A DNA stretch of 64,000 nucleotides from Lachnospiraceae bacterium (lineage in GTDB: Bacteria; Bacillota; Clostridia; Lachnospirales; Lachnospiraceae): positions 1-64,000 of the forward strand of contig JAQXJP010000017.1 in assembly GCA_029008875.1 (NCBI GenBank), written 5' to 3'. Below, piece after piece: positions 1 to 64,000 of the stretch. The notes under the pieces were generated by a model, which did not search any database, was not told the origin of the DNA, and saw nothing but the letters and a program-made list of their open reading frames with translations. A program made the translations under genes and the position numbers. Every line of letters begins with the position of its first letter. The first letter of the stretch is position 1.

Positions 1-2
1 AG

Positions 3-326
3 GATGAGAGCAGGAGTATTCTGATTTCTTCACACATATCCTCCGACCTTGAGGGCTTATGTGATGACATTTTTCTCATCCATGATGGTAAGCTGCTACT
101 GCATGAGGAAACAGACAACATTATGAGCAGCTATGCCCTGGTAAAGGTGGATGAGCATGACTATGAAGCCATTGACAAGACACATTTCCTTGCCTGCAAA
201 AAAGAGAACTTCGGATACGTGTGTCTGACGGATCAGAAGCAGTATTATCTGGAGAATTATCCGAAGGCGGTAGTGGAAAATGGCAATATCGATGAGATTA
301 TTCTTATGATGACGGGAGGAAAATAA
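3..326 (+). CDS. ABC-2 type transporter ATP-binding protein, C-terminal part
   Basis: Only the last 107 codons are in the window; the gene starts upstream. The first residues read D-E-S-R-S-I-L-I-S-S-H, which fits the D-loop/H-loop end of an ABC ATPase, with the switch histidine at about residue 11 of the visible part, followed by 'DDIFLIHDGK', the usual last beta-strands. The remaining ~75 residues are the variable C-terminal tail found in exporters of the drug or bacteriocin type. One base separates the stop from the next gene, a membrane protein, so the two form one transporter. Substrate unknown. Confidence 0.85.
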   Translation, partial: DESRSILISSHISSDLEGLCDDIFLIHDGKLLLHEETDNIMSSYALVKVDEHDYEAIDKTHFLACKKENFGYVCLTDQKQYYLENYPKAVVENGNIDEIILMMTGGK

Positions 327-327
327 A

Positions 328-981
328 ATGGCTGGTTTATTTGACAAGGATCTCAAAATTCTCTTACAGCGTAAGCAGGCGATTGTGCTTTTTCTTGCGA
401 TTGCGGTTGTCCTTGGTTTTTCCACGGGCGGGACTTTCGTAGTTGGCTATACCGCAATCTGCTTTCTGATGCTTTCGGTGGGCACCATAAGCTATGACGA
501 GTTTGATAACGGCTATTCTTTTCTCATGACCTTGCCGATTACCCGGCGGACATATATACTGGAGAAATATCTTCTCAGCGGCGTTTGTGGCATCGTGGCA
601 TGGATTGTTTCTGTGGTGATATGTGTTTGTGAAAATTATGTTAGGCAGAATGGGGTTGCCACAGGCGATTTGCTTGTGGAAGCGGCTATTATTTTGCCGG
701 TAGTTTTTCTTGTTATGTGCATGATGATACCGGTGCAGATTAAGTATGGCGCTGAAAAAAGCAGAGTCGTCCTCGTCGCTGTCATGGGAATTGCAGTGGT
801 CGGGGGAATCGGCATAAAAAAATCGGTGGAGTTGTTGGATTTGCCTCTGGATGCGTTGATGGAAAAACTGCAGACAATCACCGATGTGCAAATTCTCGTA
901 GGGGTTGTGGTGTTTACAATAGCTGCAATACTGCTGTCTTTTGCAATCAGTGTCAGAATCATGAATCATAAAGAGTTTTAA
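328..981 (+). CDS. ABC-2 type permease
   Basis: A 217-aa integral membrane protein with about six hydrophobic segments (near residues 13-32, 35-50, 80-100, 118-137, 145-160 and 190-208). Size and pattern fit the small ABC-2 permeases that pair with a single ATPase; the phrase 'YDEFDNGYSFLMTLPITRRTYILEKY' region between TM2 and TM3 (residues about 56-81) is typical of that family. It begins one base after the ATPase stop and ends four bases before a response regulator, so transporter and two-component genes are probably one transcript. The transported molecule cannot be told from sequence. Confidence 0.8.
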   Translation: MAGLFDKDLKILLQRKQAIVLFLAIAVVLGFSTGGTFVVGYTAICFLMLSVGTISYDEFDNGYSFLMTLPITRRTYILEKYLLSGVCGIVAWIVSVVICVCENYVRQNGVATGDLLVEAAIILPVVFLVMCMMIPVQIKYGAEKSRVVLVAVMGIAVVGGIGIKKSVELLDLPLDALMEKLQTITDVQILVGVVVFTIAAILLSFAISVRIMNHKEF

Positions 982-985
982 TGGG

Positions 986-1672
986 ATGGAGAACAAGTTG
1001 AAGAGTATTTTGTTGCTGGAGGATGATGAAAACTTAAACAGAGGCATCTGTCTAAAGCTGAGCAAGGAAGGATACCGTGTGTTTTCCGCATATACCATAT
1101 CAGAGGCCCGGGCTGTGTTTGACAAGGAGAGGATAGACCTTGTCATCAGCGATATTACTTTGCCGGATGGAAGCGGTTTGGATTTCGGAAAAGTGGTGAG
1201 GGAAAAGAGCAATGCGATCTTGATTTATCTGACTGCAATGGACCAGGAGATCGATATTGTAAACGGATATGATACCGGTGCGGACGACTATATCACCAAG
1301 CCCTTTTCGGTAAATATTCTGACATCGAAAGTAAATGCGTTCATGAGAAGACTGGGGAGCGATGAAGAGGGTGTGTATCTTTCCGGGGATATTGAATTGC
1401 ATGTACATGATATGCAGGTGAAAAAAGCCGGAGCACTCATCCCATTAAGCAAGACTGAGCTGCAGCTTTTGATTTTTCTCCTTGAAAATGCGGGACATAT
1501 CCTCTCCAAGGAAAGTATACTCGAAAAGGTATGGGGACTGGATGGGCAGTTTGTGGATGACAACACGGTAACCGTAAATATCAGCCGCCTCAAGAGCAAG
1601 CTGGGAACAGACAGTATAGAAAATGTAAGGGGACTTGGATACTTATGGACAGAAAAGGTAAACAAAAAATAG
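986..1672 (+). CDS. OmpR-family response regulator (VncR/BceR-like)
   Basis: 228 aa. The receiver domain occupies residues 7-120 with acidic pocket E12-D13-D14, phospho-acceptor D56 in 'LVISDITLP' and the conserved lysine in 'YITKPF'. The C-terminal half is a winged helix of the OmpR/PhoB type ('TVNISRLKSKLG...RGLGYLW'). It overlaps the sensor kinase by 28 bp, indicating translational coupling. A perfect TnACA-N4-TGTAA box, the site known for BceR-like regulators, sits after the kinase and before the next ABC operon (2822-2835), so that operon is a likely target. Ribosome site is weak, consistent with coupling to the upstream permease. Confidence 0.9.
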   Translation: MENKLKSILLLEDDENLNRGICLKLSKEGYRVFSAYTISEARAVFDKERIDLVISDITLPDGSGLDFGKVVREKSNAILIYLTAMDQEIDIVNGYDTGADDYITKPFSVNILTSKVNAFMRRLGSDEEGVYLSGDIELHVHDMQVKKAGALIPLSKTELQLLIFLLENAGHILSKESILEKVWGLDGQFVDDNTVTVNISRLKSKLGTDSIENVRGLGYLWTEKVNKK

Positions 1673-2835
1673 GCTTCCTGTGCTTTGTTTTTGTTGCCGC
1701 AGCTCTGACGGCGATCACATTCTGGGGCAAAATTGCGTATGAGCAAAAAATGGGGGACGACCAGAAGCAGGAATTGGCAATGATTTATCCGGAGCTGGCG
1801 GAGGAATTAGGTGAAAACATCTCCTACTATGTGGAGAAGAACCTTCAAACAGATTTCCTGGTCATGTCGGTTGCGGTGCTTTTGATGATAACGGCACTGT
1901 TGGGCGCTTACTTTTTGTTGACATCCGCAAGCAAACATCGAATGGCGGAAGCACAAAACGAACTGAGGGATATCTATGAACAGTTGCTTTTGCTTCAGAA
2001 CGGAAACGTGGAGCTTCTTCCGGCCCCGGGGGAGGAGCGCTCACAAAAATATGCAGATGTGTGCGACAAAATAAGAGAATTGGGGTACTATTTTTCCAAT
2101 CTGAAGGATCGGTTGTCGCAGGAGGAAAACAGTACAAAAGCATTGATTACCGATATTTCCCATCAGCTGAAGACACCGCTGGCTTCCATAAAGATGAGCC
2201 ATGAGCTGTCGCTTTCCTCCGATTTGTCTGAGGAGGAAAGGCAGTCATTCGTGGAAACGGAAACGCGGGAAATTCTCAAGATGGAGGCGCTGCTGGATGA
2301 ACTGGTGAAGCTTTCCCGCCTTGAAAACAGCATGATTCAGATTAAGTGTGAAAAGTGTAGCATCAAGAGGACAATCAGCGAAGCAGTAAGTCAGATATAT
2401 CTGAAAGCAAACGCCAAAAATATAGAAATATCCGTGGACATGGAACAGGATGTGGAGACTCTGCACGATCATAAGTGGACGGTGGAAGCTCTGGCAAATA
2501 TCCTCGAGAATGCAGTCAAGTATTCTCCGGAACAGACGACCGTGAGTATTTTGGTCAGTTGTCTGGTCAATCATGTGCTGATTCAAGTTGAGGATGAAGG
2601 AATCGGCATTCCGGAGGGGGAATTGCATGAGGTATTCAAACGCTTTTACCGGGGGAGCAATGCGAAGGATGCGGTAAAGGAGGGGGCAGGCGTAGGACTG
2701 TACCTCGCGAGAAGTATTATCGAGCAGCAAGGTGGCTCCATTGTCGCGAAAAGAAAAAATGGGAGTGGGACAATCTTTCAGATTATGCTTCCGTTGACGG
2801 ACTCGGATGAAGAGGAAACCCTTACAAAAATGTAA
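1645..2835 (+). CDS. Sensor histidine kinase of the upstream regulator (VncS-like)
   Basis: 396 aa. Two membrane segments (about residues 9-27 and 71-93) enclose a ~43-residue outside loop, followed by a HAMP-like linker, the phospho-acceptor box 'DISHQLKTPLASIKMS' with H173, and an HATPase domain (N box 'ILENAVKYSP', G boxes 'DEGIGIPEG' and 'GAGVGLYLA'). The start at 1645 lies inside the regulator gene, but no later in-frame start would keep TM1. The short outside loop suggests a peptide or membrane-stress signal, possibly perceived together with a transporter; this last point is inference. Confidence 0.9.
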   Translation: MDRKGKQKIGFLCFVFVAAALTAITFWGKIAYEQKMGDDQKQELAMIYPELAEELGENISYYVEKNLQTDFLVMSVAVLLMITALLGAYFLLTSASKHRMAEAQNELRDIYEQLLLLQNGNVELLPAPGEERSQKYADVCDKIRELGYYFSNLKDRLSQEENSTKALITDISHQLKTPLASIKMSHELSLSSDLSEEERQSFVETETREILKMEALLDELVKLSRLENSMIQIKCEKCSIKRTISEAVSQIYLKANAKNIEISVDMEQDVETLHDHKWTVEALANILENAVKYSPEQTTVSILVSCLVNHVLIQVEDEGIGIPEGELHEVFKRFYRGSNAKDAVKEGAGVGLYLARSIIEQQGGSIVAKRKNGSGTIFQIMLPLTDSDEEETLTKM

Positions 2836-2853
2836 TCGTTTTTGTAAGGGTTT
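2816..2853 (+). promoter_or_regulatory. BceR-type operator and inverted repeat before the MacB-like operon
   Basis: Positions 2822-2835 read TTACA-AAAA-TGTAA, an exact match to the TnACA-N4-TGTAA box known for BceR-like regulators. The box is part of a larger 15-bp inverted repeat (2816-2830 against 2839-2853, 8-nt loop) that overlaps the end of the kinase gene. Another TTTGTAA half-site follows at 2852. A plausible -10 (TAGGAT, 2870) is placed downstream. The hairpin could also act as a weak terminator of the kinase transcript. Confidence 0.65.
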
Positions 2854-2910
2854 TGTAATGTCCGGGAGATAGGATGGGAACAGAAAGGATGCATAAGGGA
2901 GGAAATGATG

Positions 2911-3585
2911 ATGAGTGAAATTGTAAAGATATCGGATTTGGTAAAGTATTATCATGTGGGCGAAACGGTTGTGAAAGCAGTCGATCACACGGACCTGGCG
3001 ATCGAGAGGGGAAAATTCACAGCGATTGTCGGCCGCTCCGGCTCCGGGAAGTCTACCCTGCTTCAGATTATGGGAGGTTTGGACCGGCCGGATTCGGGGG
3101 AAGTCATCATAGACGGAAAAAATCTGTTTGAACTGAAAGGAAATCAGCTGGCTGTTTTTCGACGGAAAAAGATTGGTTTTATCTTCCAGGACTATAATCT
3201 GATTCCGTCTCTGAATGTATGGGAAAACGTGGTTCTGCCAATGGGGCTTGATGGAAGAAAAGTAAAGAAAGAGGACGTGATGAACATACTGGAACAGATT
3301 GGAATTGCAGATAAGCGGGAGGCGATGCCCAACACCCTGTCCGGGGGACAGAAGCAGAGAGTTGCCATAGCGAGAGCCCTGGCAAGCTCGCCGGCAATTA
3401 TTCTGGCGGATGAGCCCACGGGAAACCTGGATTCCAAGACGGAACTGGAAGTGATGGCCCTGTTGAAAAAATGTGTGAAGGATTTTCATCAGACCCTGGT
3501 TATGATTACCCACGATGAGACGATTGCCCAAATGGCAGATGTTGTGATTGTAATCGAAGACGGTAAGGTGGTGAGAAAATCATGA
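2911..3585 (+). CDS. ABC transporter ATP-binding protein (MacB/LolD-like)
   Basis: About 224 aa. All ABC signatures are present: Walker A 'GRSGSGKST', Q-loop 'FIFQDYNLIP', signature 'LSGGQKQR', Walker B 'IILADEPTGNLD' and switch H in 'MITHD'. Three ATG codons lie in a row at 2905, 2908 and 2911; with the AAGGGAGG ribosome site at 2895-2902 the third has the best spacing. It overlaps the next gene by four bases (ATGA). This class powers FtsX-like permeases that export peptides or lipids or resist antimicrobial peptides. Confidence 0.92.
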   Translation: MSEIVKISDLVKYYHVGETVVKAVDHTDLAIERGKFTAIVGRSGSGKSTLLQIMGGLDRPDSGEVIIDGKNLFELKGNQLAVFRRKKIGFIFQDYNLIPSLNVWENVVLPMGLDGRKVKKEDVMNILEQIGIADKREAMPNTLSGGQKQRVAIARALASSPAIILADEPTGNLDSKTELEVMALLKKCVKDFHQTLVMITHDETIAQMADVVIVIEDGKVVRKS

Positions 3586-6035
3586 GAATGGTAGCAAAAA
3601 TTGCCTTATCAAATATGAAATACCATAAAAGTAAGAACATATTAATCGGGATTGCGATTTTTCTCACCACCGTATTGCTGTTTCTCGTTCCTACCATGGG
3701 GATGGACCTGATCAATTGCCAGAAGGCGGCAATCAACGAACTGTATCCTACATGGCATGCACTGTTTCGAAATGTGCCGGAGGATCAGGTGGCGAAACTG
3801 GCGTCCCACCACCTGATAGAAAACTATGGCCTGCGGAGCGATGTGGGATATCTGGCAACGGACGATGCAAAAATTGCAATGATGTATATGGATGCGCAAG
3901 CCGTGGAAATGTATCAGATGGAACTTGCGGAGGGAAGATTGCCGGAAACGGAAAATGAGATAGTAGTTTCGGAAGGAATTCTGGAAGAACTCTCCTTGAC
4001 AGGGGAAATGGGCGATACAGTCACGATTCCGTATCAGGTGTATCGAGATGGAAGCTTGGATTTTATACAGGAAAAGGATTTTGTGATCTGTGGATTGCTC
4101 CCTGATACGGAGACAAATAGGGAGCAAAAGTCTTACACATCGCTGGTATCAAAAGCTTTTTTGCAGGAGGAGATTCCGTCAGACCAGATTGCTTACCGCT
4201 TTTTATTTCAGATTGATACCGGGTACGCAAATAATACGGAGAAGATGGAGCACAGTATCGAGCAGTTGGCAGAAGGGTTTGGTATCGGCGAACAGGATTA
4301 CAGAATCAATGAGGATTATCTGTGGGCCAACTACGTGGATCCCTCCTTCCTGCCAATCATACTTCTTATCATGCTGATTATTATCATGGCAGGGATGATC
4401 ACGATCTACAGCATCTATTATGTCTCTATGGGGGAGCGGATTCAGGAATTCGGAAAAATAAAAGCAATCGGTGCGACCACGGGGCAGCTTCGGAGAATCG
4501 TCTTGCTGGAGGGCTTTTTGGTTGCCGGAGTCGCAGTCCCCCTCGGGCTTTTTGCGGGAACGGTGCTGGCAAAATATGTTTTATTAAGTCTTTTCAAATT
4601 ATATCAAAATGAGAATATGTTGATGTCTGCCATCCAGGAGCTGATTCAAAGAGGCGAAGTGCAGCTGCTTGTTCCGTGGATTTACCTGCTTGCAATCGGT
4701 GTCGCAATGATTACGGTGTTCCTGTCCTTACTTCGACCTATGAGAATTGCTGCGAAGGTTTCCGAGATCGAAGCGATGCGGTACAGAGGGGAGCAAACTG
4801 CGAAGAGGAGCAGAAAAGGGTATTCGGATATTACCGTTCCCCGGCTTGCTGCAATTCATCTTGCAGGCAACAGGAAAAAGAGTCTGATTACCATCTGTTC
4901 CATGGCCGTTACAGGACTGTTTTTCATGCTTGTGGCTACGGTATTGTCATGCGCCGAACCAAGTGAAGCGGCGGACAATTCCATTATGGGAGCGTACCAG
5001 ATTTCCCCGGTAATCGATTTTAACAATAAGGAACATCCGGAGCTGGAGTGGAGTCAGGTACAGAAAAACAACCCGCTTACCGAGGGGCGAAAGGAACAGA
5101 TTTTGCAGATAGAAGGCGTGAATTCCGTAGAATGCTATCCGGGAACTTATGTGGTATCGGATGCCTTTGACGGGGATAGAGAGGGAGTAATCGGAGTCCC
5201 CGAAAGCGGAAGAGAATTGCTGGAAGCCGGAATCATAGAAGGAAATGTGACTTACGAGGAATTAAAGCGTGGGGATAAAGTGATTATTGATAAGAATCTG
5301 CTTTACTGGTACCCCAATCTGAAAATAGGGGACGTGATCGGGGTTGTGTACCGGGACGGAGACAAAAAATGTCAGAAGGATCTGGAGATCGCAGCCATTG
5401 GCGATTATGATTTGGGCTTCACAAGTTTTCATTATCTGATTATGGCGGAGGAGGGGCTCCGATCTCTCAGCGACAATAACCTCAACATGTATTATCGTGT
5501 ATTTGGGGAGAAAAAATACGATGCAGACGTGGAAGCAAAGCTGAAAGCGATGGTCGAAGAGGATGGCAGAATTCAGATGGAAACCTGGAAATCTTATTAT
5601 GATGAGTGGAATTCGGGTATGACTCTGACAAGAAGTGCCTGCTACGCCTTCCTTGGAATACTGGGTGCAATCTGTATTATGAATATGATTAACACCATGA
5701 TTCACAGTGTCCATGTCAGAAAAAAGGAGATCGGTATGCTGCAGGCAGTTGGAATGTCGGACCGCCAGCTCCTGAAAATGCTGCAGCTGGAAGGGCTGTT
5801 TTATACGGCCGGGACGCTTCTTGTCGCAATCGGAGGCGGAAGTGCAGCGGGATATCCTGTTTTCCTGTGGGCAAAGGATCATGGCATGTTTAACATCAGA
5901 TATTACCACTATCCTCTGGCAGCAACCCTGATTATGATTGCCGTGCTTGTGTTTGTCCAGGTAGTCATGGTGTTTGCAATCGGAAAATCCGTCAGGAAGG
6001 ATTCCCTGATTGACAGAATTCGGTTTGAAAATTGA
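3582..6035 (+). CDS. FtsX-family ABC transporter permease
   Basis: 817 aa with duplicated FtsX architecture: TM1 at about residues 20-42, a large extracytoplasmic domain, three TMs near 260-390, then a second copy (TM near 440, outside domain, three TMs in the last 140 residues). 'GKIKAIGATTGQLRRIVLLEG' and 'IGMLQAVGMSDRQLLKMLQLEG' (each about 20 residues) are the two coupling-helix copies that contact the ATPase. Four-base overlap with the ATPase gene. The operon sits directly behind a two-component system and its probable operator, which suggests a stress- or peptide-induced exporter. Confidence 0.88.
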   Translation: MRMVAKIALSNMKYHKSKNILIGIAIFLTTVLLFLVPTMGMDLINCQKAAINELYPTWHALFRNVPEDQVAKLASHHLIENYGLRSDVGYLATDDAKIAMMYMDAQAVEMYQMELAEGRLPETENEIVVSEGILEELSLTGEMGDTVTIPYQVYRDGSLDFIQEKDFVICGLLPDTETNREQKSYTSLVSKAFLQEEIPSDQIAYRFLFQIDTGYANNTEKMEHSIEQLAEGFGIGEQDYRINEDYLWANYVDPSFLPIILLIMLIIIMAGMITIYSIYYVSMGERIQEFGKIKAIGATTGQLRRIVLLEGFLVAGVAVPLGLFAGTVLAKYVLLSLFKLYQNENMLMSAIQELIQRGEVQLLVPWIYLLAIGVAMITVFLSLLRPMRIAAKVSEIEAMRYRGEQTAKRSRKGYSDITVPRLAAIHLAGNRKKSLITICSMAVTGLFFMLVATVLSCAEPSEAADNSIMGAYQISPVIDFNNKEHPELEWSQVQKNNPLTEGRKEQILQIEGVNSVECYPGTYVVSDAFDGDREGVIGVPESGRELLEAGIIEGNVTYEELKRGDKVIIDKNLLYWYPNLKIGDVIGVVYRDGDKKCQKDLEIAAIGDYDLGFTSFHYLIMAEEGLRSLSDNNLNMYYRVFGEKKYDADVEAKLKAMVEEDGRIQMETWKSYYDEWNSGMTLTRSACYAFLGILGAICIMNMINTMIHSVHVRKKEIGMLQAVGMSDRQLLKMLQLEGLFYTAGTLLVAIGGGSAAGYPVFLWAKDHGMFNIRYYHYPLAATLIMIAVLVFVQVVMVFAIGKSVRKDSLIDRIRFEN

Positions 6036-6077
6036 CGATTTTGCAGTAAAATAGGGAAATGAAATTGACGATTTTGC
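6029..6077 (+). repeat. 16-bp direct repeat around the end of the permease gene
   Basis: The 16-mer AAATTGACGATTTTGC occurs at 6029-6044 and again at 6062-6077, 33 bp apart. The first copy contains the stop codon of the permease gene, the second precedes the ribosome site of the radical SAM gene. TTGACG in either copy could be a -35 element; no convincing -10 was seen. Confidence 0.6.
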
Positions 6078-6095
6078 GGAAAGGATTGATTATTC

Positions 6096-6962
6096 ATGCA
6101 TTTTGTACAAGCAAAAGGAATCTTGTCCGCCAACAACGGGATGAACATTTATCGCGGCTGCTCCCACGGCTGTATCTACTGTGACAGCAGAAGCACCTGC
6201 TACGGTTTCACCCATGCCTTCGAGGATATTGAGGTGAAGGAGAATGCGCCGGAACTGTTGGAGCGGGCGCTGAAATCCAAGCGAAAAAGCTGTATGATCG
6301 GCACCGGCGCGATGTGTGATCCCTATCTGCATGCGGAGGAGCAGCTTCGACTGACACGAAAATGTCTGGAATTGATTGACCGATATGAATTTGGCGTGGC
6401 AATTCAGACAAAGTCCACAAGGGTTCTCAGAGACTTGGATTTGTTGCAATCAATTAACAGCAAGACCAAGGCGGTGGTGCAGATGACGCTGACCACCTAC
6501 GACGAAGAGTTGTGTAAAATTCTGGAGCCCAATGTGTCCACCACAAGGGAACGGTTTGACGCCTTACTGCAATTCCGGGAGGCGGGAATACCCACCGTGG
6601 TGTGGATGACACCCATATTGCCGTTTATCAACGACACCGTGGAGAATATTCGAGGAATTCTGGAGTATTGCATTCAGGCAGGGGTAAAAGGAATTATTTG
6701 CTTTGATATGGGAGTGACTCTCCGGGAAGGGGACAGGGAGTATTTTTATCGGGCGCTGGATGAGCATTTTCCGGGGATGAAGCAGCGCTATATCCGCACC
6801 TATGGAAATGCTTATGAATTGCCGAGCCCGGACAACCGGGAACTCATGGAGATTTTTCAAACCACCTGCGAGAAGAACGGTATCCTGTGGAAGCCGGAGG
6901 ACTGCTTCGCATATCTGCGGGAATTCCCGGAAAAATATACGCAGCAGTCCCTGTTCGACTAG
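6096..6962 (+). CDS. SPL-family radical SAM protein
   Basis: 288 aa. The radical SAM cluster motif is C22-S-H-G-C26-I-Y-C29, inside '[15 protein letters not shown]', which is the form seen in the spore photoproduct lyase-like (SplB-related) family. The rest fits a partial TIM barrel ('[16 protein letters not shown]', '[13 protein letters not shown]'). Many of these proteins have no proven substrate, and true SplB proteins are longer, so DNA-lesion repair is only a possibility. The stop codon overlaps the stop of the convergent chemotaxis gene by four bases. Confidence 0.85.
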
Positions 6963-8689
6963 ATCATTGTTTCATCCACAACGAATTGATTTACCGAGTG
7001 CTCCAGCACATTGACCCGGTCGGTGTTGCTGGCGGATGCTTCCGTGATGGTCTGAATGCTGGATGCCAACGCTTCGGTGGCTATGGCAACCTGTGAGATG
7101 TCCTCGTTTCCGCTTGCGACTGCCTGGTCCACGTTCTGAGTGGTTTCGTGAATGATGCGCATGCTTTCTTGAAGCTCTGACGCAAGTTGGTTGAATTCGT
7201 CCATACACCGGTAGATTTTTTCCGCATCCGAGAAGTATTGACGACCGTTGTTTACAAAATAATCATAGTCGGAGAATACTTCCGTTTGGAGAAAATCAAT
7301 CAGTTCTCTGGCAGTAGCAGCCAAATCATTTACCGATTGAACGGAAGCCTGGCTCACCTCTACGATGATTTCCGCAGTCTCCTTGGTGTTTTTGGCCAGG
7401 GTTGAGATCTCGTCCGCAACCACGGCAAAGCCCCGACCAGCTTCCCCTGCCCTTGCCGCTTCAATGGAAGCGTTCAGGGAGAGCAGATTACTCTGGGAGG
7501 AGATGGCAACGATATTGGCTGATAGTTCCTCGATTTTTTGCACGGCTTCCGCCTCTGCAATCTTTTCCTCCAACAAACCGGCAATGCGGGTGGCAAGTTC
7601 CTCCGCATTGCTTTTTTGCTCCTGGGATTTGGATTCCATATCCCCGGCGCGATCTTTGACCTTGTCGGAGAAATCCATTCCGTCGCCTGCGGCCTGATTC
7701 ATTTCCGCCGCAATGCGGTTGATGGCATCCACGGAAGCGGAAATTTCCGACATGGAAGAGGAGGTTTCCTCCAACAATGCCTGCAAACTCTGGACATTAT
7801 CCGACACACTTGTGATTGCGCTGTTTGCATCCGTCATCCGATCCGACATTCCCAGGGAAGAAGTCTTGATGGAAGCGGCGTGAAATCTCATGTCACCCAC
7901 AATATTGCGGAAAATATCCAGAAACTCATTGAATAAATCTGCAATGATTTCGGTTTCGTCACCGGATTTCATCTCAAGCCTTCTTGTCAGGTCCCCATCC
8001 GCATGAACCACGTCGTCAATCTTGTGGATGATGACGCCGATATTTTTGGTTATGTTTCCCACGATGATTCCAATTCCCAAAGCGCAGATGAGAATTCCAA
8101 TCACCACGGTGATTGCAACGGAGGTGTAGAGCCCTCTCATGTATTTTCCAATGGAATCTGCGCGACAGTCAACGCCCAGAATTGCTACAACATTGCCGTT
8201 GGCGTCAAAAATCGGCGCATAACCGGATAGGAAGCTGCCCCATTCATCGGTGGTGATTTCTTTGTCTCCGGTTATGGTGCCGTTCCATGCACCCTCCATT
8301 GCCTCACAGAACTCACATTCCTCCCCGATGTCGGCAGGCTCCTCCTCATCGGCATCTGCCCAGAAATAAAAGTTTTCCCCGTCCTTATATAGGATGTAGA
8401 TGTATTCGGTGGTATCCGAAATGAGAAACTGTCGGAGATCGGCCAGGATTTCCTGGTAAACAGACGCATCGTCCATTCCGGCTTGGATGCTTTGCAGTTT
8501 TGCCATATCCACCTGGGAAGCGGCAAGGCCGGCAATATTGCAGGTCTCTTTTGTGATTTGTTGCGTGAAGTTTTTGCGTGCGGTGGAACTCACAATGAAT
8601 CCCATTCCGATCAACACAACGGAAGAAAGGAGAACGCTGCACAGAATCAGTTTTGTGCGGATGGAAAGCCCTTTTGTTTTTGTTTTCAT
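6959..8689 (-). CDS. Methyl-accepting chemotaxis protein with extracytoplasmic sensor
   Basis: 576 aa. TM1 near residues 12-32, an outside sensor of about 150 residues (Cache-like by position and by '[19 protein letters not shown]'), TM2 near 190-212, HAMP to about 270, then the coiled-coil signalling domain with the conserved hairpin region '[20 protein letters not shown]' and '[14 protein letters not shown]'. It should transmit ligand binding to CheA/CheW. No flagellar or che genes are in the window. It ends tail-to-tail with the radical SAM gene. Ligand unknown. Confidence 0.93.
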
Positions 8690-8710
8690 TTGTAAACCCC
8701 CATTTACTAT

Positions 8711-9715
8711 TTATCCCATAATGTTCAATTCATGATGCTCAAACAGTTCATTCACATACACCCGGTATTCCTGGACCGATTGGGCTTTTCTTATCTTTTT
8801 TCCAAGCTTTTCCCCGTCGGCGAAGGAGGCAATCAGATATCCCCAGATTTCCTTCATGTGGAACATGGCATCCTTTTCCCCGGAAAAAATATTGCAGAAG
8901 CCGTCAAAGATTTCATCGTGGAAGGCCCGGAAAGCGGAGCGGTAGGAGTCAAGGCTATCCGGAGAAGCACCTGCATCGGAACCCGCGGATGCACTTTTTC
9001 CGGTTTTGTCTGCGATCATCTGGGCCAACGCCGGGTTGGCCAGGAGCCCGCGCCCGATCATCACCCGCTGTAGCTTCGGATACCGTGCCATCAGGGCGTC
9101 ATAGCTCTCCACATCCGTGATGTCTCCGTTGTAGCACAACCGGGTGGAGGAGTCCGCCTCGCAGTACCTCTCATAGGCCAAATCAAAATCCTCCAGACGT
9201 GGCGTGCCCTTGTAGAAGTCCGCCCGGACTCTGGGGTGTACCGTAAGCTCGCAGAGGGGATATTTTCCGTAGATTTCCAGTATGTTTTCCCAGTCAAAGT
9301 CACCGGAAAAGCCCACACGGGTCTTCACCGAGACGGGGAAATCCGCTTTTTCAAAGATTCCGTACAAAAAAGCATCCAATTCGTCCGGATATGCCAACAG
9401 GCCGGAGCCCCGGTGCTTGGAGACAACGGTGCCGGAGGGGCAGCCCAGATTGAGATTGACCTCCCGGTATCCGTATTCCTGCAGCTGGTGGGCCATATCC
9501 AGAACCTCCTGTGCCCGGTTGGACATGAGCTGGGGAATCAGGCGGATTCCCGCGTTGTTCTCCGGGGCAATATCCCGGAGGATTTTTTGATTCATGCGCT
9601 TGGCTGCCGGTATGAAGGGCGTGTAGTATTTGTCAATACCGCGAAAGTTGTGGGCAAAAGCGTTGCGCACAATGTGCCCGGTCACACCCTCCAGGGGAGC
9701 AAGATAGATTTCCAT
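8711..9715 (-). CDS. dus: tRNA-dihydrouridine synthase
   Basis: 334 aa, the usual Dus length. The N-terminus 'MEIYLAPLEGVTGHIVRNAF' is the FMN-binding start of the barrel, 'NLNLGCPSGTV' carries the catalytic cysteine (about C97), and 'ELTVHPRVRADFYKGTP' with 'MIGRGLLANP' complete the family pattern. It reduces uridines in the tRNA D-loop using NADPH and FMN. It lies 21 bp downstream of the start of the chemotaxis gene on the same strand order dus then mcp, so the two may share a transcript. The exact Dus subclass is not assigned. Confidence 0.9.
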   Translation of the reverse strand: MEIYLAPLEGVTGHIVRNAFAHNFRGIDKYYTPFIPAAKRMNQKILRDIAPENNAGIRLIPQLMSNRAQEVLDMAHQLQEYGYREVNLNLGCPSGTVVSKHRGSGLLAYPDELDAFLYGIFEKADFPVSVKTRVGFSGDFDWENILEIYGKYPLCELTVHPRVRADFYKGTPRLEDFDLAYERYCEADSSTRLCYNGDITDVESYDALMARYPKLQRVMIGRGLLANPALAQMIADKTGKSASAGSDAGASPDSLDSYRSAFRAFHDEIFDGFCNIFSGEKDAMFHMKEIWGYLIASFADGEKLGKKIRKAQSVQEYRVYVNELFEHHELNIMG

Positions 9716-9728
9716 AACTGACCTCGTC

Positions 9729-9746
9729 GGTTTCTGTGGAGAAACC
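9729..9746. other. Small hairpin in the divergent gap before dus and the CotF-like gene
   Basis: GGTTTC and GAAACC (6 bp) enclose a 6-nt loop in the 180-bp divergent intergenic region. It would lie in the leader of dus. No function can be assigned; the rest of the gap holds an AT-rich stretch with a possible -10 (TAATAC near 9860) for the plus-strand gene. Confidence 0.3.
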
Positions 9747-9895
9747 TTTGTGTTTTCACTAATTCTCTATGTGGATATGGTATCAAAGTTCCGGCTCCTT
9801 GGGAAGAAAAATATTGGGGAAGATTTGCTCATCCCCGTATATTATTTGTATTTTTTACCATAATACTAGTATCAAAAAATAGGAGGATACTTAAA

Positions 9896-10351
9896 ATGGT
9901 ATTAACACAAAAAGAGACAACCACCATCGAAGATTTGAAGACCCAGGAGCAGAGCTGCATCCAAAAATATGAGCGCTACAGCAAGGAGGCAAAGGATCCG
10001 GTTCTTCAGGAATTGTTCCAGACCATCGCCAAGGAGGAGCAGAAGCATTTTGACTCCTTGAACCAGGTGCTTCAGGGGGCGGTTCCCAAGACTGATTGCA
10101 ACGATTCCAGCGGAAAGGAGTACAATCCGAGAGCAACCTATGATGCCACAAACTCCGAGGAGAAGAAGGCCGATTGCTTTTTGGCAACCGATTGCATCGG
10201 AACCGAGAAGATGGTATCCGGCGAGTACAACTCTGACGTGTTCGTGTTCGGCAATTCCGATATCCGCAAACTTCTGGCGGATCTTCAGGTGGAAGAGCAG
10301 AACCATGCGGAGATGCTGTGGAAATACAAGACCGTAAACGGAATGGCATAG
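9896..10351 (+). CDS. CotF-like ferritin-fold protein
   Basis: 151 aa. Two helix pairs with acidic/histidine motifs are visible: 'LQELFQTIAKEEQKHFDSLN' (residues about 36-55) and 'LLADLQVEEQNHAEMLWKYK' near the end. This 'EEQKH ... EEQNH' pattern is typical of the spore coat protein F/ferritin-like group. The middle is a non-helical linker with two cysteines. Function in spore coat or as a metal-binding protein is inferred from family only. ATG has an AGGAGG at 9881-9886; a strong terminator follows, so it is monocistronic. Confidence 0.75.
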   Translation: MVLTQKETTTIEDLKTQEQSCIQKYERYSKEAKDPVLQELFQTIAKEEQKHFDSLNQVLQGAVPKTDCNDSSGKEYNPRATYDATNSEEKKADCFLATDCIGTEKMVSGEYNSDVFVFGNSDIRKLLADLQVEEQNHAEMLWKYKTVNGMA

Positions 10352-10356
10352 GAATC

Positions 10357-10385
10357 GAGGGCTGCAAAAACAGCCCTCTTTTTTT
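10357..10385 (+). terminator. Rho-independent terminator after the CotF-like gene
   Basis: Perfect 8-bp stem GAGGGCTG (10357-10364) with CAGCCCTC (10371-10378), 6-nt loop, followed by a run of seven T. Confidence 0.95.
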
Positions 10386-10461
10386 GCCCCCCGCTCTTGC
10401 TTTAGGAGGGAGATTTCGGTACAATGAAAAATAGTATGACGAGATAACCCGGGAGGATGCT

Positions 10462-11310
10462 ATGAGTTACGCAGATCAAGTATTTGTCAGTATGTGCAAG
10501 GATATTCTGGAGAACGGAACCAGTACGGAAGGAGAATTGGTCCGCCCCCATTGGGAGGACGGGACAAGCGCATATACCATCAAGAAATTCGGGGTGGTAA
10601 ATCGGTATGATTTGTCCAAGGAATTTCCGGCGATCACTTTGCGCAAGACCTATATCAAGAGTGCCACCGACGAGCTGCTTTGGATTTGGCAGAAAAAATC
10701 CAGCAACATCCACGACCTTAAGAGTTCCGTGTGGGACGAGTGGGCGGATGAGGACGGCTCCATCGGAAAAGCGTACGGCTACCAGCTGGGGGTAAAGCAC
10801 CAGTACAAGGAAGGGATGATGGATCAGGTGGATCGTGTGATCTATGATCTGAAGCATACCCCTTTCAGCAGAAGAATTATGACCAACATCTATGTGCACC
10901 AGGATTTACATGAGATGAATCTCTATCCCTGCGCGTACAGTATGACCTTCAATGTGACCCAGAAGAAGGGGGAGGACCGTTTGACCCTCAATGCGATTTT
11001 GAATCAGCGCTCCCAGGATGTGCTGGCCGCCAACAACTGGAATGTGTGCCAGTATGCGGTTTTGGTGCATATGCTGGCCCAGGTGTGCGATATGAACGTG
11101 GGAGAGTTGGTACATGTGATTGCGGATGCCCATATCTATGACCGCCATGTTCCGATTGTGCAGGAGCTCATTTCCAGAGAGCAGCATCCGGCACCGAAGT
11201 TCTGGCTGAATCCGGAGGTGAAGGATTTTTATCAGTTTACCACGGACGACATCAAGATTACGGACTATGTGACCGGTGAGCAGATTAAGGACATTCCGAT
11301 CGCAATCTAG
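10462..11310 (+). CDS. thyA: Thymidylate synthase (Bacillus ThyA/phage phi3T-like subfamily)
   Basis: 282 aa. Catalytic cysteine lies in 'NLYPCAYSMTFNV', the 'RSQD' phosphate-binding motif and 'DAHIYDRH' dUMP-binding motif follow, and the C-terminus is the short hydrophobic 'IPIAI'. The residues after the cysteine (A-Y-S) differ from the C-H of E. coli-type enzymes but resemble the C-V-Y of the Bacillus subtilis ThyA subfamily as I remember it. It makes dTMP from dUMP with methylene-tetrahydrofolate. The dihydrofolate reductase gene follows 45 bp downstream, forming the dTMP/folate recycling pair. Confidence 0.93.
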   Translation: MSYADQVFVSMCKDILENGTSTEGELVRPHWEDGTSAYTIKKFGVVNRYDLSKEFPAITLRKTYIKSATDELLWIWQKKSSNIHDLKSSVWDEWADEDGSIGKAYGYQLGVKHQYKEGMMDQVDRVIYDLKHTPFSRRIMTNIYVHQDLHEMNLYPCAYSMTFNVTQKKGEDRLTLNAILNQRSQDVLAANNWNVCQYAVLVHMLAQVCDMNVGELVHVIADAHIYDRHVPIVQELISREQHPAPKFWLNPEVKDFYQFTTDDIKITDYVTGEQIKDIPIAI

Positions 11311-11355
11311 GATTGTGTCAGATCTGGAATTGTTTCGTTAGTAAGGAGGATACAT

Positions 11356-11847
11356 ATGCAGTTGATTGCAGCAGTGGACCAGAATTGGGCCATCGGAAAA
11401 AATAATCAGTTACTGGTTCGAATTCCGGCAGACCAGAAATTTTTCCGGGAGGTGACCACCGGCAAAGTGGTGGTGATGGGGCGCAAAACCTTGGAGAGCT
11501 TCCCCAATGGAATGCCTCTCAAGAACCGCACCAACATTGTGCTGACCCACAACCCGGATTATCAGGTGAAGGATGCCATCGTTGTGCACTCCATGGACGA
11601 GTTGCACGAGGAACTGAAGAAATACAACAGCGATGATATCTTTATCATCGGCGGAGAGAAGATTTATGAGCAGATGCTGGACGAGTGCGACGTGGCTCAT
11701 ATCACCAAAATCGAGTTCGCATACGATGCGGATGCATATTTCCCGAATCTCGACGAGCGCGAGGATTGGGAGTTGACAGGAGACAGTGAGGAGCAGACAT
11801 ACTTTGACCTGGAATACTATTTCTACCGCTACGAGCGCAGAAAGTAA
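11356..11847 (+). CDS. folA: Dihydrofolate reductase
   Basis: 163 aa, normal length. The N-terminus 'MQLIAAVDQNWAIGKNNQLL', 'VVMGRKTLESFPNG' and 'IFIIGGEKIYEQML' are the standard NADPH/folate-binding motifs. It regenerates tetrahydrofolate used up by the preceding thymidylate synthase. Ribosome site AAGGAGG at about 11343-11349, ATG at 11356. Same operon as thyA by spacing. Confidence 0.95.
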   Translation: MQLIAAVDQNWAIGKNNQLLVRIPADQKFFREVTTGKVVVMGRKTLESFPNGMPLKNRTNIVLTHNPDYQVKDAIVVHSMDELHEELKKYNSDDIFIIGGEKIYEQMLDECDVAHITKIEFAYDADAYFPNLDEREDWELTGDSEEQTYFDLEYYFYRYERRK

Positions 11848-11874
11848 TTCCTCTTTCAGGTATGATAAAGTACC

Positions 11875-12831
11875 ATGAGCGAGTTTATTTTTAGTTTGAA
11901 TGTAACACTTCCGATTTTTCTTGTGATGGTGTTGGGATGGTTCCTGAGACAAATCGGATTGTTGACGGAGGATTTCGTCAAGGTTGTCAACAAATTCAAT
12001 TTCAAAGTGACGCTGCCGTTTATGCTGTTCCGGGATTTGGCCCAGGTGGATATCCGGGCGGAGTTTGACCTGACCTTCGTGCTGTTTTGCGCGGTGGCCA
12101 GCACCATCTGCTTCTGGGTAATCTGGGGTTGCACCAAATTATTTCTGCGGGACAAGAGCATGCGGGGGGCCTTTGTGCAGGCGTCTTTTCGCAGCAGTGC
12201 GGCCGTCATGGGGCTGGCGTTCATCGAGAATATCTACGGCAGCAGTACCATGGGGCCCATGATGATTATCGGCGCAGTGCCACTTTACAATGTGTTTTCC
12301 GTCCTGGTGCTGACCTTTGAGGCGCAGGAGGACGAGGAAACGGTCCGGGATACGGGGAAGATTAAGCAGGCCTGCATCAACATTTTGAAGAATCCCATTA
12401 TCATTTCCATTCTCCTGGGCGTGGTGGTGGCGCTTTTGAAGATTGATTTCCCCACCGTGGTGGACAAAACCGTGAACTCCGTGGCCCAGATGGCCACACC
12501 TCTTGCGTTGGTGGGACTTGGCGCCGGATTTGAGGGGAAAAAGGCGTTGAAAAAAATCGGACCGACGGTGTGGGCATCCCTGATCAAATTGGTGATTCAG
12601 CCCATGGTGTTCATCCCCATTGCCGTATTTGCATTTGGCTTCACCGGGGAAAAATTGATTGCGATATTGATCATGCTTGCGGCACCCACCACACCGAGCT
12701 GCTACATTATGGCCCAGAATATGAAAAACGACGGTGTGCTGACCGCCAGCGTGGTGGTGATGACTACCCTGATGGCGGCCTTTACCCTGACGGGATGGAT
12801 TTTCCTGCTCAAGGTGATGGGGCTGATATAA
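11875..12831 (+). CDS. AEC (auxin efflux carrier) family transporter
   Basis: 318 aa, almost entirely hydrophobic, with about ten membrane segments in two five-helix halves. The first half has 'LTLPFMLFRDL'-like sequence ('NFKVTLPFMLFRDLAQVDI') and the second 'LALVGLGAGF' and 'ILIMLAAPTTPSCYIMAQ', which are family hallmarks. AEC proteins move small organic anions such as malate or related acids. Start is 28 bp after folA. No specific substrate can be named. Confidence 0.88.
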   Translation: MSEFIFSLNVTLPIFLVMVLGWFLRQIGLLTEDFVKVVNKFNFKVTLPFMLFRDLAQVDIRAEFDLTFVLFCAVASTICFWVIWGCTKLFLRDKSMRGAFVQASFRSSAAVMGLAFIENIYGSSTMGPMMIIGAVPLYNVFSVLVLTFEAQEDEETVRDTGKIKQACINILKNPIIISILLGVVVALLKIDFPTVVDKTVNSVAQMATPLALVGLGAGFEGKKALKKIGPTVWASLIKLVIQPMVFIPIAVFAFGFTGEKLIAILIMLAAPTTPSCYIMAQNMKNDGVLTASVVVMTTLMAAFTLTGWIFLLKVMGLI

Positions 12832-12953
12832 TCGTTGCAGAAGACGATAGGATTTGTTTAGCTGTTGCATAGGGGATGGGATTGATATGGAATGGAGCTT
12901 CCTGCTGTAGGGGCGGAATAATAGGATAGAATATAGGTAGGTAAGGAGCAATT

Positions 12954-14675
12954 ATGGATATCACCGGAAGAAAATTATTTGTGAAAGCAATGGAAGAGGA
13001 AGGCGTGGACACCATTTTCGGATATCCCGGAGGAATGGTTACGGACCTCTTTGACGAACTGTACAAGACGGAGGGCATTGAACTGGTGCTTCCCAGACAT
13101 GAGCAGGGCCTGATCCATGAGGCGGAGGGGTATGCCAGAGCAACCGGCAAGGTTGGCGTGTGCCTTGTGACAAGCGGACCGGGAGCCACCAATATCATTA
13201 CCGGACTGGCGGATGCCCACTACGACAACATTCCGCTGGTGTGCATCACCGGACAGGTGCCCCTGGATTTGATCGGAAACGATGCGTTCCAGGAGGTGGA
13301 TATTGTGGGAATGACCAGAAGCGTCACGAAGTACGGCGTGACCGTGCGGGATCGCGCAGATCTGGGGCGGATCCTGAAGATGGCCTTCTATATCGCAAGA
13401 ACCGGGAAACCGGGACCTGTTCTGGTGGATATCCCCAAGGATATTCAGCTTGCAACCGGCCCTTCCGATTACCCGGCGAAAGTGGATATCCGCGGCTACA
13501 AGATTAACGAGAGCGTTCATGTGGGACAGCTCAAAAAAGCATATAAACTGTTGCGAACCGCCAAGAGGCCTCTGATTCTGGCAGGCGGTGGAATCAACAT
13601 CGCCGGGGCTAACGAGAAATTGTTGAAATTCGTGGAGCTGGAGGATGTTCCGGTGGTCACCACGGTGATGGGCAAGGGTGCCATCCCCACCAAGCATGCG
13701 CTGTACATTGGCAACTGCGGCATGCACGGAAAGTATGCGGCCAATATGGCGGTCAGTGAGTGCGATGTACTTTTCTCCATAGGGACAAGGTTCAACGACC
13801 GCATCACCGGCGATCTGAATGAGTTTGCTCCCAAGGCGAAGATTGTACATATCGATGTGGACACCGCATCCATCTCCAGAAATGTGGTGGTGGATGTCCC
13901 CGTAGTTGCGGATGCCAACGTGGCGTTGGACAAATTGCTGGAGTGGGCTGAACCGAAGAAGACCACGGCGTGGAAGAATCAGATTACCATCTGGGAGAAT
14001 GAGAATCCCCTTGGAATGCGCAGGGATCGTGGCATGACTCCCCAGATGATTATGGAGCACATCAACAACAACTTCCCCCACGCCATCTATGTGACGGATG
14101 TGGGACAGCATCAGATGTGGGCAACTCAGTATCTGGAGTTGGATGAGGGCAGCAAGCTGATCACCTCCGGAGGATTGGGAACCATGGGATTTGGACTTCC
14201 GGCTGCTATCGGAGCCAAAATCGGACGCCCTGAGAAGAACGTGGTATGCATCTCCGGGGATGGAGGACTCCAGATGAATATTCAGGAGCTTGCTACAGCC
14301 ATCACCCAGGGGACGGACATCACCATCTGCGTGCTGAATAATTACTATCTGGGAATGGTTCGCCAGATGCAGCAGTTGTTCTATGGAAAGCGGTACAGTG
14401 CCACCTGTCTGCGCAAGAGAAAGGATTGCCCGAGGGATTGTAAGGGCCCCAACAAGAACTGCCCGCCCTACTCCCCGGATTTTGTAAAGCTGGTGGAGAG
14501 CTACGGTGGCGTGGGAATTCGCGTCGAGCGCGAGGAGGACATCGATGCCGCGTTTGCACAGGCTCGCAACAACAAGGGAGTTCCCACCTTGATTGAGTTT
14601 ATGATCGCTACCGATGAAATCGTGCTTCCCATGGTAAAAAGCGGAACTGCCATGAGCGATATGATATTAAAGTAA
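12954..14675 (+). CDS. ilvB: Acetolactate synthase large subunit
   Basis: 573 aa. N-terminal TPP-binding domain with the catalytic glutamate E50 in 'LPRHEQG', a central domain, and the C-terminal TPP/Mg site 'GDGGLQMNIQELATA...NNYYLG'. It condenses two pyruvates (or pyruvate and 2-oxobutyrate) in valine/leucine/isoleucine synthesis. Residues about 485-503 carry an extra cysteine-rich loop, C-x6-C-x3-C-x6-C, just after 'FYGKRYSAT'. The regulatory subunit gene follows after 13 bp. Ribosome site AAGGAG at 12941-12946. Confidence 0.95.
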   Translation: MDITGRKLFVKAMEEEGVDTIFGYPGGMVTDLFDELYKTEGIELVLPRHEQGLIHEAEGYARATGKVGVCLVTSGPGATNIITGLADAHYDNIPLVCITGQVPLDLIGNDAFQEVDIVGMTRSVTKYGVTVRDRADLGRILKMAFYIARTGKPGPVLVDIPKDIQLATGPSDYPAKVDIRGYKINESVHVGQLKKAYKLLRTAKRPLILAGGGINIAGANEKLLKFVELEDVPVVTTVMGKGAIPTKHALYIGNCGMHGKYAANMAVSECDVLFSIGTRFNDRITGDLNEFAPKAKIVHIDVDTASISRNVVVDVPVVADANVALDKLLEWAEPKKTTAWKNQITIWENENPLGMRRDRGMTPQMIMEHINNNFPHAIYVTDVGQHQMWATQYLELDEGSKLITSGGLGTMGFGLPAAIGAKIGRPEKNVVCISGDGGLQMNIQELATAITQGTDITICVLNNYYLGMVRQMQQLFYGKRYSATCLRKRKDCPRDCKGPNKNCPPYSPDFVKLVESYGGVGIRVEREEDIDAAFAQARNNKGVPTLIEFMIATDEIVLPMVKSGTAMSDMILK

Positions 14676-14688
14676 GGAGGAAAGGCCA

Positions 14689-15195
14689 ATGTCAGAGATG
14701 AAAAACAGATGGATTGCGCTATACGTGGAGAACCAGGTCGGCGTGCTTGCCAAGGTGTCCGGCCTTTTTTCCGGAAAGTCCTATAACCTTCAGTCCCTCA
14801 CGGTTGGGACCACGGAGGACGAGACGGTATCAAGAATGACAATCTGCGTCACCAGCGACGATATTACTTTTGAACAGATTAAGAAGCAGCTCAACCGCAT
14901 GGTGGAAGTCATCAAGGTGATTGACCTGACGGACGTGCCGCTTCACATGAAGGAAATCCTGTTTGCCAAGGTCTCCGGACTGGATGCGGAGAGCCGGGTG
15001 AAGGTGTTTCAGATTGCGGAAGTGTTCAACGTGAAGCCGGTGGACATGAACAACGATAGTGTGATACTGGAGAGTACTTTGACGGAGCACCGAAACAATG
15101 ACTTGATTGCGCTACTGAAGGCGAATTTCAAGCATGTCTCCGTGGTGCGCGGCGGCGCGGTGGCAATTGAGTCCATCAGTACCGGATGCCGATAA
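14689..15195 (+). CDS. ilvN: Acetolactate synthase small (regulatory) subunit
   Basis: 168 aa. An N-terminal ACT domain ('WIALYVENQVGVLAKVSGLFSGKSYNLQSLTV' region, residues 7-38) binds valine for feedback control, and the C-terminal domain ('MKEILFAKV...LTEHRNNDLIALL') matches the IlvN/IlvH second half. It pairs with the large subunit directly upstream (13-bp gap, AAGGAGG ribosome site). No clear terminator follows immediately; the next 524 bp have no gene. Confidence 0.95.
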   Translation: MSEMKNRWIALYVENQVGVLAKVSGLFSGKSYNLQSLTVGTTEDETVSRMTICVTSDDITFEQIKKQLNRMVEVIKVIDLTDVPLHMKEILFAKVSGLDAESRVKVFQIAEVFNVKPVDMNNDSVILESTLTEHRNNDLIALLKANFKHVSVVRGGAVAIESISTGCR

Positions 15196-15303
15196 GAGTC
15201 GGGGAGATGGCGATTGGTATCGAGGATGCCGGTAGATGGCGGATGCGATTGCGATGGCAATCGGTATTGAGGTGAGTGCATACCGGGTACTAATAATGGC
15301 GTT

Positions 15304-15623
15304 TTGGGTATTTTCGCTGAAAAAGTTGATTTACGCCCAAAAAAGAAGAAATATTGACGCAAAAAATGAAGAATTGGGCGTAGGCGCAAAATCATAGGGC
15401 TTTCTGCCCAAAAAACCATGAAAAAGAAGAAAATAATTTGTTTTTTGGGCAGAAACCCGCAAATATAGTATTTGAGCCCAAAAATGAGCGAAAACAAGAA
15501 AAAAGTGTCGTGTATTGGGCGGAAAAATCGTAAAGATGGTGTTTTTGCCCAAAATGGAAGACAAAGGGCGTGATTGCATGAAATATTGGGCGCGATGAAA
15601 CGAGAATGTTCCATCGCGCCCAA
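15304..15623. repeat. Periodic array of alternating TTGGGC and GCCCAA boxes (70-71 bp period)
   Basis: Ten boxes alternate in orientation: TTGGGT 15304, GCCCAA 15335, TTGGGC 15374, GCCCAA 15406, TTGGGC 15445, GCCCAA 15476, TTGGGC 15515, GCCCAA 15547, TTGGGC 15586, GCCCAA 15618. Spacings are 31-32 and 39 bp in strict alternation, giving a 70-71 bp period over about 4.5 units. Flanking bases extend some pairs into longer stems: 9 bp (15332-15340/15374-15382), 16 bp plus three more after a bulge (15401-15416/15440-15455), and 13 bp (15585-15597/15612-15624). Sequence between boxes is diverged and purine-rich on this strand. Confidence 0.85.
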
Positions 15624-15646
15624 TTTGTGTCTCACGGCGTCGAAAT

Positions 15647-15679
15647 GTGTAGGTTATTTCAAAACGTGTAGGTTATTTC
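15647..15679. repeat. Short direct repeat with 19-bp period
   Basis: The 14-mer GTGTAGGTTATTTC is present at 15647-15660 and 15666-15679, both followed by AA or GA. It lies 40 bp past the end of the flavin reductase gene. Function unknown. Confidence 0.7.
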
Positions 15680-15719
15680 GAACCCCATTGCAAACCCTAT
15701 TTTCTAACAACGCTCACAA

Positions 15720-16226
15720 TTATCTTGCCAGGACATCGATAATCTCACCCACATACATGGTGTGCATATCGTTGTCCTTGTACCATTTGCTCATGAGATC
15801 CTTGTCGATGAAGGTGTCCTCTGTGATGGGTACAGCGGCCATCTTGCGGCAGAGGATTACGAGATTGGCCTCATCCGGATAGGGGATACTGTGGCGGAAT
15901 GCGGGGGTAAGTCCGGCTTCCGCAAATTTGTCTTTGTCCCGCCCGGAATTGGCGCCACAGTAATTCAACGCAGGGCGGTATTCTTCGCTGAAAAACGACA
16001 GGGAGAAAAAGTCTCCGGAATCAATCAGTTCCTTGGTGTAGCGGGACTGGCGAATGAAAATGTAGGTTACATTTTTCCCCCACAAAACGCCTACGCCACC
16101 CCAGCTCACGGTCATGGTATTAAATTTGGACTTGTTACCGGCGGTGACAAGAGCCCACTCTTTTCCGATCTTCGTAAATGGATTCATCTCTACTAGGTCA
16201 ATTGGGTATGGTTGAAATGTATGCAT
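15720..16226 (-). CDS. Flavin reductase family protein
   Basis: 168 aa. 'FNTMTVSWGGVGVLWGKNV' and 'YTKELIDSGDFFSLSFFSEE' are typical of the flavin-reductase-like FMN-binding split-barrel family. Such proteins bind FMN and reduce flavins or small substrates; the physiological partner is not evident. The gene stands alone on the minus strand. Ribosome site AAGGGATGAT precedes the ATG at 16226. Confidence 0.85.
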   Translation of the reverse strand: MHTFQPYPIDLVEMNPFTKIGKEWALVTAGNKSKFNTMTVSWGGVGVLWGKNVTYIFIRQSRYTKELIDSGDFFSLSFFSEEYRPALNYCGANSGRDKDKFAEAGLTPAFRHSIPYPDEANLVILCRKMAAVPITEDTFIDKDLMSKWYKDNDMHTMYVGEIIDVLAR

Positions 16227-16292
16227 ACGATCATCCCTTCTTTCTTCTTTTTATCATACGTACTAATTTCCCATATTATACCAAAGAATGAT

Positions 16293-16312
16293 AAAAAGAG
16301 AAACCTCTTTTT
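16293..16312. other. Small hairpin in divergent gap
   Basis: AAAAAGAG and CTCTTTTT pair over 8 bp with loop AAAC, 28 bp before the peptidoglycan-binding gene. It could end spurious transcripts or lie in the leader of that gene. Confidence 0.35.
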
Positions 16313-16351
16313 GGAAAGGGCATAGAATAAAAAAAAACTGTGGATTTTTTT

Positions 16352-17614
16352 ATGACAGACATGCTTCGTGCACAACAGAATAATGTAGATGTGGGAAGAC
16401 TGCGTATGAACGTCATCGGGAGATCGGAAGGTACACCGATTCCGGATGCCAGCATCAGCCTCTCTTATTCCGGAAATCCAACAGAGACCATCGAGGAATT
16501 GAAAACGGATGAATCCGGAAATACGGAGGAGGTGGCCGTTGCCACACCTCCTTTGGAATATTCCATGGAACCGAGTGGCAGACAGCCTTTTTCGCAATTC
16601 ACCATCAACGTCACGGCGGAAGGATATCGCCCAATCAATATATCGGGGATTGAGGTCCTTCCTACCGAGTTGTCCGTTCAGAATGTGGAAATGGTGACAA
16701 TCGATTCGCCGGGGAATCCGGTGGACAATATCGTGATTCCGGAAAGTACGCTCTTTGGTAATTTCCCGCCAAAAATTCCGGAGGATGAGGTGAAACCCAT
16801 GGCGGAAACGGGAGAGATTGTACTTAATAGGGTGGTAATCCCGGAGTACGTCGTGGTCCATGACGGACCGCCGGGGGATAATACTGTCGCGAATTACTAT
16901 GTGAGATATCGGGACTACATCAAAAATGTGGGCTCCAGCGAGATTTATGCCACATGGTCGGATGCTACCATTCGGGCAAACATTCTGGCAATCATGTCCT
17001 TCACCATGAACCGGGTGTTTACGGAATGGTACCGAGGCCAGGGGAAGAATTTTACCATAACCTCCTCCACGGCATACGATCATGCCTTCAGTTTCGGGAG
17101 AACCATCTATAAGACCATCTCGGATGTGGTGGACAGTATGTTTGAAAACTATCTGTCCCGGCCCAACATTCAACAGCCCATTCTGACCCAGTATTGTGAT
17201 GGGGAGAGGGTGACCTGCCCCAACTGGATGACCCAGTGGGGATCAAAGTTTTTGGGGGACCAGGGGTACAGTGCCATTGAGATTCTGCGGTACTTTTATG
17301 GAAGCGACATGTACATCAACACTGCGGAGTCTATTGCCGGAATTCCGGCTTCATGGCCGGGATACAACCTCACTCTCGGAGCCACCGGGGCCAAGGTGCG
17401 GCAGATGCAGGAACAGTTGGCACGCATATCCAAATCTTATCCGGCAATTCCCACGGTCACACCGGATGGTATCTACGGGCCCAAGACCCAGGAGGCTGTA
17501 AAGAAATTTCAACAGGTATTCGGACTTCCGCAAACAGGCATAATCGACTATAATACTTGGTATAAGATTTCTGCAATCTACGTGGCGGTGACCCGTATCG
17601 CCGAGCTCATGTAG
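16352..17614 (+). CDS. SpoIID-like protein with C-terminal peptidoglycan-binding domain
   Basis: About 420 aa. N-terminal ~110 residues look like a carboxypeptidase-regulatory/transthyretin-like beta domain ('RLRMNVIGRSEGTPIPDASI'). Residues ~180-330 contain 'YYVRYRDYIKNVGSSEIYATWSDATIRANILA', similar to the SpoIID/LytB amidase-enhancer fold. The last ~75 residues are a peptidoglycan-binding type 1 domain ('LGATGAKVRQMQEQL...DGIYGPKTQEAVKKFQ'). There is no signal peptide. Start is uncertain: GTG at 16340, ATG at 16352 or 16361; the only purine-rich site (GGAAAGGG, 16313-16320) is far upstream. A spore-cortex role is inference. Confidence 0.7.
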   Translation: MTDMLRAQQNNVDVGRLRMNVIGRSEGTPIPDASISLSYSGNPTETIEELKTDESGNTEEVAVATPPLEYSMEPSGRQPFSQFTINVTAEGYRPINISGIEVLPTELSVQNVEMVTIDSPGNPVDNIVIPESTLFGNFPPKIPEDEVKPMAETGEIVLNRVVIPEYVVVHDGPPGDNTVANYYVRYRDYIKNVGSSEIYATWSDATIRANILAIMSFTMNRVFTEWYRGQGKNFTITSSTAYDHAFSFGRTIYKTISDVVDSMFENYLSRPNIQQPILTQYCDGERVTCPNWMTQWGSKFLGDQGYSAIEILRYFYGSDMYINTAESIAGIPASWPGYNLTLGATGAKVRQMQEQLARISKSYPAIPTVTPDGIYGPKTQEAVKKFQQVFGLPQTGIIDYNTWYKISAIYVAVTRIAELM

Positions 17615-17634
17615 TTGCGTTTGATGGGAGACCT

Positions 17635-18396
17635 ATGAAAAATTATAAGATTGCGGTGGCATACGACGGAACCCGGTACAAGGGCTGGCAGGTGCTTCGT
17701 GACACGGATGCCACCATTCAGGGAAAATTGCAGAAGGTACTTGAGAGTCTGGCGGGGCATCCGGTGGAAGTCATCGGATCCGGCCGGACCGATGCCGGGG
17801 TTCATGCGAGGGAGCAGGTGGCCAATTTCCATATGGAGTGGGAGGGAAAGCCTTCGGATTTGCTGGCTGCAATCAACGGTTTTCTCCCGGAGGATATTGC
17901 AGTGAATACCCTGGAGGAGGTTGATGATCGGTTCCACAGCCGGTTTTGCGCCACTTCCAAAACCTATCGCTACCGCATACATACGGATCTGGCTTCCAAC
18001 GTGTTCGAGAGAAAATATGTTTACCATTATACGGACATGCCCTTGGATGTGGAGGCCATGAAGCGCGCCGCACAAAGTCTGGTGGGCACCCACGATTTCG
18101 CATCCTTCTGCGGCAATCGCAGGATGAAGAAATCCACGGTTAGGACCATCTTCACCGTAGATGTTACACAGCGGGGCGGGGAAGTGTGGATTGACTATAC
18201 CGGCGATGGATTTTTGCAGAATATGGTTCGCATCATGACCGGAACTCTGATTGAGATTGGCACCCACCGCAGGGCGATGGAGTGTGTTGAGGAGATTCTT
18301 GAGGCAAGGGACCGCAGTGCGGCGGGATACACGGCTCCGCCCCAGGGACTTACACTAATGAAGGTGAATTATGGAGAAATGGATCGTTTACAATAA
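17635..18396 (+). CDS. truA: tRNA pseudouridine synthase A
   Basis: 253 aa. The catalytic aspartate is in 'GSGRTDAGVHAREQ', preceded by 'KIAVAYDGTRYKGWQ' and followed by 'SKTYRYRI' and 'FCGNRRMKKSTVRTI'. It makes pseudouridine at positions 38-40 of tRNA anticodon arms. The 3' end overlaps recJ by 26 bp, so the two are translationally coupled. Confidence 0.95.
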   Translation: MKNYKIAVAYDGTRYKGWQVLRDTDATIQGKLQKVLESLAGHPVEVIGSGRTDAGVHAREQVANFHMEWEGKPSDLLAAINGFLPEDIAVNTLEEVDDRFHSRFCATSKTYRYRIHTDLASNVFERKYVYHYTDMPLDVEAMKRAAQSLVGTHDFASFCGNRRMKKSTVRTIFTVDVTQRGGEVWIDYTGDGFLQNMVRIMTGTLIEIGTHRRAMECVEEILEARDRSAAGYTAPPQGLTLMKVNYGEMDRLQ

Positions 18397-20131
18397 AAAA
18401 GCAGATTTTAAAGGAATCGGTGCCAGGTACGGCATCGACCAGGTGACGGCGAGAATTATCCGCAACCGGGATATCACGGAGGAGGACGAGATTCGCCTGT
18501 TTTTGCAGGGAGGGCTCTCCGATTTGCATAATCCCCACATCCTCAAGGATGTGGAACTTTTGACGGATATTCTGGCGGATAAGATCAAAGTGGGAGCTCC
18601 CATCCGCATTATCGGGGATTATGACATCGACGGAGTCATGGCTTCCTACATATTGAAAAAGGCATTGAACCGCTGCGGTGCCAATCCTTCCGTGGTGATT
18701 CCGGATCGCATCGCGGACGGATACGGGCTGAACCGGAATCTTGTGACGGCGGCCCACGACGAGGGCATCGACACCATTTTGACCTGCGACAACGGAATCG
18801 CTGCCCTGGAGGAAATCTCTCTGGCCAAGGACCTGGGGATGACGGTGCTGGTGACGGACCACCACGAGATTCCCTACGAAGACAATGAGGACGGACGGGT
18901 GGAGAAGGTGAGCCGGGCGGACGCGGTGGTCAATGCCCACCAGGTGGAGTGTCCATACCCCAACAAGGATCTGTGTGGTGCGGCGGTGGCTTGGAAAATG
19001 GTGTGCGTGCTCTATGAGAAAATGGGGATTGCGCAGGATGAGGCCATGGAGTTTCTGGAGAATGTTGCCTTTGCCACGGTGGGAGACATCATGAGTCTGC
19101 GGGGGGAGAACCGCATTCTGGTCAAGGAGGGCCTCAAGCGCATTCACCGCACGAATAATGTGGGGATGCGCGCGCTGATTGCACAGTGTGGACTGCAACC
19201 GACACAGATTCGCGCCCACCATTTTGGCTTTGTGCTGGGGCCATGCATTAACGCCAGCGGCCGGTTGGAAACCGCAGAAAAGGCATTGCAGCTCCTTCTG
19301 ACGGAGTCGGAGAGTGAAGCAGTCCTTCTGGCATCGGAACTTGTGGCGCTGAATAACGAGCGCAAGGCCATGACTCAGGAGGGGGTGGAGTTGGCACGGA
19401 AATGCTATGAGGAGAATGGGTACGAGAAGGATTCCGTGGTGGTGATTTATCTGCCTGGGCTGCATGAGAGTATTGCGGGGATTGTGGCGGGAAGAATCCG
19501 GGAGGCTTACAACAAGCCCACCTTCATACTGACGGACGGCGCAGAATGCGTCAAGGGTTCCGGAAGATCCATCGAGGGTTATTCCATGTATGAGCGCATG
19601 TGCGAGTGCCGGGAACTTTTTATAAAATTCGGCGGACATCCCATGGCTGCCGGACTTTCCATGGAGCGGGGAAATATTGATGAATTTCGCACAAAAATGA
19701 ATGCGCGTTCCAACCTGACCCCGGAACAGTTGATTCCGAAAATCTACATAGACGTGCCAATGCCCCTGGATTATGTGAATGTGAATCTGGTAAAGGAACT
19801 GAACGTTCTGGAACCCTTCGGGAAAGATAATGAGAGGCCGGTTTTTGCGGATAAAAATGTTCACATTGTGCGCATGAGCACCATGGGAAAGGAACAGAAT
19901 TTCCTGCGGTTTCGCCTGATTTCATCCGGCGGCAACATGTTTCAGGCGGTGTATTTTGGGGATAAGGAGAAGTTTTTGGATTTTCTGGCGGAAAAATATA
20001 CAAGACCTCTTGTGGAGACTGCACTTGCCGGAGAAAAATGCGATATGGAGATTTCCATGGTGTATAAGCCAGAAATTGACGATTTTCGCGGTGTGGAAGA
20101 ACTAAAATTCGAGGTGCGCAACTATTGTTGA
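18371..20131 (+). CDS. recJ: Single-stranded-DNA-specific exonuclease RecJ
   Basis: 586 aa. DHH-family motifs are in order: 'IIGDYDIDGVMASYIL' (residues ~76-91), 'LTCDNGIA', 'VTDHHEIP' with the DHH triad, and the DHHA1 segment 'AGIVAGRIREAYNKPTF...GSGRSI...GGHPMAAGLS'. RecJ degrades 5' single-stranded ends in recombination and mismatch repair. Start inside truA at 18371. A 97-bp gap with no clear terminator follows. Confidence 0.93.
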   Translation: MEKWIVYNKKADFKGIGARYGIDQVTARIIRNRDITEEDEIRLFLQGGLSDLHNPHILKDVELLTDILADKIKVGAPIRIIGDYDIDGVMASYILKKALNRCGANPSVVIPDRIADGYGLNRNLVTAAHDEGIDTILTCDNGIAALEEISLAKDLGMTVLVTDHHEIPYEDNEDGRVEKVSRADAVVNAHQVECPYPNKDLCGAAVAWKMVCVLYEKMGIAQDEAMEFLENVAFATVGDIMSLRGENRILVKEGLKRIHRTNNVGMRALIAQCGLQPTQIRAHHFGFVLGPCINASGRLETAEKALQLLLTESESEAVLLASELVALNNERKAMTQEGVELARKCYEENGYEKDSVVVIYLPGLHESIAGIVAGRIREAYNKPTFILTDGAECVKGSGRSIEGYSMYERMCECRELFIKFGGHPMAAGLSMERGNIDEFRTKMNARSNLTPEQLIPKIYIDVPMPLDYVNVNLVKELNVLEPFGKDNERPVFADKNVHIVRMSTMGKEQNFLRFRLISSGGNMFQAVYFGDKEKFLDFLAEKYTRPLVETALAGEKCDMEISMVYKPEIDDFRGVEELKFEVRNYC

Positions 20132-20228
20132 GAGATACGCGGCGATGATTGGGAGGCGCGCAACTAAGCCTATTGCGAAAAAACGGGAATCATTGTAAAA
20201 TTGTGGTATATGTATCGGAGGCGGGTAG

Positions 20229-21212
20229 ATGTTTGGCAATAAAGCAAAATTGAGCAAAGAAGAACTTTTATCCTTGCAAAAGTCCGTGGAGCAAGGGGAC
20301 CATCTTGTGGACTGTATCTGTAGACAGAAGGATGCGATGGAAGGCGACTTTTCCTCCATGGAGGATTCCCATAAACAGATGGAGACCTACGTTCACCAGG
20401 TGATGGAGAACGTGGAGCAGGTGCGGGAATATTCCGGGCAGAATGTGGATGGGGTGGCATCCCTGTGCCGCAGATTGGACGAACTGTGTGAAGAGTTGCG
20501 CCATGCAGAGTCGGATTATGACCGCATCTTGGAATTGCTTCGCAGAAGTCAGGCTGACAGTCAGAGCGCGGTGGAGCAGCACAAGCATTTTACAACCCCG
20601 TCCAAGGCCCTGTCGGAGATTACGGAGGAGCTCCATGCGCAGAACCAGGGCCATGTGGAGAATCTGGACAGGATGATGGAGCTTGGCAAACAGATGGGTG
20701 TGCTTGCGCTCAACGCGGCGATTGAGGCCGGAAGAATGGGCGACCAGGGACGGAATTTTGTGACAGCCGCCGAGGAGGTGCGCAACTGCTCCAGAGAATA
20801 CGAGCAGGAGGTCCGGAGCATGAAGGAATGCATTCAGGAGCAGGAACGCAGGGTGCAGTCACTGGAGGATACGGTGGCCCAGCTGGTGAAGCTTCTGAAG
20901 GACAATAATGTGGCGGTGACAAAGCTCATGAGGACCGCAGACGAGACCAAGAGTTTTGCGGAGAGGTCATCCATCCGTGTCTTTTCCAAGGATCTGTCGG
21001 AGATGAAATCGGATGTGACGGGAATCCGCAATCTGGAGGAGGAGATATTGAAGTCCGAGGAGCGCAATCACATGCAGCTGGAGGATGTCCTGGAGGAGAT
21101 GAGCAGCCAGGGAGTTAACTTTGGAGAACTAGCTGCGGGGTGGGAGAAGGTTTCCGCCTTGGCGGCAGATTATAGGCAGCAGTTCACAAAAGAGGGGGAT
21201 GATAAATCGTGA
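20229..21212 (+). CDS. Soluble methyl-accepting chemotaxis-like protein
   Basis: 327 aa, helical and hydrophilic, with no membrane segment and no HAMP. The signalling tip 'MGVLALNAAIEAGRMGDQGR' followed by 'FVTAAEEVRNCSREYEQE' is the MCP hairpin. It lacks a recognisable sensory domain, so it may sense through a partner or through its N-terminal ~130-residue helical part. The stop overlaps the start (GTGA) of a lipase-like gene, implying co-expression. Whether it feeds the chemotaxis pathway is not shown by the window. Confidence 0.85.
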   Translation: MFGNKAKLSKEELLSLQKSVEQGDHLVDCICRQKDAMEGDFSSMEDSHKQMETYVHQVMENVEQVREYSGQNVDGVASLCRRLDELCEELRHAESDYDRILELLRRSQADSQSAVEQHKHFTTPSKALSEITEELHAQNQGHVENLDRMMELGKQMGVLALNAAIEAGRMGDQGRNFVTAAEEVRNCSREYEQEVRSMKECIQEQERRVQSLEDTVAQLVKLLKDNNVAVTKLMRTADETKSFAERSSIRVFSKDLSEMKSDVTGIRNLEEEILKSEERNHMQLEDVLEEMSSQGVNFGELAAGWEKVSALAADYRQQFTKEGDDKS

Positions 21213-22141
21213 AGACGACAAATTTTTCTTTTCCGTCCGCAGATGGGAGGACAACGGTTCATGCGGTAAGATGGGCTCCGGATTCCGGGGAGTACAGCGC
21301 AATTCTTCAAATCACACACGGTATGATAGAGTTTATTGAGCGCTATGCGGATTTTGCGGAGTTCTTGACCAACCAGGGATATCTTGTGGTGGGACATGAC
21401 CACATCGGACATGGGGAATCCGTGGTTTCCCAGGATGATTGGGGATACTTTGGGGAGAATCCCAGCGATCTTTTGGTGGCGGACATGCACACGCTCCGCA
21501 CCACCATTCAGGGGGAGAACCCGGGAATTCCATATTTTATGATGGGGCACAGCATGGGATCTTACATGCTTCGGAAGTATCTGGCGTTTCACAGTGACAA
21601 TCTGAACGGTGTGATTCTTATGGGAACCGGGTTTGTCCCGAAGAATACCACCAGCCTTGCGATGAAGGTCACAAGGATGATTGCAAAACTTCAAGGATGG
21701 CATTACCGCAGTAAGCTTGTGGCGGATTTGTCCTTCGGCAAGCCTTACCGAAAATATGATCTGACAGGGAAGAATCCGGCCAACAGTTGGCTGACCAAGG
21801 ATGAGAAGGTGGTGGAATGGTATTACGCGCAGCCGAAATGCACCTTTGTGTTCACACTGAATTCCTACATGGGACTGTTTGAAGCGGTGCAGTTGAGCTG
21901 TGAGCAGGAGACGGTGGATTCTTATCCCAAGACCCTTCCTGTATTTCTGGTATCCGGAGCGGATGATCCGGTAGGTGATTTCGGAACGGGCGTCAAGAAA
22001 GTCTACGATATGTTCGTAAAAGCGCAAGCGGAGGATGTGACCTACCAGCTCTACGAGACGGACCGCCACGAGATTCTGAATGAGCTGGATAGGGAAAAAG
22101 TGTACGGGGATATTCTCGCGTGGATGAATATTCGCAAATAG
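21209..22141 (+). CDS. Alpha/beta hydrolase, monoacylglycerol lipase-like
   Basis: 310 aa. Oxyanion region 'ILQITHGMIEFIERY', nucleophile elbow 'MMGHSMGSYM' (G-H-S-M-G), a cap region, acid in 'VSGADDPVGD' and catalytic histidine in 'ETDRHEILNE'. The pattern fits serine aminopeptidase S33/monoglyceride lipase proteins of about 300 aa. No signal peptide, so it acts in the cytoplasm, probably on a small ester. GTG start at 21209 overlaps the previous stop; GAGGGGG lies 15 bp upstream. Confidence 0.88.
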   Translation: MKTTNFSFPSADGRTTVHAVRWAPDSGEYSAILQITHGMIEFIERYADFAEFLTNQGYLVVGHDHIGHGESVVSQDDWGYFGENPSDLLVADMHTLRTTIQGENPGIPYFMMGHSMGSYMLRKYLAFHSDNLNGVILMGTGFVPKNTTSLAMKVTRMIAKLQGWHYRSKLVADLSFGKPYRKYDLTGKNPANSWLTKDEKVVEWYYAQPKCTFVFTLNSYMGLFEAVQLSCEQETVDSYPKTLPVFLVSGADDPVGDFGTGVKKVYDMFVKAQAEDVTYQLYETDRHEILNELDREKVYGDILAWMNIRK

Positions 22142-22181
22142 TGGAATAGTACATAGAAAATGCCTGTCACGGCGCAAAATT

Positions 22182-22210
22182 TTCGCCCCTGTCCGACGGA
22201 CGGGGGCGAA
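22182..22210. terminator. Strong hairpin between convergent genes
   Basis: TTCGCCCCTGTCC (22182-22194) pairs with GGACGGGGGCGAA (22198-22210) over 13 bp with one G-U pair and a 3-nt loop; an outer GCCTGTCAC/GTGGCAGGC pair extends it. It is GC-rich without long T-runs. It sits between the lipase and the PAP2 gene and probably stops both. Confidence 0.7.
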
Positions 22211-22215
22211 TTCAA

Positions 22216-22944
22216 TCAGTGCTGTGGCAGGCTCTTTTTCTGTTTTCTGGAGTAGGATGCGGGCATACCCACCGAACGAGCGTAGGCGGGAGCGCCGGCG
22301 GAATCCACCACCAGATTGGAGACATACACAATCTGATACATGATGATCGCGAGAATAAATGCACATACCACATCAAATACGGAATGCTGTTTCACAAACA
22401 TGGTGGACAGAATGATGCTGGTGGCCAGAATCCCCGAGAGGGTTTTCACAAGCTTGGGATGCTTGAAGCCCTTGCATTTTTGCACGGCAATGTGAATCCC
22501 GATAGAGTTATACACATGAATACTCGGAAACAGGTTCGTCGGTGTGTCGGAACCGTAAATCATCTTGCACAGGTCGATAAAGACATTGTCCCTGGTGAAA
22601 TAGTAGGGACGCAGATAATGGCCGTTGGGATAGATTGTAGAGATAATCAAAAAAACGGTCATTCCCGTGGCCAGGAAGATACACAACCGGTAGAAATCAT
22701 CGTGGTCGTGGAAAAAGAAATAGATGGCGCCACAGGCTACGTACGCAAACCACAGGATGTACGGCACAATAAAAAATTCGCAAAACGGAATGAAATCATC
22801 CAATGGCATATGTATAATGTGAAAATGGGTGGTCACCGAGCTCTCAATGTATTTGAACCAAAATAGATAAATCAGAATATAGGAGATCACAATGGCAATG
22901 CGGTGCTTCTCCCAGAACATTCGAGCGTTATTTTTGAATTTCAT
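22216..22944 (-). CDS. PAP2-superfamily membrane phosphatase
   Basis: 242 aa with about six membrane helices. The two lipid-phosphatase motifs are visible: 'NLFPSIHVYNS' (P-S-x-H) and 'MFVKQHSVFDVV' (K-Q-H-S-x-x-D), as in the PAP2/Aur1-like group. Likely substrates are phosphatidic acid or undecaprenyl pyrophosphate; the sequence does not decide. The upstream 219-bp gap is shared with the divergent L,D-transpeptidase gene, a possible envelope connection. Confidence 0.82.
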   Translation of the reverse strand: MKFKNNARMFWEKHRIAIVISYILIYLFWFKYIESSVTTHFHIIHMPLDDFIPFCEFFIVPYILWFAYVACGAIYFFFHDHDDFYRLCIFLATGMTVFLIISTIYPNGHYLRPYYFTRDNVFIDLCKMIYGSDTPTNLFPSIHVYNSIGIHIAVQKCKGFKHPKLVKTLSGILATSIILSTMFVKQHSVFDVVCAFILAIIMYQIVYVSNLVVDSAGAPAYARSVGMPASYSRKQKKSLPQH

Positions 22945-23097
22945 CGTCTTCTAATCCTTATAAGTATTTCATCAATCGATGCAAATTATAGCACCACATT
23001 TTTGGGGTTACAATTCCATTTTATGTTTCTTAATCTTTTTTATGAAAATCTTAAGAATTGGACTGTCTTTTTGCCGGGAAATTGGCGATTCGTTGCC

Positions 23098-23125
23098 TTG
23101 ACTTTTGTTTTTCCATTAGTATAAT
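23098..23125 (+). promoter_or_regulatory. SigmaA promoter of the L,D-transpeptidase gene
   Basis: TTGACT (23098-23103), 16-bp spacer, TATAAT (23120-23125). The predicted transcript starts about 30 bp before the ATG at 23164. Confidence 0.75.
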
Positions 23126-23163
23126 AGTACTTGCTGTATGCGTATACGAAAGGATAAAAGGAA

Positions 23164-24738
23164 ATGGGAGAGCAGAAGCAAGAGAAGAAACAAGAGAAGA
23201 AGCAAAGGAAAAATACCATCATATGGAAAGCACTCGGAGGAATCCTGGGTGGCATACTCGGAGTCGCAGTTGTGGTTTATCTTGGCTTCGCGGTCTATTT
23301 TTTTCACCATTTCTGTTTTCATACAACCATTAACGGAATCGACATATCCGGCTGCACAATCCAGGAGGTGAACCGGATGCTGGACGAAATGGCAGGCCGG
23401 TATTCCCTCACCATCGTGGGAAGGGACGGCTCCACCGACATTATCGACGGGCATGACATATCCCTGGAGGTGGTGGCGAAGGAGGAGATTGCCACCATGC
23501 TGGATGCGCAGAAGGCCTTTTTGTGGCCCTACTATTCTGTGGCAGGTCAGAATCTGGAGTGTGAAAAAATCATTGATTACAGTCACACACAGCTGACCAA
23601 CCTGATTCCTTCACTGTACTGTATGTCGGAATCCATGCAGGTAATGCCGATTCCGGCGAGAGTGTCCGATTATGATTTGGAGGAGGGATATACGGTTCTT
23701 CCAGCCAAGGAGGGAACCGCCATCGACAAGAGCACCTTCCGCGCATGTCTGGAGGATGCGATTATCGGAATGCAGGAGGAATTGAACCTGGCGGATACCG
23801 GTTGCTATATTGCGCCCAGCCGGGAGGCGGATGATGAGAAGTTGATTGCCACGGCGGAGGCCATGAACGAATATGCAAAGGCTACCATTACATATACCTT
23901 GGATGGTTTGGACCCCTTCGTGCTGGATGCCTCCACCTTTGGGGAGTGGCTCATCGCGGATGAGGATTTGAACATTATGGTGGATGAGGAAAAGGTGCGG
24001 GAGTATGTCAGCGAGATGGCGCGCAAGTACAATACCTGTTACAATGCCAAGAACCTGATGACCTCCTACGGAGTACCGGTCACCATCTCCAAGAGCAAGT
24101 ACGGCTGGAAGATTGACGAGGAGGCGGAGGTCGCCCAGCTCATCGATGAAATCAGCAACGGAAAGAGTGTGAAGCGGGATTTCAACTATGAGATGACCGC
24201 TAACAGCCACGGCGAAAACGACTATGGAGATTCTTACGTGGAGATTAATTTGACCATGCAGCATCTGTTCCTGTACAAGAATGGGGAATTGATTGTGGAG
24301 AGCGATTTTGTGTCGGGAAACCTCTCCAAAGGATATGATACTCCGGGCGGTGCATACGGTGTGACCTACACACAGAAGAATGCAGTTCTCCGCGGCGCGG
24401 ATTACGCGACCCCGGTCAATTACTGGATGCCCTTCAACGGCAATATCGGAATGCACGACGCTACATGGCGCTCTCGTTTCGGCGGTGATATCTACAAGAC
24501 CAGCGGCTCCCACGGCTGTATCAATTTGCCCTATAGTGCCGCAAAGACGATTTATGAGAATATCGGAACCAATTATCCGGTTCTTTGCTACTTCTTGGAT
24601 GTGACGCCCCAGGAGGAGCAGGTACCTGCGGATCCCAATGCTGTGGATCCGGGTGCCACGGTTCCGGCGGCGGATGAGTCTGTGGAACCGCTGGTGGGGC
24701 AGGACGTGGCACCTGTGGATCCCAGTGTTTCCCAATAA
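23164..24738 (+). CDS. L,D-transpeptidase with N-terminal anchor
   Basis: 524 aa. A lysine-rich tail and TM at about residues 20-45 anchor it in the membrane. Residues ~60-340 form two repeats of the peptidoglycan-binding/VanW-like Tgt type ('DGHDISLEVVAKEEIATML', 'DASTFGEWLIADEDLNI'). The YkuD domain near residues 355-480 has the catalytic motif 'SHGCINLPYSAA' with H and C, plus 'IGMHDATWR'. The proline/valine-rich tail is disordered. It should form 3-3 cross-links in peptidoglycan. A terminator shared with the convergent GH42 gene follows. Confidence 0.92.
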   Translation: MGEQKQEKKQEKKQRKNTIIWKALGGILGGILGVAVVVYLGFAVYFFHHFCFHTTINGIDISGCTIQEVNRMLDEMAGRYSLTIVGRDGSTDIIDGHDISLEVVAKEEIATMLDAQKAFLWPYYSVAGQNLECEKIIDYSHTQLTNLIPSLYCMSESMQVMPIPARVSDYDLEEGYTVLPAKEGTAIDKSTFRACLEDAIIGMQEELNLADTGCYIAPSREADDEKLIATAEAMNEYAKATITYTLDGLDPFVLDASTFGEWLIADEDLNIMVDEEKVREYVSEMARKYNTCYNAKNLMTSYGVPVTISKSKYGWKIDEEAEVAQLIDEISNGKSVKRDFNYEMTANSHGENDYGDSYVEINLTMQHLFLYKNGELIVESDFVSGNLSKGYDTPGGAYGVTYTQKNAVLRGADYATPVNYWMPFNGNIGMHDATWRSRFGGDIYKTSGSHGCINLPYSAAKTIYENIGTNYPVLCYFLDVTPQEEQVPADPNAVDPGATVPAADESVEPLVGQDVAPVDPSVSQ

Positions 24739-24770
24739 TCCATCGGGATATAATGAATTGGAATATATTG

Positions 24771-24803
24771 AAAAAGGAGACTGCGATTGCAGTCTCCTTT
24801 TTT
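24771..24803. terminator. Bidirectional terminator
   Basis: AAAAAGGAGACTGC (24771-24784) pairs with GCAGTCTCCTTTTTT (24789-24803), 4-nt loop, A-run on one side and T-run on the other. It serves both the L,D-transpeptidase and the GH42 gene. Confidence 0.95.
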
Positions 24804-24809
24804 GAATTC

Positions 24810-26807
24810 CTATTTGAAAATCGCCACACCCCAGGGCTCCAGGGTGAGAGAGTCGCCGGCACTGTGGTTTATCCCGGTGATAAGTTCCTGCATGGAGCAT
24901 GGAACAGTGATATCCTGCGGGGCAGGTGAGTAGTTCAGCAGGAAAACCACCCGCTCCCCAAAGTCGTTGATTCCCTGCTTGACGCTTACCGGGTAAGATA
25001 CATCGAAAGCAATCTTGTCCGGTTCTCTCAAGGAAATCTTGCGGAAGAAATCCGCCAATACTTTTTGCAGCGTGTCGCTTCCGAAGAGGGTGCCCAGATA
25101 CAGGGCGTGCCCTTTTCCGTAGTCATTTTGTGCGATGGCGGTGTAGCGGTTCCACACCGGATGCTCGTATTGTGCCCAGGATGCGGCGGTGTCACAGGTG
25201 ACAAGCTCCATCCATTCTCTGGCCTCGGAGGCATCCCCGCCGTAGGTTACGGTCACCTTTTTCGGGTAGGTGAACTGGTCGTAGTGGATTCCGAATACCG
25301 AAGTCAAGCCGTGGGGCTGTGTGTCGGAATAAATCTTTAAATACTCGTCGGAGAAACCGCTCCTGCAGGTGGCTATCAGGTTGCCGCCGGACAACACATA
25401 GTCGTGCAGCCCACGCAGGAACTCTTCCGTGGCGCTGTAAAGTGCCGGGAGGAGGATGCAATCGTATTGCTCCAACAGATTTTTGTCAGCAGGAATCATA
25501 TCGTACTCGATATTCATGTAGAATAATGCGTCCGCCAGCCAGCGCATGATGTTGTTGTAGCTGTGTACACCGGCGGTCTCCGTCGGGAAATTGGACAAGC
25601 CGGTCAGGGAGGAGTTGTCGATGACGATGGCAACCCTGTTCTTTTTCTCCAGGTTGTGAATCTGATCCCCGATTCGCTTCCATTCCGCTCCTATACGGCA
25701 GCAATCCCGGTAGGTCTCATTTTCGGAGAAATCGTGTGAGAGCACACCCTTCCAGTAGCTTTCGATGGCGTTGTGAATGGAGTGCCAGTGCCAGTATTCC
25801 ACGCAGTTGGCTCCGTTTGCCACATGGCTGTAAGCCTGGAGGCGGAGCTGACCCGGGTAAGCAAGCCATGCCTGGTTTCCCTGGGCCTCGGTCTCAAGAA
25901 CCAGATAGTTTGCGCGCTTGATGGCCCTCGCAATGTTCCCGCAGGCTGTGATTTCACATCCGGTCAGTTCATCCTGGGAGGGATGGTAGATGTCACAGCC
26001 GGCAACCTGCATGCATTTTGCCGCGGCAAATTGGTCCACATCCGGCTGGAGACCATAAGAATAATCCCGCCATTCATAGTCAAAGTTCTGGGTGATGAAC
26101 TGATCCGGGCGTTTGTATTCCTCCACGATGGCTGCCTGCCATGCCAAAAAGTCAGTCACAAGCTTGCGCTGGAAACGGGAGTACTCCGCTGCCAGGCTTT
26201 GGTTGATGGTGCCTCGCACATCCGGGAAGTTATCCCAATCGTCAATGCGGTTGCTCCAATAATCAAAGCCAAATTCCCGGTTGAATTCCTTGATGTCCGG
26301 AAACTTTTCCTTTAGGTATTCCACAAACATTGCCTGAGGGCGGGGACCGCAAGTATCATAGGATTTTGTCTCGTTGTCCAGCTGGAAACCGATGACATGG
26401 GGCTCGTCTTTTACTTCCTCCATAAGCCTCCTTATAATAATCTCCGCGTGGCGCAGATAGGTTTCGTTGGTAATATCCATATTCTGCCGATGACCGTATA
26501 TCTGGGGACCGTCGTGGGTGATGGCGAGGATTGTGGGATCCTTCTTAGCAAGCCAGGTGGGGATTGCGTAGGTGGGGGTCCCCACAATCACAGAGATGTG
26601 ATGGCGCCTTGCCGCATCCAACATGCGATGCAGATGGGAAAAATCAAAGTGCCCCTCCTCTGGCTCCCAGGTGCTCCAAGTGGATTCGGCAATTCGGATG
26701 AGATTCATACCAGCCTTTTCCAGCATCTCCATATCTTTTTCCACCCGGTCATAGGGCATATATTCGTCATAATAAGCAGCTCCGTAATACAGTTTTTTGG
26801 TTTTCAT
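24810..26807 (-). CDS. GH42 beta-galactosidase
   Basis: 665 aa, normal for GH42. The N-terminus 'YYGAAYYDEYMPYDRVEKDM' starts the catalytic barrel; 'VIGFQLDNET' carries the acid/base glutamate (about E155) and 'YLVLETEAQGNQAWL' the nucleophile (about E319). A trimerisation/Rossmann-like domain and a small C-terminal beta domain follow. No signal peptide, so it cleaves short beta-galactosides inside the cell. Adjacent LacI gene is divergent; a TTGCGCAA operator lies between its -10 and ATG. AAGGAGAAGG precedes the ATG. Confidence 0.95.
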   Translation of the reverse strand: MKTKKLYYGAAYYDEYMPYDRVEKDMEMLEKAGMNLIRIAESTWSTWEPEEGHFDFSHLHRMLDAARRHHISVIVGTPTYAIPTWLAKKDPTILAITHDGPQIYGHRQNMDITNETYLRHAEIIIRRLMEEVKDEPHVIGFQLDNETKSYDTCGPRPQAMFVEYLKEKFPDIKEFNREFGFDYWSNRIDDWDNFPDVRGTINQSLAAEYSRFQRKLVTDFLAWQAAIVEEYKRPDQFITQNFDYEWRDYSYGLQPDVDQFAAAKCMQVAGCDIYHPSQDELTGCEITACGNIARAIKRANYLVLETEAQGNQAWLAYPGQLRLQAYSHVANGANCVEYWHWHSIHNAIESYWKGVLSHDFSENETYRDCCRIGAEWKRIGDQIHNLEKKNRVAIVIDNSSLTGLSNFPTETAGVHSYNNIMRWLADALFYMNIEYDMIPADKNLLEQYDCILLPALYSATEEFLRGLHDYVLSGGNLIATCRSGFSDEYLKIYSDTQPHGLTSVFGIHYDQFTYPKKVTVTYGGDASEAREWMELVTCDTAASWAQYEHPVWNRYTAIAQNDYGKGHALYLGTLFGSDTLQKVLADFFRKISLREPDKIAFDVSYPVSVKQGINDFGERVVFLLNYSPAPQDITVPCSMQELITGINHSAGDSLTLEPWGVAIFK

Positions 26808-26827
26808 TTCCTTCTCCTTGTGTTTTC

Positions 26828-26836
26828 TTGCGCAAC
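26828..26836. promoter_or_regulatory. TTGCGCAA operator of the GH42 promoter
   Basis: TTGCGCAAC, an 8-bp perfect palindrome plus C, positioned about 14 bp downstream of the GH42 -10 box (minus strand). Same palindrome as at 26906, 26930, 28094 and 28210; likely bound by the divergent LacI-family regulator. Confidence 0.75.
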
Positions 26837-26849
26837 AATGTTTTTCTTT

Positions 26850-26877
26850 AGTATATCATGAAATGCTGATACTGCAA
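26850..26877 (-). promoter_or_regulatory. Promoter of the GH42 gene
   Basis: On the minus strand TTGCAG (26877-26872), 16-bp spacer, TATACT (26855-26850). Weak -35, good -10. Confidence 0.6.
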
Positions 26878-26905
26878 TAAAAAATGGCAAAATACATTGA
26901 CATTT

Positions 26906-26937
26906 TTGCGCAATAGAGTCACAATAAAATTGCGCAA
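26906..26937. promoter_or_regulatory. Two TTGCGCAA operators in the lacI promoter
   Basis: Copies at 26906-26913 and 26930-26937, 24 bp apart. The first lies between a TTGACA (26897-26902) and an ACAATA-like -10, the second just downstream. This arrangement suggests negative autoregulation of the LacI gene at 26970. Confidence 0.75.
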
Positions 26938-26969
26938 CATAAGGATTTGTTGCGGAAAGGCGGAAGAAG

Positions 26970-27965
26970 ATGGAAAAGAATATTACAATTACGGATGTGG
27001 CGGAAGCGCTCGGGGTATCCAAGACCACCGTCAGCCGGGCGATTTCCGGAAAGGGGCGCATCGGGGAGGAAACCAGACAGCGGGTACTCGCGTACATCGA
27101 GGAACACAATTACACGCCCAATGTCATCGCAAGAGGGCTTGCACAATCCAAGACCTTCAATCTCTGCGTGGTTATGCCGGGAAATTATGCGCTTGTGGAT
27201 TTGCCCTTCTTTCAGGAGGTAATTATGGGGATTCAGGAAGTGGCAGGAATGATGGGATACGACATCTTGCTGTGCATCTGCCAGGAGAATGATATCTCCG
27301 GCCTGGAACGGATTGTGTTGAACCGGAAGGTGGATGGGGTGATTTTGCTCCGCACATTTGTGAAGGATGCCCAGATTGAACTCCTTTCCGATAAAAAGAT
27401 ACCCTTTGTGGCTGCCGGAAGTACGACATACCGCAATGTGGTTCAGGTGGACAATGATCATGAGAGCGCATGCCGCGAACTCACTTCCTATATATTAATG
27501 AGACAGATGAAAAGGGTTGCTCTTCTCGGAGGCAATGAACACTTTGTGGTCAATCAAAGTCGTCTCCGTGGCTTTACAGATGCGTTCCGTCAGATGGGGC
27601 GGGAGATGGATGCGGATCTTCTGTTCATGAACCTAGAGAGCCGGACCTTCATTGACCGGGCGGTGGATGAGGCCATGGACAAGGGGACGGATTGCCTGCT
27701 GTGCATGGATGATGCAATCTGCAGCCAGGTGCTGCGCAAATTGCGCCAGGATAAAAAGAAGGTGCCGAGGGACGTGAGAGTCGCTTCTTTCTACAACAGC
27801 TCCGTCCTGGAAAACAGTATTCCGTCCATCACCTCGTTGGCCTTCGATGCCAAAGAACTGGGGATTGTGGCCTGCCGCAACCTCCTGGCACAGATCGAAG
27901 GGGAGGAAGTGCAGGAGAGGACCCTGTTGTCCTACGAGGTTGTCCTCAAGGAGTCCACGAAATAG
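26970..27965 (+). CDS. LacI-family transcriptional regulator
   Basis: 331 aa. Helix-turn-helix at residues 4-24 ('ITITDVAEALGVSKTTVSRA') with hinge helix 'NYTPNVIARGLAQSKT', then a periplasmic-binding-like sensor domain ('GIQEVAGMMGYDILLCICQE', 'FVAAGSTTYRNVVQVDNDHE'). It is divergent from GH42 and upstream of the 619-aa gene, and TTGCGCAA palindromes occur in all three promoter regions. Probably represses the galactoside genes until a sugar inducer is present. A terminator follows at 27994. Confidence 0.93.
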   Translation: MEKNITITDVAEALGVSKTTVSRAISGKGRIGEETRQRVLAYIEEHNYTPNVIARGLAQSKTFNLCVVMPGNYALVDLPFFQEVIMGIQEVAGMMGYDILLCICQENDISGLERIVLNRKVDGVILLRTFVKDAQIELLSDKKIPFVAAGSTTYRNVVQVDNDHESACRELTSYILMRQMKRVALLGGNEHFVVNQSRLRGFTDAFRQMGREMDADLLFMNLESRTFIDRAVDEAMDKGTDCLLCMDDAICSQVLRKLRQDKKKVPRDVRVASFYNSSVLENSIPSITSLAFDAKELGIVACRNLLAQIEGEEVQERTLLSYEVVLKESTK

Positions 27966-27993
27966 TATAAAATCTGCAAAAACATGATGCGAA

Positions 27994-28023
27994 AACGACC
28001 ATATAGACAAATATATGGTCGTT
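27994..28023 (+). terminator. Terminator after lacI
   Basis: AACGACCATATA (27994-28005) pairs with TATATGGTCGTT (28012-28023), 6-nt loop, then a T-run. Confidence 0.93.
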
Positions 28024-28083
28024 TTTTTGTGCAATTCCACAAGTTCATCGGGAAAAACATTGAAATTTCAATGGGTTTATCGG

Positions 28084-28101
28084 TTGCGCTAAATTGCGCA
28101 A
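28084..28101. promoter_or_regulatory. Paired upstream operators
   Basis: TTGCGCTAA (28084-28092) and TTGCGCAA (28094-28101) lie 10 bp apart, about one helical turn, roughly 70 bp upstream of the promoter of the 619-aa gene. Suited to repressor looping with the copy at 28210. Confidence 0.6.
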
Positions 28102-28161
28102 ATTTGCATTCTGATGTACAAAAGTACCAAAAAAATAATGCAAAAATAATCATATTGTATA

Positions 28162-28190
28162 TTGACACAAGTAAAAACGGGCGTTATACT
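28162..28190 (+). promoter_or_regulatory. SigmaA promoter of the 619-aa gene
   Basis: TTGACA (28162-28167), exactly 17 bp, TATACT (28185-28190). Near-consensus and hence in need of repression; the operator at 28210 begins 19 bp after the -10. Confidence 0.9.
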
Positions 28191-28209
28191 AGCATCATAG
28201 AACAACCGA

Positions 28210-28217
28210 TTGCGCAA
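28210..28217. promoter_or_regulatory. TTGCGCAA operator of the 619-aa gene
   Basis: Perfect 8-bp palindrome followed by CAT, as at 26930-26940. Located about 14 bp downstream of the predicted transcription start, in repressor position. Confidence 0.75.
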
Positions 28218-28275
28218 CATAATTTCACTAAATGTGGCAATCATAATAATAATTCAATTTATGGAGGGAAAACGG

Positions 28276-30135
28276 ATGGACAAATTTATTGTGAATATCA
28301 TCCATCGTCCTGAGATGGTTCCGGAGTATTCCGCAACCGTGACAGGACAGGGCAAGGAAGAGGATATCGGAGATAAGGCGCTGATTACGGAATCTCTGGA
28401 CATCTTCAAGACCCAGCAGAGACTTGCACATGAAAATGGGCTCAAGGTTACCATTCAGATGACCTACGCAGCACTTTTCAACGACGAGGCAGTTGAACTT
28501 GCCAAGCATGACCACGAAGTATACGGGGATGAAATCGCTCTTTCATTGCTCGGACTTCCCTGCGAGGAGTTCCGCGAGAAATACAAGACTAAGGACTTCT
28601 GCATCTGGATGTTCTCCATGGAGGACAAGAAGGCCATCGTCAATGATGTGTTCGAGAAGTTCCACGAGAAATTTGGTTTTTATCCGGAGTCAACCGGTTC
28701 CTACTATATGGATGCGGATTTGACCAATTACATCAAGGAGCAGTATCCGATGGTAAAATGTGCGGTTGCCACCTGTTGGGAGGAAGGCCCGAAGGCATAC
28801 CACACCTGCAACAATTCTTGGTACACCTTGTTTGACGGTGGCCCATGGGCACCGTGGATTCCTTCCAAGCAGAACACCCACGCACCGGCAGCCAATGCGG
28901 CTGAGGACAGCGGAATCGTAGCCATTCCTCACCTGTCCCGCGACCTGCTGGCTTGCTACGACGGAAACGGCTCCAACTTCGGAACCCATCCCCAGAACGT
29001 TCTCCGCGGAATGATTTACGATACCAAGACCTGGGAATACCCGTATCTGTACAACTTGATTGACCAGTACCGCGATCTGGAGAAGTACAACAACGGATAT
29101 GCGTACAATATGATGTTCGTTGGACCGGGTTGGATGAATAAGATGGGACGCTGGGAGCAACCCTACGAGTTGTTGCTGAAGTCCTACTCCGACGGATGCG
29201 CTTACTATGGCAAGTTGAAGAAGGAAGGCAAGCTTGTGGACATGACCATGTCAGAGTTCGCTGACTACTACAGAGAGAAGAAGGGCGTTAACGACGGCAA
29301 TTATAACGAGCCGGAATGTGCTCCCTGGAGAGATATCCTCTACGGATCAGACAAGCAGGTATTCTGGTACTGCGACCCGTACATGAGAGCATGTGTCAAT
29401 ATGGATCAGGGCGGCGCCATCGTTGACCTTCGTCCTTATGTGGCCAAGCTTGAGTGGCCGGTTGGTATCGGAACCAAGCATGTACAGGATGCTTCTTATC
29501 CATTCCTGATTCAGGAGAAGTATCGTGCTGGTTACTTTACACACTATGCGGGAGCCGGAACGGTTCGTTCCGCTAAGTTATCTTACAACGGTGAGGAAGT
29601 AGATTTATGTCTCTGCCCGACCAAGTCCCATTTCTCTGAGGAGATGATTGATGGCAAGAAGACCCGTATCTTAACTTTGGATCCGGTTGAGATTAAGTTT
29701 AACGGAGTGACCGTGAAGCTTCAGACCAAGGAGTACTTCGAGGAGGGCGCTTCCAACATCAAGATCGAGAGAAACATTCTGGAGATTAGTGACCCTACCG
29801 CAGAGATTTTCCTGGATGAGTATATCACCGCTTGTTACGGAACCACAGAGTACCCGGAGGATATGACAGGTATCACCCTGAAGGCGGAAGGACCGCAGAC
29901 AGAGACCATCAACTACGAGTACAAGTGCCGGGATGCCAAGGTGGAGGGCGCTACCGAAGTGAGTGCTACCATCCCTGCCATCCAGACCAAGGTTTCCATG
30001 ACCGCTTCCGACAAGGCCACAGGATATGTGGAAGAGGGATACGCATTCTCACCGATGTTTAAGCTTGGATACAAGAAACAGATTTCTGATAAGGAGGTAT
30101 TTGCAACATGGCTCAACTTGGCAAAGGCAAATTAA
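28276..30135 (+). CDS. Unrecognised 619-aa protein, possible carbohydrate-active enzyme
   Basis: I do not recognise the family. The start ATG 28276 follows GGAGGG by 8 bp. The N-terminal ~330 residues look like an alpha/beta barrel of the polysaccharide-deacetylase/GH57 kind: alternating strands and helices, 'HENGLKVTIQMTYAAL', 'KHDHEVYGDEIALSLLG' (acidic/His cluster), 'FEKFHEKFGFYPESTGSYYM' and later 'FVGPGWMNKMGRWEQPYE' and 'VFWYCDPYMRACVNMDQGG' rich in W, Y and D as in sugar-binding sites. Residues ~400-619 look all-beta. No signal peptide. It shares its operator with GH42 and lacI and overlaps a zinc-ribbon gene by 28 bp. Confidence 0.85.
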   Translation: MDKFIVNIIHRPEMVPEYSATVTGQGKEEDIGDKALITESLDIFKTQQRLAHENGLKVTIQMTYAALFNDEAVELAKHDHEVYGDEIALSLLGLPCEEFREKYKTKDFCIWMFSMEDKKAIVNDVFEKFHEKFGFYPESTGSYYMDADLTNYIKEQYPMVKCAVATCWEEGPKAYHTCNNSWYTLFDGGPWAPWIPSKQNTHAPAANAAEDSGIVAIPHLSRDLLACYDGNGSNFGTHPQNVLRGMIYDTKTWEYPYLYNLIDQYRDLEKYNNGYAYNMMFVGPGWMNKMGRWEQPYELLLKSYSDGCAYYGKLKKEGKLVDMTMSEFADYYREKKGVNDGNYNEPECAPWRDILYGSDKQVFWYCDPYMRACVNMDQGGAIVDLRPYVAKLEWPVGIGTKHVQDASYPFLIQEKYRAGYFTHYAGAGTVRSAKLSYNGEEVDLCLCPTKSHFSEEMIDGKKTRILTLDPVEIKFNGVTVKLQTKEYFEEGASNIKIERNILEISDPTAEIFLDEYITACYGTTEYPEDMTGITLKAEGPQTETINYEYKCRDAKVEGATEVSATIPAIQTKVSMTASDKATGYVEEGYAFSPMFKLGYKKQISDKEVFATWLNLAKAN

Positions 30136-30326
30136 ACTACAGATGTCCATCCTGCTTTATGCGAGACCTCGACATCGATATGTTCTTAGATAAGGACACG
30201 GGAATTTACAGCTGCATTCGTTGCCAGTTCAGAGGGGACGAGGCAAAGATTCTCGAGTGGAATGAAAAGGTAAGAGAGCGTTACGGCGCAATGTATGAGA
30301 GATTTACGAAATTCGACTTCGACTAA
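30108..30326 (+). CDS. Small zinc-ribbon protein coupled to the 619-aa gene
   Basis: 72 aa. Two C-x2-C pairs ('YRCPSCFMR' and 'YSCIRCQFRG') 19 residues apart should bind one zinc. The C-terminal half is a charged helix ending in 'TKFDFD'. It starts inside the 619-aa gene, with AAGGAGG 10 bp before its ATG, so both are made together. It could be an accessory subunit or chaperone for the larger protein, or a nucleic-acid binder. A terminator hairpin follows at 30349, separating it from the AraC gene. Family not recognised. Confidence 0.8.
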   Translation: MAQLGKGKLNYRCPSCFMRDLDIDMFLDKDTGIYSCIRCQFRGDEAKILEWNEKVRERYGAMYERFTKFDFD

Positions 30327-30348
30327 ATAGTGGCGTAGCAACGCATTT

Positions 30349-30396
30349 GGAAAGAGGCAGCCTTGCTAATCATTTGGCGAAGGCTACCTCTTTTCC
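30349..30396 (+). terminator. Hairpin terminator after the zinc-ribbon gene
   Basis: GGAAAGAGG-C-AGCCTT pairs with AAGGCT-A-CCTCTTTTCC around a ~16-nt loop; one internal mismatch. T-run is part of the right arm. Confidence 0.75.
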
Positions 30397-30428
30397 GATT
30401 ATCGGAAAGTTGCAGAGGGGGCGACGAA

Positions 30429-31367
30429 ATGGCCAAGAAGAAAAAAGAAGGGATGGAGCTGCGGTTCTACGAGATTCCGCAGGGCGAGGCTGCGTTGATT
30501 CTGATTGGCGACACCTGGGTTCGGGTGTACGGACATGAAGAGACCAAATTACATTTTCACAATCTGATGGAAATCGGCATCTGCCGTTACGGAGATGGAG
30601 AGATGTGGCTGGATGAGGAGAAACGGCAATACGAGAGCGGAACTATCACCGTTCTGCCGCAGAATTTTCCTCATGTGACGATCAGTGCCGGTGAGGAACC
30701 GAATTTTTGGGAGTACATCTTCTTGGACCCCAAGCAGATTGTCCGGGAGTTGTATCCGGACAACCCTGTCTATCAGAATGAGATTGTGGAGACCCTGTCC
30801 AAGGGACCGCTGATGCTCAACCGCAAGCAGCAGGAGAGCCTTGGCACAATCATCGATGTGATAATGGATGAACAGCGCATCCAAAAGACATATTACCGTC
30901 AGATGGTGAAGCATTATGTGGAAAACCTGGTGCTGGAGATTATGCGTCAGTACAGCAGTCTGGATCACATGGGGGATTCACAACCGAAGCAGACCAACAT
31001 GCTTCAGATTGCAGCGGCATTGGAGTACATCAGCCGCAACTATGCCTCTCCCATCAAGGCCGGGGATTTAGCGGATGCTTGCAGCATGAGTGAGACCCAT
31101 TTCCGGCGTGTCTTTGAGGAGTACATCAACATGTCTCCCATGGACTATGTGAATCTGGTTCGCATTCAGAAGGCGTGCGAGATGATGAAGAAAACGGATG
31201 ATTCCATGGATATCGTGGCGGTAAAGTGCGGATTTACAACCACATCTACCTTCAACCGAAACTTTAAGAAGTTTTTGGACACCTCACCCTATCAGTGGAA
31301 AATCAATCCGAGTACATACGAGAGAAGATTGTTAAATTATCATATTACCGCTTTGAAGGGCTGGTAA
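30429..31367 (+). CDS. AraC-family transcriptional regulator
   Basis: 312 aa when started at ATG 30429, which has GAGGGGG 8 bp upstream; an earlier in-frame codon would add 22 unlikely residues lying inside the terminator. N-terminal cupin-like sugar-binding domain ('HFHNLMEIGICRYGDGEMWL'), C-terminal double HTH ('PIKAGDLADACSMSETHFRR', 'MDIVAVKCGFTTTSTFNRNF'). Fourteen bases before the GH53 gene, so likely one operon. Three TTGCA boxes 21 bp apart before galK are candidate targets. Confidence 0.92.
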   Translation: MAKKKKEGMELRFYEIPQGEAALILIGDTWVRVYGHEETKLHFHNLMEIGICRYGDGEMWLDEEKRQYESGTITVLPQNFPHVTISAGEEPNFWEYIFLDPKQIVRELYPDNPVYQNEIVETLSKGPLMLNRKQQESLGTIIDVIMDEQRIQKTYYRQMVKHYVENLVLEIMRQYSSLDHMGDSQPKQTNMLQIAAALEYISRNYASPIKAGDLADACSMSETHFRRVFEEYINMSPMDYVNLVRIQKACEMMKKTDDSMDIVAVKCGFTTTSTFNRNFKKFLDTSPYQWKINPSTYERRLLNYHITALKGW

Positions 31368-31381
31368 TGCAGGAGGTCTAT

Positions 31382-32506
31382 ATGAGCAGATTTATAAAAG
31401 GAATGGATTTATCAACCCTGTTGGAGATGGAGCGGTGCGGCGCAAAATACTATGACCATGGCACCGAGAAGGATATTCTCCAGATTATGAAGGAATACAA
31501 TGTGGATACCATACGCCTTCGCCTGTGGAATGATCCCAAATCCGAATCCGGGGAACCCTACGGAGCGGGAAACAATGATTTGGCAGAGACCATCGCAATC
31601 GGGAAAAAAGTAACCGAAGCGGGCTTGGGCGTATTGCTGAACTTCCATTACAGCGATTTTTGGGCGGATCCGGGAAAGCAGATCAAGCCAAAGGCATGGA
31701 CCAATTACGGGGTGGAGGAACTGGAAAAGGCGGTCTATGATTTCACCGAGGAATCCCTCACCAAGGTGCTGGAATCCGGTGTAAATGTAACTCTGATTCA
31801 GGTCGGCAACGAGCTGTCCAACGGATTGCTCTGGCCGGAGGGACAGGTTCCCAACTACGACAACATTGCAAAGTTTGTGAGTGCGGGCATCCGTGCATGT
31901 CGCAAGGTGAATCCGGACATTCCGATAATGATTCACCTGGACAACGGCGGCAACAATGAACTATACCGCAGATGGTTTGACAATTACATTGACCGGGGAG
32001 CCGATTTCGATTACATCGGACTGTCCTACTATCCATTCTGGCACGGAAGACTGGACCAGCTGGAGAACAACATGAACGACATCGCTGTCCGCTACGGCAA
32101 GGATTTGATTATCGCCGAGGTTTCCATGGGCTTTACTATGGAGGACTACAAGGATTACGAGAAACTCTCGGATGAGGAACGCAAGGGATATGCCACAAGA
32201 CCGCATTTGATCAAGAATATCGATTACCCTATGACCATACAGGGACAGACGGATTTCATCAAGGATCTGCTGGGACGGCTGGCCAATGTGGCGGGCAACC
32301 ACGGAGCAGGATTTTTCTGGTGGGAGCCTGCATGGATTCCGGTTCCCGGTTCCGGTTGGGCGACACCGGCGTCCCTGAAATATATGAACGATCCGGGACC
32401 ATGCGGCAACGAATGGGCAAACCAGGCACTTTTCGATTATGACGGCAATATTCTTCCCGCGTTTGATGTGATTCGCAATTTCAACAAGACCGGACGGGCG
32501 AAGTAG
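31382..32506 (+). CDS. GH53 endo-beta-1,4-galactanase, intracellular form
   Basis: 374 aa from ATG 31382 (AGGAGG at 31371). 'FIKGMDLSTLLEMERCGAKYYD' is the GH53 N-terminus, 'VTLIQVGNELSNGLLWP' carries the acid/base glutamate (N-E), 'DLIIAEVSMGFT' the nucleophile glutamate, and 'GAGFFWWEPAWIPVPGSGW' closes the barrel. There is no signal peptide, unusual because galactanases are normally secreted. It likely cuts imported galacto-oligosaccharides, which GH42 then trims to galactose for galK/galT. Co-transcribed with the AraC gene. Confidence 0.93.
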   Translation: MSRFIKGMDLSTLLEMERCGAKYYDHGTEKDILQIMKEYNVDTIRLRLWNDPKSESGEPYGAGNNDLAETIAIGKKVTEAGLGVLLNFHYSDFWADPGKQIKPKAWTNYGVEELEKAVYDFTEESLTKVLESGVNVTLIQVGNELSNGLLWPEGQVPNYDNIAKFVSAGIRACRKVNPDIPIMIHLDNGGNNELYRRWFDNYIDRGADFDYIGLSYYPFWHGRLDQLENNMNDIAVRYGKDLIIAEVSMGFTMEDYKDYEKLSDEERKGYATRPHLIKNIDYPMTIQGQTDFIKDLLGRLANVAGNHGAGFFWWEPAWIPVPGSGWATPASLKYMNDPGPCGNEWANQALFDYDGNILPAFDVIRNFNKTGRAK

Positions 32507-32548
32507 AGAAATCCGCGCAAAGTCGACCATGAGTGAAATATGTAATTT

Positions 32549-32600
32549 TGTTGCATATCGAGGGGGATATGTTGCAAGATAAGGAATCCCTATTGCATGT
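32549..32600 (+). promoter_or_regulatory. Three TTGCA direct repeats 21 bp apart upstream of galK
   Basis: TGTTGCATAT (32549), TGTTGCAAGA (32570) and TATTGCATGT (32591); the TTGCA cores begin at 32551, 32572 and 32593, each exactly 21 bp apart. The third forms the -35 region. This is the half-site spacing expected of AraC-family activators. Confidence 0.65.
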
Positions 32601-32620
32601 GGAAAAACAGAGGCTATAAT
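32593..32620 (+). promoter_or_regulatory. galK-galT promoter
   Basis: TTGCAT (32593-32598), 16-bp spacer, TATAAT (32615-32620). Non-consensus -35 overlapping the last TTGCA box suggests activator dependence. Confidence 0.7.
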
Positions 32621-32683
32621 AGGAATTACCAAGAGAAATAACGAACGGAAAAACATTACAAATGTATTATAAGGAGAGGTATC

Positions 32684-33850
32684 ATGGAACAGAAATTATT
32701 AGAAAAATTCAAAGAGTTATTTGGGGATGAGGGAGCTATCAGCGTGTACTTTGCGCCGGGGCGCGTGAATCTGATTGGGGAGCATACCGACTACAACGGA
32801 GGACACGTATTTCCCTGTGCACTCACCATCGGAACCTTTATGGCAGTCAGAAAGCGTGCGGATCGCAAGCTCAATTTTTATTCCATGAATTTCGAACAGT
32901 TGGGGGTCATCGAGGATTCTCTCGACAATCTGGTGCCCAAGGAGAACGGGGAGTGGACAAACTATCCGAAGGGTGTGATTTGGGCATTCGAAGGAAGAGG
33001 AATGAAGCTGGATGCAGGTCTTGATATTGCATTGTACGGAAACATCCCCAACGGTTCCGGATTATCTTCCTCTGCTTCTTTGGAAGTGGTGACGGGATAT
33101 ATGCTCAAGGATCAGTTCGGATTCGATGTGACTAATCAGGATATTGCTTTGATCGGACAGTATTCGGAGAACAACTTCAACGGATGCAATTGCGGAATCA
33201 TGGATCAGTTTGCTTCCGCCATGGGAAAACAGGATAATGCCATCTTTTTGGATTGCAACACTCTGGAATACGATTATGCACCGATCGTGCTGGAGGGGGC
33301 CAAGATTGTGGTGACCAACAGCCTGGTAAAGCATAGCCTTGTCACCTCCGCCTACAACGACAGACGCAATGAGAGTGCGCAGGCACTCGCAGACCTTCAG
33401 ACTGTGGTTGGAATCAATACCTTGGGTGATTTGACGGAGGAGGAGTTTGACCGGTTTGCATCCGCAATCAAGGATGAGACCAACCGCCGCCGTGCAAAGC
33501 ACGCTGTGTACGAGAATCAGCGAACCATCAAGGCGGTGCAGGCATTAAAGGAAAATGATCTTGAGACCTTTGGTAAATTGATGAACGCATCCCACGTATC
33601 CCTCCGGGATGATTACGAGACCTCCTGCGAGGAGTGTGATATTCTGGCAGAGGAGGCATGGAAGATTCCGGGAGTGATCGGATCCCGCATCACGGGAGGC
33701 GGATTCGGAGGATGCACTGTGAGCATTGTGAAGGATGAGGCCGTGGAAGAATTCCAGAAGAAGCTTTCCGCCGTATATCAGGAAAAGGTGGGAAAGACTC
33801 CTGAGTTTTATGTGGTATCCATTGGAAACGGACCCAGCAAATTAATCTAG
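32684..33850 (+). CDS. galK: Galactokinase
   Basis: 388 aa. 'FAPGRVNLIGEHTDYNGGHV' is the galactokinase signature, 'IPNGSGLSSSASLEV' the GHMP ATP-binding motif and 'GSRITGGGFGGCTVSIV' motif 3. It phosphorylates galactose at C1 in the Leloir pathway. Ribosome site AAGGAGAGG precedes the ATG. galT follows after 20 bp; no galE is in the window. Confidence 0.96.
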   Translation: MEQKLLEKFKELFGDEGAISVYFAPGRVNLIGEHTDYNGGHVFPCALTIGTFMAVRKRADRKLNFYSMNFEQLGVIEDSLDNLVPKENGEWTNYPKGVIWAFEGRGMKLDAGLDIALYGNIPNGSGLSSSASLEVVTGYMLKDQFGFDVTNQDIALIGQYSENNFNGCNCGIMDQFASAMGKQDNAIFLDCNTLEYDYAPIVLEGAKIVVTNSLVKHSLVTSAYNDRRNESAQALADLQTVVGINTLGDLTEEEFDRFASAIKDETNRRRAKHAVYENQRTIKAVQALKENDLETFGKLMNASHVSLRDDYETSCEECDILAEEAWKIPGVIGSRITGGGFGGCTVSIVKDEAVEEFQKKLSAVYQEKVGKTPEFYVVSIGNGPSKLI

Positions 33851-33870
33851 ATTTTGCAAAGGAGAGGGAA

Positions 33871-35406
33871 ATGATTCAAGAGAGAATTTTGGAATTGGTA
33901 GATTACGGTGTGACAACAGGGCTTGTTGAGCCGGAGGATCAGGTATATACCATCAATTGCCTGATGGAGTTGTTTGAGTTGGATGATATCGAGGATGCGG
34001 TGTTCGAGGAATATGCAAAACGTCCCGCCATGACCCAGGATAGCGCGGAGGCTGCCCTTGAGGAAATTCTTGACGAGATGATGGAATATGCTTATTCTCA
34101 GGGAATTATGAAAGAGAACAGCATCGTGTACAAGGATCTCTTTGACACCAAGATTATGGGATGCCTGGTGGCCAGACCCAGCGAAATCCGCAGAAAATTC
34201 AAGGATATGTATGAGAATGAGTCATCTCTGGCAGCCACCGACTGGTTTTACAAATTCAGCTGCGACAGCAACTATATCCGTCGACAGAGAATCAAGAAGG
34301 ATCAGAAATGGACCGCAGATACCGAATTCGGGACACTGGATATCACCATTAATCTGTCCAAACCGGAGAAGGATCCCAAGGCCATTGCTGCGGCGAAACT
34401 GGCAAAGCAGAGTGCGTACCCCAAGTGCCAGCTGTGCAAGGAGAATGAGGGATATGCAGGCCGCGTGAACCATCCGGCGCGCCAGAATCACAGAATCATT
34501 CCGATTACCATCAATAACAGCGACTGGTTCTTCCAGTATTCACCCTATGTGTATTACAACGAGCACTGTATCGTGTTCAACTCGCAGCACACCCCCATGA
34601 AGATTGAGCGGGCCACCTTTGGAAAACTGCTTGATTTTGTCACTGAGTTTCCGCATTACTTCGTGGGATCCAATGCGGATCTCCCCATCGTGGGCGGATC
34701 CATATTGACTCATGACCATTTCCAGGGTGGACATTACACCTTCGCGATGGCGAAGGCTCCTGTGGAAAAGGAAATATCCTTTGCAGGCTTCGAGGATGTG
34801 AAGGCAGGAATCGTGAAATGGCCCATGTCTGTGATCCGCATCAGCGGCCCGGACAAGAATCGCCTGATTGAACTTGCAGACAAGATTCTCACAGTCTGGA
34901 GAGGATATACGGACGAGGCTGCGTTTATTTTTGCGGAAACCGACGGGGAGCCGCACAACACCATCACCCCTATCGCAAGAAGAAGGGGGGATGACTTCGA
35001 GCTGGATCTGGTGCTTCGCAACAACATCACCACAGAGGAGCACCCGCTGGGTGTCTATCATCCTCATGCGGCTTTGCACCACATCAAGAAGGAGAACATT
35101 GGCCTGATTGAAGTTATGGGACTTGCGGTGTTGCCTGCAAGACTGAAGGATGAGATGGCGGAGCTTGAGGACGCGATTCTCACCGGCAAGGATCTCCGTT
35201 CCACCGAGACACTGGCTTCCCATGCGGACTGGGTTGAGGCATTTTTGCCAAATTATCCTCACATTACCGAGGACAATGTGACCGGCATTCTGCGGGAGGA
35301 GATCGGAAAGGTGTTCAGCCAGGTCCTGGCGGACGCCGGTGTATACAAATGCACCCCGGAGGGAAGAGAAGGATTCCTTCGCTTTGTGGATAAGGTAAAC
35401 GCATAA
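33871..35406 (+). CDS. galT: UDP-glucose-hexose-1-phosphate uridylyltransferase, class II
   Basis: 511 aa, the size of the GalT2 class of Firmicutes rather than the ~350-aa GalT1. 'NHPARQNHRIIPI', 'GGSILTHDHFQGGHY' and 'EPHNTITPIARRR' hold the conserved histidines. It transfers UMP between UDP-glucose and galactose-1-phosphate. Twenty bp after galK; terminated by a hairpin at 35419. Confidence 0.95.
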   Translation: MIQERILELVDYGVTTGLVEPEDQVYTINCLMELFELDDIEDAVFEEYAKRPAMTQDSAEAALEEILDEMMEYAYSQGIMKENSIVYKDLFDTKIMGCLVARPSEIRRKFKDMYENESSLAATDWFYKFSCDSNYIRRQRIKKDQKWTADTEFGTLDITINLSKPEKDPKAIAAAKLAKQSAYPKCQLCKENEGYAGRVNHPARQNHRIIPITINNSDWFFQYSPYVYYNEHCIVFNSQHTPMKIERATFGKLLDFVTEFPHYFVGSNADLPIVGGSILTHDHFQGGHYTFAMAKAPVEKEISFAGFEDVKAGIVKWPMSVIRISGPDKNRLIELADKILTVWRGYTDEAAFIFAETDGEPHNTITPIARRRGDDFELDLVLRNNITTEEHPLGVYHPHAALHHIKKENIGLIEVMGLAVLPARLKDEMAELEDAILTGKDLRSTETLASHADWVEAFLPNYPHITEDNVTGILREEIGKVFSQVLADAGVYKCTPEGREGFLRFVDKVNA

Positions 35407-35418
35407 TTTGCAAAAACA

Positions 35419-35470
35419 GACCATCGTCGATTATGTGCCCAAAGGGTATGATGCGTGCGATGGTCTTTTT
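35419..35470 (+). terminator. Terminator of the galK-galT operon
   Basis: GACCATCG (35419-35426) pairs with CGATGGTC (35458-35465), with inner GCCC/GGGT pairing, followed by TTTTT. Confidence 0.85.
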
Positions 35471-35595
35471 GCGTGAAAATTAGAACTTTGATTTTTCTCT
35501 GTCTGTGATATAATGACAGGAGCGAAATCGGGCGCATCGAAACGTGCGGGGGAAAACAGAAGCCCGGAAAAGGCAAGGAAGGAAGATGACAAGCG

Positions 35596-36213
35596 ATGAG
35601 ACTATATATTATTCGACATGGTGAGACCTCGTGGAATACGAGAAAGAGATTGCAAGGCCAGAGAGACATCATGCTCAATGAGAACGGGGTGAAGTTGGCG
35701 GAGGAGACCGCCAAGGGAATGAAGGATGTGGATATTGATTTGGTCATCAGCAGCCCTCTGATTCGAGCGAAGGAGACCGCTGGGATTCTCATGTCTCAAA
35801 GGGAACTTCCCATGATTACGGACCGCAGGCTGACGGAAATGTCCTTTGGTCAGTGGGAGGGGGAATCCATGATTGACAGTACGGTTATCTCCCCGGAATT
35901 TCGGAAAAAATTCCTGACGGATCCCATGCATTGTGTGTGCCCGCCGGGAGGGGAGACCTTTGAAAAGGTACTGGCGAGGACTGCGGATTTTTACCGGTGG
36001 CTCATCTCCAACAAGGCATACGAAAATGCAAACATTTTGATCTCCACACACGGGGCAGCCGGCAGGTGTCTTCTGGCGGCAGTGGATGGAGAGCGGGACA
36101 ATCTATGGAGAGGCGGCGTCCCCAGGAACTGTGCCGTTTCCATCGTGGAGGTGGAGAATGGTGTGGGAAAAATTGTGGAATTGGATAAATTGTACTATCA
36201 TTTGGAAGTTTAG
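35596..36213 (+). CDS. Histidine phosphatase family protein
   Basis: 205 aa. N-terminal 'LYIIRHGETSWNTRKRLQGQ' carries the catalytic R-H-G, 'VISSPLIRAKETAGIL' the second arginine, and 'ILISTHGAAGRCLL' the second histidine. Similar proteins are phosphoglycerate mutase-like or CobC-like phosphatases of various small phosphates. ATG 35596 follows AAGGAAGG. The MATE gene begins 15 bp after its stop. Confidence 0.88.
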   Translation: MRLYIIRHGETSWNTRKRLQGQRDIMLNENGVKLAEETAKGMKDVDIDLVISSPLIRAKETAGILMSQRELPMITDRRLTEMSFGQWEGESMIDSTVISPEFRKKFLTDPMHCVCPPGGETFEKVLARTADFYRWLISNKAYENANILISTHGAAGRCLLAAVDGERDNLWRGGVPRNCAVSIVEVENGVGKIVELDKLYYHLEV

Positions 36214-36228
36214 AGTTTGGAGGATTAT

Positions 36229-37584
36229 ATGTCTGGAAAATCCACGAAAGATATGACGGTCGGCTCACCCATGAAGCTGATTATCGAATTTGCGGTACCC
36301 ATGCTTTTGGGTATGCTGTTTCAGCAAGTATACAGTTTAGTGGACACCATGATTGTGGGGCGGGCGCTGGGAGTGGAAGCTCTGGCGGCGGTCGGGTCAA
36401 CCGGAAGTATCAACTTTATGATTATCGGATTTTGCTTGGGTGTGTGCAGTGGATTTGCACTTCCGGTGGCCCAGAGATTCGGGGCCAAGGATTACGACGG
36501 ACTGCGCAAGTATGTGGGCAACTCGGCCATTCTTTCCGGTATTATCGCACTCATTATGACCGTAGCAACCGGATTATTGTGCAACCAGATTCTGGTATGG
36601 ATGAACACGCCGGATGACATTATCGGTTTGGCGTATGACTATATCTTTGTTATCTTTATGGGAATCCCGGCCACCATCCTGTACAATATGTTGTCCGGGT
36701 ATCTGCGCTCCCTGGGAGATTCCGTGACTCCGTTAATTTTTTTGATTTTTTCATCGGTTTTGAATATCGGAATGGATTTGCTGTTCATTCTGCAGTTCCA
36801 CATGGGTGTTACGGGAGCGGCTCTGGCAACTGTGATTGCCCAGGGAATCTCCGGGGTATTGTGCCTATTTGTGGTTGTGCGTAAATTTGATATTTTGCAT
36901 CTGAACAGGGAGGACTGGCGGATGGACGGGCACCATGTGGGCGTTCTGTTGGGCATGGGACTTCCCATGGGATTCCAGTATTCCATTACTGCAATCGGAA
37001 GCGTGATTCTGCAGACTGCCGTGAACGGGCTGGGATCCACTGCGGTTGCATCCATGACGGCGGCTTCCAAGATATCCATATTCATGTGTTGCCCCTTCGA
37101 TGCACTGGGGTCCACCATGGCTACTTACGGTGGACAGAATGTGGGGGCCGGCAAGCTGAACCGGCTGTCTAAGGGCATGTGGTCCGCGGGAATCCTGGGA
37201 ATCGTCTACTCCATTGTCATCCTGGGAGTGTTGCAGCTTTGGGGACAAAATTTGGTGTACCTGTTTGTGGATGCTTCGGAAGTGGTAGTTGTGGAGTATG
37301 CAAAGCAATTTTTGATTATCAATGCGGAATTTTACATTTTCCTCGTGTTTGTCAATGTGGTACGCTTCCTGATTCAGGGGATGGGCTACTCCGGATTTGC
37401 GGTATTTGCAGGGGTGTTTGAGATGATTGCCAGAACATTTGTGGGAATGGCCCTTGTCCCGATTTTCGGATTTACGGCGGCTTGTTATGCAAGCCCCTTT
37501 GCATGGGTGCTTGCGGATGCTTTTTTGTTTCCGGCCTACTATTTCGTGCTGCACCGCCTTCAAAAGAGGATGGCGGCACAGTAA
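36229..37584 (+). CDS. MATE family efflux transporter
   Basis: 451 aa from ATG 36229 (GGAGG at 36218-36222). Twelve membrane helices in two halves; N-terminal 'GSPMKLIIEFAVPMLLGMLF' and 'VDTMIVGRALGVEALAAVG' are typical of the NorM/DinF-like group. It exports drugs or metabolites with Na+ or H+ exchange. A long hairpin element lies directly after its stop. Confidence 0.92.
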   Translation: MSGKSTKDMTVGSPMKLIIEFAVPMLLGMLFQQVYSLVDTMIVGRALGVEALAAVGSTGSINFMIIGFCLGVCSGFALPVAQRFGAKDYDGLRKYVGNSAILSGIIALIMTVATGLLCNQILVWMNTPDDIIGLAYDYIFVIFMGIPATILYNMLSGYLRSLGDSVTPLIFLIFSSVLNIGMDLLFILQFHMGVTGAALATVIAQGISGVLCLFVVVRKFDILHLNREDWRMDGHHVGVLLGMGLPMGFQYSITAIGSVILQTAVNGLGSTAVASMTAASKISIFMCCPFDALGSTMATYGGQNVGAGKLNRLSKGMWSAGILGIVYSIVILGVLQLWGQNLVYLFVDASEVVVVEYAKQFLIINAEFYIFLVFVNVVRFLIQGMGYSGFAVFAGVFEMIARTFVGMALVPIFGFTAACYASPFAWVLADAFLFPAYYFVLHRLQKRMAAQ

Positions 37585-37593
37585 CTGATTTAT

Positions 37594-37689
37594 ACTTCCT
37601 ACCCGCTTCCGGAACGCTATGCGCCCACCTTTCTTGTGCACCCTTGCCGAAACTTCGGGCGCATAGCGTTCCGGAAGCGGGTGGGAAGT
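37594..37689. repeat. 33-bp inverted repeat with 30-nt loop
   Basis: Arms 37594-37626 and 37657-37689 are complementary over 33 bp with a single G-U pair; the arms include CGCTTCCGGAACG and TATGCGCCC. No T-run follows the right arm, so it does not look like a normal terminator. It lies between the MATE and aminotransferase genes and may be a small mobile or REP-like palindrome. Confidence 0.9.
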
Positions 37690-37753
37690 TTCATTGTTTA
37701 CAAGACAGTCAAAATGGGGTAAAGTGTTGCATAGTAAATTAGGAGGAATGCCT

Positions 37754-38815
37754 ATGCCAAAGTGGGAAGACAATATCCGCAAGGTTGTCCCGTATACGCC
37801 GGGAGAACAACCCAAAAAGGAAAAAATGATAAAATTAAATACCAACGAAAATCCATATCCTCCGGCACCGGGGGTAGCCCGTGCCCTCGCGGAATTTGAC
37901 ACGGAGAAGCTCCGCATGTATCCGGATCCGGCAGTGTCCGATCTGGTGGGAGCCATCGCGGATTTCTACGGGGTGGCGGAGGAGGAAGTGTTTGTGGGAG
38001 TCGGCTCCGACGATGTGTTGGCCATGATTTTCATGACCTTCTTCAATTCAGAGAAGCCGATTTTGTTTCCGGATATCACCTACTCCTTCTATGATGTGTG
38101 GGCGGACATGCTGCGGATTCCCTATGAGACCATTCCGCTGGATGAAAACTTCCGGATTTGTGCCGGGGGATACAAGCGAGAAAACGGAGGGGTTATCTTC
38201 CCAAATCCCAATGCACCCACCGGAGAATTACTTCCCCTGGAGACGGTGGAAGAGATTATTGCGGCCAACCGGGACGTAATCGTGGTGGTGGACGAAGCCT
38301 ATATTGATTTCGGCGGAGAGAGCGCACTGCCGCTGATCCGCAAGTACGACAATCTGCTGGTGGTACAGACCTTCTCCAAATCCCGCTCCATGGCGGGCTC
38401 CAGAATCGGGTATGCGTTCGGCAACCGGACGCTGATTAAATATTTGAACGATGTGAAGTATTCCTTCAACTCCTACACCATGGATCGCATCACCATCGCG
38501 CTGGGCGTGGAGGCCGTGAAGGATCGGACGTATTTTGAGGAAACGGTTGACAAGATTATCGTCACGAGAGAGTGGACGAAAAAGGAACTGGCCAAGCTGG
38601 GCTTCCGCTTCGGGGATTCCAAGAGCAACTTCCTGTTTGTCACACATCCCACACTTGACGTGGTGAAATTATTTGAGGATTTGAAGAGGGCGGACATCTA
38701 TGTGCGCCATTTCAACAAACCGGAACGCATCGTTCCCTATCTTCGCATCAGCATCGGCACGGATGATGAGATGCGTGAACTGATTGCTTATTTGAAAAAA
38801 TATATGGATTTATAG
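37754..38815 (+). CDS. hisC: Histidinol-phosphate aminotransferase-like PLP enzyme
   Basis: 353 aa from ATG 37754, 7 bp after AGGAGG; the ATG at 37748 is too close to that site. 'KLNTNENPYPPAPGV' is the HisC N-terminus, 'FPNPNAPTGELLP' and 'VVDEAYIDFGGESAL' are in the PLP site, 'FSKSRSMAGSRIGYA' has the Schiff-base lysine. It should convert imidazole-acetol phosphate to histidinol phosphate. No other his genes are nearby, so a role with another amino acid cannot be excluded. Confidence 0.88.
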   Translation: MPKWEDNIRKVVPYTPGEQPKKEKMIKLNTNENPYPPAPGVARALAEFDTEKLRMYPDPAVSDLVGAIADFYGVAEEEVFVGVGSDDVLAMIFMTFFNSEKPILFPDITYSFYDVWADMLRIPYETIPLDENFRICAGGYKRENGGVIFPNPNAPTGELLPLETVEEIIAANRDVIVVVDEAYIDFGGESALPLIRKYDNLLVVQTFSKSRSMAGSRIGYAFGNRTLIKYLNDVKYSFNSYTMDRITIALGVEAVKDRTYFEETVDKIIVTREWTKKELAKLGFRFGDSKSNFLFVTHPTLDVVKLFEDLKRADIYVRHFNKPERIVPYLRISIGTDDEMRELIAYLKKYMDL

Positions 38816-38828
38816 AAAGGGAATAATT

Positions 38829-39692
38829 ATGAAAGACTTTTTCTTCAATATTTTGCGAGGAATTGTGGTTGGATTGTCCAACGTAATCCCCGGTGTCAGC
38901 GGAGGAACCATGATGGTTTCCATGGGCATCTACGACAAGTTGATTCTTGTGCTCACCCATTTTATCAAGCGTTTTAAGGAGGCGGTGAAGCTTCTTGTCC
39001 CGATTTTGATCGGAATGATCCTGGCGATTGCCATCTTTGCAAAGGTGTTCTCCGAAGTGCTGTTTCCCAAGTTCCCGCTTCAGACCAATCTGTTTTTTAT
39101 AGGATTGATTCTGGGTGGACTTCCGGTGATCTTCCGCAAGGTGAAGGGGCGCAAAATTAAGCTCTCCTACATTCTGTCCTTTGCGGTGTTCTTCGTGCTT
39201 GTGGTTGCATCGGCGACACTGGGAGGTGGGGATTCCGCTACCACAGCGGTGAGCTTTAGCTTTTTGAATATGTTGAAATTGTTTGCAGTGGGAGTGATTT
39301 CCGCTGCCACCATGGTGATTCCCGGGGTCAGCGGCTCCATGATTATGATGGTTCTGGGATATTACAACGTCATCATTGACACCATCACGGCCTTCATCAA
39401 TGCATTGAAAGATATGAACGTTTCGGCAATGTTGGACACCTTCGTGGTGCTGGTGCCCTTCGGTCTCGGCGTGGCAATCGGAATTGTGCTGGTGGCCAAG
39501 CTGATTGAGTTTGTTCTGAAAAAGTATACCATGATTGCTTATTGGGCAATTATCGGCCTGATTGTGGCCTCACCCTTTGCTATCCTGATTCTCATGGATG
39601 TGGGTACCTTCGGTGTGGTTGAGATGGCAACCGGAATTGTGCTTCTGGCCGCAGGGTTCTTCATCTCATTAAAGCTTGGGGATAAGAATTAG
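38829..39692 (+). CDS. DUF368 membrane protein (PopT-type polyprenyl-phosphate translocase family)
   Basis: 287 aa, about eight to nine membrane helices. 'GLSNVIPGVSGGTMMVSMGI' near the start and 'ATMVIPGVSGSMIMMVLG' in the middle are the duplicated DUF368 motif. Some DUF368 members have been shown to recycle undecaprenyl phosphate across the membrane; assignment here is by family. It overlaps the convergent CPBP gene by 32 bp. Related lipid-carrier genes in the window are uppP and the PAP2 gene. Confidence 0.88.
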   Translation: MKDFFFNILRGIVVGLSNVIPGVSGGTMMVSMGIYDKLILVLTHFIKRFKEAVKLLVPILIGMILAIAIFAKVFSEVLFPKFPLQTNLFFIGLILGGLPVIFRKVKGRKIKLSYILSFAVFFVLVVASATLGGGDSATTAVSFSFLNMLKLFAVGVISAATMVIPGVSGSMIMMVLGYYNVIIDTITAFINALKDMNVSAMLDTFVVLVPFGLGVAIGIVLVAKLIEFVLKKYTMIAYWAIIGLIVASPFAILILMDVGTFGVVEMATGIVLLAAGFFISLKLGDKN

Positions 39693-40524
39693 CCTGTTTC
39701 TTGAGTTTGTCCCCCACATGGAACAGAACCATTCCAATGGGAAACAGAACCAGAATTCCCGTAAACATCAAAAGCGCGATGTAAATATCGCTTGTAAAAT
39801 TGAGAAACTCGGAGATTACAGTTCCCCACAGATTGAACAAAAAGTGGAAGAATATGGAATAATAGATGCTGCCTCCGCGCTCGCAGACATATCCCAGGAA
39901 AAGTCCCAGGAACGCGGCGTAGCATCCCTGTATCACATTGCCGTGGAACACACCGAACAGTACTGCCTGCAAGATGTTGGCGACCCAGAAGGACAACGCA
40001 AGGCGGGCAGTGCGGAGTGTGACACCGCGGAAAATCAACTCTTCACCGATCGGTGCCAAAATCACAGAATAGCAGAATAAGAACACCGTAAGTCTCTCGT
40101 CCATACCCGCGGACTCCATGAGATCCTCATATTGATCCATCCAGCTTGGAACTATCTCAGCCAAAACGGAAGTGATGATGGAGGAGATGAACTGTGTGCC
40201 CGGAATCAGAAGGGCAATCGCGGCAAACTGTACCGGGTGGAAAGTATTTTTCACATCCGGGAAAAACTCTCCGTCGCAGCGCAGATAATACCATAATCCG
40301 AAACCGCAAATCCCAATCAGGGAAAAGACCATCATGATTACGATGTTAAAATCCGTATCCATCCAGATCTCATACAGGTAATCATAGACATTCATACTCT
40401 TGGGGTGACCGGGAACCGCAAACAGGGCGGAAACTCCCATCATGAAGAAAACTGCTGTATATTCAATTACCGTTGCAATAATCACCGGGACAAAGCTCAG
40501 GAAAAAATAACCAACTTTACGCAT
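39661..40524 (-). CDS. CPBP family intramembrane metalloprotease
   Basis: 287 aa from ATG 40524 (TTGAGG 8 bp upstream). Six to eight membrane helices. The Abi/CPBP motifs are present: 'APIGEELIFRGVTLR' (E-E-x-x-x-R), 'VLFGVFHGNVIQG' and 'SIFFHFLFNLWG', supplying glutamates and histidines for zinc. The family includes bacteriocin-immunity and protein-processing enzymes. It ends inside the DUF368 gene on the other strand. Confidence 0.85.
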   Translation of the reverse strand: MRKVGYFFLSFVPVIIATVIEYTAVFFMMGVSALFAVPGHPKSMNVYDYLYEIWMDTDFNIVIMMVFSLIGICGFGLWYYLRCDGEFFPDVKNTFHPVQFAAIALLIPGTQFISSIITSVLAEIVPSWMDQYEDLMESAGMDERLTVFLFCYSVILAPIGEELIFRGVTLRTARLALSFWVANILQAVLFGVFHGNVIQGCYAAFLGLFLGYVCERGGSIYYSIFFHFLFNLWGTVISEFLNFTSDIYIALLMFTGILVLFPIGMVLFHVGDKLKKQANSYPQALMR

Positions 40525-40632
40525 AGGAAACCTCAATTCGTGAAAGTAATAATGGGGTGGGAATCAGAATCTTTTTTCGACACCGTATGAAAACCATTAT
40601 AGTGGGAAAGACTGGCAGGTGCAAGAAAATAG

Positions 40633-40661
40633 TTTACTTTACGACTTTAATATGTTAAAAT
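40633..40661 (+). promoter_or_regulatory. Promoter of the YerC-like gene
   Basis: TTTACT (40633-40638), 17-bp spacer, TAAAAT (40656-40661), 36 bp before the ATG. Confidence 0.6.
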
Positions 40662-40696
40662 AAAACTACTTTTGAGAGACGAAAGAGGATTAGAAG

Positions 40697-41002
40697 ATGA
40701 GCAAAAAATTAAAAACAGAGGCTGTGGACCATTTGTTTGAAGCAATTTTGTGCCTTGAGAATAAAGATGAATGTTATGCGTTTTTTGAGGATGTATGTAC
40801 GGTCAATGAACTGATGTCGCTATCACAGCGATTCGAGGTGGCCAAGATGCTCCGGGAGCAGAACACTTATCTGGACATTGCAGAGAAAACCGGTGCATCC
40901 ACTGCAACCATCAGCCGTGTGAACCGTTCCCTAAATTACGGAAATGACGGCTATGACATGGTATTCGGAAGAATGGGTTTGGACGACAAAAAAGAGCTGT
41001 AA
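40697..41002 (+). CDS. YerC/YecD-family TrpR-like regulator
   Basis: 101 aa. 'FFEDVCTVNELMSLSQRFEVAKML' and the helix-turn-helix 'TYLDIAEKTGASTATISRV' match the TrpR-related YerC family. A DNA-binding repressor is implied; targets are unknown. Its stop codon lies inside a perfect palindromic terminator that also contains the stop codon of the convergent DUF1836 gene. Confidence 0.88.
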   Translation: MSKKLKTEAVDHLFEAILCLENKDECYAFFEDVCTVNELMSLSQRFEVAKMLREQNTYLDIAEKTGASTATISRVNRSLNYGNDGYDMVFGRMGLDDKKEL

Positions 41003-41018
41003 TTTACAGCTCTTTTTT
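40988..41018. terminator. Palindromic terminator holding two stop codons
   Basis: Perfect 15-bp arms (40988-41002 and 41004-41018) around one base: A6-GAGCTGTAA and TTACAGCTC-T6. The TAA of the YerC-like gene ends at 41002 and the TAA of the DUF1836 gene occupies 41006-41004. Confidence 0.95.
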
Positions 41019-41648
41019 TTGCTCTTTGGTGCTTTTTCCGGTGATGCCCTTGGCGTTTAGATCATCAATCATGCGCTCAATGATCATTTTCTTCACATAG
41101 ACATCGTAGCTGAGCTGGCAGATAAAACTGAAGGAATGGAGAAGCTGCTGATCCTCCTCCGGGAAATCGGAAAAGGTGGCATTGGCAATGTTATACTTTT
41201 TGCCAAGATCCTTCAGGAGTTTCTGGGATTCCGCCTGCTCCAGCGAGAACACTTCATTGTACACATCCTGCATATTAGGACCATCGGTGTTGCCGAAATA
41301 GCGGTCGGTGATGGGATTCAGGATGGACTGGATATCGCTGATGCTCAAAATGTTCTTGAAATAGTAGATAAAAATCAAGGTCAGCACATGTTCCTTGGAG
41401 TACTTCTTCTTCTCCGGGGGCGGAATCAAATTGTTCTTGGCGTAGTTGTTGATCATGGTCTTGGTCAACAGCTTGTCATCCTCGTGGCGCTTGCAGGCTT
41501 CCAACTGCTCGTCCATAAAGGTGGTAATCTGATCCATATACAGATCGATATTGGGAATATCCTGGGGTCTGACATAATCGATGGATTTTAAATCCCCCAG
41601 GAGAGTCTCAAGAAATTTTTTGACGGTTTCATCATATACTAGTGACAT
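41004..41648 (-). CDS. DUF1836 domain protein, MerR-like regulator
   Basis: 214 aa. 'LTKTMINNYAKNNLIPPPEKKKYSKEHV' region resembles a MerR-type winged helix in the DUF1836 family, followed by helices ('FIYYFKNILSISDIQSIL'). These Firmicute proteins are presumed regulators with no known target. A near-palindrome sits in its own promoter spacer, suggesting autoregulation. Divergent to pcrA. GGAGAT precedes the ATG at 41648. Confidence 0.85.
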   Translation of the reverse strand: MSLVYDETVKKFLETLLGDLKSIDYVRPQDIPNIDLYMDQITTFMDEQLEACKRHEDDKLLTKTMINNYAKNNLIPPPEKKKYSKEHVLTLIFIYYFKNILSISDIQSILNPITDRYFGNTDGPNMQDVYNEVFSLEQAESQKLLKDLGKKYNIANATFSDFPEEDQQLLHSFSFICQLSYDVYVKKMIIERMIDDLNAKGITGKSTKEQKKEL

Positions 41649-41672
41649 GTCGACATCTCCTTTATTAAATCT

Positions 41673-41701
41673 ATTATATAGTATTGAATACTAGATGACA
41701 A
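41673..41701 (-). promoter_or_regulatory. DUF1836 promoter with palindromic operator in the spacer
   Basis: Minus strand: TTGTCA (41701-41696), 17-bp spacer, TATAAT (41678-41673). The 15-bp palindrome TAGTATTGAATACTA (41679-41693, one central base) fills the spacer, a classic place for a MerR-like or repressor operator. Confidence 0.7.
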
Positions 41702-41815
41702 GAATTTTTCAAATTCAAAAAATCGAACATATGAGCGTGCTTTTTGCTATATAGTATGATATAATATCCCCAAGCAAACCGGCAGACCTGCCGAATTTTT
41801 TTACCGGAGAATATT

Positions 41816-44128
41816 ATGGATTTATTATCAGCATTGAATGAGCCGCAGAGACAGGCGGTGGTACATACAGAGGGACCCTTATTGATATTGGCGGGGGCCG
41901 GTTCGGGCAAGACCCGTGTGCTGACCCACAGAACCGCATACTTGATCCAAGAGTGTGGGGTAAGTCCCTACAATATTCTGGCAATCACCTTCACCAACAA
42001 GGCGGCGGGGGAGATGCGGGAGCGTATCGACAATATGGTGGGATTCGGCTCGGAGAGCATCTGGGTGTCCACCTTCCACTCCACTTGTGTGCGCATCCTG
42101 CGCAGATACATCGATCGCCTGGGCTACTCCAACAGTTTTACCATCTACGATGCGGATGACCAGAAGACACTCATGAAGGAAATCTGCAAGGACATGGAGA
42201 TTGATACCAAGATTCATAAGGAGAAGATGTTCTTAAGCGTCATCTCCGCCGCCAAGGATGAGCTGATCGATCCCATCACCTTTGCCACAAGGGCAGTGGG
42301 GGACTATGCCAAGCGCAAGCAGGCGGAAGTGTATCAGGAATATCAACGCAGACTTCAGATGAACAACGCCCTGGATTTTGACGATCTGATTTTTAAGACC
42401 GTGGAACTTTTCAAACTGGATAAGGAAGTGCTGGCGGGCTATCAGGATCGCTTCCGCTACATCATGGTGGATGAGTATCAGGACACCAACACGGCGCAAT
42501 TTGAATTGATCCGCCTTCTGGCAACGAAGTACAAGAATCTGTGCGTGGTGGGCGACGACGACCAGTCCATCTACAAGTTCCGTGGAGCCAACATCTACAA
42601 TATCCTGAACTTTGAAAAGGTGTTTGCGGATGCCATGGTCATCAAGCTGGAGCAGAATTATCGCTCCACCCAGAATATTCTGGACGCGGCCAACAGTGTC
42701 ATCGCCAACAACGTGGGGCGCAAGGAGAAGCGCCTCTGGACGGATAACGGGGAGGGGGAGAAGCTTCGCTTCGAGCAGTTGGACAATGGTTATGAGGAGG
42801 CGGATTACGTGGCCCGGGATATTGCCGGAAAAGTGCGAAGGGGCGAATACGAGTACAAGGATTGTGCCATTCTCTACCGCACCAATGCCCAATCCCGCCT
42901 GTTTGAAGAGCGCTTTATCCAATCCAACATCCCCTACAAGATCATCGGCGGCACCAACTTCTATGCCCGCAAGGAGATCAAGGATTTGTTGGCATATCTC
43001 AAGACCATCAACAATGGGCAGGACGATTTGGCGGTGAAGCGAATCATCAATGTCCCCAAACGGGGAATCGGCGCAACCACCATAACCAAGGTGTCGGATT
43101 ATGCCTACGAGAATGGGATTGATTTCTACAATGCGCTCTGCCTGGCGGGGGAGGTGCTGGGCAAGGCTGCAGCCAAGATCAAGCCCTTTACCGACATGAT
43201 TGATTCCCTGCGGGAGAAGGCGCAGGTTGTCTCCGTGGCGGAACTGTTGGAAGAGATTATCGACGTGACGGGATACGTGCGCGAGCTTCAGGCGGAGGAT
43301 ACGGATGAGGCCCAGGCCCGCATCGAGAATATCGATGAATTGATTTCCAAGGCGGTTGCCTACAGCGAGACTGCCCAGGAACCGTCCCTGGGAGGCTTTT
43401 TGGAGGAGGTGGCTCTGGTGGCGGAGATTGACGGTCTGGATGATGCTGCGGATTATGTGGTCATGATGACTATGCACAGTGCCAAGGGCCTGGAATTCCC
43501 CAATGTGTACCTTGCGGGGATGGAGGATGGCCTGTTCCCAAGCTATATGTCCATCGTGGCGGACGACTCCACGGAACTGGAGGAGGAACGCCGCCTGGCA
43601 TACGTGGGTATCACCCGTGCCAAGGAGCATCTGACCATCACCAGCGCCAGAATGCGCATGGTGAGAGGGGAGACCCAGTTCAACAAGGTGTCGCGCTTTG
43701 TGAAGGAGATACCATCCGACCTGTTGAGCGGAACCATTTTTGAACCCAGAGGAAGGGACGTGGGGGAGGATGAGACGGATGTATTTCAGACCGCCAGGAA
43801 GAACTTCCGCACGCTGTCCACAAGCTACGGCACTTCCACACCGGGGGCTTACGCACCGGAGGAGGAGTACCGCACCGGTTTTGCTCCCAAGAGGGAGAAG
43901 CCGCCGGTTTACACACCGGTGAGTAATCAGCAATCCTTCGCCTCTGCAAGCACGGCGGGAACCAGCTTGGCATATAAGGTGGGCGACCGCGTGCGCCACA
44001 TCAAGTTCGGCGACGGGGAGGTTATGGCGATTGTTGCAGGGGGCAGGGATTATGAGGTCACCGTGGATTTCGACAAAGCGGGAACCAAAAAAATGTTTGC
44101 TTCCTTTGCCAAATTAAAGAAAATATAA
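41816..44128 (+). CDS. pcrA: UvrD/PcrA-type DNA helicase
   Basis: 770 aa. All SF1A motifs: Walker A 'LAGAGSGKTRVLTHR', Ia 'AITFTNKAAGEMR', II 'MVDEYQDTN', III 'VVGDDDQSIYKFRGA', IV 'LEQNYRST', V 'MTMHSAKGLEFPNVYLAG' and VI 'RRLAYVGITRAKEHL'. C-terminal 'VGDRVRHIKFGDGEVMAI' is the PcrA RNA-polymerase-interaction module. Works in repair and replication. Promoter region (168 bp) is shared with the DUF1836 gene. Confidence 0.95.
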   Translation: MDLLSALNEPQRQAVVHTEGPLLILAGAGSGKTRVLTHRTAYLIQECGVSPYNILAITFTNKAAGEMRERIDNMVGFGSESIWVSTFHSTCVRILRRYIDRLGYSNSFTIYDADDQKTLMKEICKDMEIDTKIHKEKMFLSVISAAKDELIDPITFATRAVGDYAKRKQAEVYQEYQRRLQMNNALDFDDLIFKTVELFKLDKEVLAGYQDRFRYIMVDEYQDTNTAQFELIRLLATKYKNLCVVGDDDQSIYKFRGANIYNILNFEKVFADAMVIKLEQNYRSTQNILDAANSVIANNVGRKEKRLWTDNGEGEKLRFEQLDNGYEEADYVARDIAGKVRRGEYEYKDCAILYRTNAQSRLFEERFIQSNIPYKIIGGTNFYARKEIKDLLAYLKTINNGQDDLAVKRIINVPKRGIGATTITKVSDYAYENGIDFYNALCLAGEVLGKAAAKIKPFTDMIDSLREKAQVVSVAELLEEIIDVTGYVRELQAEDTDEAQARIENIDELISKAVAYSETAQEPSLGGFLEEVALVAEIDGLDDAADYVVMMTMHSAKGLEFPNVYLAGMEDGLFPSYMSIVADDSTELEEERRLAYVGITRAKEHLTITSARMRMVRGETQFNKVSRFVKEIPSDLLSGTIFEPRGRDVGEDETDVFQTARKNFRTLSTSYGTSTPGAYAPEEEYRTGFAPKREKPPVYTPVSNQQSFASASTAGTSLAYKVGDRVRHIKFGDGEVMAIVAGGRDYEVTVDFDKAGTKKMFASFAKLKKI

Positions 44129-44231
44129 ATTATTGAAATTTATAATTTTTCATAGGAAAAAAGGGAAAGATATGTTATAATCGAATCAATAAATCAGAAC
44201 GTGACAATTTTGTTGGGAAGGAGCATATATC

Positions 44232-44540
44232 ATGAACAAGATTGAAGAGTTAATCAATAACAATGAGAAACTGAACAGCCTTATGAGCAATGCCAAGGTT
44301 ATGGAACTACTCAAGAAGGAAGAGCCAAAGAAAAAGACCAGCAAGGCAGTGATTATTTTTGCAGTCATCGGTGTTATCGTGGCGGTTGCTGCAGCAGCTT
44401 ACGGAATTTACCGATTCTTGACTCCGGATTATCTGGATGATTTTGAGGACGATTTCGACGACGAGTTTGAAGATGATTTCTTTGAGGACGACGAGATCGA
44501 AGCTCCGGCTTCCAAGAAGGAAGAGGCTGACGAAGAGTAA
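44232..44540 (+). CDS. Small single-pass membrane protein with acidic tail
   Basis: 102 aa. A basic, helical cytoplasmic N-terminus (to about residue 38), one TM near 39-63 ('AVIIFAVIGVIVAVAAAAYG'), then an extremely acidic tail ('LDDFEDDFDDEFEDDFFEDD'). Similar short proteins are common in Lachnospiraceae but I cannot name a function. TATAAT near 44173 and AAGGAG at 44218 support expression; a terminator follows. Confidence 0.8.
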   Translation: MNKIEELINNNEKLNSLMSNAKVMELLKKEEPKKKTSKAVIIFAVIGVIVAVAAAAYGIYRFLTPDYLDDFEDDFDDEFEDDFFEDDEIEAPASKKEEADEE

Positions 44541-44566
44541 TTTAGAGGACAATTCAGTCAATTTTT

Positions 44567-44594
44567 AGGGGACTTTGCGAAGTCCCCTTTTTTA
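44567..44594 (+). terminator. Terminator after the acidic membrane protein
   Basis: AGGGGACTT (44567-44575), loop TGCG, AAGTCCCCT (44580-44588), then a T-run. Confidence 0.95.
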
Positions 44595-44610
44595 GTTTGT
44601 GGCAAGAGAT

Positions 44611-44646
44611 GCCGAAGGGCGATGGCCGTGACAAAAGGAACGTCCC
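44611..44646. repeat. Dispersed element, copy A
   Basis: Contains GCCGAAGGGCGATGGCCGTG followed by ACAAAAGGAACGTCCCC. Copies B (62566-62603, reverse) and C (63705-63743) share GCCAAAGGGCGCTGGCCGTG and the GGACCGTCCC end. It lies immediately before the methyltransferase gene. Confidence 0.75.
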
Positions 44647-44663
44647 CAAGAATGGAGAGAAGA

Positions 44664-46082
44664 ATGAAAAAAGGAACAATCAGCGAAGGAATTGTGAGAG
44701 AAGTGGTGTTTCCCAACAAAGGAATCGTGGAGACGGCGGAGGGAGAACGGGTCGTTGTGAAGAATACAATCCCCGGCCAGAAGGTGTCTTTCGCGGTCAA
44801 CAAGGCGAGACATGGGAAATATGAGGCGAGATTATTGGAGATTCTGGAGTGCTCTCCGTTGGAGCAGGAGGCGGACTGCAGGCATTTCGGAGAATGTGGC
44901 GGCTGCACCTACCGCACATTGCCCTACGAGAAGCAACTAGAGCTGAAGGAATCTCAGGTGCACAAATTGATGGAGGATGCCATCGGGGATGCCTGCGACT
45001 ATGAATTTTTGCCCATCAAGCCAAGCCCACTGCAGCGGGGATATCGCAACAAGATGGAGTTCTCCTTCGGGGATGAATTCAAGGATGGGCCGCTGGCGCT
45101 TGGTATGCATAAGCGGGGCAGCTTCTATGACTTGGTGACCGTGTCGGATTGTCTGATTGTGGATGAGGATTTCCGCAAGATTTTGATGACCACGCTGGAG
45201 TACTTTATGGGGCAGAATGTCACCTACTTCCACCGCCTTCGCCATGAAGGCTATCTGCGCCATCTTTTGGTGAGAAAGGCCGCAAAGACGGGGGAGATAC
45301 TGGTGGATCTGGTCACTACCTCCACCGGGACAGCCGGGGTGCCGGATTTGACCATGGAGGAGCAGCTTCTCAGAGAGTGGAAGTATGCCCTGGTGTCCCA
45401 ATCCTATGAGGGAACCATCAAGGGAATTCTGCATACCCAGAATGACAGTGTTGCGGATGTGATTAAAAATCAGTGGACGGAGGTGCTCTACGGGGAGGAC
45501 TTTTTCTATGAGGAACTGTTGGGACTTCGGTTCAAGATATCTCCTTTTTCCTTTTTCCAGACCAACTCCCTCGGAGCGGAGGTGCTGTACACCACTGCAC
45601 GGGATTTTATCCTGGACGGGGACGAGAGCGCCTTGGGAGAGATGGAAGTGTACGATCTCTACAGCGGAACCGGTACTATCGCCCAGATGATGGCGCCTGT
45701 GTGCAAGCATGTGGTGGGCGTGGAAATCGTGGAGGAAGCGGTGGAAGCAGCCAAGGAGAATGCCGAGCAAAACGGGCTGGACAACTGCGAGTTTATTGCA
45801 GGGGATGTGCTGAAGGCGCTGGATGATATCAAGGTTAAGCCGGATTACATTATCCTAGATCCTCCCAGGGACGGAATTCATCCCAAGGCGCTGGAGAAAA
45901 TCATCGCTTATGGTGTGGAGCGGATGGTGTATATCTCCTGCAAGCCCACGTCGCTGGCCAGAGATTTGGAGGTGTTTTTGGCCAGGGGGTATGAGGTTAG
46001 GAAGATTCAGTGTGTGGATATGTTCCCTGGGACAGGGCACGTGGAAACTGTGTGTCTCCTCTCCAAGAAATGCCCAGTTTAA
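44664..46082 (+). CDS. 23S rRNA (uracil-5-)-methyltransferase, RumA/RlmCD type
   Basis: 472 aa from ATG 44664 (GGAGAG 5 bp upstream). N-terminal TRAM domain, Fe-S cysteines in 'CRHFGECGGCTY', SAM motif 'VYDLYSGTGTIAQMM', 'DPPRDGIHPKAL' and catalytic 'VYISCKPTSLARDL'. It methylates U747/U1939-type sites of 23S rRNA; Gram-positive members can do both. A weaker start at 44622 would read through repeat element A and is unlikely. Confidence 0.92.
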   Translation: MKKGTISEGIVREVVFPNKGIVETAEGERVVVKNTIPGQKVSFAVNKARHGKYEARLLEILECSPLEQEADCRHFGECGGCTYRTLPYEKQLELKESQVHKLMEDAIGDACDYEFLPIKPSPLQRGYRNKMEFSFGDEFKDGPLALGMHKRGSFYDLVTVSDCLIVDEDFRKILMTTLEYFMGQNVTYFHRLRHEGYLRHLLVRKAAKTGEILVDLVTTSTGTAGVPDLTMEEQLLREWKYALVSQSYEGTIKGILHTQNDSVADVIKNQWTEVLYGEDFFYEELLGLRFKISPFSFFQTNSLGAEVLYTTARDFILDGDESALGEMEVYDLYSGTGTIAQMMAPVCKHVVGVEIVEEAVEAAKENAEQNGLDNCEFIAGDVLKALDDIKVKPDYIILDPPRDGIHPKALEKIIAYGVERMVYISCKPTSLARDLEVFLARGYEVRKIQCVDMFPGTGHVETVCLLSKKCPV

Positions 46083-46132
46083 GAGGTTTTCAGGGCTTTT
46101 TTGAAGATTATGAATCTGTATTTTGATATGAA

Positions 46133-46375
46133 ATGATAAAAGGTCATATACAGACAAGAGCTGTGGAAAATGTAACTACGACAATTTCTGTAAACACAAT
46201 TTTTCCATATCAAACAGCACCTACTGCAGTCTTTGATAAGTCTGGCATTAATTGCAAGGAATGTGGACGAAAGGAAGAAATGCTCATTTATGAATATATT
46301 AAAGAGGATGACGACTTTGGAGAAAAAGGTAGAAGAATCATATCGAATCAGTTAGTAACTATTGAGAGCATGTAG
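46133..46375 (+). CDS. Doubtful 80-aa hypothetical protein or fragment
   Basis: No family recognised. The second half, 'SGINCKECGRKEEMLIYEYI' followed by an acidic stretch, has protein-like composition and a C-x2-C pair, while the first 30 residues look random and no ribosome site precedes the ATG. It may be the end of a broken gene. Confidence 0.25.
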   Translation: MIKGHIQTRAVENVTTTISVNTIFPYQTAPTAVFDKSGINCKECGRKEEMLIYEYIKEDDDFGEKGRRIISNQLVTIESM

Positions 46376-46429
46376 GTATATTTTGAGAGGTGATAGAGGT
46401 TGGCGGATAAAAATTGGGGAAAAGGCCTC

Positions 46430-46450
46430 AAAGTGCCAAAATGGCACTTT
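46430..46450. other. Perfect short hairpin AAAGTGCCA-AAA-TGGCACTTT
   Basis: Nine base pairs with a 3-nt loop at 46430-46438/46442-46450. No T-run after it. Could be an operator palindrome. Confidence 0.5.
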
Positions 46451-46673
46451 AGAATTATCACGAAGAACTGGTCTTAAATAAGATTAAGAAAAGCAAGCAG
46501 ATACAAGAAGAGGAAAAAGCTTCCAGGGCAAACCTGGGAGTTTTTTCCTTTAGCCACCGATTCAACTCATGGGGAACCGATGGAAAAAGAGTGATTCGCT
46601 CGTAAAGTATCTTGAAAAGCGTAATATGTAAGAGTATATTAAAAGAAAGTCTTTTTGGAAAGGATAGAATATT

Positions 46674-47510
46674 ATGTTGGAAATTATAAAGGTAATTCTG
46701 TTCGGTATTGTTGAGGGAATCACGGAGTGGCTTCCGGTCAGCAGTACAGGACATATGATCATTCTGGATGAGTTCATCAAACTGGACTGTACACCGGAGT
46801 TTCGGGAGATGTTTCTGGTCGTCATACAGCTTGGCGCGATTATGGCAGTTGTGATTTTGTTTTGGAACAAGATTTTTCCGTTTCAGTTCAAAGACAAGAC
46901 AAAACCCGTCATTGAGATGGATAAGATCATGCTGTGGCTGAAAATCGTGGTGGCATGTATTCCGGCAGCCGTTGTGGGACTGCTGTTTGACGATGTGTTC
47001 GAGGCATTATTTTACCACGCGATTCCGGTCGCGCTGGCATTGATCGTTTTCGGTGTGGCATTCATTGTGGTAGAGCGCAAGAATAAAGGCGCAAAGGCGA
47101 AGATTAAGTCACTGAATGACATTACATTCAAAACAGCACTGATCATCGGTGTTTTCCAGCTTATTGCAGCGATTTTCCCGGGGACCTCTCGTTCCGGTGC
47201 GACGATTGTAGGCGCACTTTTGATCGGGGTATCCAGAAGTGTGGCGGCAGAATTTACCTTCTTCCTTGCCATACCTGTCATGTTTGGAGCGAGCCTCTTA
47301 AAGATCGTGAAGTTCGGCTGGTCCTTTACCGCGATTGAGGCAGTCATGCTGATCCTTGGTATGGTGGTGGCGTTTGCTGTTTCCGTATTTGTCATCAAAT
47401 TTTTGATGGATTATATCAAAAAACATGATTTTCAAGCGTTCGGCTGGTATCGGATCATACTTGGCGTGGTCGTGATCGCGCTTGGTCTTTGTGGCGTGAT
47501 TACAGTATAA
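46674..47510 (+). CDS. uppP: Undecaprenyl-diphosphatase (BacA/UppP)
   Basis: 278 aa, about eight helices. 'GIVEGITEWLPVSSTGHMII' near the N-terminus and 'IFPGTSRSGATIVGALLIGV' in the second half are the two signature regions with catalytic glutamate, serine and arginine. It dephosphorylates undecaprenyl pyrophosphate, and in many species raises bacitracin resistance. That fits the BceRS-BceAB module 1 kb downstream, though they are separate transcripts. Terminator at 47529. Confidence 0.96.
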   Translation: MLEIIKVILFGIVEGITEWLPVSSTGHMIILDEFIKLDCTPEFREMFLVVIQLGAIMAVVILFWNKIFPFQFKDKTKPVIEMDKIMLWLKIVVACIPAAVVGLLFDDVFEALFYHAIPVALALIVFGVAFIVVERKNKGAKAKIKSLNDITFKTALIIGVFQLIAAIFPGTSRSGATIVGALLIGVSRSVAAEFTFFLAIPVMFGASLLKIVKFGWSFTAIEAVMLILGMVVAFAVSVFVIKFLMDYIKKHDFQAFGWYRIILGVVVIALGLCGVITV

Positions 47511-47528
47511 TGAACATATGAAAAGGCG

Positions 47529-47557
47529 AAAACCGGATGCGCTGGCATCCGGTTTTT
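47529..47557 (+). terminator. Terminator after uppP
   Basis: AAAACCGGATGC (47529-47540), loop GCTG, GCATCCGGTTTTT (47545-47557). Confidence 0.95.
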
Positions 47558-47569
47558 CTGTATATAGTG

Positions 47570-47755
47570 TTACTTGACTGTATATAAATATTTGACTAAA
47601 GAGAACGGCATAGCATTGATAAAATAGTCCACACTATATTCTGCAGTTGGTATGTTGGCTTGATGAATTGCTTCTTCTACATAAGATAGCTGTCCCATAA
47701 TGAAAAAAGTAATAGCGTTATATAAATCAATTGATACATCATCATGGAAGTAGAC
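47570..47755 (-). pseudogene. C-terminal fragment, probably of a TetR-family regulator
   Basis: The last ~60 codons on the minus strand read 'DDVSIDLYNAITFFIMGQLS' and 'SVDYFINAMPFSLVKYLY', a helical C-terminal tail of TetR type by character only. Upstream the frame runs into the antisense of the neighbouring GltD-like fragment and has no HTH domain. Confidence 0.45.
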
Positions 47756-48035
47756 AGTTGGCGGTATGCTAATGAATGGTATTCCAGCTTTTCGATTGGA
47801 AAAAGACGTTGTAGAAGCTGAAATTGATGTAATCAAGGAGATGGGCGTAACATTTAAGACAGGTGTAGAGGTTGGTAAAGATATTACCATCGAGGAATTG
47901 CGAAAAGAAGGATACAAGGCGTTCTATATCGCAATTGGTTGTCAGGGAGGACGCAAGGTTGGCGTTCCAGGAGAAGATGCAGAAGGCGTAATCACAGGCG
48001 TTGATTTCCTTAGAAAAGTAAACAGCGGTTTTTAA
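47754..48035 (+). pseudogene. Internal fragment of a GltD-like FAD/NAD(P) oxidoreductase
   Basis: About 93 codons. 'GIPAFRLEKDVVEAEIDVIK' and 'AFYIAIGCQGGRKVGVPGED' match the middle of glutamate synthase small-subunit-like oxidoreductases, which are normally 400-500 aa or longer. Both the N-terminal FeS/FAD part and the C-terminal NAD-binding part are missing, and the frame stops right after 'GVDFLRKVNSGF'. Confidence 0.85.
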
Positions 48036-48039
48036 TTCT

Positions 48040-48219
48040 TTGGCAGCTGAAAGTTATGGGAAAATTCGAGCAGATTTGGAGAAAGCAGGCACTTCAATAG
48101 GACCGTTAGATATGATGATCGCAGGTCATGCAAAGTCATTAGGTTATACTGTGGTTACAAATAACACTAAAGAGTTTGAAAGAGTAAAAGGTTTGAAACT
48201 TGAAAATTGGACTGAATAA
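48040..48219 (+). pseudogene. C-terminal fragment of a VapC-type PIN toxin
   Basis: Sixty codons: 'YGKIRADLEKAGTSIGPLDM', then 'MIAGHAKSLGYTVVTNNTKE' and 'FERVKGLKLENWTE', the end of VapC tRNA endonucleases with the conserved D of 'GPLDM' and the 'TNN' segment. The N-terminal half with the first catalytic aspartate and the VapB antitoxin are absent. It begins 5 bp after the GltD fragment ends. Confidence 0.85.
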
Positions 48220-48435
48220 GTTAAATGTAAGTGGAAAGTGCGACTTGTCGCACCTTTCTAAAATTGATATTTTATCTATGTAAAGAACCCACAAATTTCA
48301 GTCTTGTGGAGAGATTGAAAGCAATAGAAGATTGAATTTTATGCATTTAAAAAATAAATTGGTGCGAGTTGCCACATTATGATACAATTTGTATGTGAGC
48401 GTTGATCCCATACTTTTTTGCGCGAAGGAGCACGA
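48220..48435. other. 216-bp leader region of the BceRS-like operon
   Basis: It contains GTGCGACTTGTCGCAC-like palindromic sequence near 48238-48254, an AT-rich stretch and ATGATACAATTT with a possible -10 (TACAAT, 48383). No gene. Confidence 0.4.
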
Positions 48436-49110
48436 ATGTATCGATTAATGATTGTCGAGGATGACAGAGGAATTGCAGAGGCAATAAAATCCCAGGCCCA
48501 GATGTGGGGGATGGAAGTACATATCATCACGAATTTCCGCAATGTTATGGCAGAGTTTGCGGAGACGGATCCGCATATTGTACTGATGGACATTGCACTT
48601 CCTTTTTTTAACGGGTATCATTGGTGCAGTGAAATCAGGAAAGTATCGAAGGTGCCGATTATCTTCATTTCCTCTGCATCGGACAACATGAACATGATTA
48701 TGGCTATGAACATGGGCGCGGATGATTTTATCGCGAAGCCCTTTGACCAGAGTTTGCTCATGGCAAAACTGCAGGCGTTACTTCGCAGAACCTATGATTT
48801 TTCACCCTCTGTTCCGGTGCTGGAGCACAGGGGAGCGCTTCTTCATACCGGGGAGCAAAGCCTGGTTTACGGGGAGGAGAAGATTTCTCTTTCCAAGAAT
48901 GAATACCGTATTCTATTTGTGTTGATGGAAAGCAAGGGAAGAATAGTCAGTCGGGAGAAGCTGATGGAGCAGCTTTGGGAAACAGATTGCTTTGTGGATG
49001 AAAACACACTGTCCGTCAATGTGAACCGTCTTCGGAAACGCTTGGAAGCCGCAGGACTACATGATTTTATCAAGACAAAATTCGGGGTAGGGTATCTGAT
49101 TGAGGATTGA
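48436..49110 (+). CDS. BceR-like response regulator
   Basis: 224 aa from ATG 48436 (AAGGAG 5 bp upstream). Receiver domain with 'MIVEDDRG', phospho-acceptor D in 'IVLMDIALPF' and K in 'FIAKPFD', then OmpR-type winged helix ('LSVNVNRLRKRLE...FGVGYLI'). It is followed directly by an intramembrane-sensing kinase, and a TnACA-N4-TGTAA box precedes the ABC genes, so it should activate them when peptide antibiotics are present. Confidence 0.93.
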   Translation: MYRLMIVEDDRGIAEAIKSQAQMWGMEVHIITNFRNVMAEFAETDPHIVLMDIALPFFNGYHWCSEIRKVSKVPIIFISSASDNMNMIMAMNMGADDFIAKPFDQSLLMAKLQALLRRTYDFSPSVPVLEHRGALLHTGEQSLVYGEEKISLSKNEYRILFVLMESKGRIVSREKLMEQLWETDCFVDENTLSVNVNRLRKRLEAAGLHDFIKTKFGVGYLIED

Positions 49111-49120
49111 GGTGCAGCCT

Positions 49121-50110
49121 ATGAAGTTATGGCTCAAGTATATGAAGCAAAGACGAATGGTAATTTTGGCATGGCTGGTTTTCGTTTGTGTTTTTACGGT
49201 TTCCTTTGCCTTGTACCAATTGCCGATGATGGCCGTTGGTTATCCGGCCCTGTTGTGCCTTTTCCTTGGAATTCTTTTTCTTTTTTTGGATTTTCACAGG
49301 GTGAAGCAAAAGCATGAGCTGGCGATGAGGATGGAGCAATTTTCCGATTTGGTTACGGAATCCTTGCCAGCGGCAGATGGGGTGGTGGAAGAGGATTACC
49401 AGACCCTCATACGCATGCTGCAGAGTGAGCATACAAAAACGATCTCACACAATCAACAGACATACGCTGAAATGGTAGATTATTATACCATATGGGTGCA
49501 TCAGATTAAGACACCCATTGCCTCTATGAGACTTGCACTGCAAAATGAAGATACTCCTCTGTCCCGACAATTGACCAACGATTTGTTCCGAATTGAGCAG
49601 TATGTGGAAATGGTATTGACTTATCTGCGCCTCAATTCGGAAAGCACGGATTATGTGATCAAGGAGTATGATTTGGATGGGATTATCCGGCAATCTGTGA
49701 AAAAATATGCAGGAGAGTTTATCAGCAGGAAAATAAGCCTAGTCTATGAACCGATTCATCAATCGGTGCTTACGGATGAGAAATGGCTGTCCTTTGTCAT
49801 CGAACAGGTTTTGTCCAATGCGTTGAAATATACGCCCTCCGGAACCATTTCCATCACCATGAAGCCCGGGGAGGAGCTGTGCATCCGTGATACGGGAATT
49901 GGTATAGCGGCGGAAGATTTGCCCCGGATTTTTCAGCGTGGATATACGGGATACAATGGAAGGATGGACAAAAAGGCGAGCGGTATCGGGTTGTATCTTT
50001 GTAAATGTATCTGTATGAGATTAGGGCATGGGATAGAAGCGCGGTCAAAGCTTGACGAGGGAACCTGCATCAGCATTTATCTATCGAGAAAACATCTGGA
50101 AGTGGAATAG
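49121..50110 (+). CDS. BceS-like intramembrane-sensing histidine kinase
   Basis: 329 aa from ATG 49121 (GAGGTG upstream). Two membrane helices (about residues 12-31 and 38-57) leave almost no outside loop, the mark of kinases that sense through a BceAB transporter. H-box 'YYTIWVHQIKTPIASMRLAL', N-box 'VLSNALKYTPSG', G-box 'DTGIGIAAEDL' and 'KASGIGLYLCK'. Ten bp between the regulator stop and this start. Confidence 0.93.
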   Translation: MKLWLKYMKQRRMVILAWLVFVCVFTVSFALYQLPMMAVGYPALLCLFLGILFLFLDFHRVKQKHELAMRMEQFSDLVTESLPAADGVVEEDYQTLIRMLQSEHTKTISHNQQTYAEMVDYYTIWVHQIKTPIASMRLALQNEDTPLSRQLTNDLFRIEQYVEMVLTYLRLNSESTDYVIKEYDLDGIIRQSVKKYAGEFISRKISLVYEPIHQSVLTDEKWLSFVIEQVLSNALKYTPSGTISITMKPGEELCIRDTGIGIAAEDLPRIFQRGYTGYNGRMDKKASGIGLYLCKCICMRLGHGIEARSKLDEGTCISIYLSRKHLEVE

Positions 50111-50114
50111 CTTC

Positions 50115-50150
50115 TTACAGAATTGTAAGATTTGAAGGGAGATTTGTAAG
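50115..50150 (+). promoter_or_regulatory. BceR-type operator upstream of bceAB-like genes
   Basis: TTACA-GAAT-TGTAA at 50115-50128 matches TnACA-N4-TGTAA exactly; a half-site TTTGTAAG follows at 50143-50150. TATAAT at 50184-50189 is the likely -10, without a good -35, which fits activator dependence. Confidence 0.75.
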
Positions 50151-50220
50151 CCGATACTATGGCGATACGAACCTCCTTTTTCCTATAATGGAGCCAGAAA
50201 TCATGAAGGAGGTTTTTGTT

Positions 50221-50985
50221 ATGACCATATTGAATGTGCAAGGAGTGCAAAAAATATATACCGGCCGGTTTGGCGGAAATAAGGTAGAAGCACTCAAAAA
50301 TGTATCGTTCTCCGTTGAACAGGGAGAATATGTGGCCATCATGGGAGAATCCGGCTCCGGGAAGACAACACTTTTAAATATTTTGGCGGCACTGGACAAA
50401 CCTACAGCCGGCTCGGTGATACTTGATGGAAAAAATCTTTCGGATATCAAAGAATCCCGGATTGCTACATTTCGTCGGGATAATCTTGGGTTTGTGTTCC
50501 AGGAGTTTAATTTGCTGGACACCTTCACGCTGGAAGATAATATCTATTTGCCGTTGGTGTTGGCGGGAAAAAACCATGCAGAAATGCAAAAGAGACTGTT
50601 GCCCATTGCACAGAAACTGGGAATTGAGAAGCTGCGAAAAAAGTATCCTTACGAATTGTCCGGCGGACAGAAGCAAAGAGCTGCAGTTGCAAGGGCGCTG
50701 ATTACCAATCCCAAAATCATTCTTGCGGATGAACCCACGGGCGCGCTGGATTCCAAGGCTACCGATGAATTGCTTCAACTGTTTGGCCAAATCAATGAGA
50801 CCGGACAGACCATCCTGATGGTTACACATTCGGTGAAGGCTGCAAGTCATGCTTCCCGCGTGCTTTTTATCAAAGATGGCGAAGTGTTCCATCAGATTTA
50901 TCGCGGGGACAATACGAATGAGCAGTTGTATCAGATGATATCGGATACCCTGACTATACTTGCGACAGGTGGTGACGGACGATGA
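50221..50985 (+). CDS. BceA-like ABC transporter ATPase
   Basis: 254 aa from ATG 50221 (AAGGAGG 8 bp upstream). Walker A 'GESGSGKTTLLN', Q-loop 'FVFQEFNLLD', signature 'LSGGQKQRAAVAR', Walker B 'IILADEPTGALDS', H-loop 'MVTHSVK'. Length and sequence fit the BceA/peptide-7 exporter group. It overlaps the permease gene by 4 bp. Confidence 0.94.
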   Translation: MTILNVQGVQKIYTGRFGGNKVEALKNVSFSVEQGEYVAIMGESGSGKTTLLNILAALDKPTAGSVILDGKNLSDIKESRIATFRRDNLGFVFQEFNLLDTFTLEDNIYLPLVLAGKNHAEMQKRLLPIAQKLGIEKLRKKYPYELSGGQKQRAAVARALITNPKIILADEPTGALDSKATDELLQLFGQINETGQTILMVTHSVKAASHASRVLFIKDGEVFHQIYRGDNTNEQLYQMISDTLTILATGGDGR

Positions 50986-53030
50986 AGATTGATTTTTATC
51001 CAAGACTGGCATGGGACGGGATTCGAAAAAATAAACGTTTTTATCTGCCCTATATCCTGACCTGCTCGGGAATGATTATGATGTTTTACATTATCCACCA
51101 TCTTGCGGCGATGAAGGCGCTGGACGGCATGATCGGAGGCGGCACCACAAAATTGACTCTGGGGCTTGGGGTATGGGTGATTGCTGCGTTTGCACTTGTT
51201 TTTTTGACCTATACCAATTCCTTTTTGATGCGGCGCAGACAAAAGGAGTTTGGACTGTACAATATTCTGGGCATGGGAAAGAAAAACTTAAGTCTGGTAT
51301 TTGTATGGGAGAACCTGATTCTTTATGGTATATCCATGGTTCTGGGACTGGTATGCGGAATCTCATTGTCGAAAATGGCGGAGCTTGGTCTGGTACGCAT
51401 GTTGTACGGGGAGATTTCCTACGATTTCACCATTAGCTCCGAGGCTATTTGGGATACAGTGTTGATGTTTGGGGCAATTTTTGTGTTCCTTCTCATAAAA
51501 GGGTTGTTTTCCATCTGGCGATTGAGTGCCATCGCATTGATGAAGAGTGAAAACACCGGGGAAAAACCACCGCGGGCAAACTATCTTCTTGGGATTGGCG
51601 GAGGGATGATTCTTGCATTGGCATATTATATTGCGGTTTCCATTAAGAGTCCTCTTTTGGCCCTCAGTTGGTTTATGATTGCAGTGATTCTGGTAATCCT
51701 GGCGACCTATATGATTTTTGTCGCAGGCTCTGTCATGTTGTGCAGAATTTTGCAGAGAAACCCAAAATATTATTATCAAAAAGACCACTTTGTTGCGGTT
51801 TCCTCCATGATGTACCGAATGAAACGCAATGGCGCAGGGCTCGCCTCAATTTGTATATTGAGTACCATGGTGCTTGTCATGATGCTCGGGTCGGGAAGTT
51901 TATACTTCGGAGCGGAGGATAGCCTGAGAACCCGCTATCCGAGAGATATATCCGTTTCGGTGGATTTTTTATCCTACGAAGGGGATCATGTGTATTCGAA
52001 GGAAAAGGAGGAGCGCATTCTTGCGAATGTGAATCAGATTCTTGAAAAACACGAAACGATACCGCAAAATGTGGAGTGCTATCTGAGTTCGAGTATTGTG
52101 GGAATGCTTGCCCACGGGCAATTGGTTACGAATCCTAAAACCGTTGATTCCATGAGTCCCGAAATCATGGAGAATTTGGCGCAGATTTATTTTGTTCCGT
52201 TGGATGAATACAATGAGTGCATGGGAACCAATGAAACATTGGAAAAAGGGGAAGTCCTGATTCACTGTGTGCGTCGCAGTTATGAGGATCCGGAGATTCA
52301 CTTGTGGGATGGAACGGTACTTACCGTAAAAAAACAGCTGGATGAAATGATGGGAAACGGCGATGCGGCGATGGATATCATTCCTTCGGTATTTGTTGTG
52401 GTGAATGATATGGATACAATTATGGCTACCATCAATTCTGAGTTTTCTACGGAAGACCATTATTGTAGCCCGGAGCTTCACTATGGATTTGATACAGATT
52501 TAGATTCTGAAGAGGAAGTGAACCTGGCGGAGGAAATCCGCGCATGTGTGCGAGAACTGGATTACACCGGGGATGGGGGATTTTATTCCTACAGTGTAGA
52601 ATGTCGGGAGGCGGAAAGGGAAGATTTCTATTGCACCTTTGGCGGAATCTTCTATTTGGGAATTATCCTGTCTATCGTATTTCTTCTGGCAACGGTGCTG
52701 ATCATTTACTATAAGCAGGTGACAGAAGGCTATGAGGATGAGAGCCGTTTTGCCATTATGCAGAAAGTTGGAATGACGAAAAAGGATATTCGAAGAAGTA
52801 TCAATGCGCAGATGCGGATGGTATTTCTCCTTCCCATCGCGGCAGCAGTGCTGCATTTGAGTTTTGCATTTCCGATGGTGCAAAAGCTTCTTGCTTTGTT
52901 CAACCTCCACAATGTCTCCCTCATGGTTTGGACAATGGTGATTACGGTGCTAATATTCGGTATTTTCTACGGAATCATCTACAAGGTAACCTCCAATGCG
53001 TACTATTCCATCGTCAGTGGGAAACAGTAG
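50982..53030 (+). CDS. BceB-like FtsX permease
   Basis: 682 aa with ten predicted membrane helices: TM1 near 18-38, TMs 2-4 between 55 and 135, TMs 5-8 between 150 and 310, a ~220-residue outside domain, and two to three TMs at the end. A single large extracytoplasmic domain between TM7 and TM8 is the BceB hallmark. Together with the kinase it should sense and remove lipid-II-cycle antibiotics such as bacitracin-like peptides; the specific drug is unknown. Confidence 0.93.
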   Translation: MKIDFYPRLAWDGIRKNKRFYLPYILTCSGMIMMFYIIHHLAAMKALDGMIGGGTTKLTLGLGVWVIAAFALVFLTYTNSFLMRRRQKEFGLYNILGMGKKNLSLVFVWENLILYGISMVLGLVCGISLSKMAELGLVRMLYGEISYDFTISSEAIWDTVLMFGAIFVFLLIKGLFSIWRLSAIALMKSENTGEKPPRANYLLGIGGGMILALAYYIAVSIKSPLLALSWFMIAVILVILATYMIFVAGSVMLCRILQRNPKYYYQKDHFVAVSSMMYRMKRNGAGLASICILSTMVLVMMLGSGSLYFGAEDSLRTRYPRDISVSVDFLSYEGDHVYSKEKEERILANVNQILEKHETIPQNVECYLSSSIVGMLAHGQLVTNPKTVDSMSPEIMENLAQIYFVPLDEYNECMGTNETLEKGEVLIHCVRRSYEDPEIHLWDGTVLTVKKQLDEMMGNGDAAMDIIPSVFVVVNDMDTIMATINSEFSTEDHYCSPELHYGFDTDLDSEEEVNLAEEIRACVRELDYTGDGGFYSYSVECREAEREDFYCTFGGIFYLGIILSIVFLLATVLIIYYKQVTEGYEDESRFAIMQKVGMTKKDIRRSINAQMRMVFLLPIAAAVLHLSFAFPMVQKLLALFNLHNVSLMVWTMVITVLIFGIFYGIIYKVTSNAYYSIVSGKQ

Positions 53031-53184
53031 GAAGAATGAAAAATGAAATCAATACCAGTGAGATTGTTGTAATGGCGGACTGGATTGTCCCAAAAATTTG
53101 ACTTTCTGCAGTGTGGGGATGTAATTGACTTGTTACTGGCTACTAGTACAGTTAGAACGTTTCTGACGGAAGGAGAAAAGTATT

Positions 53185-53747
53185 ATGAGAAAAAATATAT
53201 ACAGATAACAGCGACAGCTTTGGCGTACGTGGCACTCGTTCTGGTAATGGTAGCATGCGGTTCAGAAAAGCCTGCACTGTCGGATACGGAGACGCCACTG
53301 GCGACAACTCAGGCGGAGCAGACAACAAACCAGGCGGAGCAAATGACAACTCAGCAGGAAGAGCAGATACTTCAGCCGGAGCAGACCGCGACGTCTGAAA
53401 CTCAGCAATGGATTGATTCTTTGTACAATGCCCTGATTCAGGATGATGCGAAGACGGTTGTCACGCTACTTGGCAATGTGGAAAATGTAAGGACGCATTG
53501 CGCATCGTATGCGTATGCGTGGAATAATAACAGGTCCGATACATGCGAAGGATTCCTGCTGACGGCGAGTGACGGAACCCAATTCGGTGTTGGACTTTTT
53601 GCCGAAAACGGCTATCAGTACATAGAGGCGTTTGTGTCTGTTTCTGATGATGAATATGGCTTCCACTGCATTTATGCGGGTGACCATTATGTAGAGATTG
53701 TTGAGGGATGGGGATACAACTATCTCAAAGGAGATGAATTTTCCTAA
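53185..53747 (+). CDS. Putative lipoprotein, apparently frameshifted at an A6 run
   Basis: ATG 53185 has a good AGGAG site (53171) but as read gives only M-R-K-N-I-Y-R-stop. If the A6 run at 53190-53195 were A7, the reading becomes 'MRKKYIQITATALAYVALVL' then 'VMVAC-GS', a perfect lipoprotein signal with lipobox LVMVAC, fused in frame to the ~160-aa open frame that follows. That frame has a T/Q/E-rich linker and a C-terminal domain ('IQDDAKTVVTLLGN', 'GFLLTASDGTQFGVGLF'). Family not recognised. Either the sequence has an error, the gene is broken, or the tract varies. Confidence 0.65.
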
Positions 53748-53757
53748 CATTTAGAAG

Positions 53758-53798
53758 GTTCTTCTATGATAAAACGAAAATCATAGGAGAATCTTTTA
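53758..53798. terminator. Hairpin terminator between the lipoprotein and MATE genes
   Basis: TCTTCTATGAT and ATCATAGGAGA pair (one G-U) around AAAACGAA, followed by ATCTTTT. Convergent genes on both sides. Confidence 0.75.
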
Positions 53799-53819
53799 TT
53801 ATGGCGAAATAAAAGAAAC

Positions 53820-55154
53820 CTAATATTTCTTATTCTTCCATGGACCGTTGTAATAAAATGCAATGGAGAGTAGCGCAGCAACACACCACCCGATTGGCCA
53901 TGCGCACCAGATTCCGGTTGCGCCGAGAACTGTTCTTGAGAAGCAGAAAGCAAGCAATACGCGCAGAATCAGGTCTGTGAAAGTGGATATCATAAACTGC
54001 TTCATCATACCGGCACCCCTCAATATTCCATCTGCCACTAATTTTGCGGAAACCACGAAATAGAAGGGGGACAGGATTTTAAGATACATAAGGCCTGTGT
54101 GCATGGCAAGCTCGGTCGGGTCGTCCATAAAGAACTTTAGTAGGATGTTCCCACCAAAGAAGTAGAGAAGAAACAGTGGGAGGCATAGCATCCATACCAA
54201 TTTGACTCCGACACCGAAGCCCTGCTTCACACGCTCAAGCTTGTTTGCACCAAGATTCTGTGCCGTGTAATTGGAGATTCCGTTCCCGAGCGTTGTGAAC
54301 GAAGTAATCACCAGATTATTCAATTTTACGGCAGCGGAATATCCGGCCATAACTGGGGCGCCAAATCCGTTGATAATGCTCTGGATAATGATATTTCCCA
54401 CAGAAATGAAGCTTTGCTGCAAGGTGCTCGGAATGGCAATCGCTACGATCTGTTTTAAAATCTGCATATTGAACAGGGGAGCCTTTTCGCTCTCTTCAAT
54501 CTTGGCAAGTCTGCGGAATACTACAATCATTGCCAGAATGCAGCTGATTCCCTGGCAGAGAAAGGTTGCCCATGCCACTCCGGCCACTCCCATGTGAAAT
54601 ACTTTTACAAACAGGATATCCACTGCGATATTGGACAGAGAGGACACAGCCAAAAAGTAAAACGGCGTTTTGGAGTCGCCAAGTGCAGAGAAGATACCGG
54701 TAGCGATATTGTAAAAAAATACAAAGGGCAATCCCCAAGCGTAAATATCCAGGTACAATTTGGAATCCGCAAATACTTCCTGTGGCGTATTGATTAGCGT
54801 AAGTAGTATGCCGGAACCGGCTATTCCGATGAGCATTAGCAGGATACATACAAAACCGCTGAAAATACAGGCTGTGTAAACGGCGGTCTTCATTTTATTG
54901 TAATCCTTGGCACCGAACAGTTTGGAAACAACAACCGAGCACCCCATGTTACAGCCGAAGGCAAAAGCAATAAAAATCAATGTGATTTCATAGCTGTTAC
55001 CCACTGCAGCCAATGCGTTTTCCCCGATAAACTTTCCGGCAATCAGGCTGTCGGCGATATTATAGAGTTGTTGGAAGATAATACTGCCAAACAATGGCAT
55101 ACAGAATCTCCACAGTACGGTCTGGGGCTTACCCACAGTCAAATCCTTATTCAT
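53820..55154 (-). CDS. MATE family efflux transporter
   Basis: 444 aa from ATG 55154, which has GGAGG 8 bp upstream; a start at 55184 would add ten residues with no ribosome site. Twelve membrane helices, 'KPQTVLWRFCMPLFGSIIFQ' and 'YNIADSLIAGKFIGENALAA' are typical MATE N-terminal motifs. It is divergent from a LysR gene that probably controls it. Confidence 0.92.
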   Translation of the reverse strand: MNKDLTVGKPQTVLWRFCMPLFGSIIFQQLYNIADSLIAGKFIGENALAAVGNSYEITLIFIAFAFGCNMGCSVVVSKLFGAKDYNKMKTAVYTACIFSGFVCILLMLIGIAGSGILLTLINTPQEVFADSKLYLDIYAWGLPFVFFYNIATGIFSALGDSKTPFYFLAVSSLSNIAVDILFVKVFHMGVAGVAWATFLCQGISCILAMIVVFRRLAKIEESEKAPLFNMQILKQIVAIAIPSTLQQSFISVGNIIIQSIINGFGAPVMAGYSAAVKLNNLVITSFTTLGNGISNYTAQNLGANKLERVKQGFGVGVKLVWMLCLPLFLLYFFGGNILLKFFMDDPTELAMHTGLMYLKILSPFYFVVSAKLVADGILRGAGMMKQFMISTFTDLILRVLLAFCFSRTVLGATGIWCAWPIGWCVAALLSIAFYYNGPWKNKKY

Positions 55155-55269
55155 TTCCAATTCCTCCACATTGTCTTTTTCCACCTATTGTATTATAATT
55201 CGCTATAAGATATGTGTAAAATATGAAATTCATAATCTTGATATATGAAATTGATATGAGAGGGCTGCA

Positions 55270-56154
55270 ATGAACATCAGTTATGATTATTACAGAGTCT
55301 TTTATTATGTTGCAAAATATAAGAGTTTTACCGGAGCTGCCAAAGCACTTCTGAATAACCAACCTAACGTTACAAGGATGATGAAAAAATTGGAGGAGGA
55401 ATTGGGGTGCACGTTGTTTGTGAGACAGCGTCACGGCATTGTGTTGACTCCGGAAGGAGAAAAGCTGTATGCCCATGTCTCTGTTGCTTTTGAACATATT
55501 TTGTGCGGGGAAAAAGAAATTGCCAGAGATAAAAGTCTACAGTCGGGAATCGTTACGGTGGCGGCCAGCGAAATTGCGCTTCATTGTGTACTGCTTCCCG
55601 TTTTGAAAACGTTTCGAAAATCGTATCCGGGTATCCGAATCAGAATATCAAGTCAGTCTACCCTGCAGGCTGTCGATGTGTTGAAAAAAGGGCTGGCAGA
55701 TTTTGCAATCGTCACAGGGCCTTTTGAACTTCCTGCGGGGATGAGCTCGGAAATTTTGCGGAGTGTTCAGGAAGTGCCGGTCTGCAGCACGGCGTTTCCT
55801 CTTACCACGGGTGCAGTGCTTACCGGGGAGCAGATCAAAAATTGCCCATTGATCGGACTCGGGGAACAAACAGTTTCCTTTAGTTTTTATTCCGATGTTT
55901 TTGGCAAAATGGGGTTGTCCTATAAACCGGATGTGGAGGCTGCCACAGCGGACCAGATTTTGCCAATGGTCAAATCGGATTTGGGTATCGGTTTTGTCCC
56001 AATCGATTTTTTGGAAAAAGAGAACATGCAGAATCTGGCTATTCTCAGCATAAAACCCGATATTCCCGCAAGGAATATCTGCCTTTTGAAGCGCAAGGGG
56101 ATTTCTTTAAGTATTGCGGCATCTGAATTGGAGCGCCAAATCAAGGATAAATAA
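55270..56154 (+). CDS. LysR-family transcriptional regulator
   Basis: 294 aa. HTH at residues ~7-40 ('YYRVFYYVAKYKSFTGAAKA...QPNVTRMMKKLEEELGCTLF'), then the LysR substrate-binding domain ('GIVTVAASEIALHCVLLPVL'). The divergent MATE gene, 115 bp away, is the most likely target. DUF3877 gene follows after 38 bp. Confidence 0.92.
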   Translation: MNISYDYYRVFYYVAKYKSFTGAAKALLNNQPNVTRMMKKLEEELGCTLFVRQRHGIVLTPEGEKLYAHVSVAFEHILCGEKEIARDKSLQSGIVTVAASEIALHCVLLPVLKTFRKSYPGIRIRISSQSTLQAVDVLKKGLADFAIVTGPFELPAGMSSEILRSVQEVPVCSTAFPLTTGAVLTGEQIKNCPLIGLGEQTVSFSFYSDVFGKMGLSYKPDVEAATADQILPMVKSDLGIGFVPIDFLEKENMQNLAILSIKPDIPARNICLLKRKGISLSIAASELERQIKDK

Positions 56155-56192
56155 AGTTAAGCGAAAAATGGAGGATGAAGTAAAGAACAATT

Positions 56193-56735
56193 ATGGACAG
56201 AAACAGAGTCATTGAGAACTTGACGGAACAGATCAAAGAGGCACAGCTAAAACTGGGATATGCCGAGGAAACCATACGACTTTACTTTCCGGTTCAATCC
56301 ATGTGTGACTTGCTGCGGATTGAGTTGAGGAGCGGAGAAGAACTGGTGGCTTTGCTGAAGGAAGGCGGAGAATTTGAGAACACGGTACTGGGAAGTCTTA
56401 GTTTTGCACTGTGCAAGGATGACAGGATAGAGGTATGTATCCCGGCATCGGGGGCGGCTCATGTGCATGAGCAGGTATCGAATCCTCCTTTTTTGGAAAG
56501 CATTATAGAATTGTTCCGGAGAAATCACAGTTTGACCATAGAGGAAATCTGTGAGTGTTTTGCAAGTTTTAACGCTCAATATGTATGCGAGAAAATGGAG
56601 CCCGGGACCGATTTTGACTATGTTTTGTATTTTCCGGATCATAACCCGGACGCCTGGTATTATTGTGTCAAAATTGAAATGGGACACACAATTTATCACC
56701 GATTTACGGAAGCGGACTACCGTTTACTATTATAG
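56193..56735 (+). CDS. DUF3877-family protein
   Basis: 180 aa, soluble. 'ENLTEQIKEAQLKLGYAEET' at the start and 'DFDYVLYFPDHNPDAWYYCV' near the end with final 'HRFTEADYRLLL' match my recollection of a clostridial DUF3877 family of unknown function. GGAGG-like site 56169-56175. The decayed MarR gene begins in its stop region. Confidence 0.7.
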   Translation: MDRNRVIENLTEQIKEAQLKLGYAEETIRLYFPVQSMCDLLRIELRSGEELVALLKEGGEFENTVLGSLSFALCKDDRIEVCIPASGAAHVHEQVSNPPFLESIIELFRRNHSLTIEEICECFASFNAQYVCEKMEPGTDFDYVLYFPDHNPDAWYYCVKIEMGHTIYHRFTEADYRLLL

Positions 56736-57127
56736 TAAGACCGCCTGTTTTTGCATCTTTATCCGTTGCGGACTCCTTTTTTGAGGAGGTCACATGGAAA
56801 CAATTTTTCGCAATCATATGTATCAATCTGTGCAAGGAGAGCCCAACCATCAATGAATTGGCGGAGGTTATGGAGAGCTCCCATCAGAATGTGAAGCAGA
56901 TTTTGCTGAAACTGGAGAAAAAGGGATTCGTAGAGATTCTTGTGGATGAGAAGGACCGGAGAAAACAGAGAATTGTTCTCACTGAAAAATGCAGTGATTT
57001 TTGCAAGAGGAATGACAAGCCAAGTCAGATACAGATGAATCGGATGTATGAAGGTGTAACGGAAGAACAGATCATTACCACGATACAGACTATTTTACAG
57101 ATGGAAAGGAACTTAAAAAAGGTATGA
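56735..57127 (+). pseudogene. 5'-degraded MarR-family regulator
   Basis: The open frame reads 'VRPPVFASLSVADSFFEEVT' then 'WKQFFAIICINLCKESPTIN', 'ELAEVMESSHQNVKQILLKL' and the winged helix to the stop at 57127. MarR-like proteins of this type normally begin ~15-20 residues earlier and have a longer helix where 'SLSVADS' stands, so the 5' end appears to have lost both a start and part of helix 1. No ATG with a ribosome site exists in frame before 56870. A short product from TTG 56858 cannot be excluded. The stop overlaps the flavodoxin start (ATGA). Confidence 0.75.
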
Positions 57128-57666
57128 AAACGATAATTGTATATTCATCACAGACAGGTTTTACCAAAAGATACACAGAATGGTTGGCGGAGGAATTGGG
57201 GGCGGATGCTATCTCATTGGCGGAAGCCAAAAAGCAGGACGAACGCTTTTTTGAAGATGCCGATGCAATTGTTTACGGTGGATGGGCCATGGCCGGAAAA
57301 ATTGTAGACAGCGAGTGGTTTACACAAAAAATCCCCGTGTGGAAAGGAAAGAAGTTGGTTCTTTTTTGCGTGGGTGCAAGTCCCAGCGAAAATCCGGATG
57401 TTGAGGTGGCACTTCAAAATGCATTGACGGATGAGGAGCGCAAATATGCAAAGGCATTTTATTGTCAGGGAGGAATCGCTTACGAAAAGATGAAATTGCC
57501 TGCGAAATTGGCCATGAAGGCATTCGCATCCATGGTAAGAAAGAAAAAGGACGCGACGGAGCAGGAAAAGAAAATGGGTGAGATGATTTCACATTCCTAT
57601 GACATTTCGGATCGCGAGTACATTATGCCCATAGTTCAGTATGTGCGAGAGGAAGAGAGCGCATGA
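57124..57666 (+). CDS. Flavodoxin-domain protein
   Basis: 180 aa. The N-terminal 'IIVYSSQTGFTKRYTEWLAE' is the FMN phosphate loop (S-S-Q-T-G-F-T), 'ADAIVYGGWAMAGKIVDS' the second strand, and 'KKLVLFCVGASPSENPDVEV' the third. It probably carries FMN in a redox reaction (HemG or flavodoxin 5-like). It overlaps the MarR remnant by 4 bp and the next gene by 4 bp, so MarR probably controlled it. Confidence 0.87.
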   Translation: MKTIIVYSSQTGFTKRYTEWLAEELGADAISLAEAKKQDERFFEDADAIVYGGWAMAGKIVDSEWFTQKIPVWKGKKLVLFCVGASPSENPDVEVALQNALTDEERKYAKAFYCQGGIAYEKMKLPAKLAMKAFASMVRKKKDATEQEKKMGEMISHSYDISDREYIMPIVQYVREEESA

Positions 57667-59144
57667 AAAAAAGAAACATGTTTTCACTCATCATTGGAAT
57701 CGTTTTGATTCTGTTCCTGATTTTGGCAGGAAGCCTCTGGTATGTGAAAAATTGCAGATATACAGACATCGATGCACAGATATCCCCGGATGAACGCTGC
57801 CAACTTTCGCTGCAGATGAAGGGGGAACCGGAATGGCCATTTGGCAGCACTTATGGGAGAATTGTTGCCAGATATGATGGCAAAGTTATCCGGAAGATAG
57901 AATTTGAAATCTGTGATGACGGAGCAATGCTTCGAAAAGAAAACTGGGATGTTGTCTGGGGAGTTGCCGGTGTTCAGGTTACCTTAAAGGGAAGTGAGCA
58001 GGACAATCAGGTGATACAGATCATGTATGACGGCACAGAAGGCTTTTCCGGTTACAGCCAGGACCAGATTACAGCGGAAATGGGGAAACGTTATGGCAAC
58101 ATTGCCTCTTGCAGCAAGGAGGGGGATCTCTATTGCTTTGATACGGGGAAGTTTTCTTTTCTTGTACAGAATGATTTGATTATGAGTGATAATTATAAAA
58201 TGGAATTTTTCCGATATTTGACGGACGAATACTTTTCGACTCGGAATCGAGTGCATGAATATGAGGAAAGCGGGACCGGATTGGAAAAGACCTATACGCC
58301 GGTTATTCCATTATTTTCCGCTGCAAGCGAGGAAGAGGAGTGGTTTTGTTCCGACGTAATAAATTGGTTACTCTATGTCATGAAAGAACTCCCTTATGGG
58401 GAAAATGAAGATCTCTATCGGCAGATTAAAATTGCTTATGATGGGGAGACATTTGATTACGTGTTCCCCGATATGCAGGACTTTACACAGGAAAATGGTT
58501 CCCCGGTATACAACGATTTATATGATTTTGTAGAAAAGATTACGGCAGAGAACCATGAAGAAAAGATAGGGAAAGAGGAGGATGCCGTAGAAGAAAAGGA
58601 TAATTCAGAAATAGCGGAGGAAACCGTACAGTTTTATTTGTCGCTGACTCCGGATTGCAGCTATGAAACAGCCAAGGGAATCGAATATCGGATGGTTCCG
58701 GTTGACCGGGCATGCGGCAGCAGTTATTACGTGCTGATTGCCACTGCGGACGGCGGGAAGAGTGCAAGTATGGTCAATTTGGATCCCTATCTTGGAAGCG
58801 GCGGTGGGGCCAGATGGATCAGCTTTTTGCAGGATGGACAAACCGGATTTTCCTGTCTGAGTTATAGCGGCGGAGCATATGGAAGACTTTACCGCACAGA
58901 AGATGGGGGAAAGAGCTTTGAAACAGTGGAATACCCGTCTGCCAAAGCAAAACTATCGGATGGTACCTACTATAATCCTTTTGTGATGCCGGAAAGGGTA
59001 TATGAGGAGGATGGGAGGTTGTACATGGAAGTGGGGCAAGGTCCGGACGGAGATTATTACGGAGAGGAAGGCTACTGCCACGGCCTGTACGAGTCAGAGG
59101 ACAATGGAAAGACTTGGACCTATCTCAAAGAGATTGCGCCATAA
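57663..59144 (+). CDS. Membrane-anchored protein with BNR-like C-terminus
   Basis: 493 aa. One TM near residues 6-27, then an extracytoplasmic body. Asp-box-like repeats near the end ('RTEDGGKSFETVEY', 'YESEDNGKTWTYLKE') suggest a small beta-propeller-like section. A charged linker ('KEEDAVEEKDNSEIAEE') sits in the middle. No enzymatic motif recognised. Starts ATGA-overlapped with the flavodoxin stop. Confidence 0.7.
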   Translation: MKKRNMFSLIIGIVLILFLILAGSLWYVKNCRYTDIDAQISPDERCQLSLQMKGEPEWPFGSTYGRIVARYDGKVIRKIEFEICDDGAMLRKENWDVVWGVAGVQVTLKGSEQDNQVIQIMYDGTEGFSGYSQDQITAEMGKRYGNIASCSKEGDLYCFDTGKFSFLVQNDLIMSDNYKMEFFRYLTDEYFSTRNRVHEYEESGTGLEKTYTPVIPLFSAASEEEEWFCSDVINWLLYVMKELPYGENEDLYRQIKIAYDGETFDYVFPDMQDFTQENGSPVYNDLYDFVEKITAENHEEKIGKEEDAVEEKDNSEIAEETVQFYLSLTPDCSYETAKGIEYRMVPVDRACGSSYYVLIATADGGKSASMVNLDPYLGSGGGARWISFLQDGQTGFSCLSYSGGAYGRLYRTEDGGKSFETVEYPSAKAKLSDGTYYNPFVMPERVYEEDGRLYMEVGQGPDGDYYGEEGYCHGLYESEDNGKTWTYLKEIAP

Positions 59145-59145
59145 T

Positions 59146-59213
59146 ACCACCTATGTGCGAAAAATGACCACCTATTGAAAAACAGTGGATAATCATTTTA
59201 AGAGAGATATACT
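59146..59213 (+). promoter_or_regulatory. LytTR-type direct repeats and promoter
   Basis: ACCACCTAT occurs at 59146-59154 and 59167-59175, exactly 21 bp apart, the arrangement known for LytTR-domain proteins. TATACT at 59208-59213 is a -10 with only a poor -35 (GTGGAT). The repeats end about 32 bp before the -10, in activator position. Confidence 0.7.
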
Positions 59214-59237
59214 ACAAAGCAAGAAAGGAGGAAGGCT

Positions 59238-59684
59238 ATGAAACTGAGTATTAAGATTGATACAAGCATTGAAGAACCGGAAGCATTGATTACGACGGAT
59301 CGGATGAGCGATGAAGTGAACAAAATCGTGGACTTTATCAACAGACTGGATGATACCGCCACGGTGATAACCGGAATCAAGGATGAAAAAGCAGAGTTGC
59401 TGGAACCGGAATCGATGATTCGGATTTACGCGGAAGCCGGTAAGGTGTATGCGAAAACGGCACAGGATGTGTATCAGCTTCGATTGCGACTTTATGAGGT
59501 GGAAGAAAGACTGGACAGCAGTATGTTTGTCAGAATCTCCAATTCGGAAATCGTGAATTTGAAAAAGGTGAAGAGCCTTGACTTGAGCTTTGCAGGGACC
59601 ATTTGTATGGAACTGTCCAATGGGGAGGTTAGCTATGTCTCCAGAAGATGTGTTTCCAAAATCAAAAAAATATTAGGAATATGA
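59238..59684 (+). CDS. LytTR DNA-binding regulator without receiver domain
   Basis: 148 aa. Residues ~45-145 form a LytTR domain ('LYEVEERLDSSMFVRISNSE', 'VNLKKVKSLDLSFAGT', 'GEVSYVSRRCVSKIKKILG'). No phospho-receiver, so activity is set otherwise, most likely by the membrane protein encoded next (LytTR regulatory system). GGAGG 59227-59231. Confidence 0.93.
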   Translation: MKLSIKIDTSIEEPEALITTDRMSDEVNKIVDFINRLDDTATVITGIKDEKAELLEPESMIRIYAEAGKVYAKTAQDVYQLRLRLYEVEERLDSSMFVRISNSEIVNLKKVKSLDLSFAGTICMELSNGEVSYVSRRCVSKIKKILGI

Positions 59685-59693
59685 GGTGGCATT

Positions 59694-60146
59694 ATGAAGA
59701 ATTTATTTTCTAGAATTTTTATAGGGTTGTTGGGAGGAATTGTGATTTGCTATTTGATAACCATCGGAGTTTCGCTGGTGATTGGAGACGGCAACTATTA
59801 TCCCTGCGTGCCTGCTTTGGCGCAGCGGTTCGGAAACGAACTGACAGCAGTTGTCGTTCAGATGGCGCTTGGCGCAGTTCTCGGTGCCGGATTTGCCGGC
59901 GCTTCCTTGATTTGGGAGCGGGATGACTGGAGCCTGCTGAAGCAGACAGGAATCTATTTTGCAATCACATCGGTTCTCATGGTGACAATTGCGTATATCT
60001 GTGAGTGGATGGAGCATTCCGTAAGAGGATTCCTGATCTACTTTGGGATATTTTTTGCGATATTCGTTGTGGTATGGTTGGTGCAATATGCAATTTGGAA
60101 GGCGCGCATCTCCAAGATTAAGAGGAAACTGGAAAAAGATATTTGA
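59694..60146 (+). CDS. DUF3021 membrane protein, presumed LytTR partner
   Basis: 150 aa with four membrane helices (about residues 7-29, 50-72, 80-100, 112-132) and a basic C-terminus. DUF3021 proteins often follow LytTR regulators and are thought to hold them inactive at the membrane. Nine bp after the LytTR gene. Its own signal is unknown. Confidence 0.88.
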   Translation: MKNLFSRIFIGLLGGIVICYLITIGVSLVIGDGNYYPCVPALAQRFGNELTAVVVQMALGAVLGAGFAGASLIWERDDWSLLKQTGIYFAITSVLMVTIAYICEWMEHSVRGFLIYFGIFFAIFVVVWLVQYAIWKARISKIKRKLEKDI

Positions 60147-60162
60147 TGAATTAGCAACGGCA

Positions 60163-60208
60163 AAGACCGCCTGCACCTGCATCTTCGGATTTGGGAGCGG
60201 GCGGTCTT
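60163..60208 (+). terminator. Terminator after the LytTR-DUF3021 operon
   Basis: AAGACCGCCTGC (60163-60174) pairs with GCGGGCGGTCTT (60197-60208) over 12 bp with one G-U pair. Confidence 0.8.
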
Positions 60209-60288
60209 GTGGTATTTGATAATTGATATCTACTGCACTTACAAGTATAATATGATTCAAAAATGTTGATAAACGAGGAGTGATTTTT

Positions 60289-60639
60289 ATGCTTTTTATT
60301 TGTTATCCCAAATGTTCCACCTGCCAAAAGGCAAAAAAATGGCTGGAAGAACATCATATTGAATTTACAGAGCGCCATATTGCGGAGGACAACCCTTCCT
60401 ATGAAGAACTGAAAGAGTGGCATGAGAAAAGCGGCCTTCCGCTTAAGAAGTTTTTCAATACCAGTGGAATGCTCTACAAGGAAATGCAGCTGAAGGATAA
60501 ACTGCCCACAATGAGTGAGGAGGAACAGTTGCGGTTGCTTGCCACAAACGGCATGCTGGTCAAACGCCCGATTGTCGTTGACGAGGACAAGGTGATTGTT
60601 GGCTTCAAGGAGGAAGCATACGCAGGGATTGCCTTTTAA
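60289..60639 (+). CDS. Spx/ArsC-family thioredoxin-fold protein
   Basis: 116 aa from ATG 60289 (GAGGAG 8 bp upstream). 'ICYPKCSTCQKAKKWLEEH' contains the C9-x2-C12 pair, followed by 'FTERHIAEDNPSYEEL' and 'GMLVKRPIVVDEDKVIVGF'. The arsenate-reductase-like YffB/Spx group; a true arsenate reductase cannot be distinguished from a thiol-redox protein here. Confidence 0.9.
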   Translation: MLFICYPKCSTCQKAKKWLEEHHIEFTERHIAEDNPSYEELKEWHEKSGLPLKKFFNTSGMLYKEMQLKDKLPTMSEEEQLRLLATNGMLVKRPIVVDEDKVIVGFKEEAYAGIAF

Positions 60640-60759
60640 TATCGCATCGGAAAAGTCAGAGATTGACACCGGAGGGGATGAAATGAGAGAATATATCGGC
60701 CAGGCTTTTTCCCGGCCTGGGCAGAATTGTACTGCAAAAGGAATGAATCCACATAGGAG
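60640..60759. other. Gap with possible 29-codon leader
   Basis: An ATG at 60682 with GAGGGG just upstream opens a 29-codon frame ending at TAG 60772, overlapping the start of the PIN-like gene. Its peptide is basic and featureless. It may be a leader for translational coupling or chance. A 6-bp stem CCAGGC/GCCTGG lies inside it. Confidence 0.25.
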
Positions 60760-61452
60760 GTGGAGACAATAGAAACATACTATTTGATCGATTATGAAAA
60801 TGTAGGCAGCGAGGGACTCTCCGGCTGCGATAAACTGAAAAAGACGGATCACATCATTATTTTTTTCACTAAGAATGCGAAGAAAATTGATATGAGCGAC
60901 ATTGCGGATCACGGTGACGCGGAACTTTCCATGATTGAAGTACCTGCGGGAAAACAGTCCACGGATATCCATATCGGGTCCTATCTTGGGTATCTGTCGG
61001 GGATTACCCAGGGGAAAGACACCAAGATTGCCATCATCAGCAAGGATACCGATTTCGATAATGTTATCAAATTCTGGAAGAACAAGACCGGAATTCAAGC
61101 CTCAAGGCTGCAACAGATCAAGGGCACTGCGGCAAAGGAGAAGACCACATCGAAGAAATCCGAGACAAAGAAAGCCAAATCAAAGGAATCCGAATCAAAG
61201 AAAAAGGAAACCACCGCCAAGAAGAAGGCTGCGAAGGTGAGCGGAGAACAGAAGGCAAAGCTGAATCAGGAGATTATGCAGATTCTGAGCAAAGCCGGAT
61301 TTGAGGCGGAGATTGCGACTTCCGTGGCATCTGTTGTGACGAAAAATGCAGGGGAAAAGGACGGAAAGCAACAGATTTACAGAGCCATCATTTCCAAATA
61401 TGGCCAGAACAAAGGATTAAATATCTACAATCACATCAAAAAGCATGTGTAG
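60760..61452 (+). CDS. PIN/NYN-like domain protein with lysine-rich linker
   Basis: About 230 aa. Residues 7-120 look like a PIN/NYN ribonuclease fold: 'YYLIDYENVG', 'IHIGSYLGYL', 'IAIISKDTDFDNVIKFW' with the expected aspartates. A K/S/E linker (about 128-165) leads to a C-terminal helical domain ('KLNQEIMQILSKAGFEAEIA'). The only standard in-frame start is GTG 60760, which overlaps the GGAGG site (60756-60760); eight bases after that site is an ATA codon (60769). Real start uncertain. RNA cleavage is a family inference. Confidence 0.75.
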   Translation: METIETYYLIDYENVGSEGLSGCDKLKKTDHIIIFFTKNAKKIDMSDIADHGDAELSMIEVPAGKQSTDIHIGSYLGYLSGITQGKDTKIAIISKDTDFDNVIKFWKNKTGIQASRLQQIKGTAAKEKTTSKKSETKKAKSKESESKKKETTAKKKAAKVSGEQKAKLNQEIMQILSKAGFEAEIATSVASVVTKNAGEKDGKQQIYRAIISKYGQNKGLNIYNHIKKHV

Positions 61453-61468
61453 GGACGACAAAAGAAAG

Positions 61469-62566
61469 ATGAAAAAACGATGGATCATGATGGGATTCCT
61501 TGCGCTTTTGATTCTGGCCGCAGGCATTCTTATGTGGATGGGGTCATCCGGAAAAAGAGACAGACAGGAAGTAGAAAAGACAACGGAGCGCGTGGAGACG
61601 GAAGAATATGACAGCGTGAATACGGACAGGGACACCTCCGCGGAGGAGGATGGAGAGAAACAGGATTTACCTCAGAGCGGACAGGTGGGGGCACTGGCTG
61701 TGAAGGACGGGAAATTGACGGACCAAAACGGAGACCCTGTTGTGCTCCGGGGAATCAGCACCCACGGGATTAACTGGTATCCCCAGTATGTGAACGAAGA
61801 GACCTTTCGCTATTTGCAGGAGACCTATGGAATCAATGTGATTCGGCTTGCCATGTACACCGCAGAATATAACGGGTACTGTACCGGCGACGACGCCAAC
61901 CGGCAGACGCTTAAGGATACGGTGGCAAAAGGCGTGGAATGCGCCACCGACCTTGGGATGTATGTCATCATTGACTGGCATACCTTGAGCGACAACAATC
62001 CGTTGCAGAATAAGGAGATGGCGAAAGATTTTTTCACAGAAATGAGTGAACGGTACGGGGACTATGACAATGTAATCTACGAGATATGCAATGAGCCAAA
62101 CGGCACTTCCTGGCAGGACATCAAGGCATACGCGGAAGAGATGATCCCGGTGATACGGGAAAACGATGCCGACGCTGTGATCCTGGTGGGGACACCCAAT
62201 TGGTGTCAGTATCTCGGTGAGGCGGCAGAGGATCCTCTGACAGGGGAAAACATCATGTACACCTTGCATTTTTATGCGGGGACGCACAAGGAGGATTTGA
62301 GGAATACCGCCCGGGAGGCCATTGACAGTAAGCTCCCGATATTCGTCAGCGAGTTTGGAATCTGTGAGGCCAGCGGGAACGGCAATCTGGACTTGGAGTC
62401 TGCGAACGCGTGGATGGATTTGTTGGAAGAAAATCAGATCAGCTATGTGATGTGGAACCTTTCCAACAAGGACGAGGCATCCGCCTTTTTGCAGCCGGGA
62501 TGCGAAAAACTGTCCGGATTCACGGATGAGGATTTATCGGATTCGGCAAGATGGTATGTTCAGTAG
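61469..62566 (+). CDS. GH5 endo-glucanase, membrane-anchored
   Basis: 365 aa from ATG 61469. Signal-anchor near residues 4-24 ('WIMMGFLALLILAAGILMW'), an acidic linker of ~45 residues, then a GH5 subfamily 2-like barrel: 'LRGISTHGINWYPQYV', 'VIIDWHTLSD', 'VIYEICNEPNGTSW' (acid/base E), 'TLHFYAGTHKE', 'PIFVSEFGICEASG' (nucleophile E) and 'SYVMWNLSNKDEA'. It should cleave beta-1,4-glucans outside the cell. Absence of a lipobox and of any signal peptidase A-x-A site suggests it remains anchored. Confidence 0.92.
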   Translation: MKKRWIMMGFLALLILAAGILMWMGSSGKRDRQEVEKTTERVETEEYDSVNTDRDTSAEEDGEKQDLPQSGQVGALAVKDGKLTDQNGDPVVLRGISTHGINWYPQYVNEETFRYLQETYGINVIRLAMYTAEYNGYCTGDDANRQTLKDTVAKGVECATDLGMYVIIDWHTLSDNNPLQNKEMAKDFFTEMSERYGDYDNVIYEICNEPNGTSWQDIKAYAEEMIPVIRENDADAVILVGTPNWCQYLGEAAEDPLTGENIMYTLHFYAGTHKEDLRNTAREAIDSKLPIFVSEFGICEASGNGNLDLESANAWMDLLEENQISYVMWNLSNKDEASAFLQPGCEKLSGFTDEDLSDSARWYVQ

Positions 62567-62620
62567 GGACGGTCCTTTTGTCACGGCCAGCGCCCTTTGG
62601 CTCGGGAACCGTCCCTACTG
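62561..62620. terminator. Hairpin with dispersed element copy B
   Basis: CAGTAGGGACGGT (62561-62573) pairs perfectly with ACCGTCCCTACTG (62608-62620) and includes the GH5 stop codon. The loop carries element B (62566-62603), the reverse complement of copy C at 63705-63743 with about 36 of 39 matching positions. No long T-run follows. Confidence 0.75.
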
Positions 62621-62626
62621 CAGAAA

Positions 62627-63595
62627 TTACTTTATCCCAACATATTTGGTGCCACAACACAGTGGAACCTCTTGGGGGGTCTCAATTTGATGGTCCACAG
62701 AAATCATCTCTGTTGTTACGCAAAAATAATCATAACAACATATATTTTTTCCTGTTCCAACAGGGTCATCCCATGTCACATCAACCATATAATAATCCTC
62801 ATCCAGTTTTATATAATTCCACGAATGTAGTCCGGTTGTTCCTATACTGTTCGTTGCCGTTCCTCTTACATAGCCGCACTCTATTCCCATTCTGTTCATG
62901 ATAAGCATGTAAGCTTTTGTATATCCCTCACAAACCGCATTGCGATTTACGAGACAACCGTAAGCCGAATAGGCCAAACTGTTACCATCATATGGATCTG
63001 ACATGTTTTGGTAATATGTATCTTCATCATACTCGCAATTATGAATAATGGTGTCATGGACGAAGAGTGCTTTTTCATAATCTGTACCGCAATTTGCATT
63101 GGCACCATTAATAATTTGTGTAACGATACTCTCCAATTCTTGTTCCATTTGTGGAACTTCGGATATGTCACAGCGTGTTTCTATAGTCAAGGTATAATTA
63201 GTAATGCCTCCAATGGTCTTCCCTTCCAAATTTGCACCCCCGGTAACCCAAAAGAATTCGGGGTGCTCCGTGCGTACTTTTTGAAATTGGCTAAAGATGT
63301 CCTCACTATTGTTCCCGTCATATGATTCCATGGAGATAGTGATTTGTTCTTGGTGATTTGCAATTCCTTTGTATATAGAATCGTAAATCACCTCCTCCAT
63401 ATAGCTTGCAACCTGCAACTCATCATCGATTGCATCCAAATCTTTATCACGAAGTTCATTCCAAAGAAAAGTCAAAAAAGTTGCCAACAGAATTATTCCA
63501 ATTATCGCAAACGGATGCAACTTGGGCATTCTGTTCCTGATTTTATTAATAGTTCTTTTCAAAGAATACTTATGAAATCCAATAACTTTTCCCAT
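62627..63595 (-). CDS. Transglutaminase-like protein
   Basis: 322 aa, with a TM near residues 28-46. The catalytic cysteine is in 'NRNAVCEGYTKAYMLIM' and the histidine/aspartate in 'GLHSWNYIKLDEDYYMVDVT', typical of bacterial transglutaminase/kyphoscoliosis-like cysteine enzymes. AT-richer than most neighbours. It lies between inverted copies B and C of a dispersed element. Substrate unknown; probably acts outside the cell. Confidence 0.85.
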   Translation of the reverse strand: MGKVIGFHKYSLKRTINKIRNRMPKLHPFAIIGIILLATFLTFLWNELRDKDLDAIDDELQVASYMEEVIYDSIYKGIANHQEQITISMESYDGNNSEDIFSQFQKVRTEHPEFFWVTGGANLEGKTIGGITNYTLTIETRCDISEVPQMEQELESIVTQIINGANANCGTDYEKALFVHDTIIHNCEYDEDTYYQNMSDPYDGNSLAYSAYGCLVNRNAVCEGYTKAYMLIMNRMGIECGYVRGTATNSIGTTGLHSWNYIKLDEDYYMVDVTWDDPVGTGKNICCYDYFCVTTEMISVDHQIETPQEVPLCCGTKYVGIK

Positions 63596-63704
63596 TTTAC
63601 CTTACGCATTTCTTTATTTATATATTTTCAGTCCTTCGTACCACAAGAGTAGCATTTTCGGCTATCTGGGTCAAATTAATTCCCTTTTGTGGGATTGTTC
63701 CTCC

Positions 63705-63743
63705 GAGCCAAAGGGCGCTGGCCGTGCCGAAAGGACCGTCCCC
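63705..63743. repeat. Dispersed element, copy C
   Basis: GAGCCAAAGGGCGCTGGCCG followed by TGCCGAAAGGACCGTCCCC. Inverted relative to copy B, same orientation as copy A. Confidence 0.75.
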
Positions 63744-63808
63744 ACGATACAAAGATATTACAGCGATTTTACTTTGCGGTGGTAGTTGATTTTACATTGC
63801 GCCAATAG

Positions 63809-63845
63809 AATGTTCCTTGTAAGCAATACGAGGAACATTTTTTTA
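63809..63845 (+). terminator. Terminator-like hairpin in the leader of the last gene
   Basis: AATGTTCCT (63809-63817) pairs with AGGAACATT (63831-63839) around 13 nt and is followed by a T-run to 63844. It ends 27 bp before the ATG of the lipoprotein, with no plus-strand gene upstream nearer than the GH5 gene. Confidence 0.8.
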
Positions 63846-63871
63846 TGTCCAGAAAAGAGGTAAAGGAAATT

Positions 63872-64000
63872 ATGAAAAAGAGATTATGGAAACTTACTGG
63901 TTTAACAATGGCAGCAGCACTTGCTGTAGGAGCATTCGCAGGATGCGGTGCAAGCACCGAGAGCACAGATGCACAGGGTGACGCACAGACAGAGACTGGT
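63872..64000 (+). CDS. Lipoprotein, N-terminal part (possibly ABC substrate-binding protein)
   Basis: The first 43 codons are in the window. 'MKKRLWKLTGLTMAAALAVG' then 'AFAGC-GAS' is a signal peptide with lipobox A-F-A-G-C at residue ~25, then an S/T/D/Q-rich linker as in clostridial substrate-binding lipoproteins. RBS AAAGGA lies 6 bp upstream of the ATG. The function depends on the missing remainder. Confidence 0.8.
   Translation, partial: MKKRLWKLTGLTMAAALAVGAFAGCGASTESTDAQGDAQTETG

Follow-up and report, generated by a model that had tools for sequence, protein, structure and literature searches.

A dispersed family of helix-phased box arrays with a probable nuclease-like partner in Lachnospirales

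Repeats of the REP/BIME type carry a GTAG or CGTC tag at one end, and together with their RAYT partners they are likely, by analogy, to be the known system that the arrays described here resemble most in the way they work. REP tags are mentioned in the available part of PMC3733652, and the available text of PMC2817692 describes palindromes preserved by compensatory changes, inter-REP segments that vary substantially in length, and an enzyme gene that stands beside some copies and co-evolves with them, several specificities per genome being possible. As far as that text allows the comparison, the arrays are likewise dispersed, intergenic and of alternating orientation, with a partner gene beside some of them and with co-variation of repeat and protein. 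However, the partner here is nuclease-like and not an HUH transposase; among the Pfam matches listed for 54 partner proteins (25 of 30 families) there is no Y1 transposase, and each listed family matches at most 3 of the 54. The arms show no compensatory change (0 of 31 units are changed in both arms), and the dyads are phased by whole helical turns, whereas inter-REP lengths are variable in the available text of PMC2817692. As both the enzyme and the hairpin tests of a REP/BIME-RAYT system failed, the arrays are not filed there.

The TAACTGA repeats of Beggiatoaceae (PMC4679880) are, like the boxes here, short, conserved and present in many intergenic sets, but they are described as direct repeats and the available part of that paper mentions no partner nuclease, while the arrays here consist of inverted dyads. 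The candidate defence proteins PDC-S68, PDC-S69 and HEAT_CxxC_PDDEXK (PADLOC) have a C-terminal nuclease domain in common with the partner family; the PDC-S68 profiles, however, span 1202-1273 positions and are matched at their C-terminal end alone, whereas the proteins here have about 240-300 aa and adjoining arrays.

The stretch analysed (the window) comprises 64,000 nucleotides of a Lachnospiraceae genome, and its array occupies the gap between two convergent genes, ilvN and a flavin reductase gene (Table 1). Re-reading of the sequence upheld all ten box positions given in the initial annotation; nine of the boxes are exact copies of TTGGGC/GCCCAA, but the first differs in its last base. 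The strict alternation claimed there (31/32 and 39 bp) was also borne out, the successive box-to-box distances being 31, 39, 32, 39, 31, 39, 32, 39 and 32 bp, which is far beyond chance, and extensions of neighbouring boxes into longer stems were found (19 nt at 95% and 17 nt at 94%). Measured by a box-agnostic statistic, the greatest number of exact 6-mer dyads (arms 28-36 bp apart) in one chain, the gap scores 4, while 1999 of 2000 dinucleotide shuffles of it score 0 and the other one scores 1; 120 other 524-bp slices of the window all score 0. The window is not enriched in TTGGGC itself (31 observed, 47 expected), so the signal lies in the order of the boxes. Shuffles, window slices and genome-wide pattern counts together rule out a chance origin. 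A search for plasmid copies of the locus found none. Directly after the array, at 15640-15679, there are two copies of a 19-bp direct repeat of another kind, about 90% alike.

Table 1. Coordinates of the array, its neighbours and the partner gene copies of the same genome (periods in bp)
Feature	Position	Strand	Boxes	Spacing or remark
Dyad 1	15304..15340		TTGGGT 15304-15309 + GCCCAA 15335-15340	arms 31 bp apart
Dyad 2	15374..15411		TTGGGC 15374-15379 + GCCCAA 15406-15411	arms 32 bp apart
Dyad 3	15445..15481		TTGGGC 15445-15450 + GCCCAA 15476-15481	arms 31 bp apart
Dyad 4	15515..15552		TTGGGC 15515-15520 + GCCCAA 15547-15552	arms 32 bp apart
Dyad 5	15586..15623		TTGGGC 15586-15591 + GCCCAA 15618-15623	arms 32 bp apart
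Whole array	15304..15623		five dyads	periods 70, 71, 70, 71
ilvN, acetolactate synthase small subunit	14689..15195	+		left neighbour, by sequence match; context only
Flavin reductase domain protein	15720..16226	-		right neighbour, by sequence match; context only
Partner gene copy on C7	C7:12672-13397		TTGGGC	period 71; other contig, outside the window
Partner gene copy on C18			CGGGGTA	period 52
Partner gene copy on C38			GTCCGTC	period 73-74

Together with this array, the genome (G000) has at least seven TTGGGC arrays, comprising 31 dyads in all. Their spacing is not at chance level: the three-box pattern has 22 matches and its reversed form none, and the length is 37-38 bp for 17 of the 20 TTGGGC-N12..42-GCCCAA sites. 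The arms lie 32 bp apart in 28 of the 31 dyads and 31 bp apart in the other 3, and the periods are 70-73 bp in 21 of 24 steps and 81-82 bp in 3. When the 31 units are aligned, the box columns are 77-100% conserved while surrounding columns reach 29-74%. In the arrays on C9 and C35, spacer sequence is still common to neighbouring units, which indicates that units duplicate in tandem and then diverge. A decaying tandem repeat kept at its palindromes, as the initial annotation had proposed, is thus half right: the units do multiply in tandem, but the array is not just a relic, since the same spacing rule with unrelated boxes in other genomes points to an architecture. The arrays of this genome are flanked by ordinary genes; around them the ORF calls are mechanical, and the gene orientation at C30 is uncertain.

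TTGGGC is not a widely fixed motif. Within the genus 3 of 36 genomes match, including this one, and 0 of 24 genomes from other families of the order; a four-box scan with one genome per species found 12 stretches, spread over six genomes: three MAGs labelled Lachnospiraceae/Eubacterium, one 'bacterium' (S3R_St_47) and two Actinomycetes. Counts of TTGGGY dyads with 18-34 bp gaps, as matches/control, are 34/3 for G000, 9/2 for G011, 9/3 for G017, 167/7 for G060, 26/0 for G061, 26/11 for G062, 27/15 for G063, 68/0 for G064 and 11/4 for G065. Across 392 genomes of the order TTGGGY dyads are numerous in two alone, this genome (29 vs 0) and G176 (31 vs 1), followed by G158 (12 vs 4), G178 (9 vs 0) and G306 (9 vs 1). 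Among the matches listed for G064, many dyads are paired 193-195 bp apart and form the ends of a four-dyad element that reads as about 71-52-71; several copies with near-identical arms occur on different contigs.

Relatives of the partner gene occur in all 8 non-actinomycete array genomes searched; no partner gene was found in G062, G063 or G286 (P0001, the product of the C7 copy, against whole genomes), nor near the actinomycete arrays (A1 profile against the ORFs of nine loci). The actinomycete arrays, in Aquihabitans (G062) and the MAG G063, have TTTGGGTC boxes in common and periods of 71-77 bp. Dispersed dyads in both (G062 loci L061, L070 and L121-L124; G063 locus L062) carry a longer box, GAACTTTGGGTC, with arm spacing that varies (32, 34, 35) and a gap of 39, once 43; in both genomes, complementarity between the two arms of a unit is lower than for random arms. 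These arrays are possibly convergent with those of Lachnospirales and hence are set aside. G286 has 56 matches to AACCCR-N25..27-YGGGTT, the reversed control pattern, which may reflect a further dispersed dyad family that has no partner gene.

An array directly follows the same gene in three genomes (the C7 copy here, L063 and L141). For a wider comparison, 40 gene loci were taken from the listed matches in rough order with their arrays unseen, skipping contig-start copies and later rows, and 30 control regions (L239-L268) were placed 20 kb away on the same contigs, 10 gene loci having no matched control. Exact box-agnostic chains of at least three dyads occur at 20/40 gene loci and 1/30 controls (Fisher 1.3e-5). 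With one mismatch allowed, in a search that read positions 1501-5300 of each locus and was tallied by hand, arrays are present at 31/40 and 3/30 (Fisher 1.1e-8). The three control arrays look genuine, and one (G199, TACTACC) shares its box with a gene-linked array in that genome. Exact chains at other arm spacings also favour gene loci (16/40 vs 2/30 at 20-28 bp, 6 vs 0 at 12-20 bp, 7 vs 0 at 36-44 bp and 8 vs 1 at 44-52 bp), as expected from shifted registers and opposite pairing. Further gene loci, which include some gene fragments and contig ends, have arrays in 18/28 (three of them doubtful: L185, L189, L190) and 14/29 cases, so that gene loci lacking an array number 9/40 in the one-mismatch search and 10/28 and 15/29 in the further sets. 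The linked arrays lie at most 749 bp away, 5' of the gene in 22 of 31 cases and 3' of it in 9 of 31, and their boxes are diverse in sequence. Two very long arrays of about 20 dyads with a 51-bp period occur at L120 (2820-4020, G060:C13) and L159; their nearly uniform spacers imply that tandem amplification was recent there. At L047 (3400-3580, G000:C7) the partner gene and its array are separated by a second, degenerate repeat with variants of AATCAGTCCCTTGGCGGTTGGCGCTTTG.

Every copy of the gene goes with a box of its own. In the genome studied, all three copies are array-linked, each with a different box (Table 1), and one TTGGGC array adjoins the C7 copy. GGGGYA dyads number 41 here (control 2), 38 of them in seven dispersed arrays, of which one adjoins the C18 copy; the genes flanking these arrays are co-directional in 6/7 and convergent in 1/7. 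Beyond the array of the C38 copy, at L270, a short tandem repeat of another kind is present (CTTATGCGATAAAGAACATCCCC). Where the linked arrays of paralogues in one genome were compared, the boxes differed in 12 of 12 genomes. Box similarity correlates with protein similarity over 61 arrays (Mantel r 0.384, 0/2000 permutations), also among protein pairs below 50% identity (r 0.184, 1803 of 1830 pairs, 0/2000 permutations). In a joint regression on 56 arrays, leaving out L189, L190, L209, L218 and L222, box similarity has its largest coefficient for residues 5-52 (0.161, p 0.002), followed by residues 53-107 (0.111, p 0.016) and the nuclease part (0.097, p 0.047). This is suggestive of a role for the N-terminal part, which may be the reading head for the box.

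Of the 392 genomes of the order, 84 have the partner gene, often with more than one copy (at least seven at the highest). Among 398 genomes sampled from the phylum, 13 match, namely this one, four others of its family and eight outside the family, in which the C-terminal part of the protein alone matches. P0001 has 242 aa, and members of the family, about 240-300 aa long, consist of a variable N-terminal part and a nuclease-like domain. P0001 has no match in NCBIfam, and its single match in Pfam is a sub-threshold coiled-coil. Among 54 aligned members the PADLOC profiles PDC-S68, PDC-S69 and HEAT_CxxC_PDDEXK match 54, 46 and 45, and the best HEAT_CxxC_PDDEXK match (E 3.8e-9) establishes a sequence relation to the PD-(D/E)XK superfamily, so the family is predicted to be nuclease-like. 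Residues W108, R134, S135, K136, E138, Y154, E155, D168, E183, H184, G186, Y193 and E220 are invariant in this alignment. The putative catalytic residues include D168 and E183, which supply the acidic pair D...E of PD-(D/E)XK. An ExK lysine is not apparent, as conservation there takes the form E183-H184-x-G186, and K200, conserved at 90% or more, could serve. Searches of Pfam and PDB with the N-terminal part gave nothing consistent; the best PDB match, a carbon-nitrogen hydrolase (E 0.0035), is disbelieved. Plasmid relatives of the nuclease domain are annotated as AAA ATPases or as UvrD or RecQ helicases. On nine viral contigs (L279-L287) the same domain ends ORFs of 723-1136 aa, the domain alone being related, and other searches of viral contigs gave no relative. 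The phage record MT839528.1, an unannotated 4.2-kb record from human faeces, contains a relative at 380-1021 that covers 92% of P0001 at 29.5% identity.

Dyad-to-dyad distances (38 values from 31 arrays) fall into classes of 43, 51-54, 61-64, 72-75 and 83.5-85 bp. They fit a period of 10.55 bp best; with 10.5 bp, R is 0.885 and the phase 0.13 bp, a phasing reached by 0 of 20000 jittered sets. Excluded from this set are the duplicates L218, L222 and L240 as well as all distances from 95 bp upwards (101-108); two control-region arrays are included. A second set of 44 values from 32 arrays, without distances of 100 bp or more and with the doubtful L185, L189 and L190 kept, is noisier, with a best period of 10.4 bp and R 0.66 (0/2000). 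From both sets the rule is 'about a whole number of turns' between dyads; at 70-73 bp, the periods of the TTGGGC arrays are a little less than seven turns of 10.5 bp. Judged by eye, the gaps between dyads in non-actinomycete genomes are mostly 19-21, 29-30, 38-41, 50-51 and 60 bp, and the 17-bp gaps of G176 are off the whole-turn rule.

Given this evidence, the array probably represents five bipartite sites of a dispersed repeat family whose cognate partner is a PD-(D/E)XK-like nuclease. The half-site would be TTGGGY, with arms about three and dyads about seven helical turns apart, and the partner in this genome would be the gene copy on C7. Dimers of the protein could occupy one dyad after another along one face of the DNA, and dyad spacing would change by whole turns because the dimers assemble cooperatively on that face. 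Cleavage by the nuclease may drive multiplication and spread of the arrays in trans, with array copies as the template for the repair of breaks, as has been suggested for RAYTs and REPs, and the gene may in addition be controlled by arrays 5' of it. A protein-binding array was among the readings of the initial annotation, and it is supported by boxes that are kept while spacers have diverged, by whole-turn spacing, by box-protein co-variation and by the lack of compensatory arm change. The broader proposal is a tentative one, which we put forward as possible: that these systems form a new repeat-enzyme class, a diversified family of small nucleases in which every member would recognise a particular box, about 6-8 bp long, in the form of bipartite, helix-phased dyads, assemble on one side of the helix, regulate the gene that encodes it and spread copies of its arrays over the chromosome.

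The same protein might instead serve the host, as a domesticated chromosome-organising or regulatory factor whose host use keeps the arrays, any spread being ancient or incidental. The conservation of boxes amid diverged spacers in this genome would fit, as would the ordinary genes that adjoin arrays and the operator-like position of most linked arrays, 5' of the gene. We consider this unlikely, though not negligible, because many co-resident copies with different boxes look like spread, as do the patchy presence in the order and the near-identical dispersed copies in G064; moreover, the invariance of the acidic residues suggests that cutting matters.

It is improbable that another protein, such as gyrase or an IHF-like factor, binds the arrays and that the nuclease gene is merely a frequent neighbour. 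BIME-2 arrays do bind gyrase, according to the available part of PMC2817692, and whole-turn spacing fits any protein that contacts one face; however, box and nuclease co-vary even below 50% identity, and paralogues of one genome have different boxes, which would not be so with a general host protein.

That the arrays act as hairpins, either as the multi-hairpin RNA proposed in the initial annotation or as cruciforms cut by a junction-type nuclease, is quite improbable in spite of good folding. The window array, with its strongest hairpin at dyad 5, folds far better than shuffles on both strands (z -6.2 and -8.2), and when the boxes are preserved in the shuffles, z reaches -2 or below in 18 of the 28 strand tests on 14 arrays of this genome. 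These folds are attributed to a symmetric consensus that runs beyond the six box bases. Weak matches to PHROG Holliday junction resolvases (17 of 54 members) and one to T7 endonuclease I (E 0.6) would suit a cruciform cutter. The arms themselves, however, argue against hairpins. Among the 31 TTGGGC units, 17 are fully complementary and 14 have one changed arm, and arm complementarity within units or between neighbours is no better than for random arms (31 and 38 units of this genome; p values 0.80, 0.60, 0.65 and 0.78, 0.43, 0.998), in agreement with an earlier partial test on 17, 28, 20 and 16 units that found no excess. With no compensatory change in the arms, a hairpin RNA is disfavoured, and an RNA does not need whole-turn spacing. 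A structured RNA family is rejected on the same ground and because no Rfam model scores above its gathering score in 14000-17000 of the window; a role as intrinsic terminator is rejected because 15100-15800 holds no stem followed by a T run.

It is hardly credible that the arrays are a common REP/BIME system with a RAYT transposase (HUH/Y1) as its driver. The overall logic is the same, inverted boxes dispersed between genes together with a partner gene that co-varies, but the recurrent partner gene matches nuclease-domain profiles and, among the Pfam families listed, no Y1 transposase, and the compensatory changes reported for REPs in the available text of PMC2817692 are absent from these arrays.

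Set beside the systems named at the outset, the phased arrays with their nuclease-like partner differ in enzyme, site architecture and phasing, while their logic is REP-like; no published description of such an array-nuclease system was found in the open PMC literature. If the reading of the arrays as sites of a cognate nuclease is true, they would be a second, independent solution to the task of REP and RAYT, built on a different enzyme. The system is common in one order of Clostridia and has no Pfam or NCBIfam name. The whole-turn rule makes its mechanism directly testable, and dozens of box-protein pairs provide a ready set for learning how such proteins read DNA. The several orthogonal pairs in a single Lachnospirales genome would then amount to a natural catalogue of protein-DNA codes.
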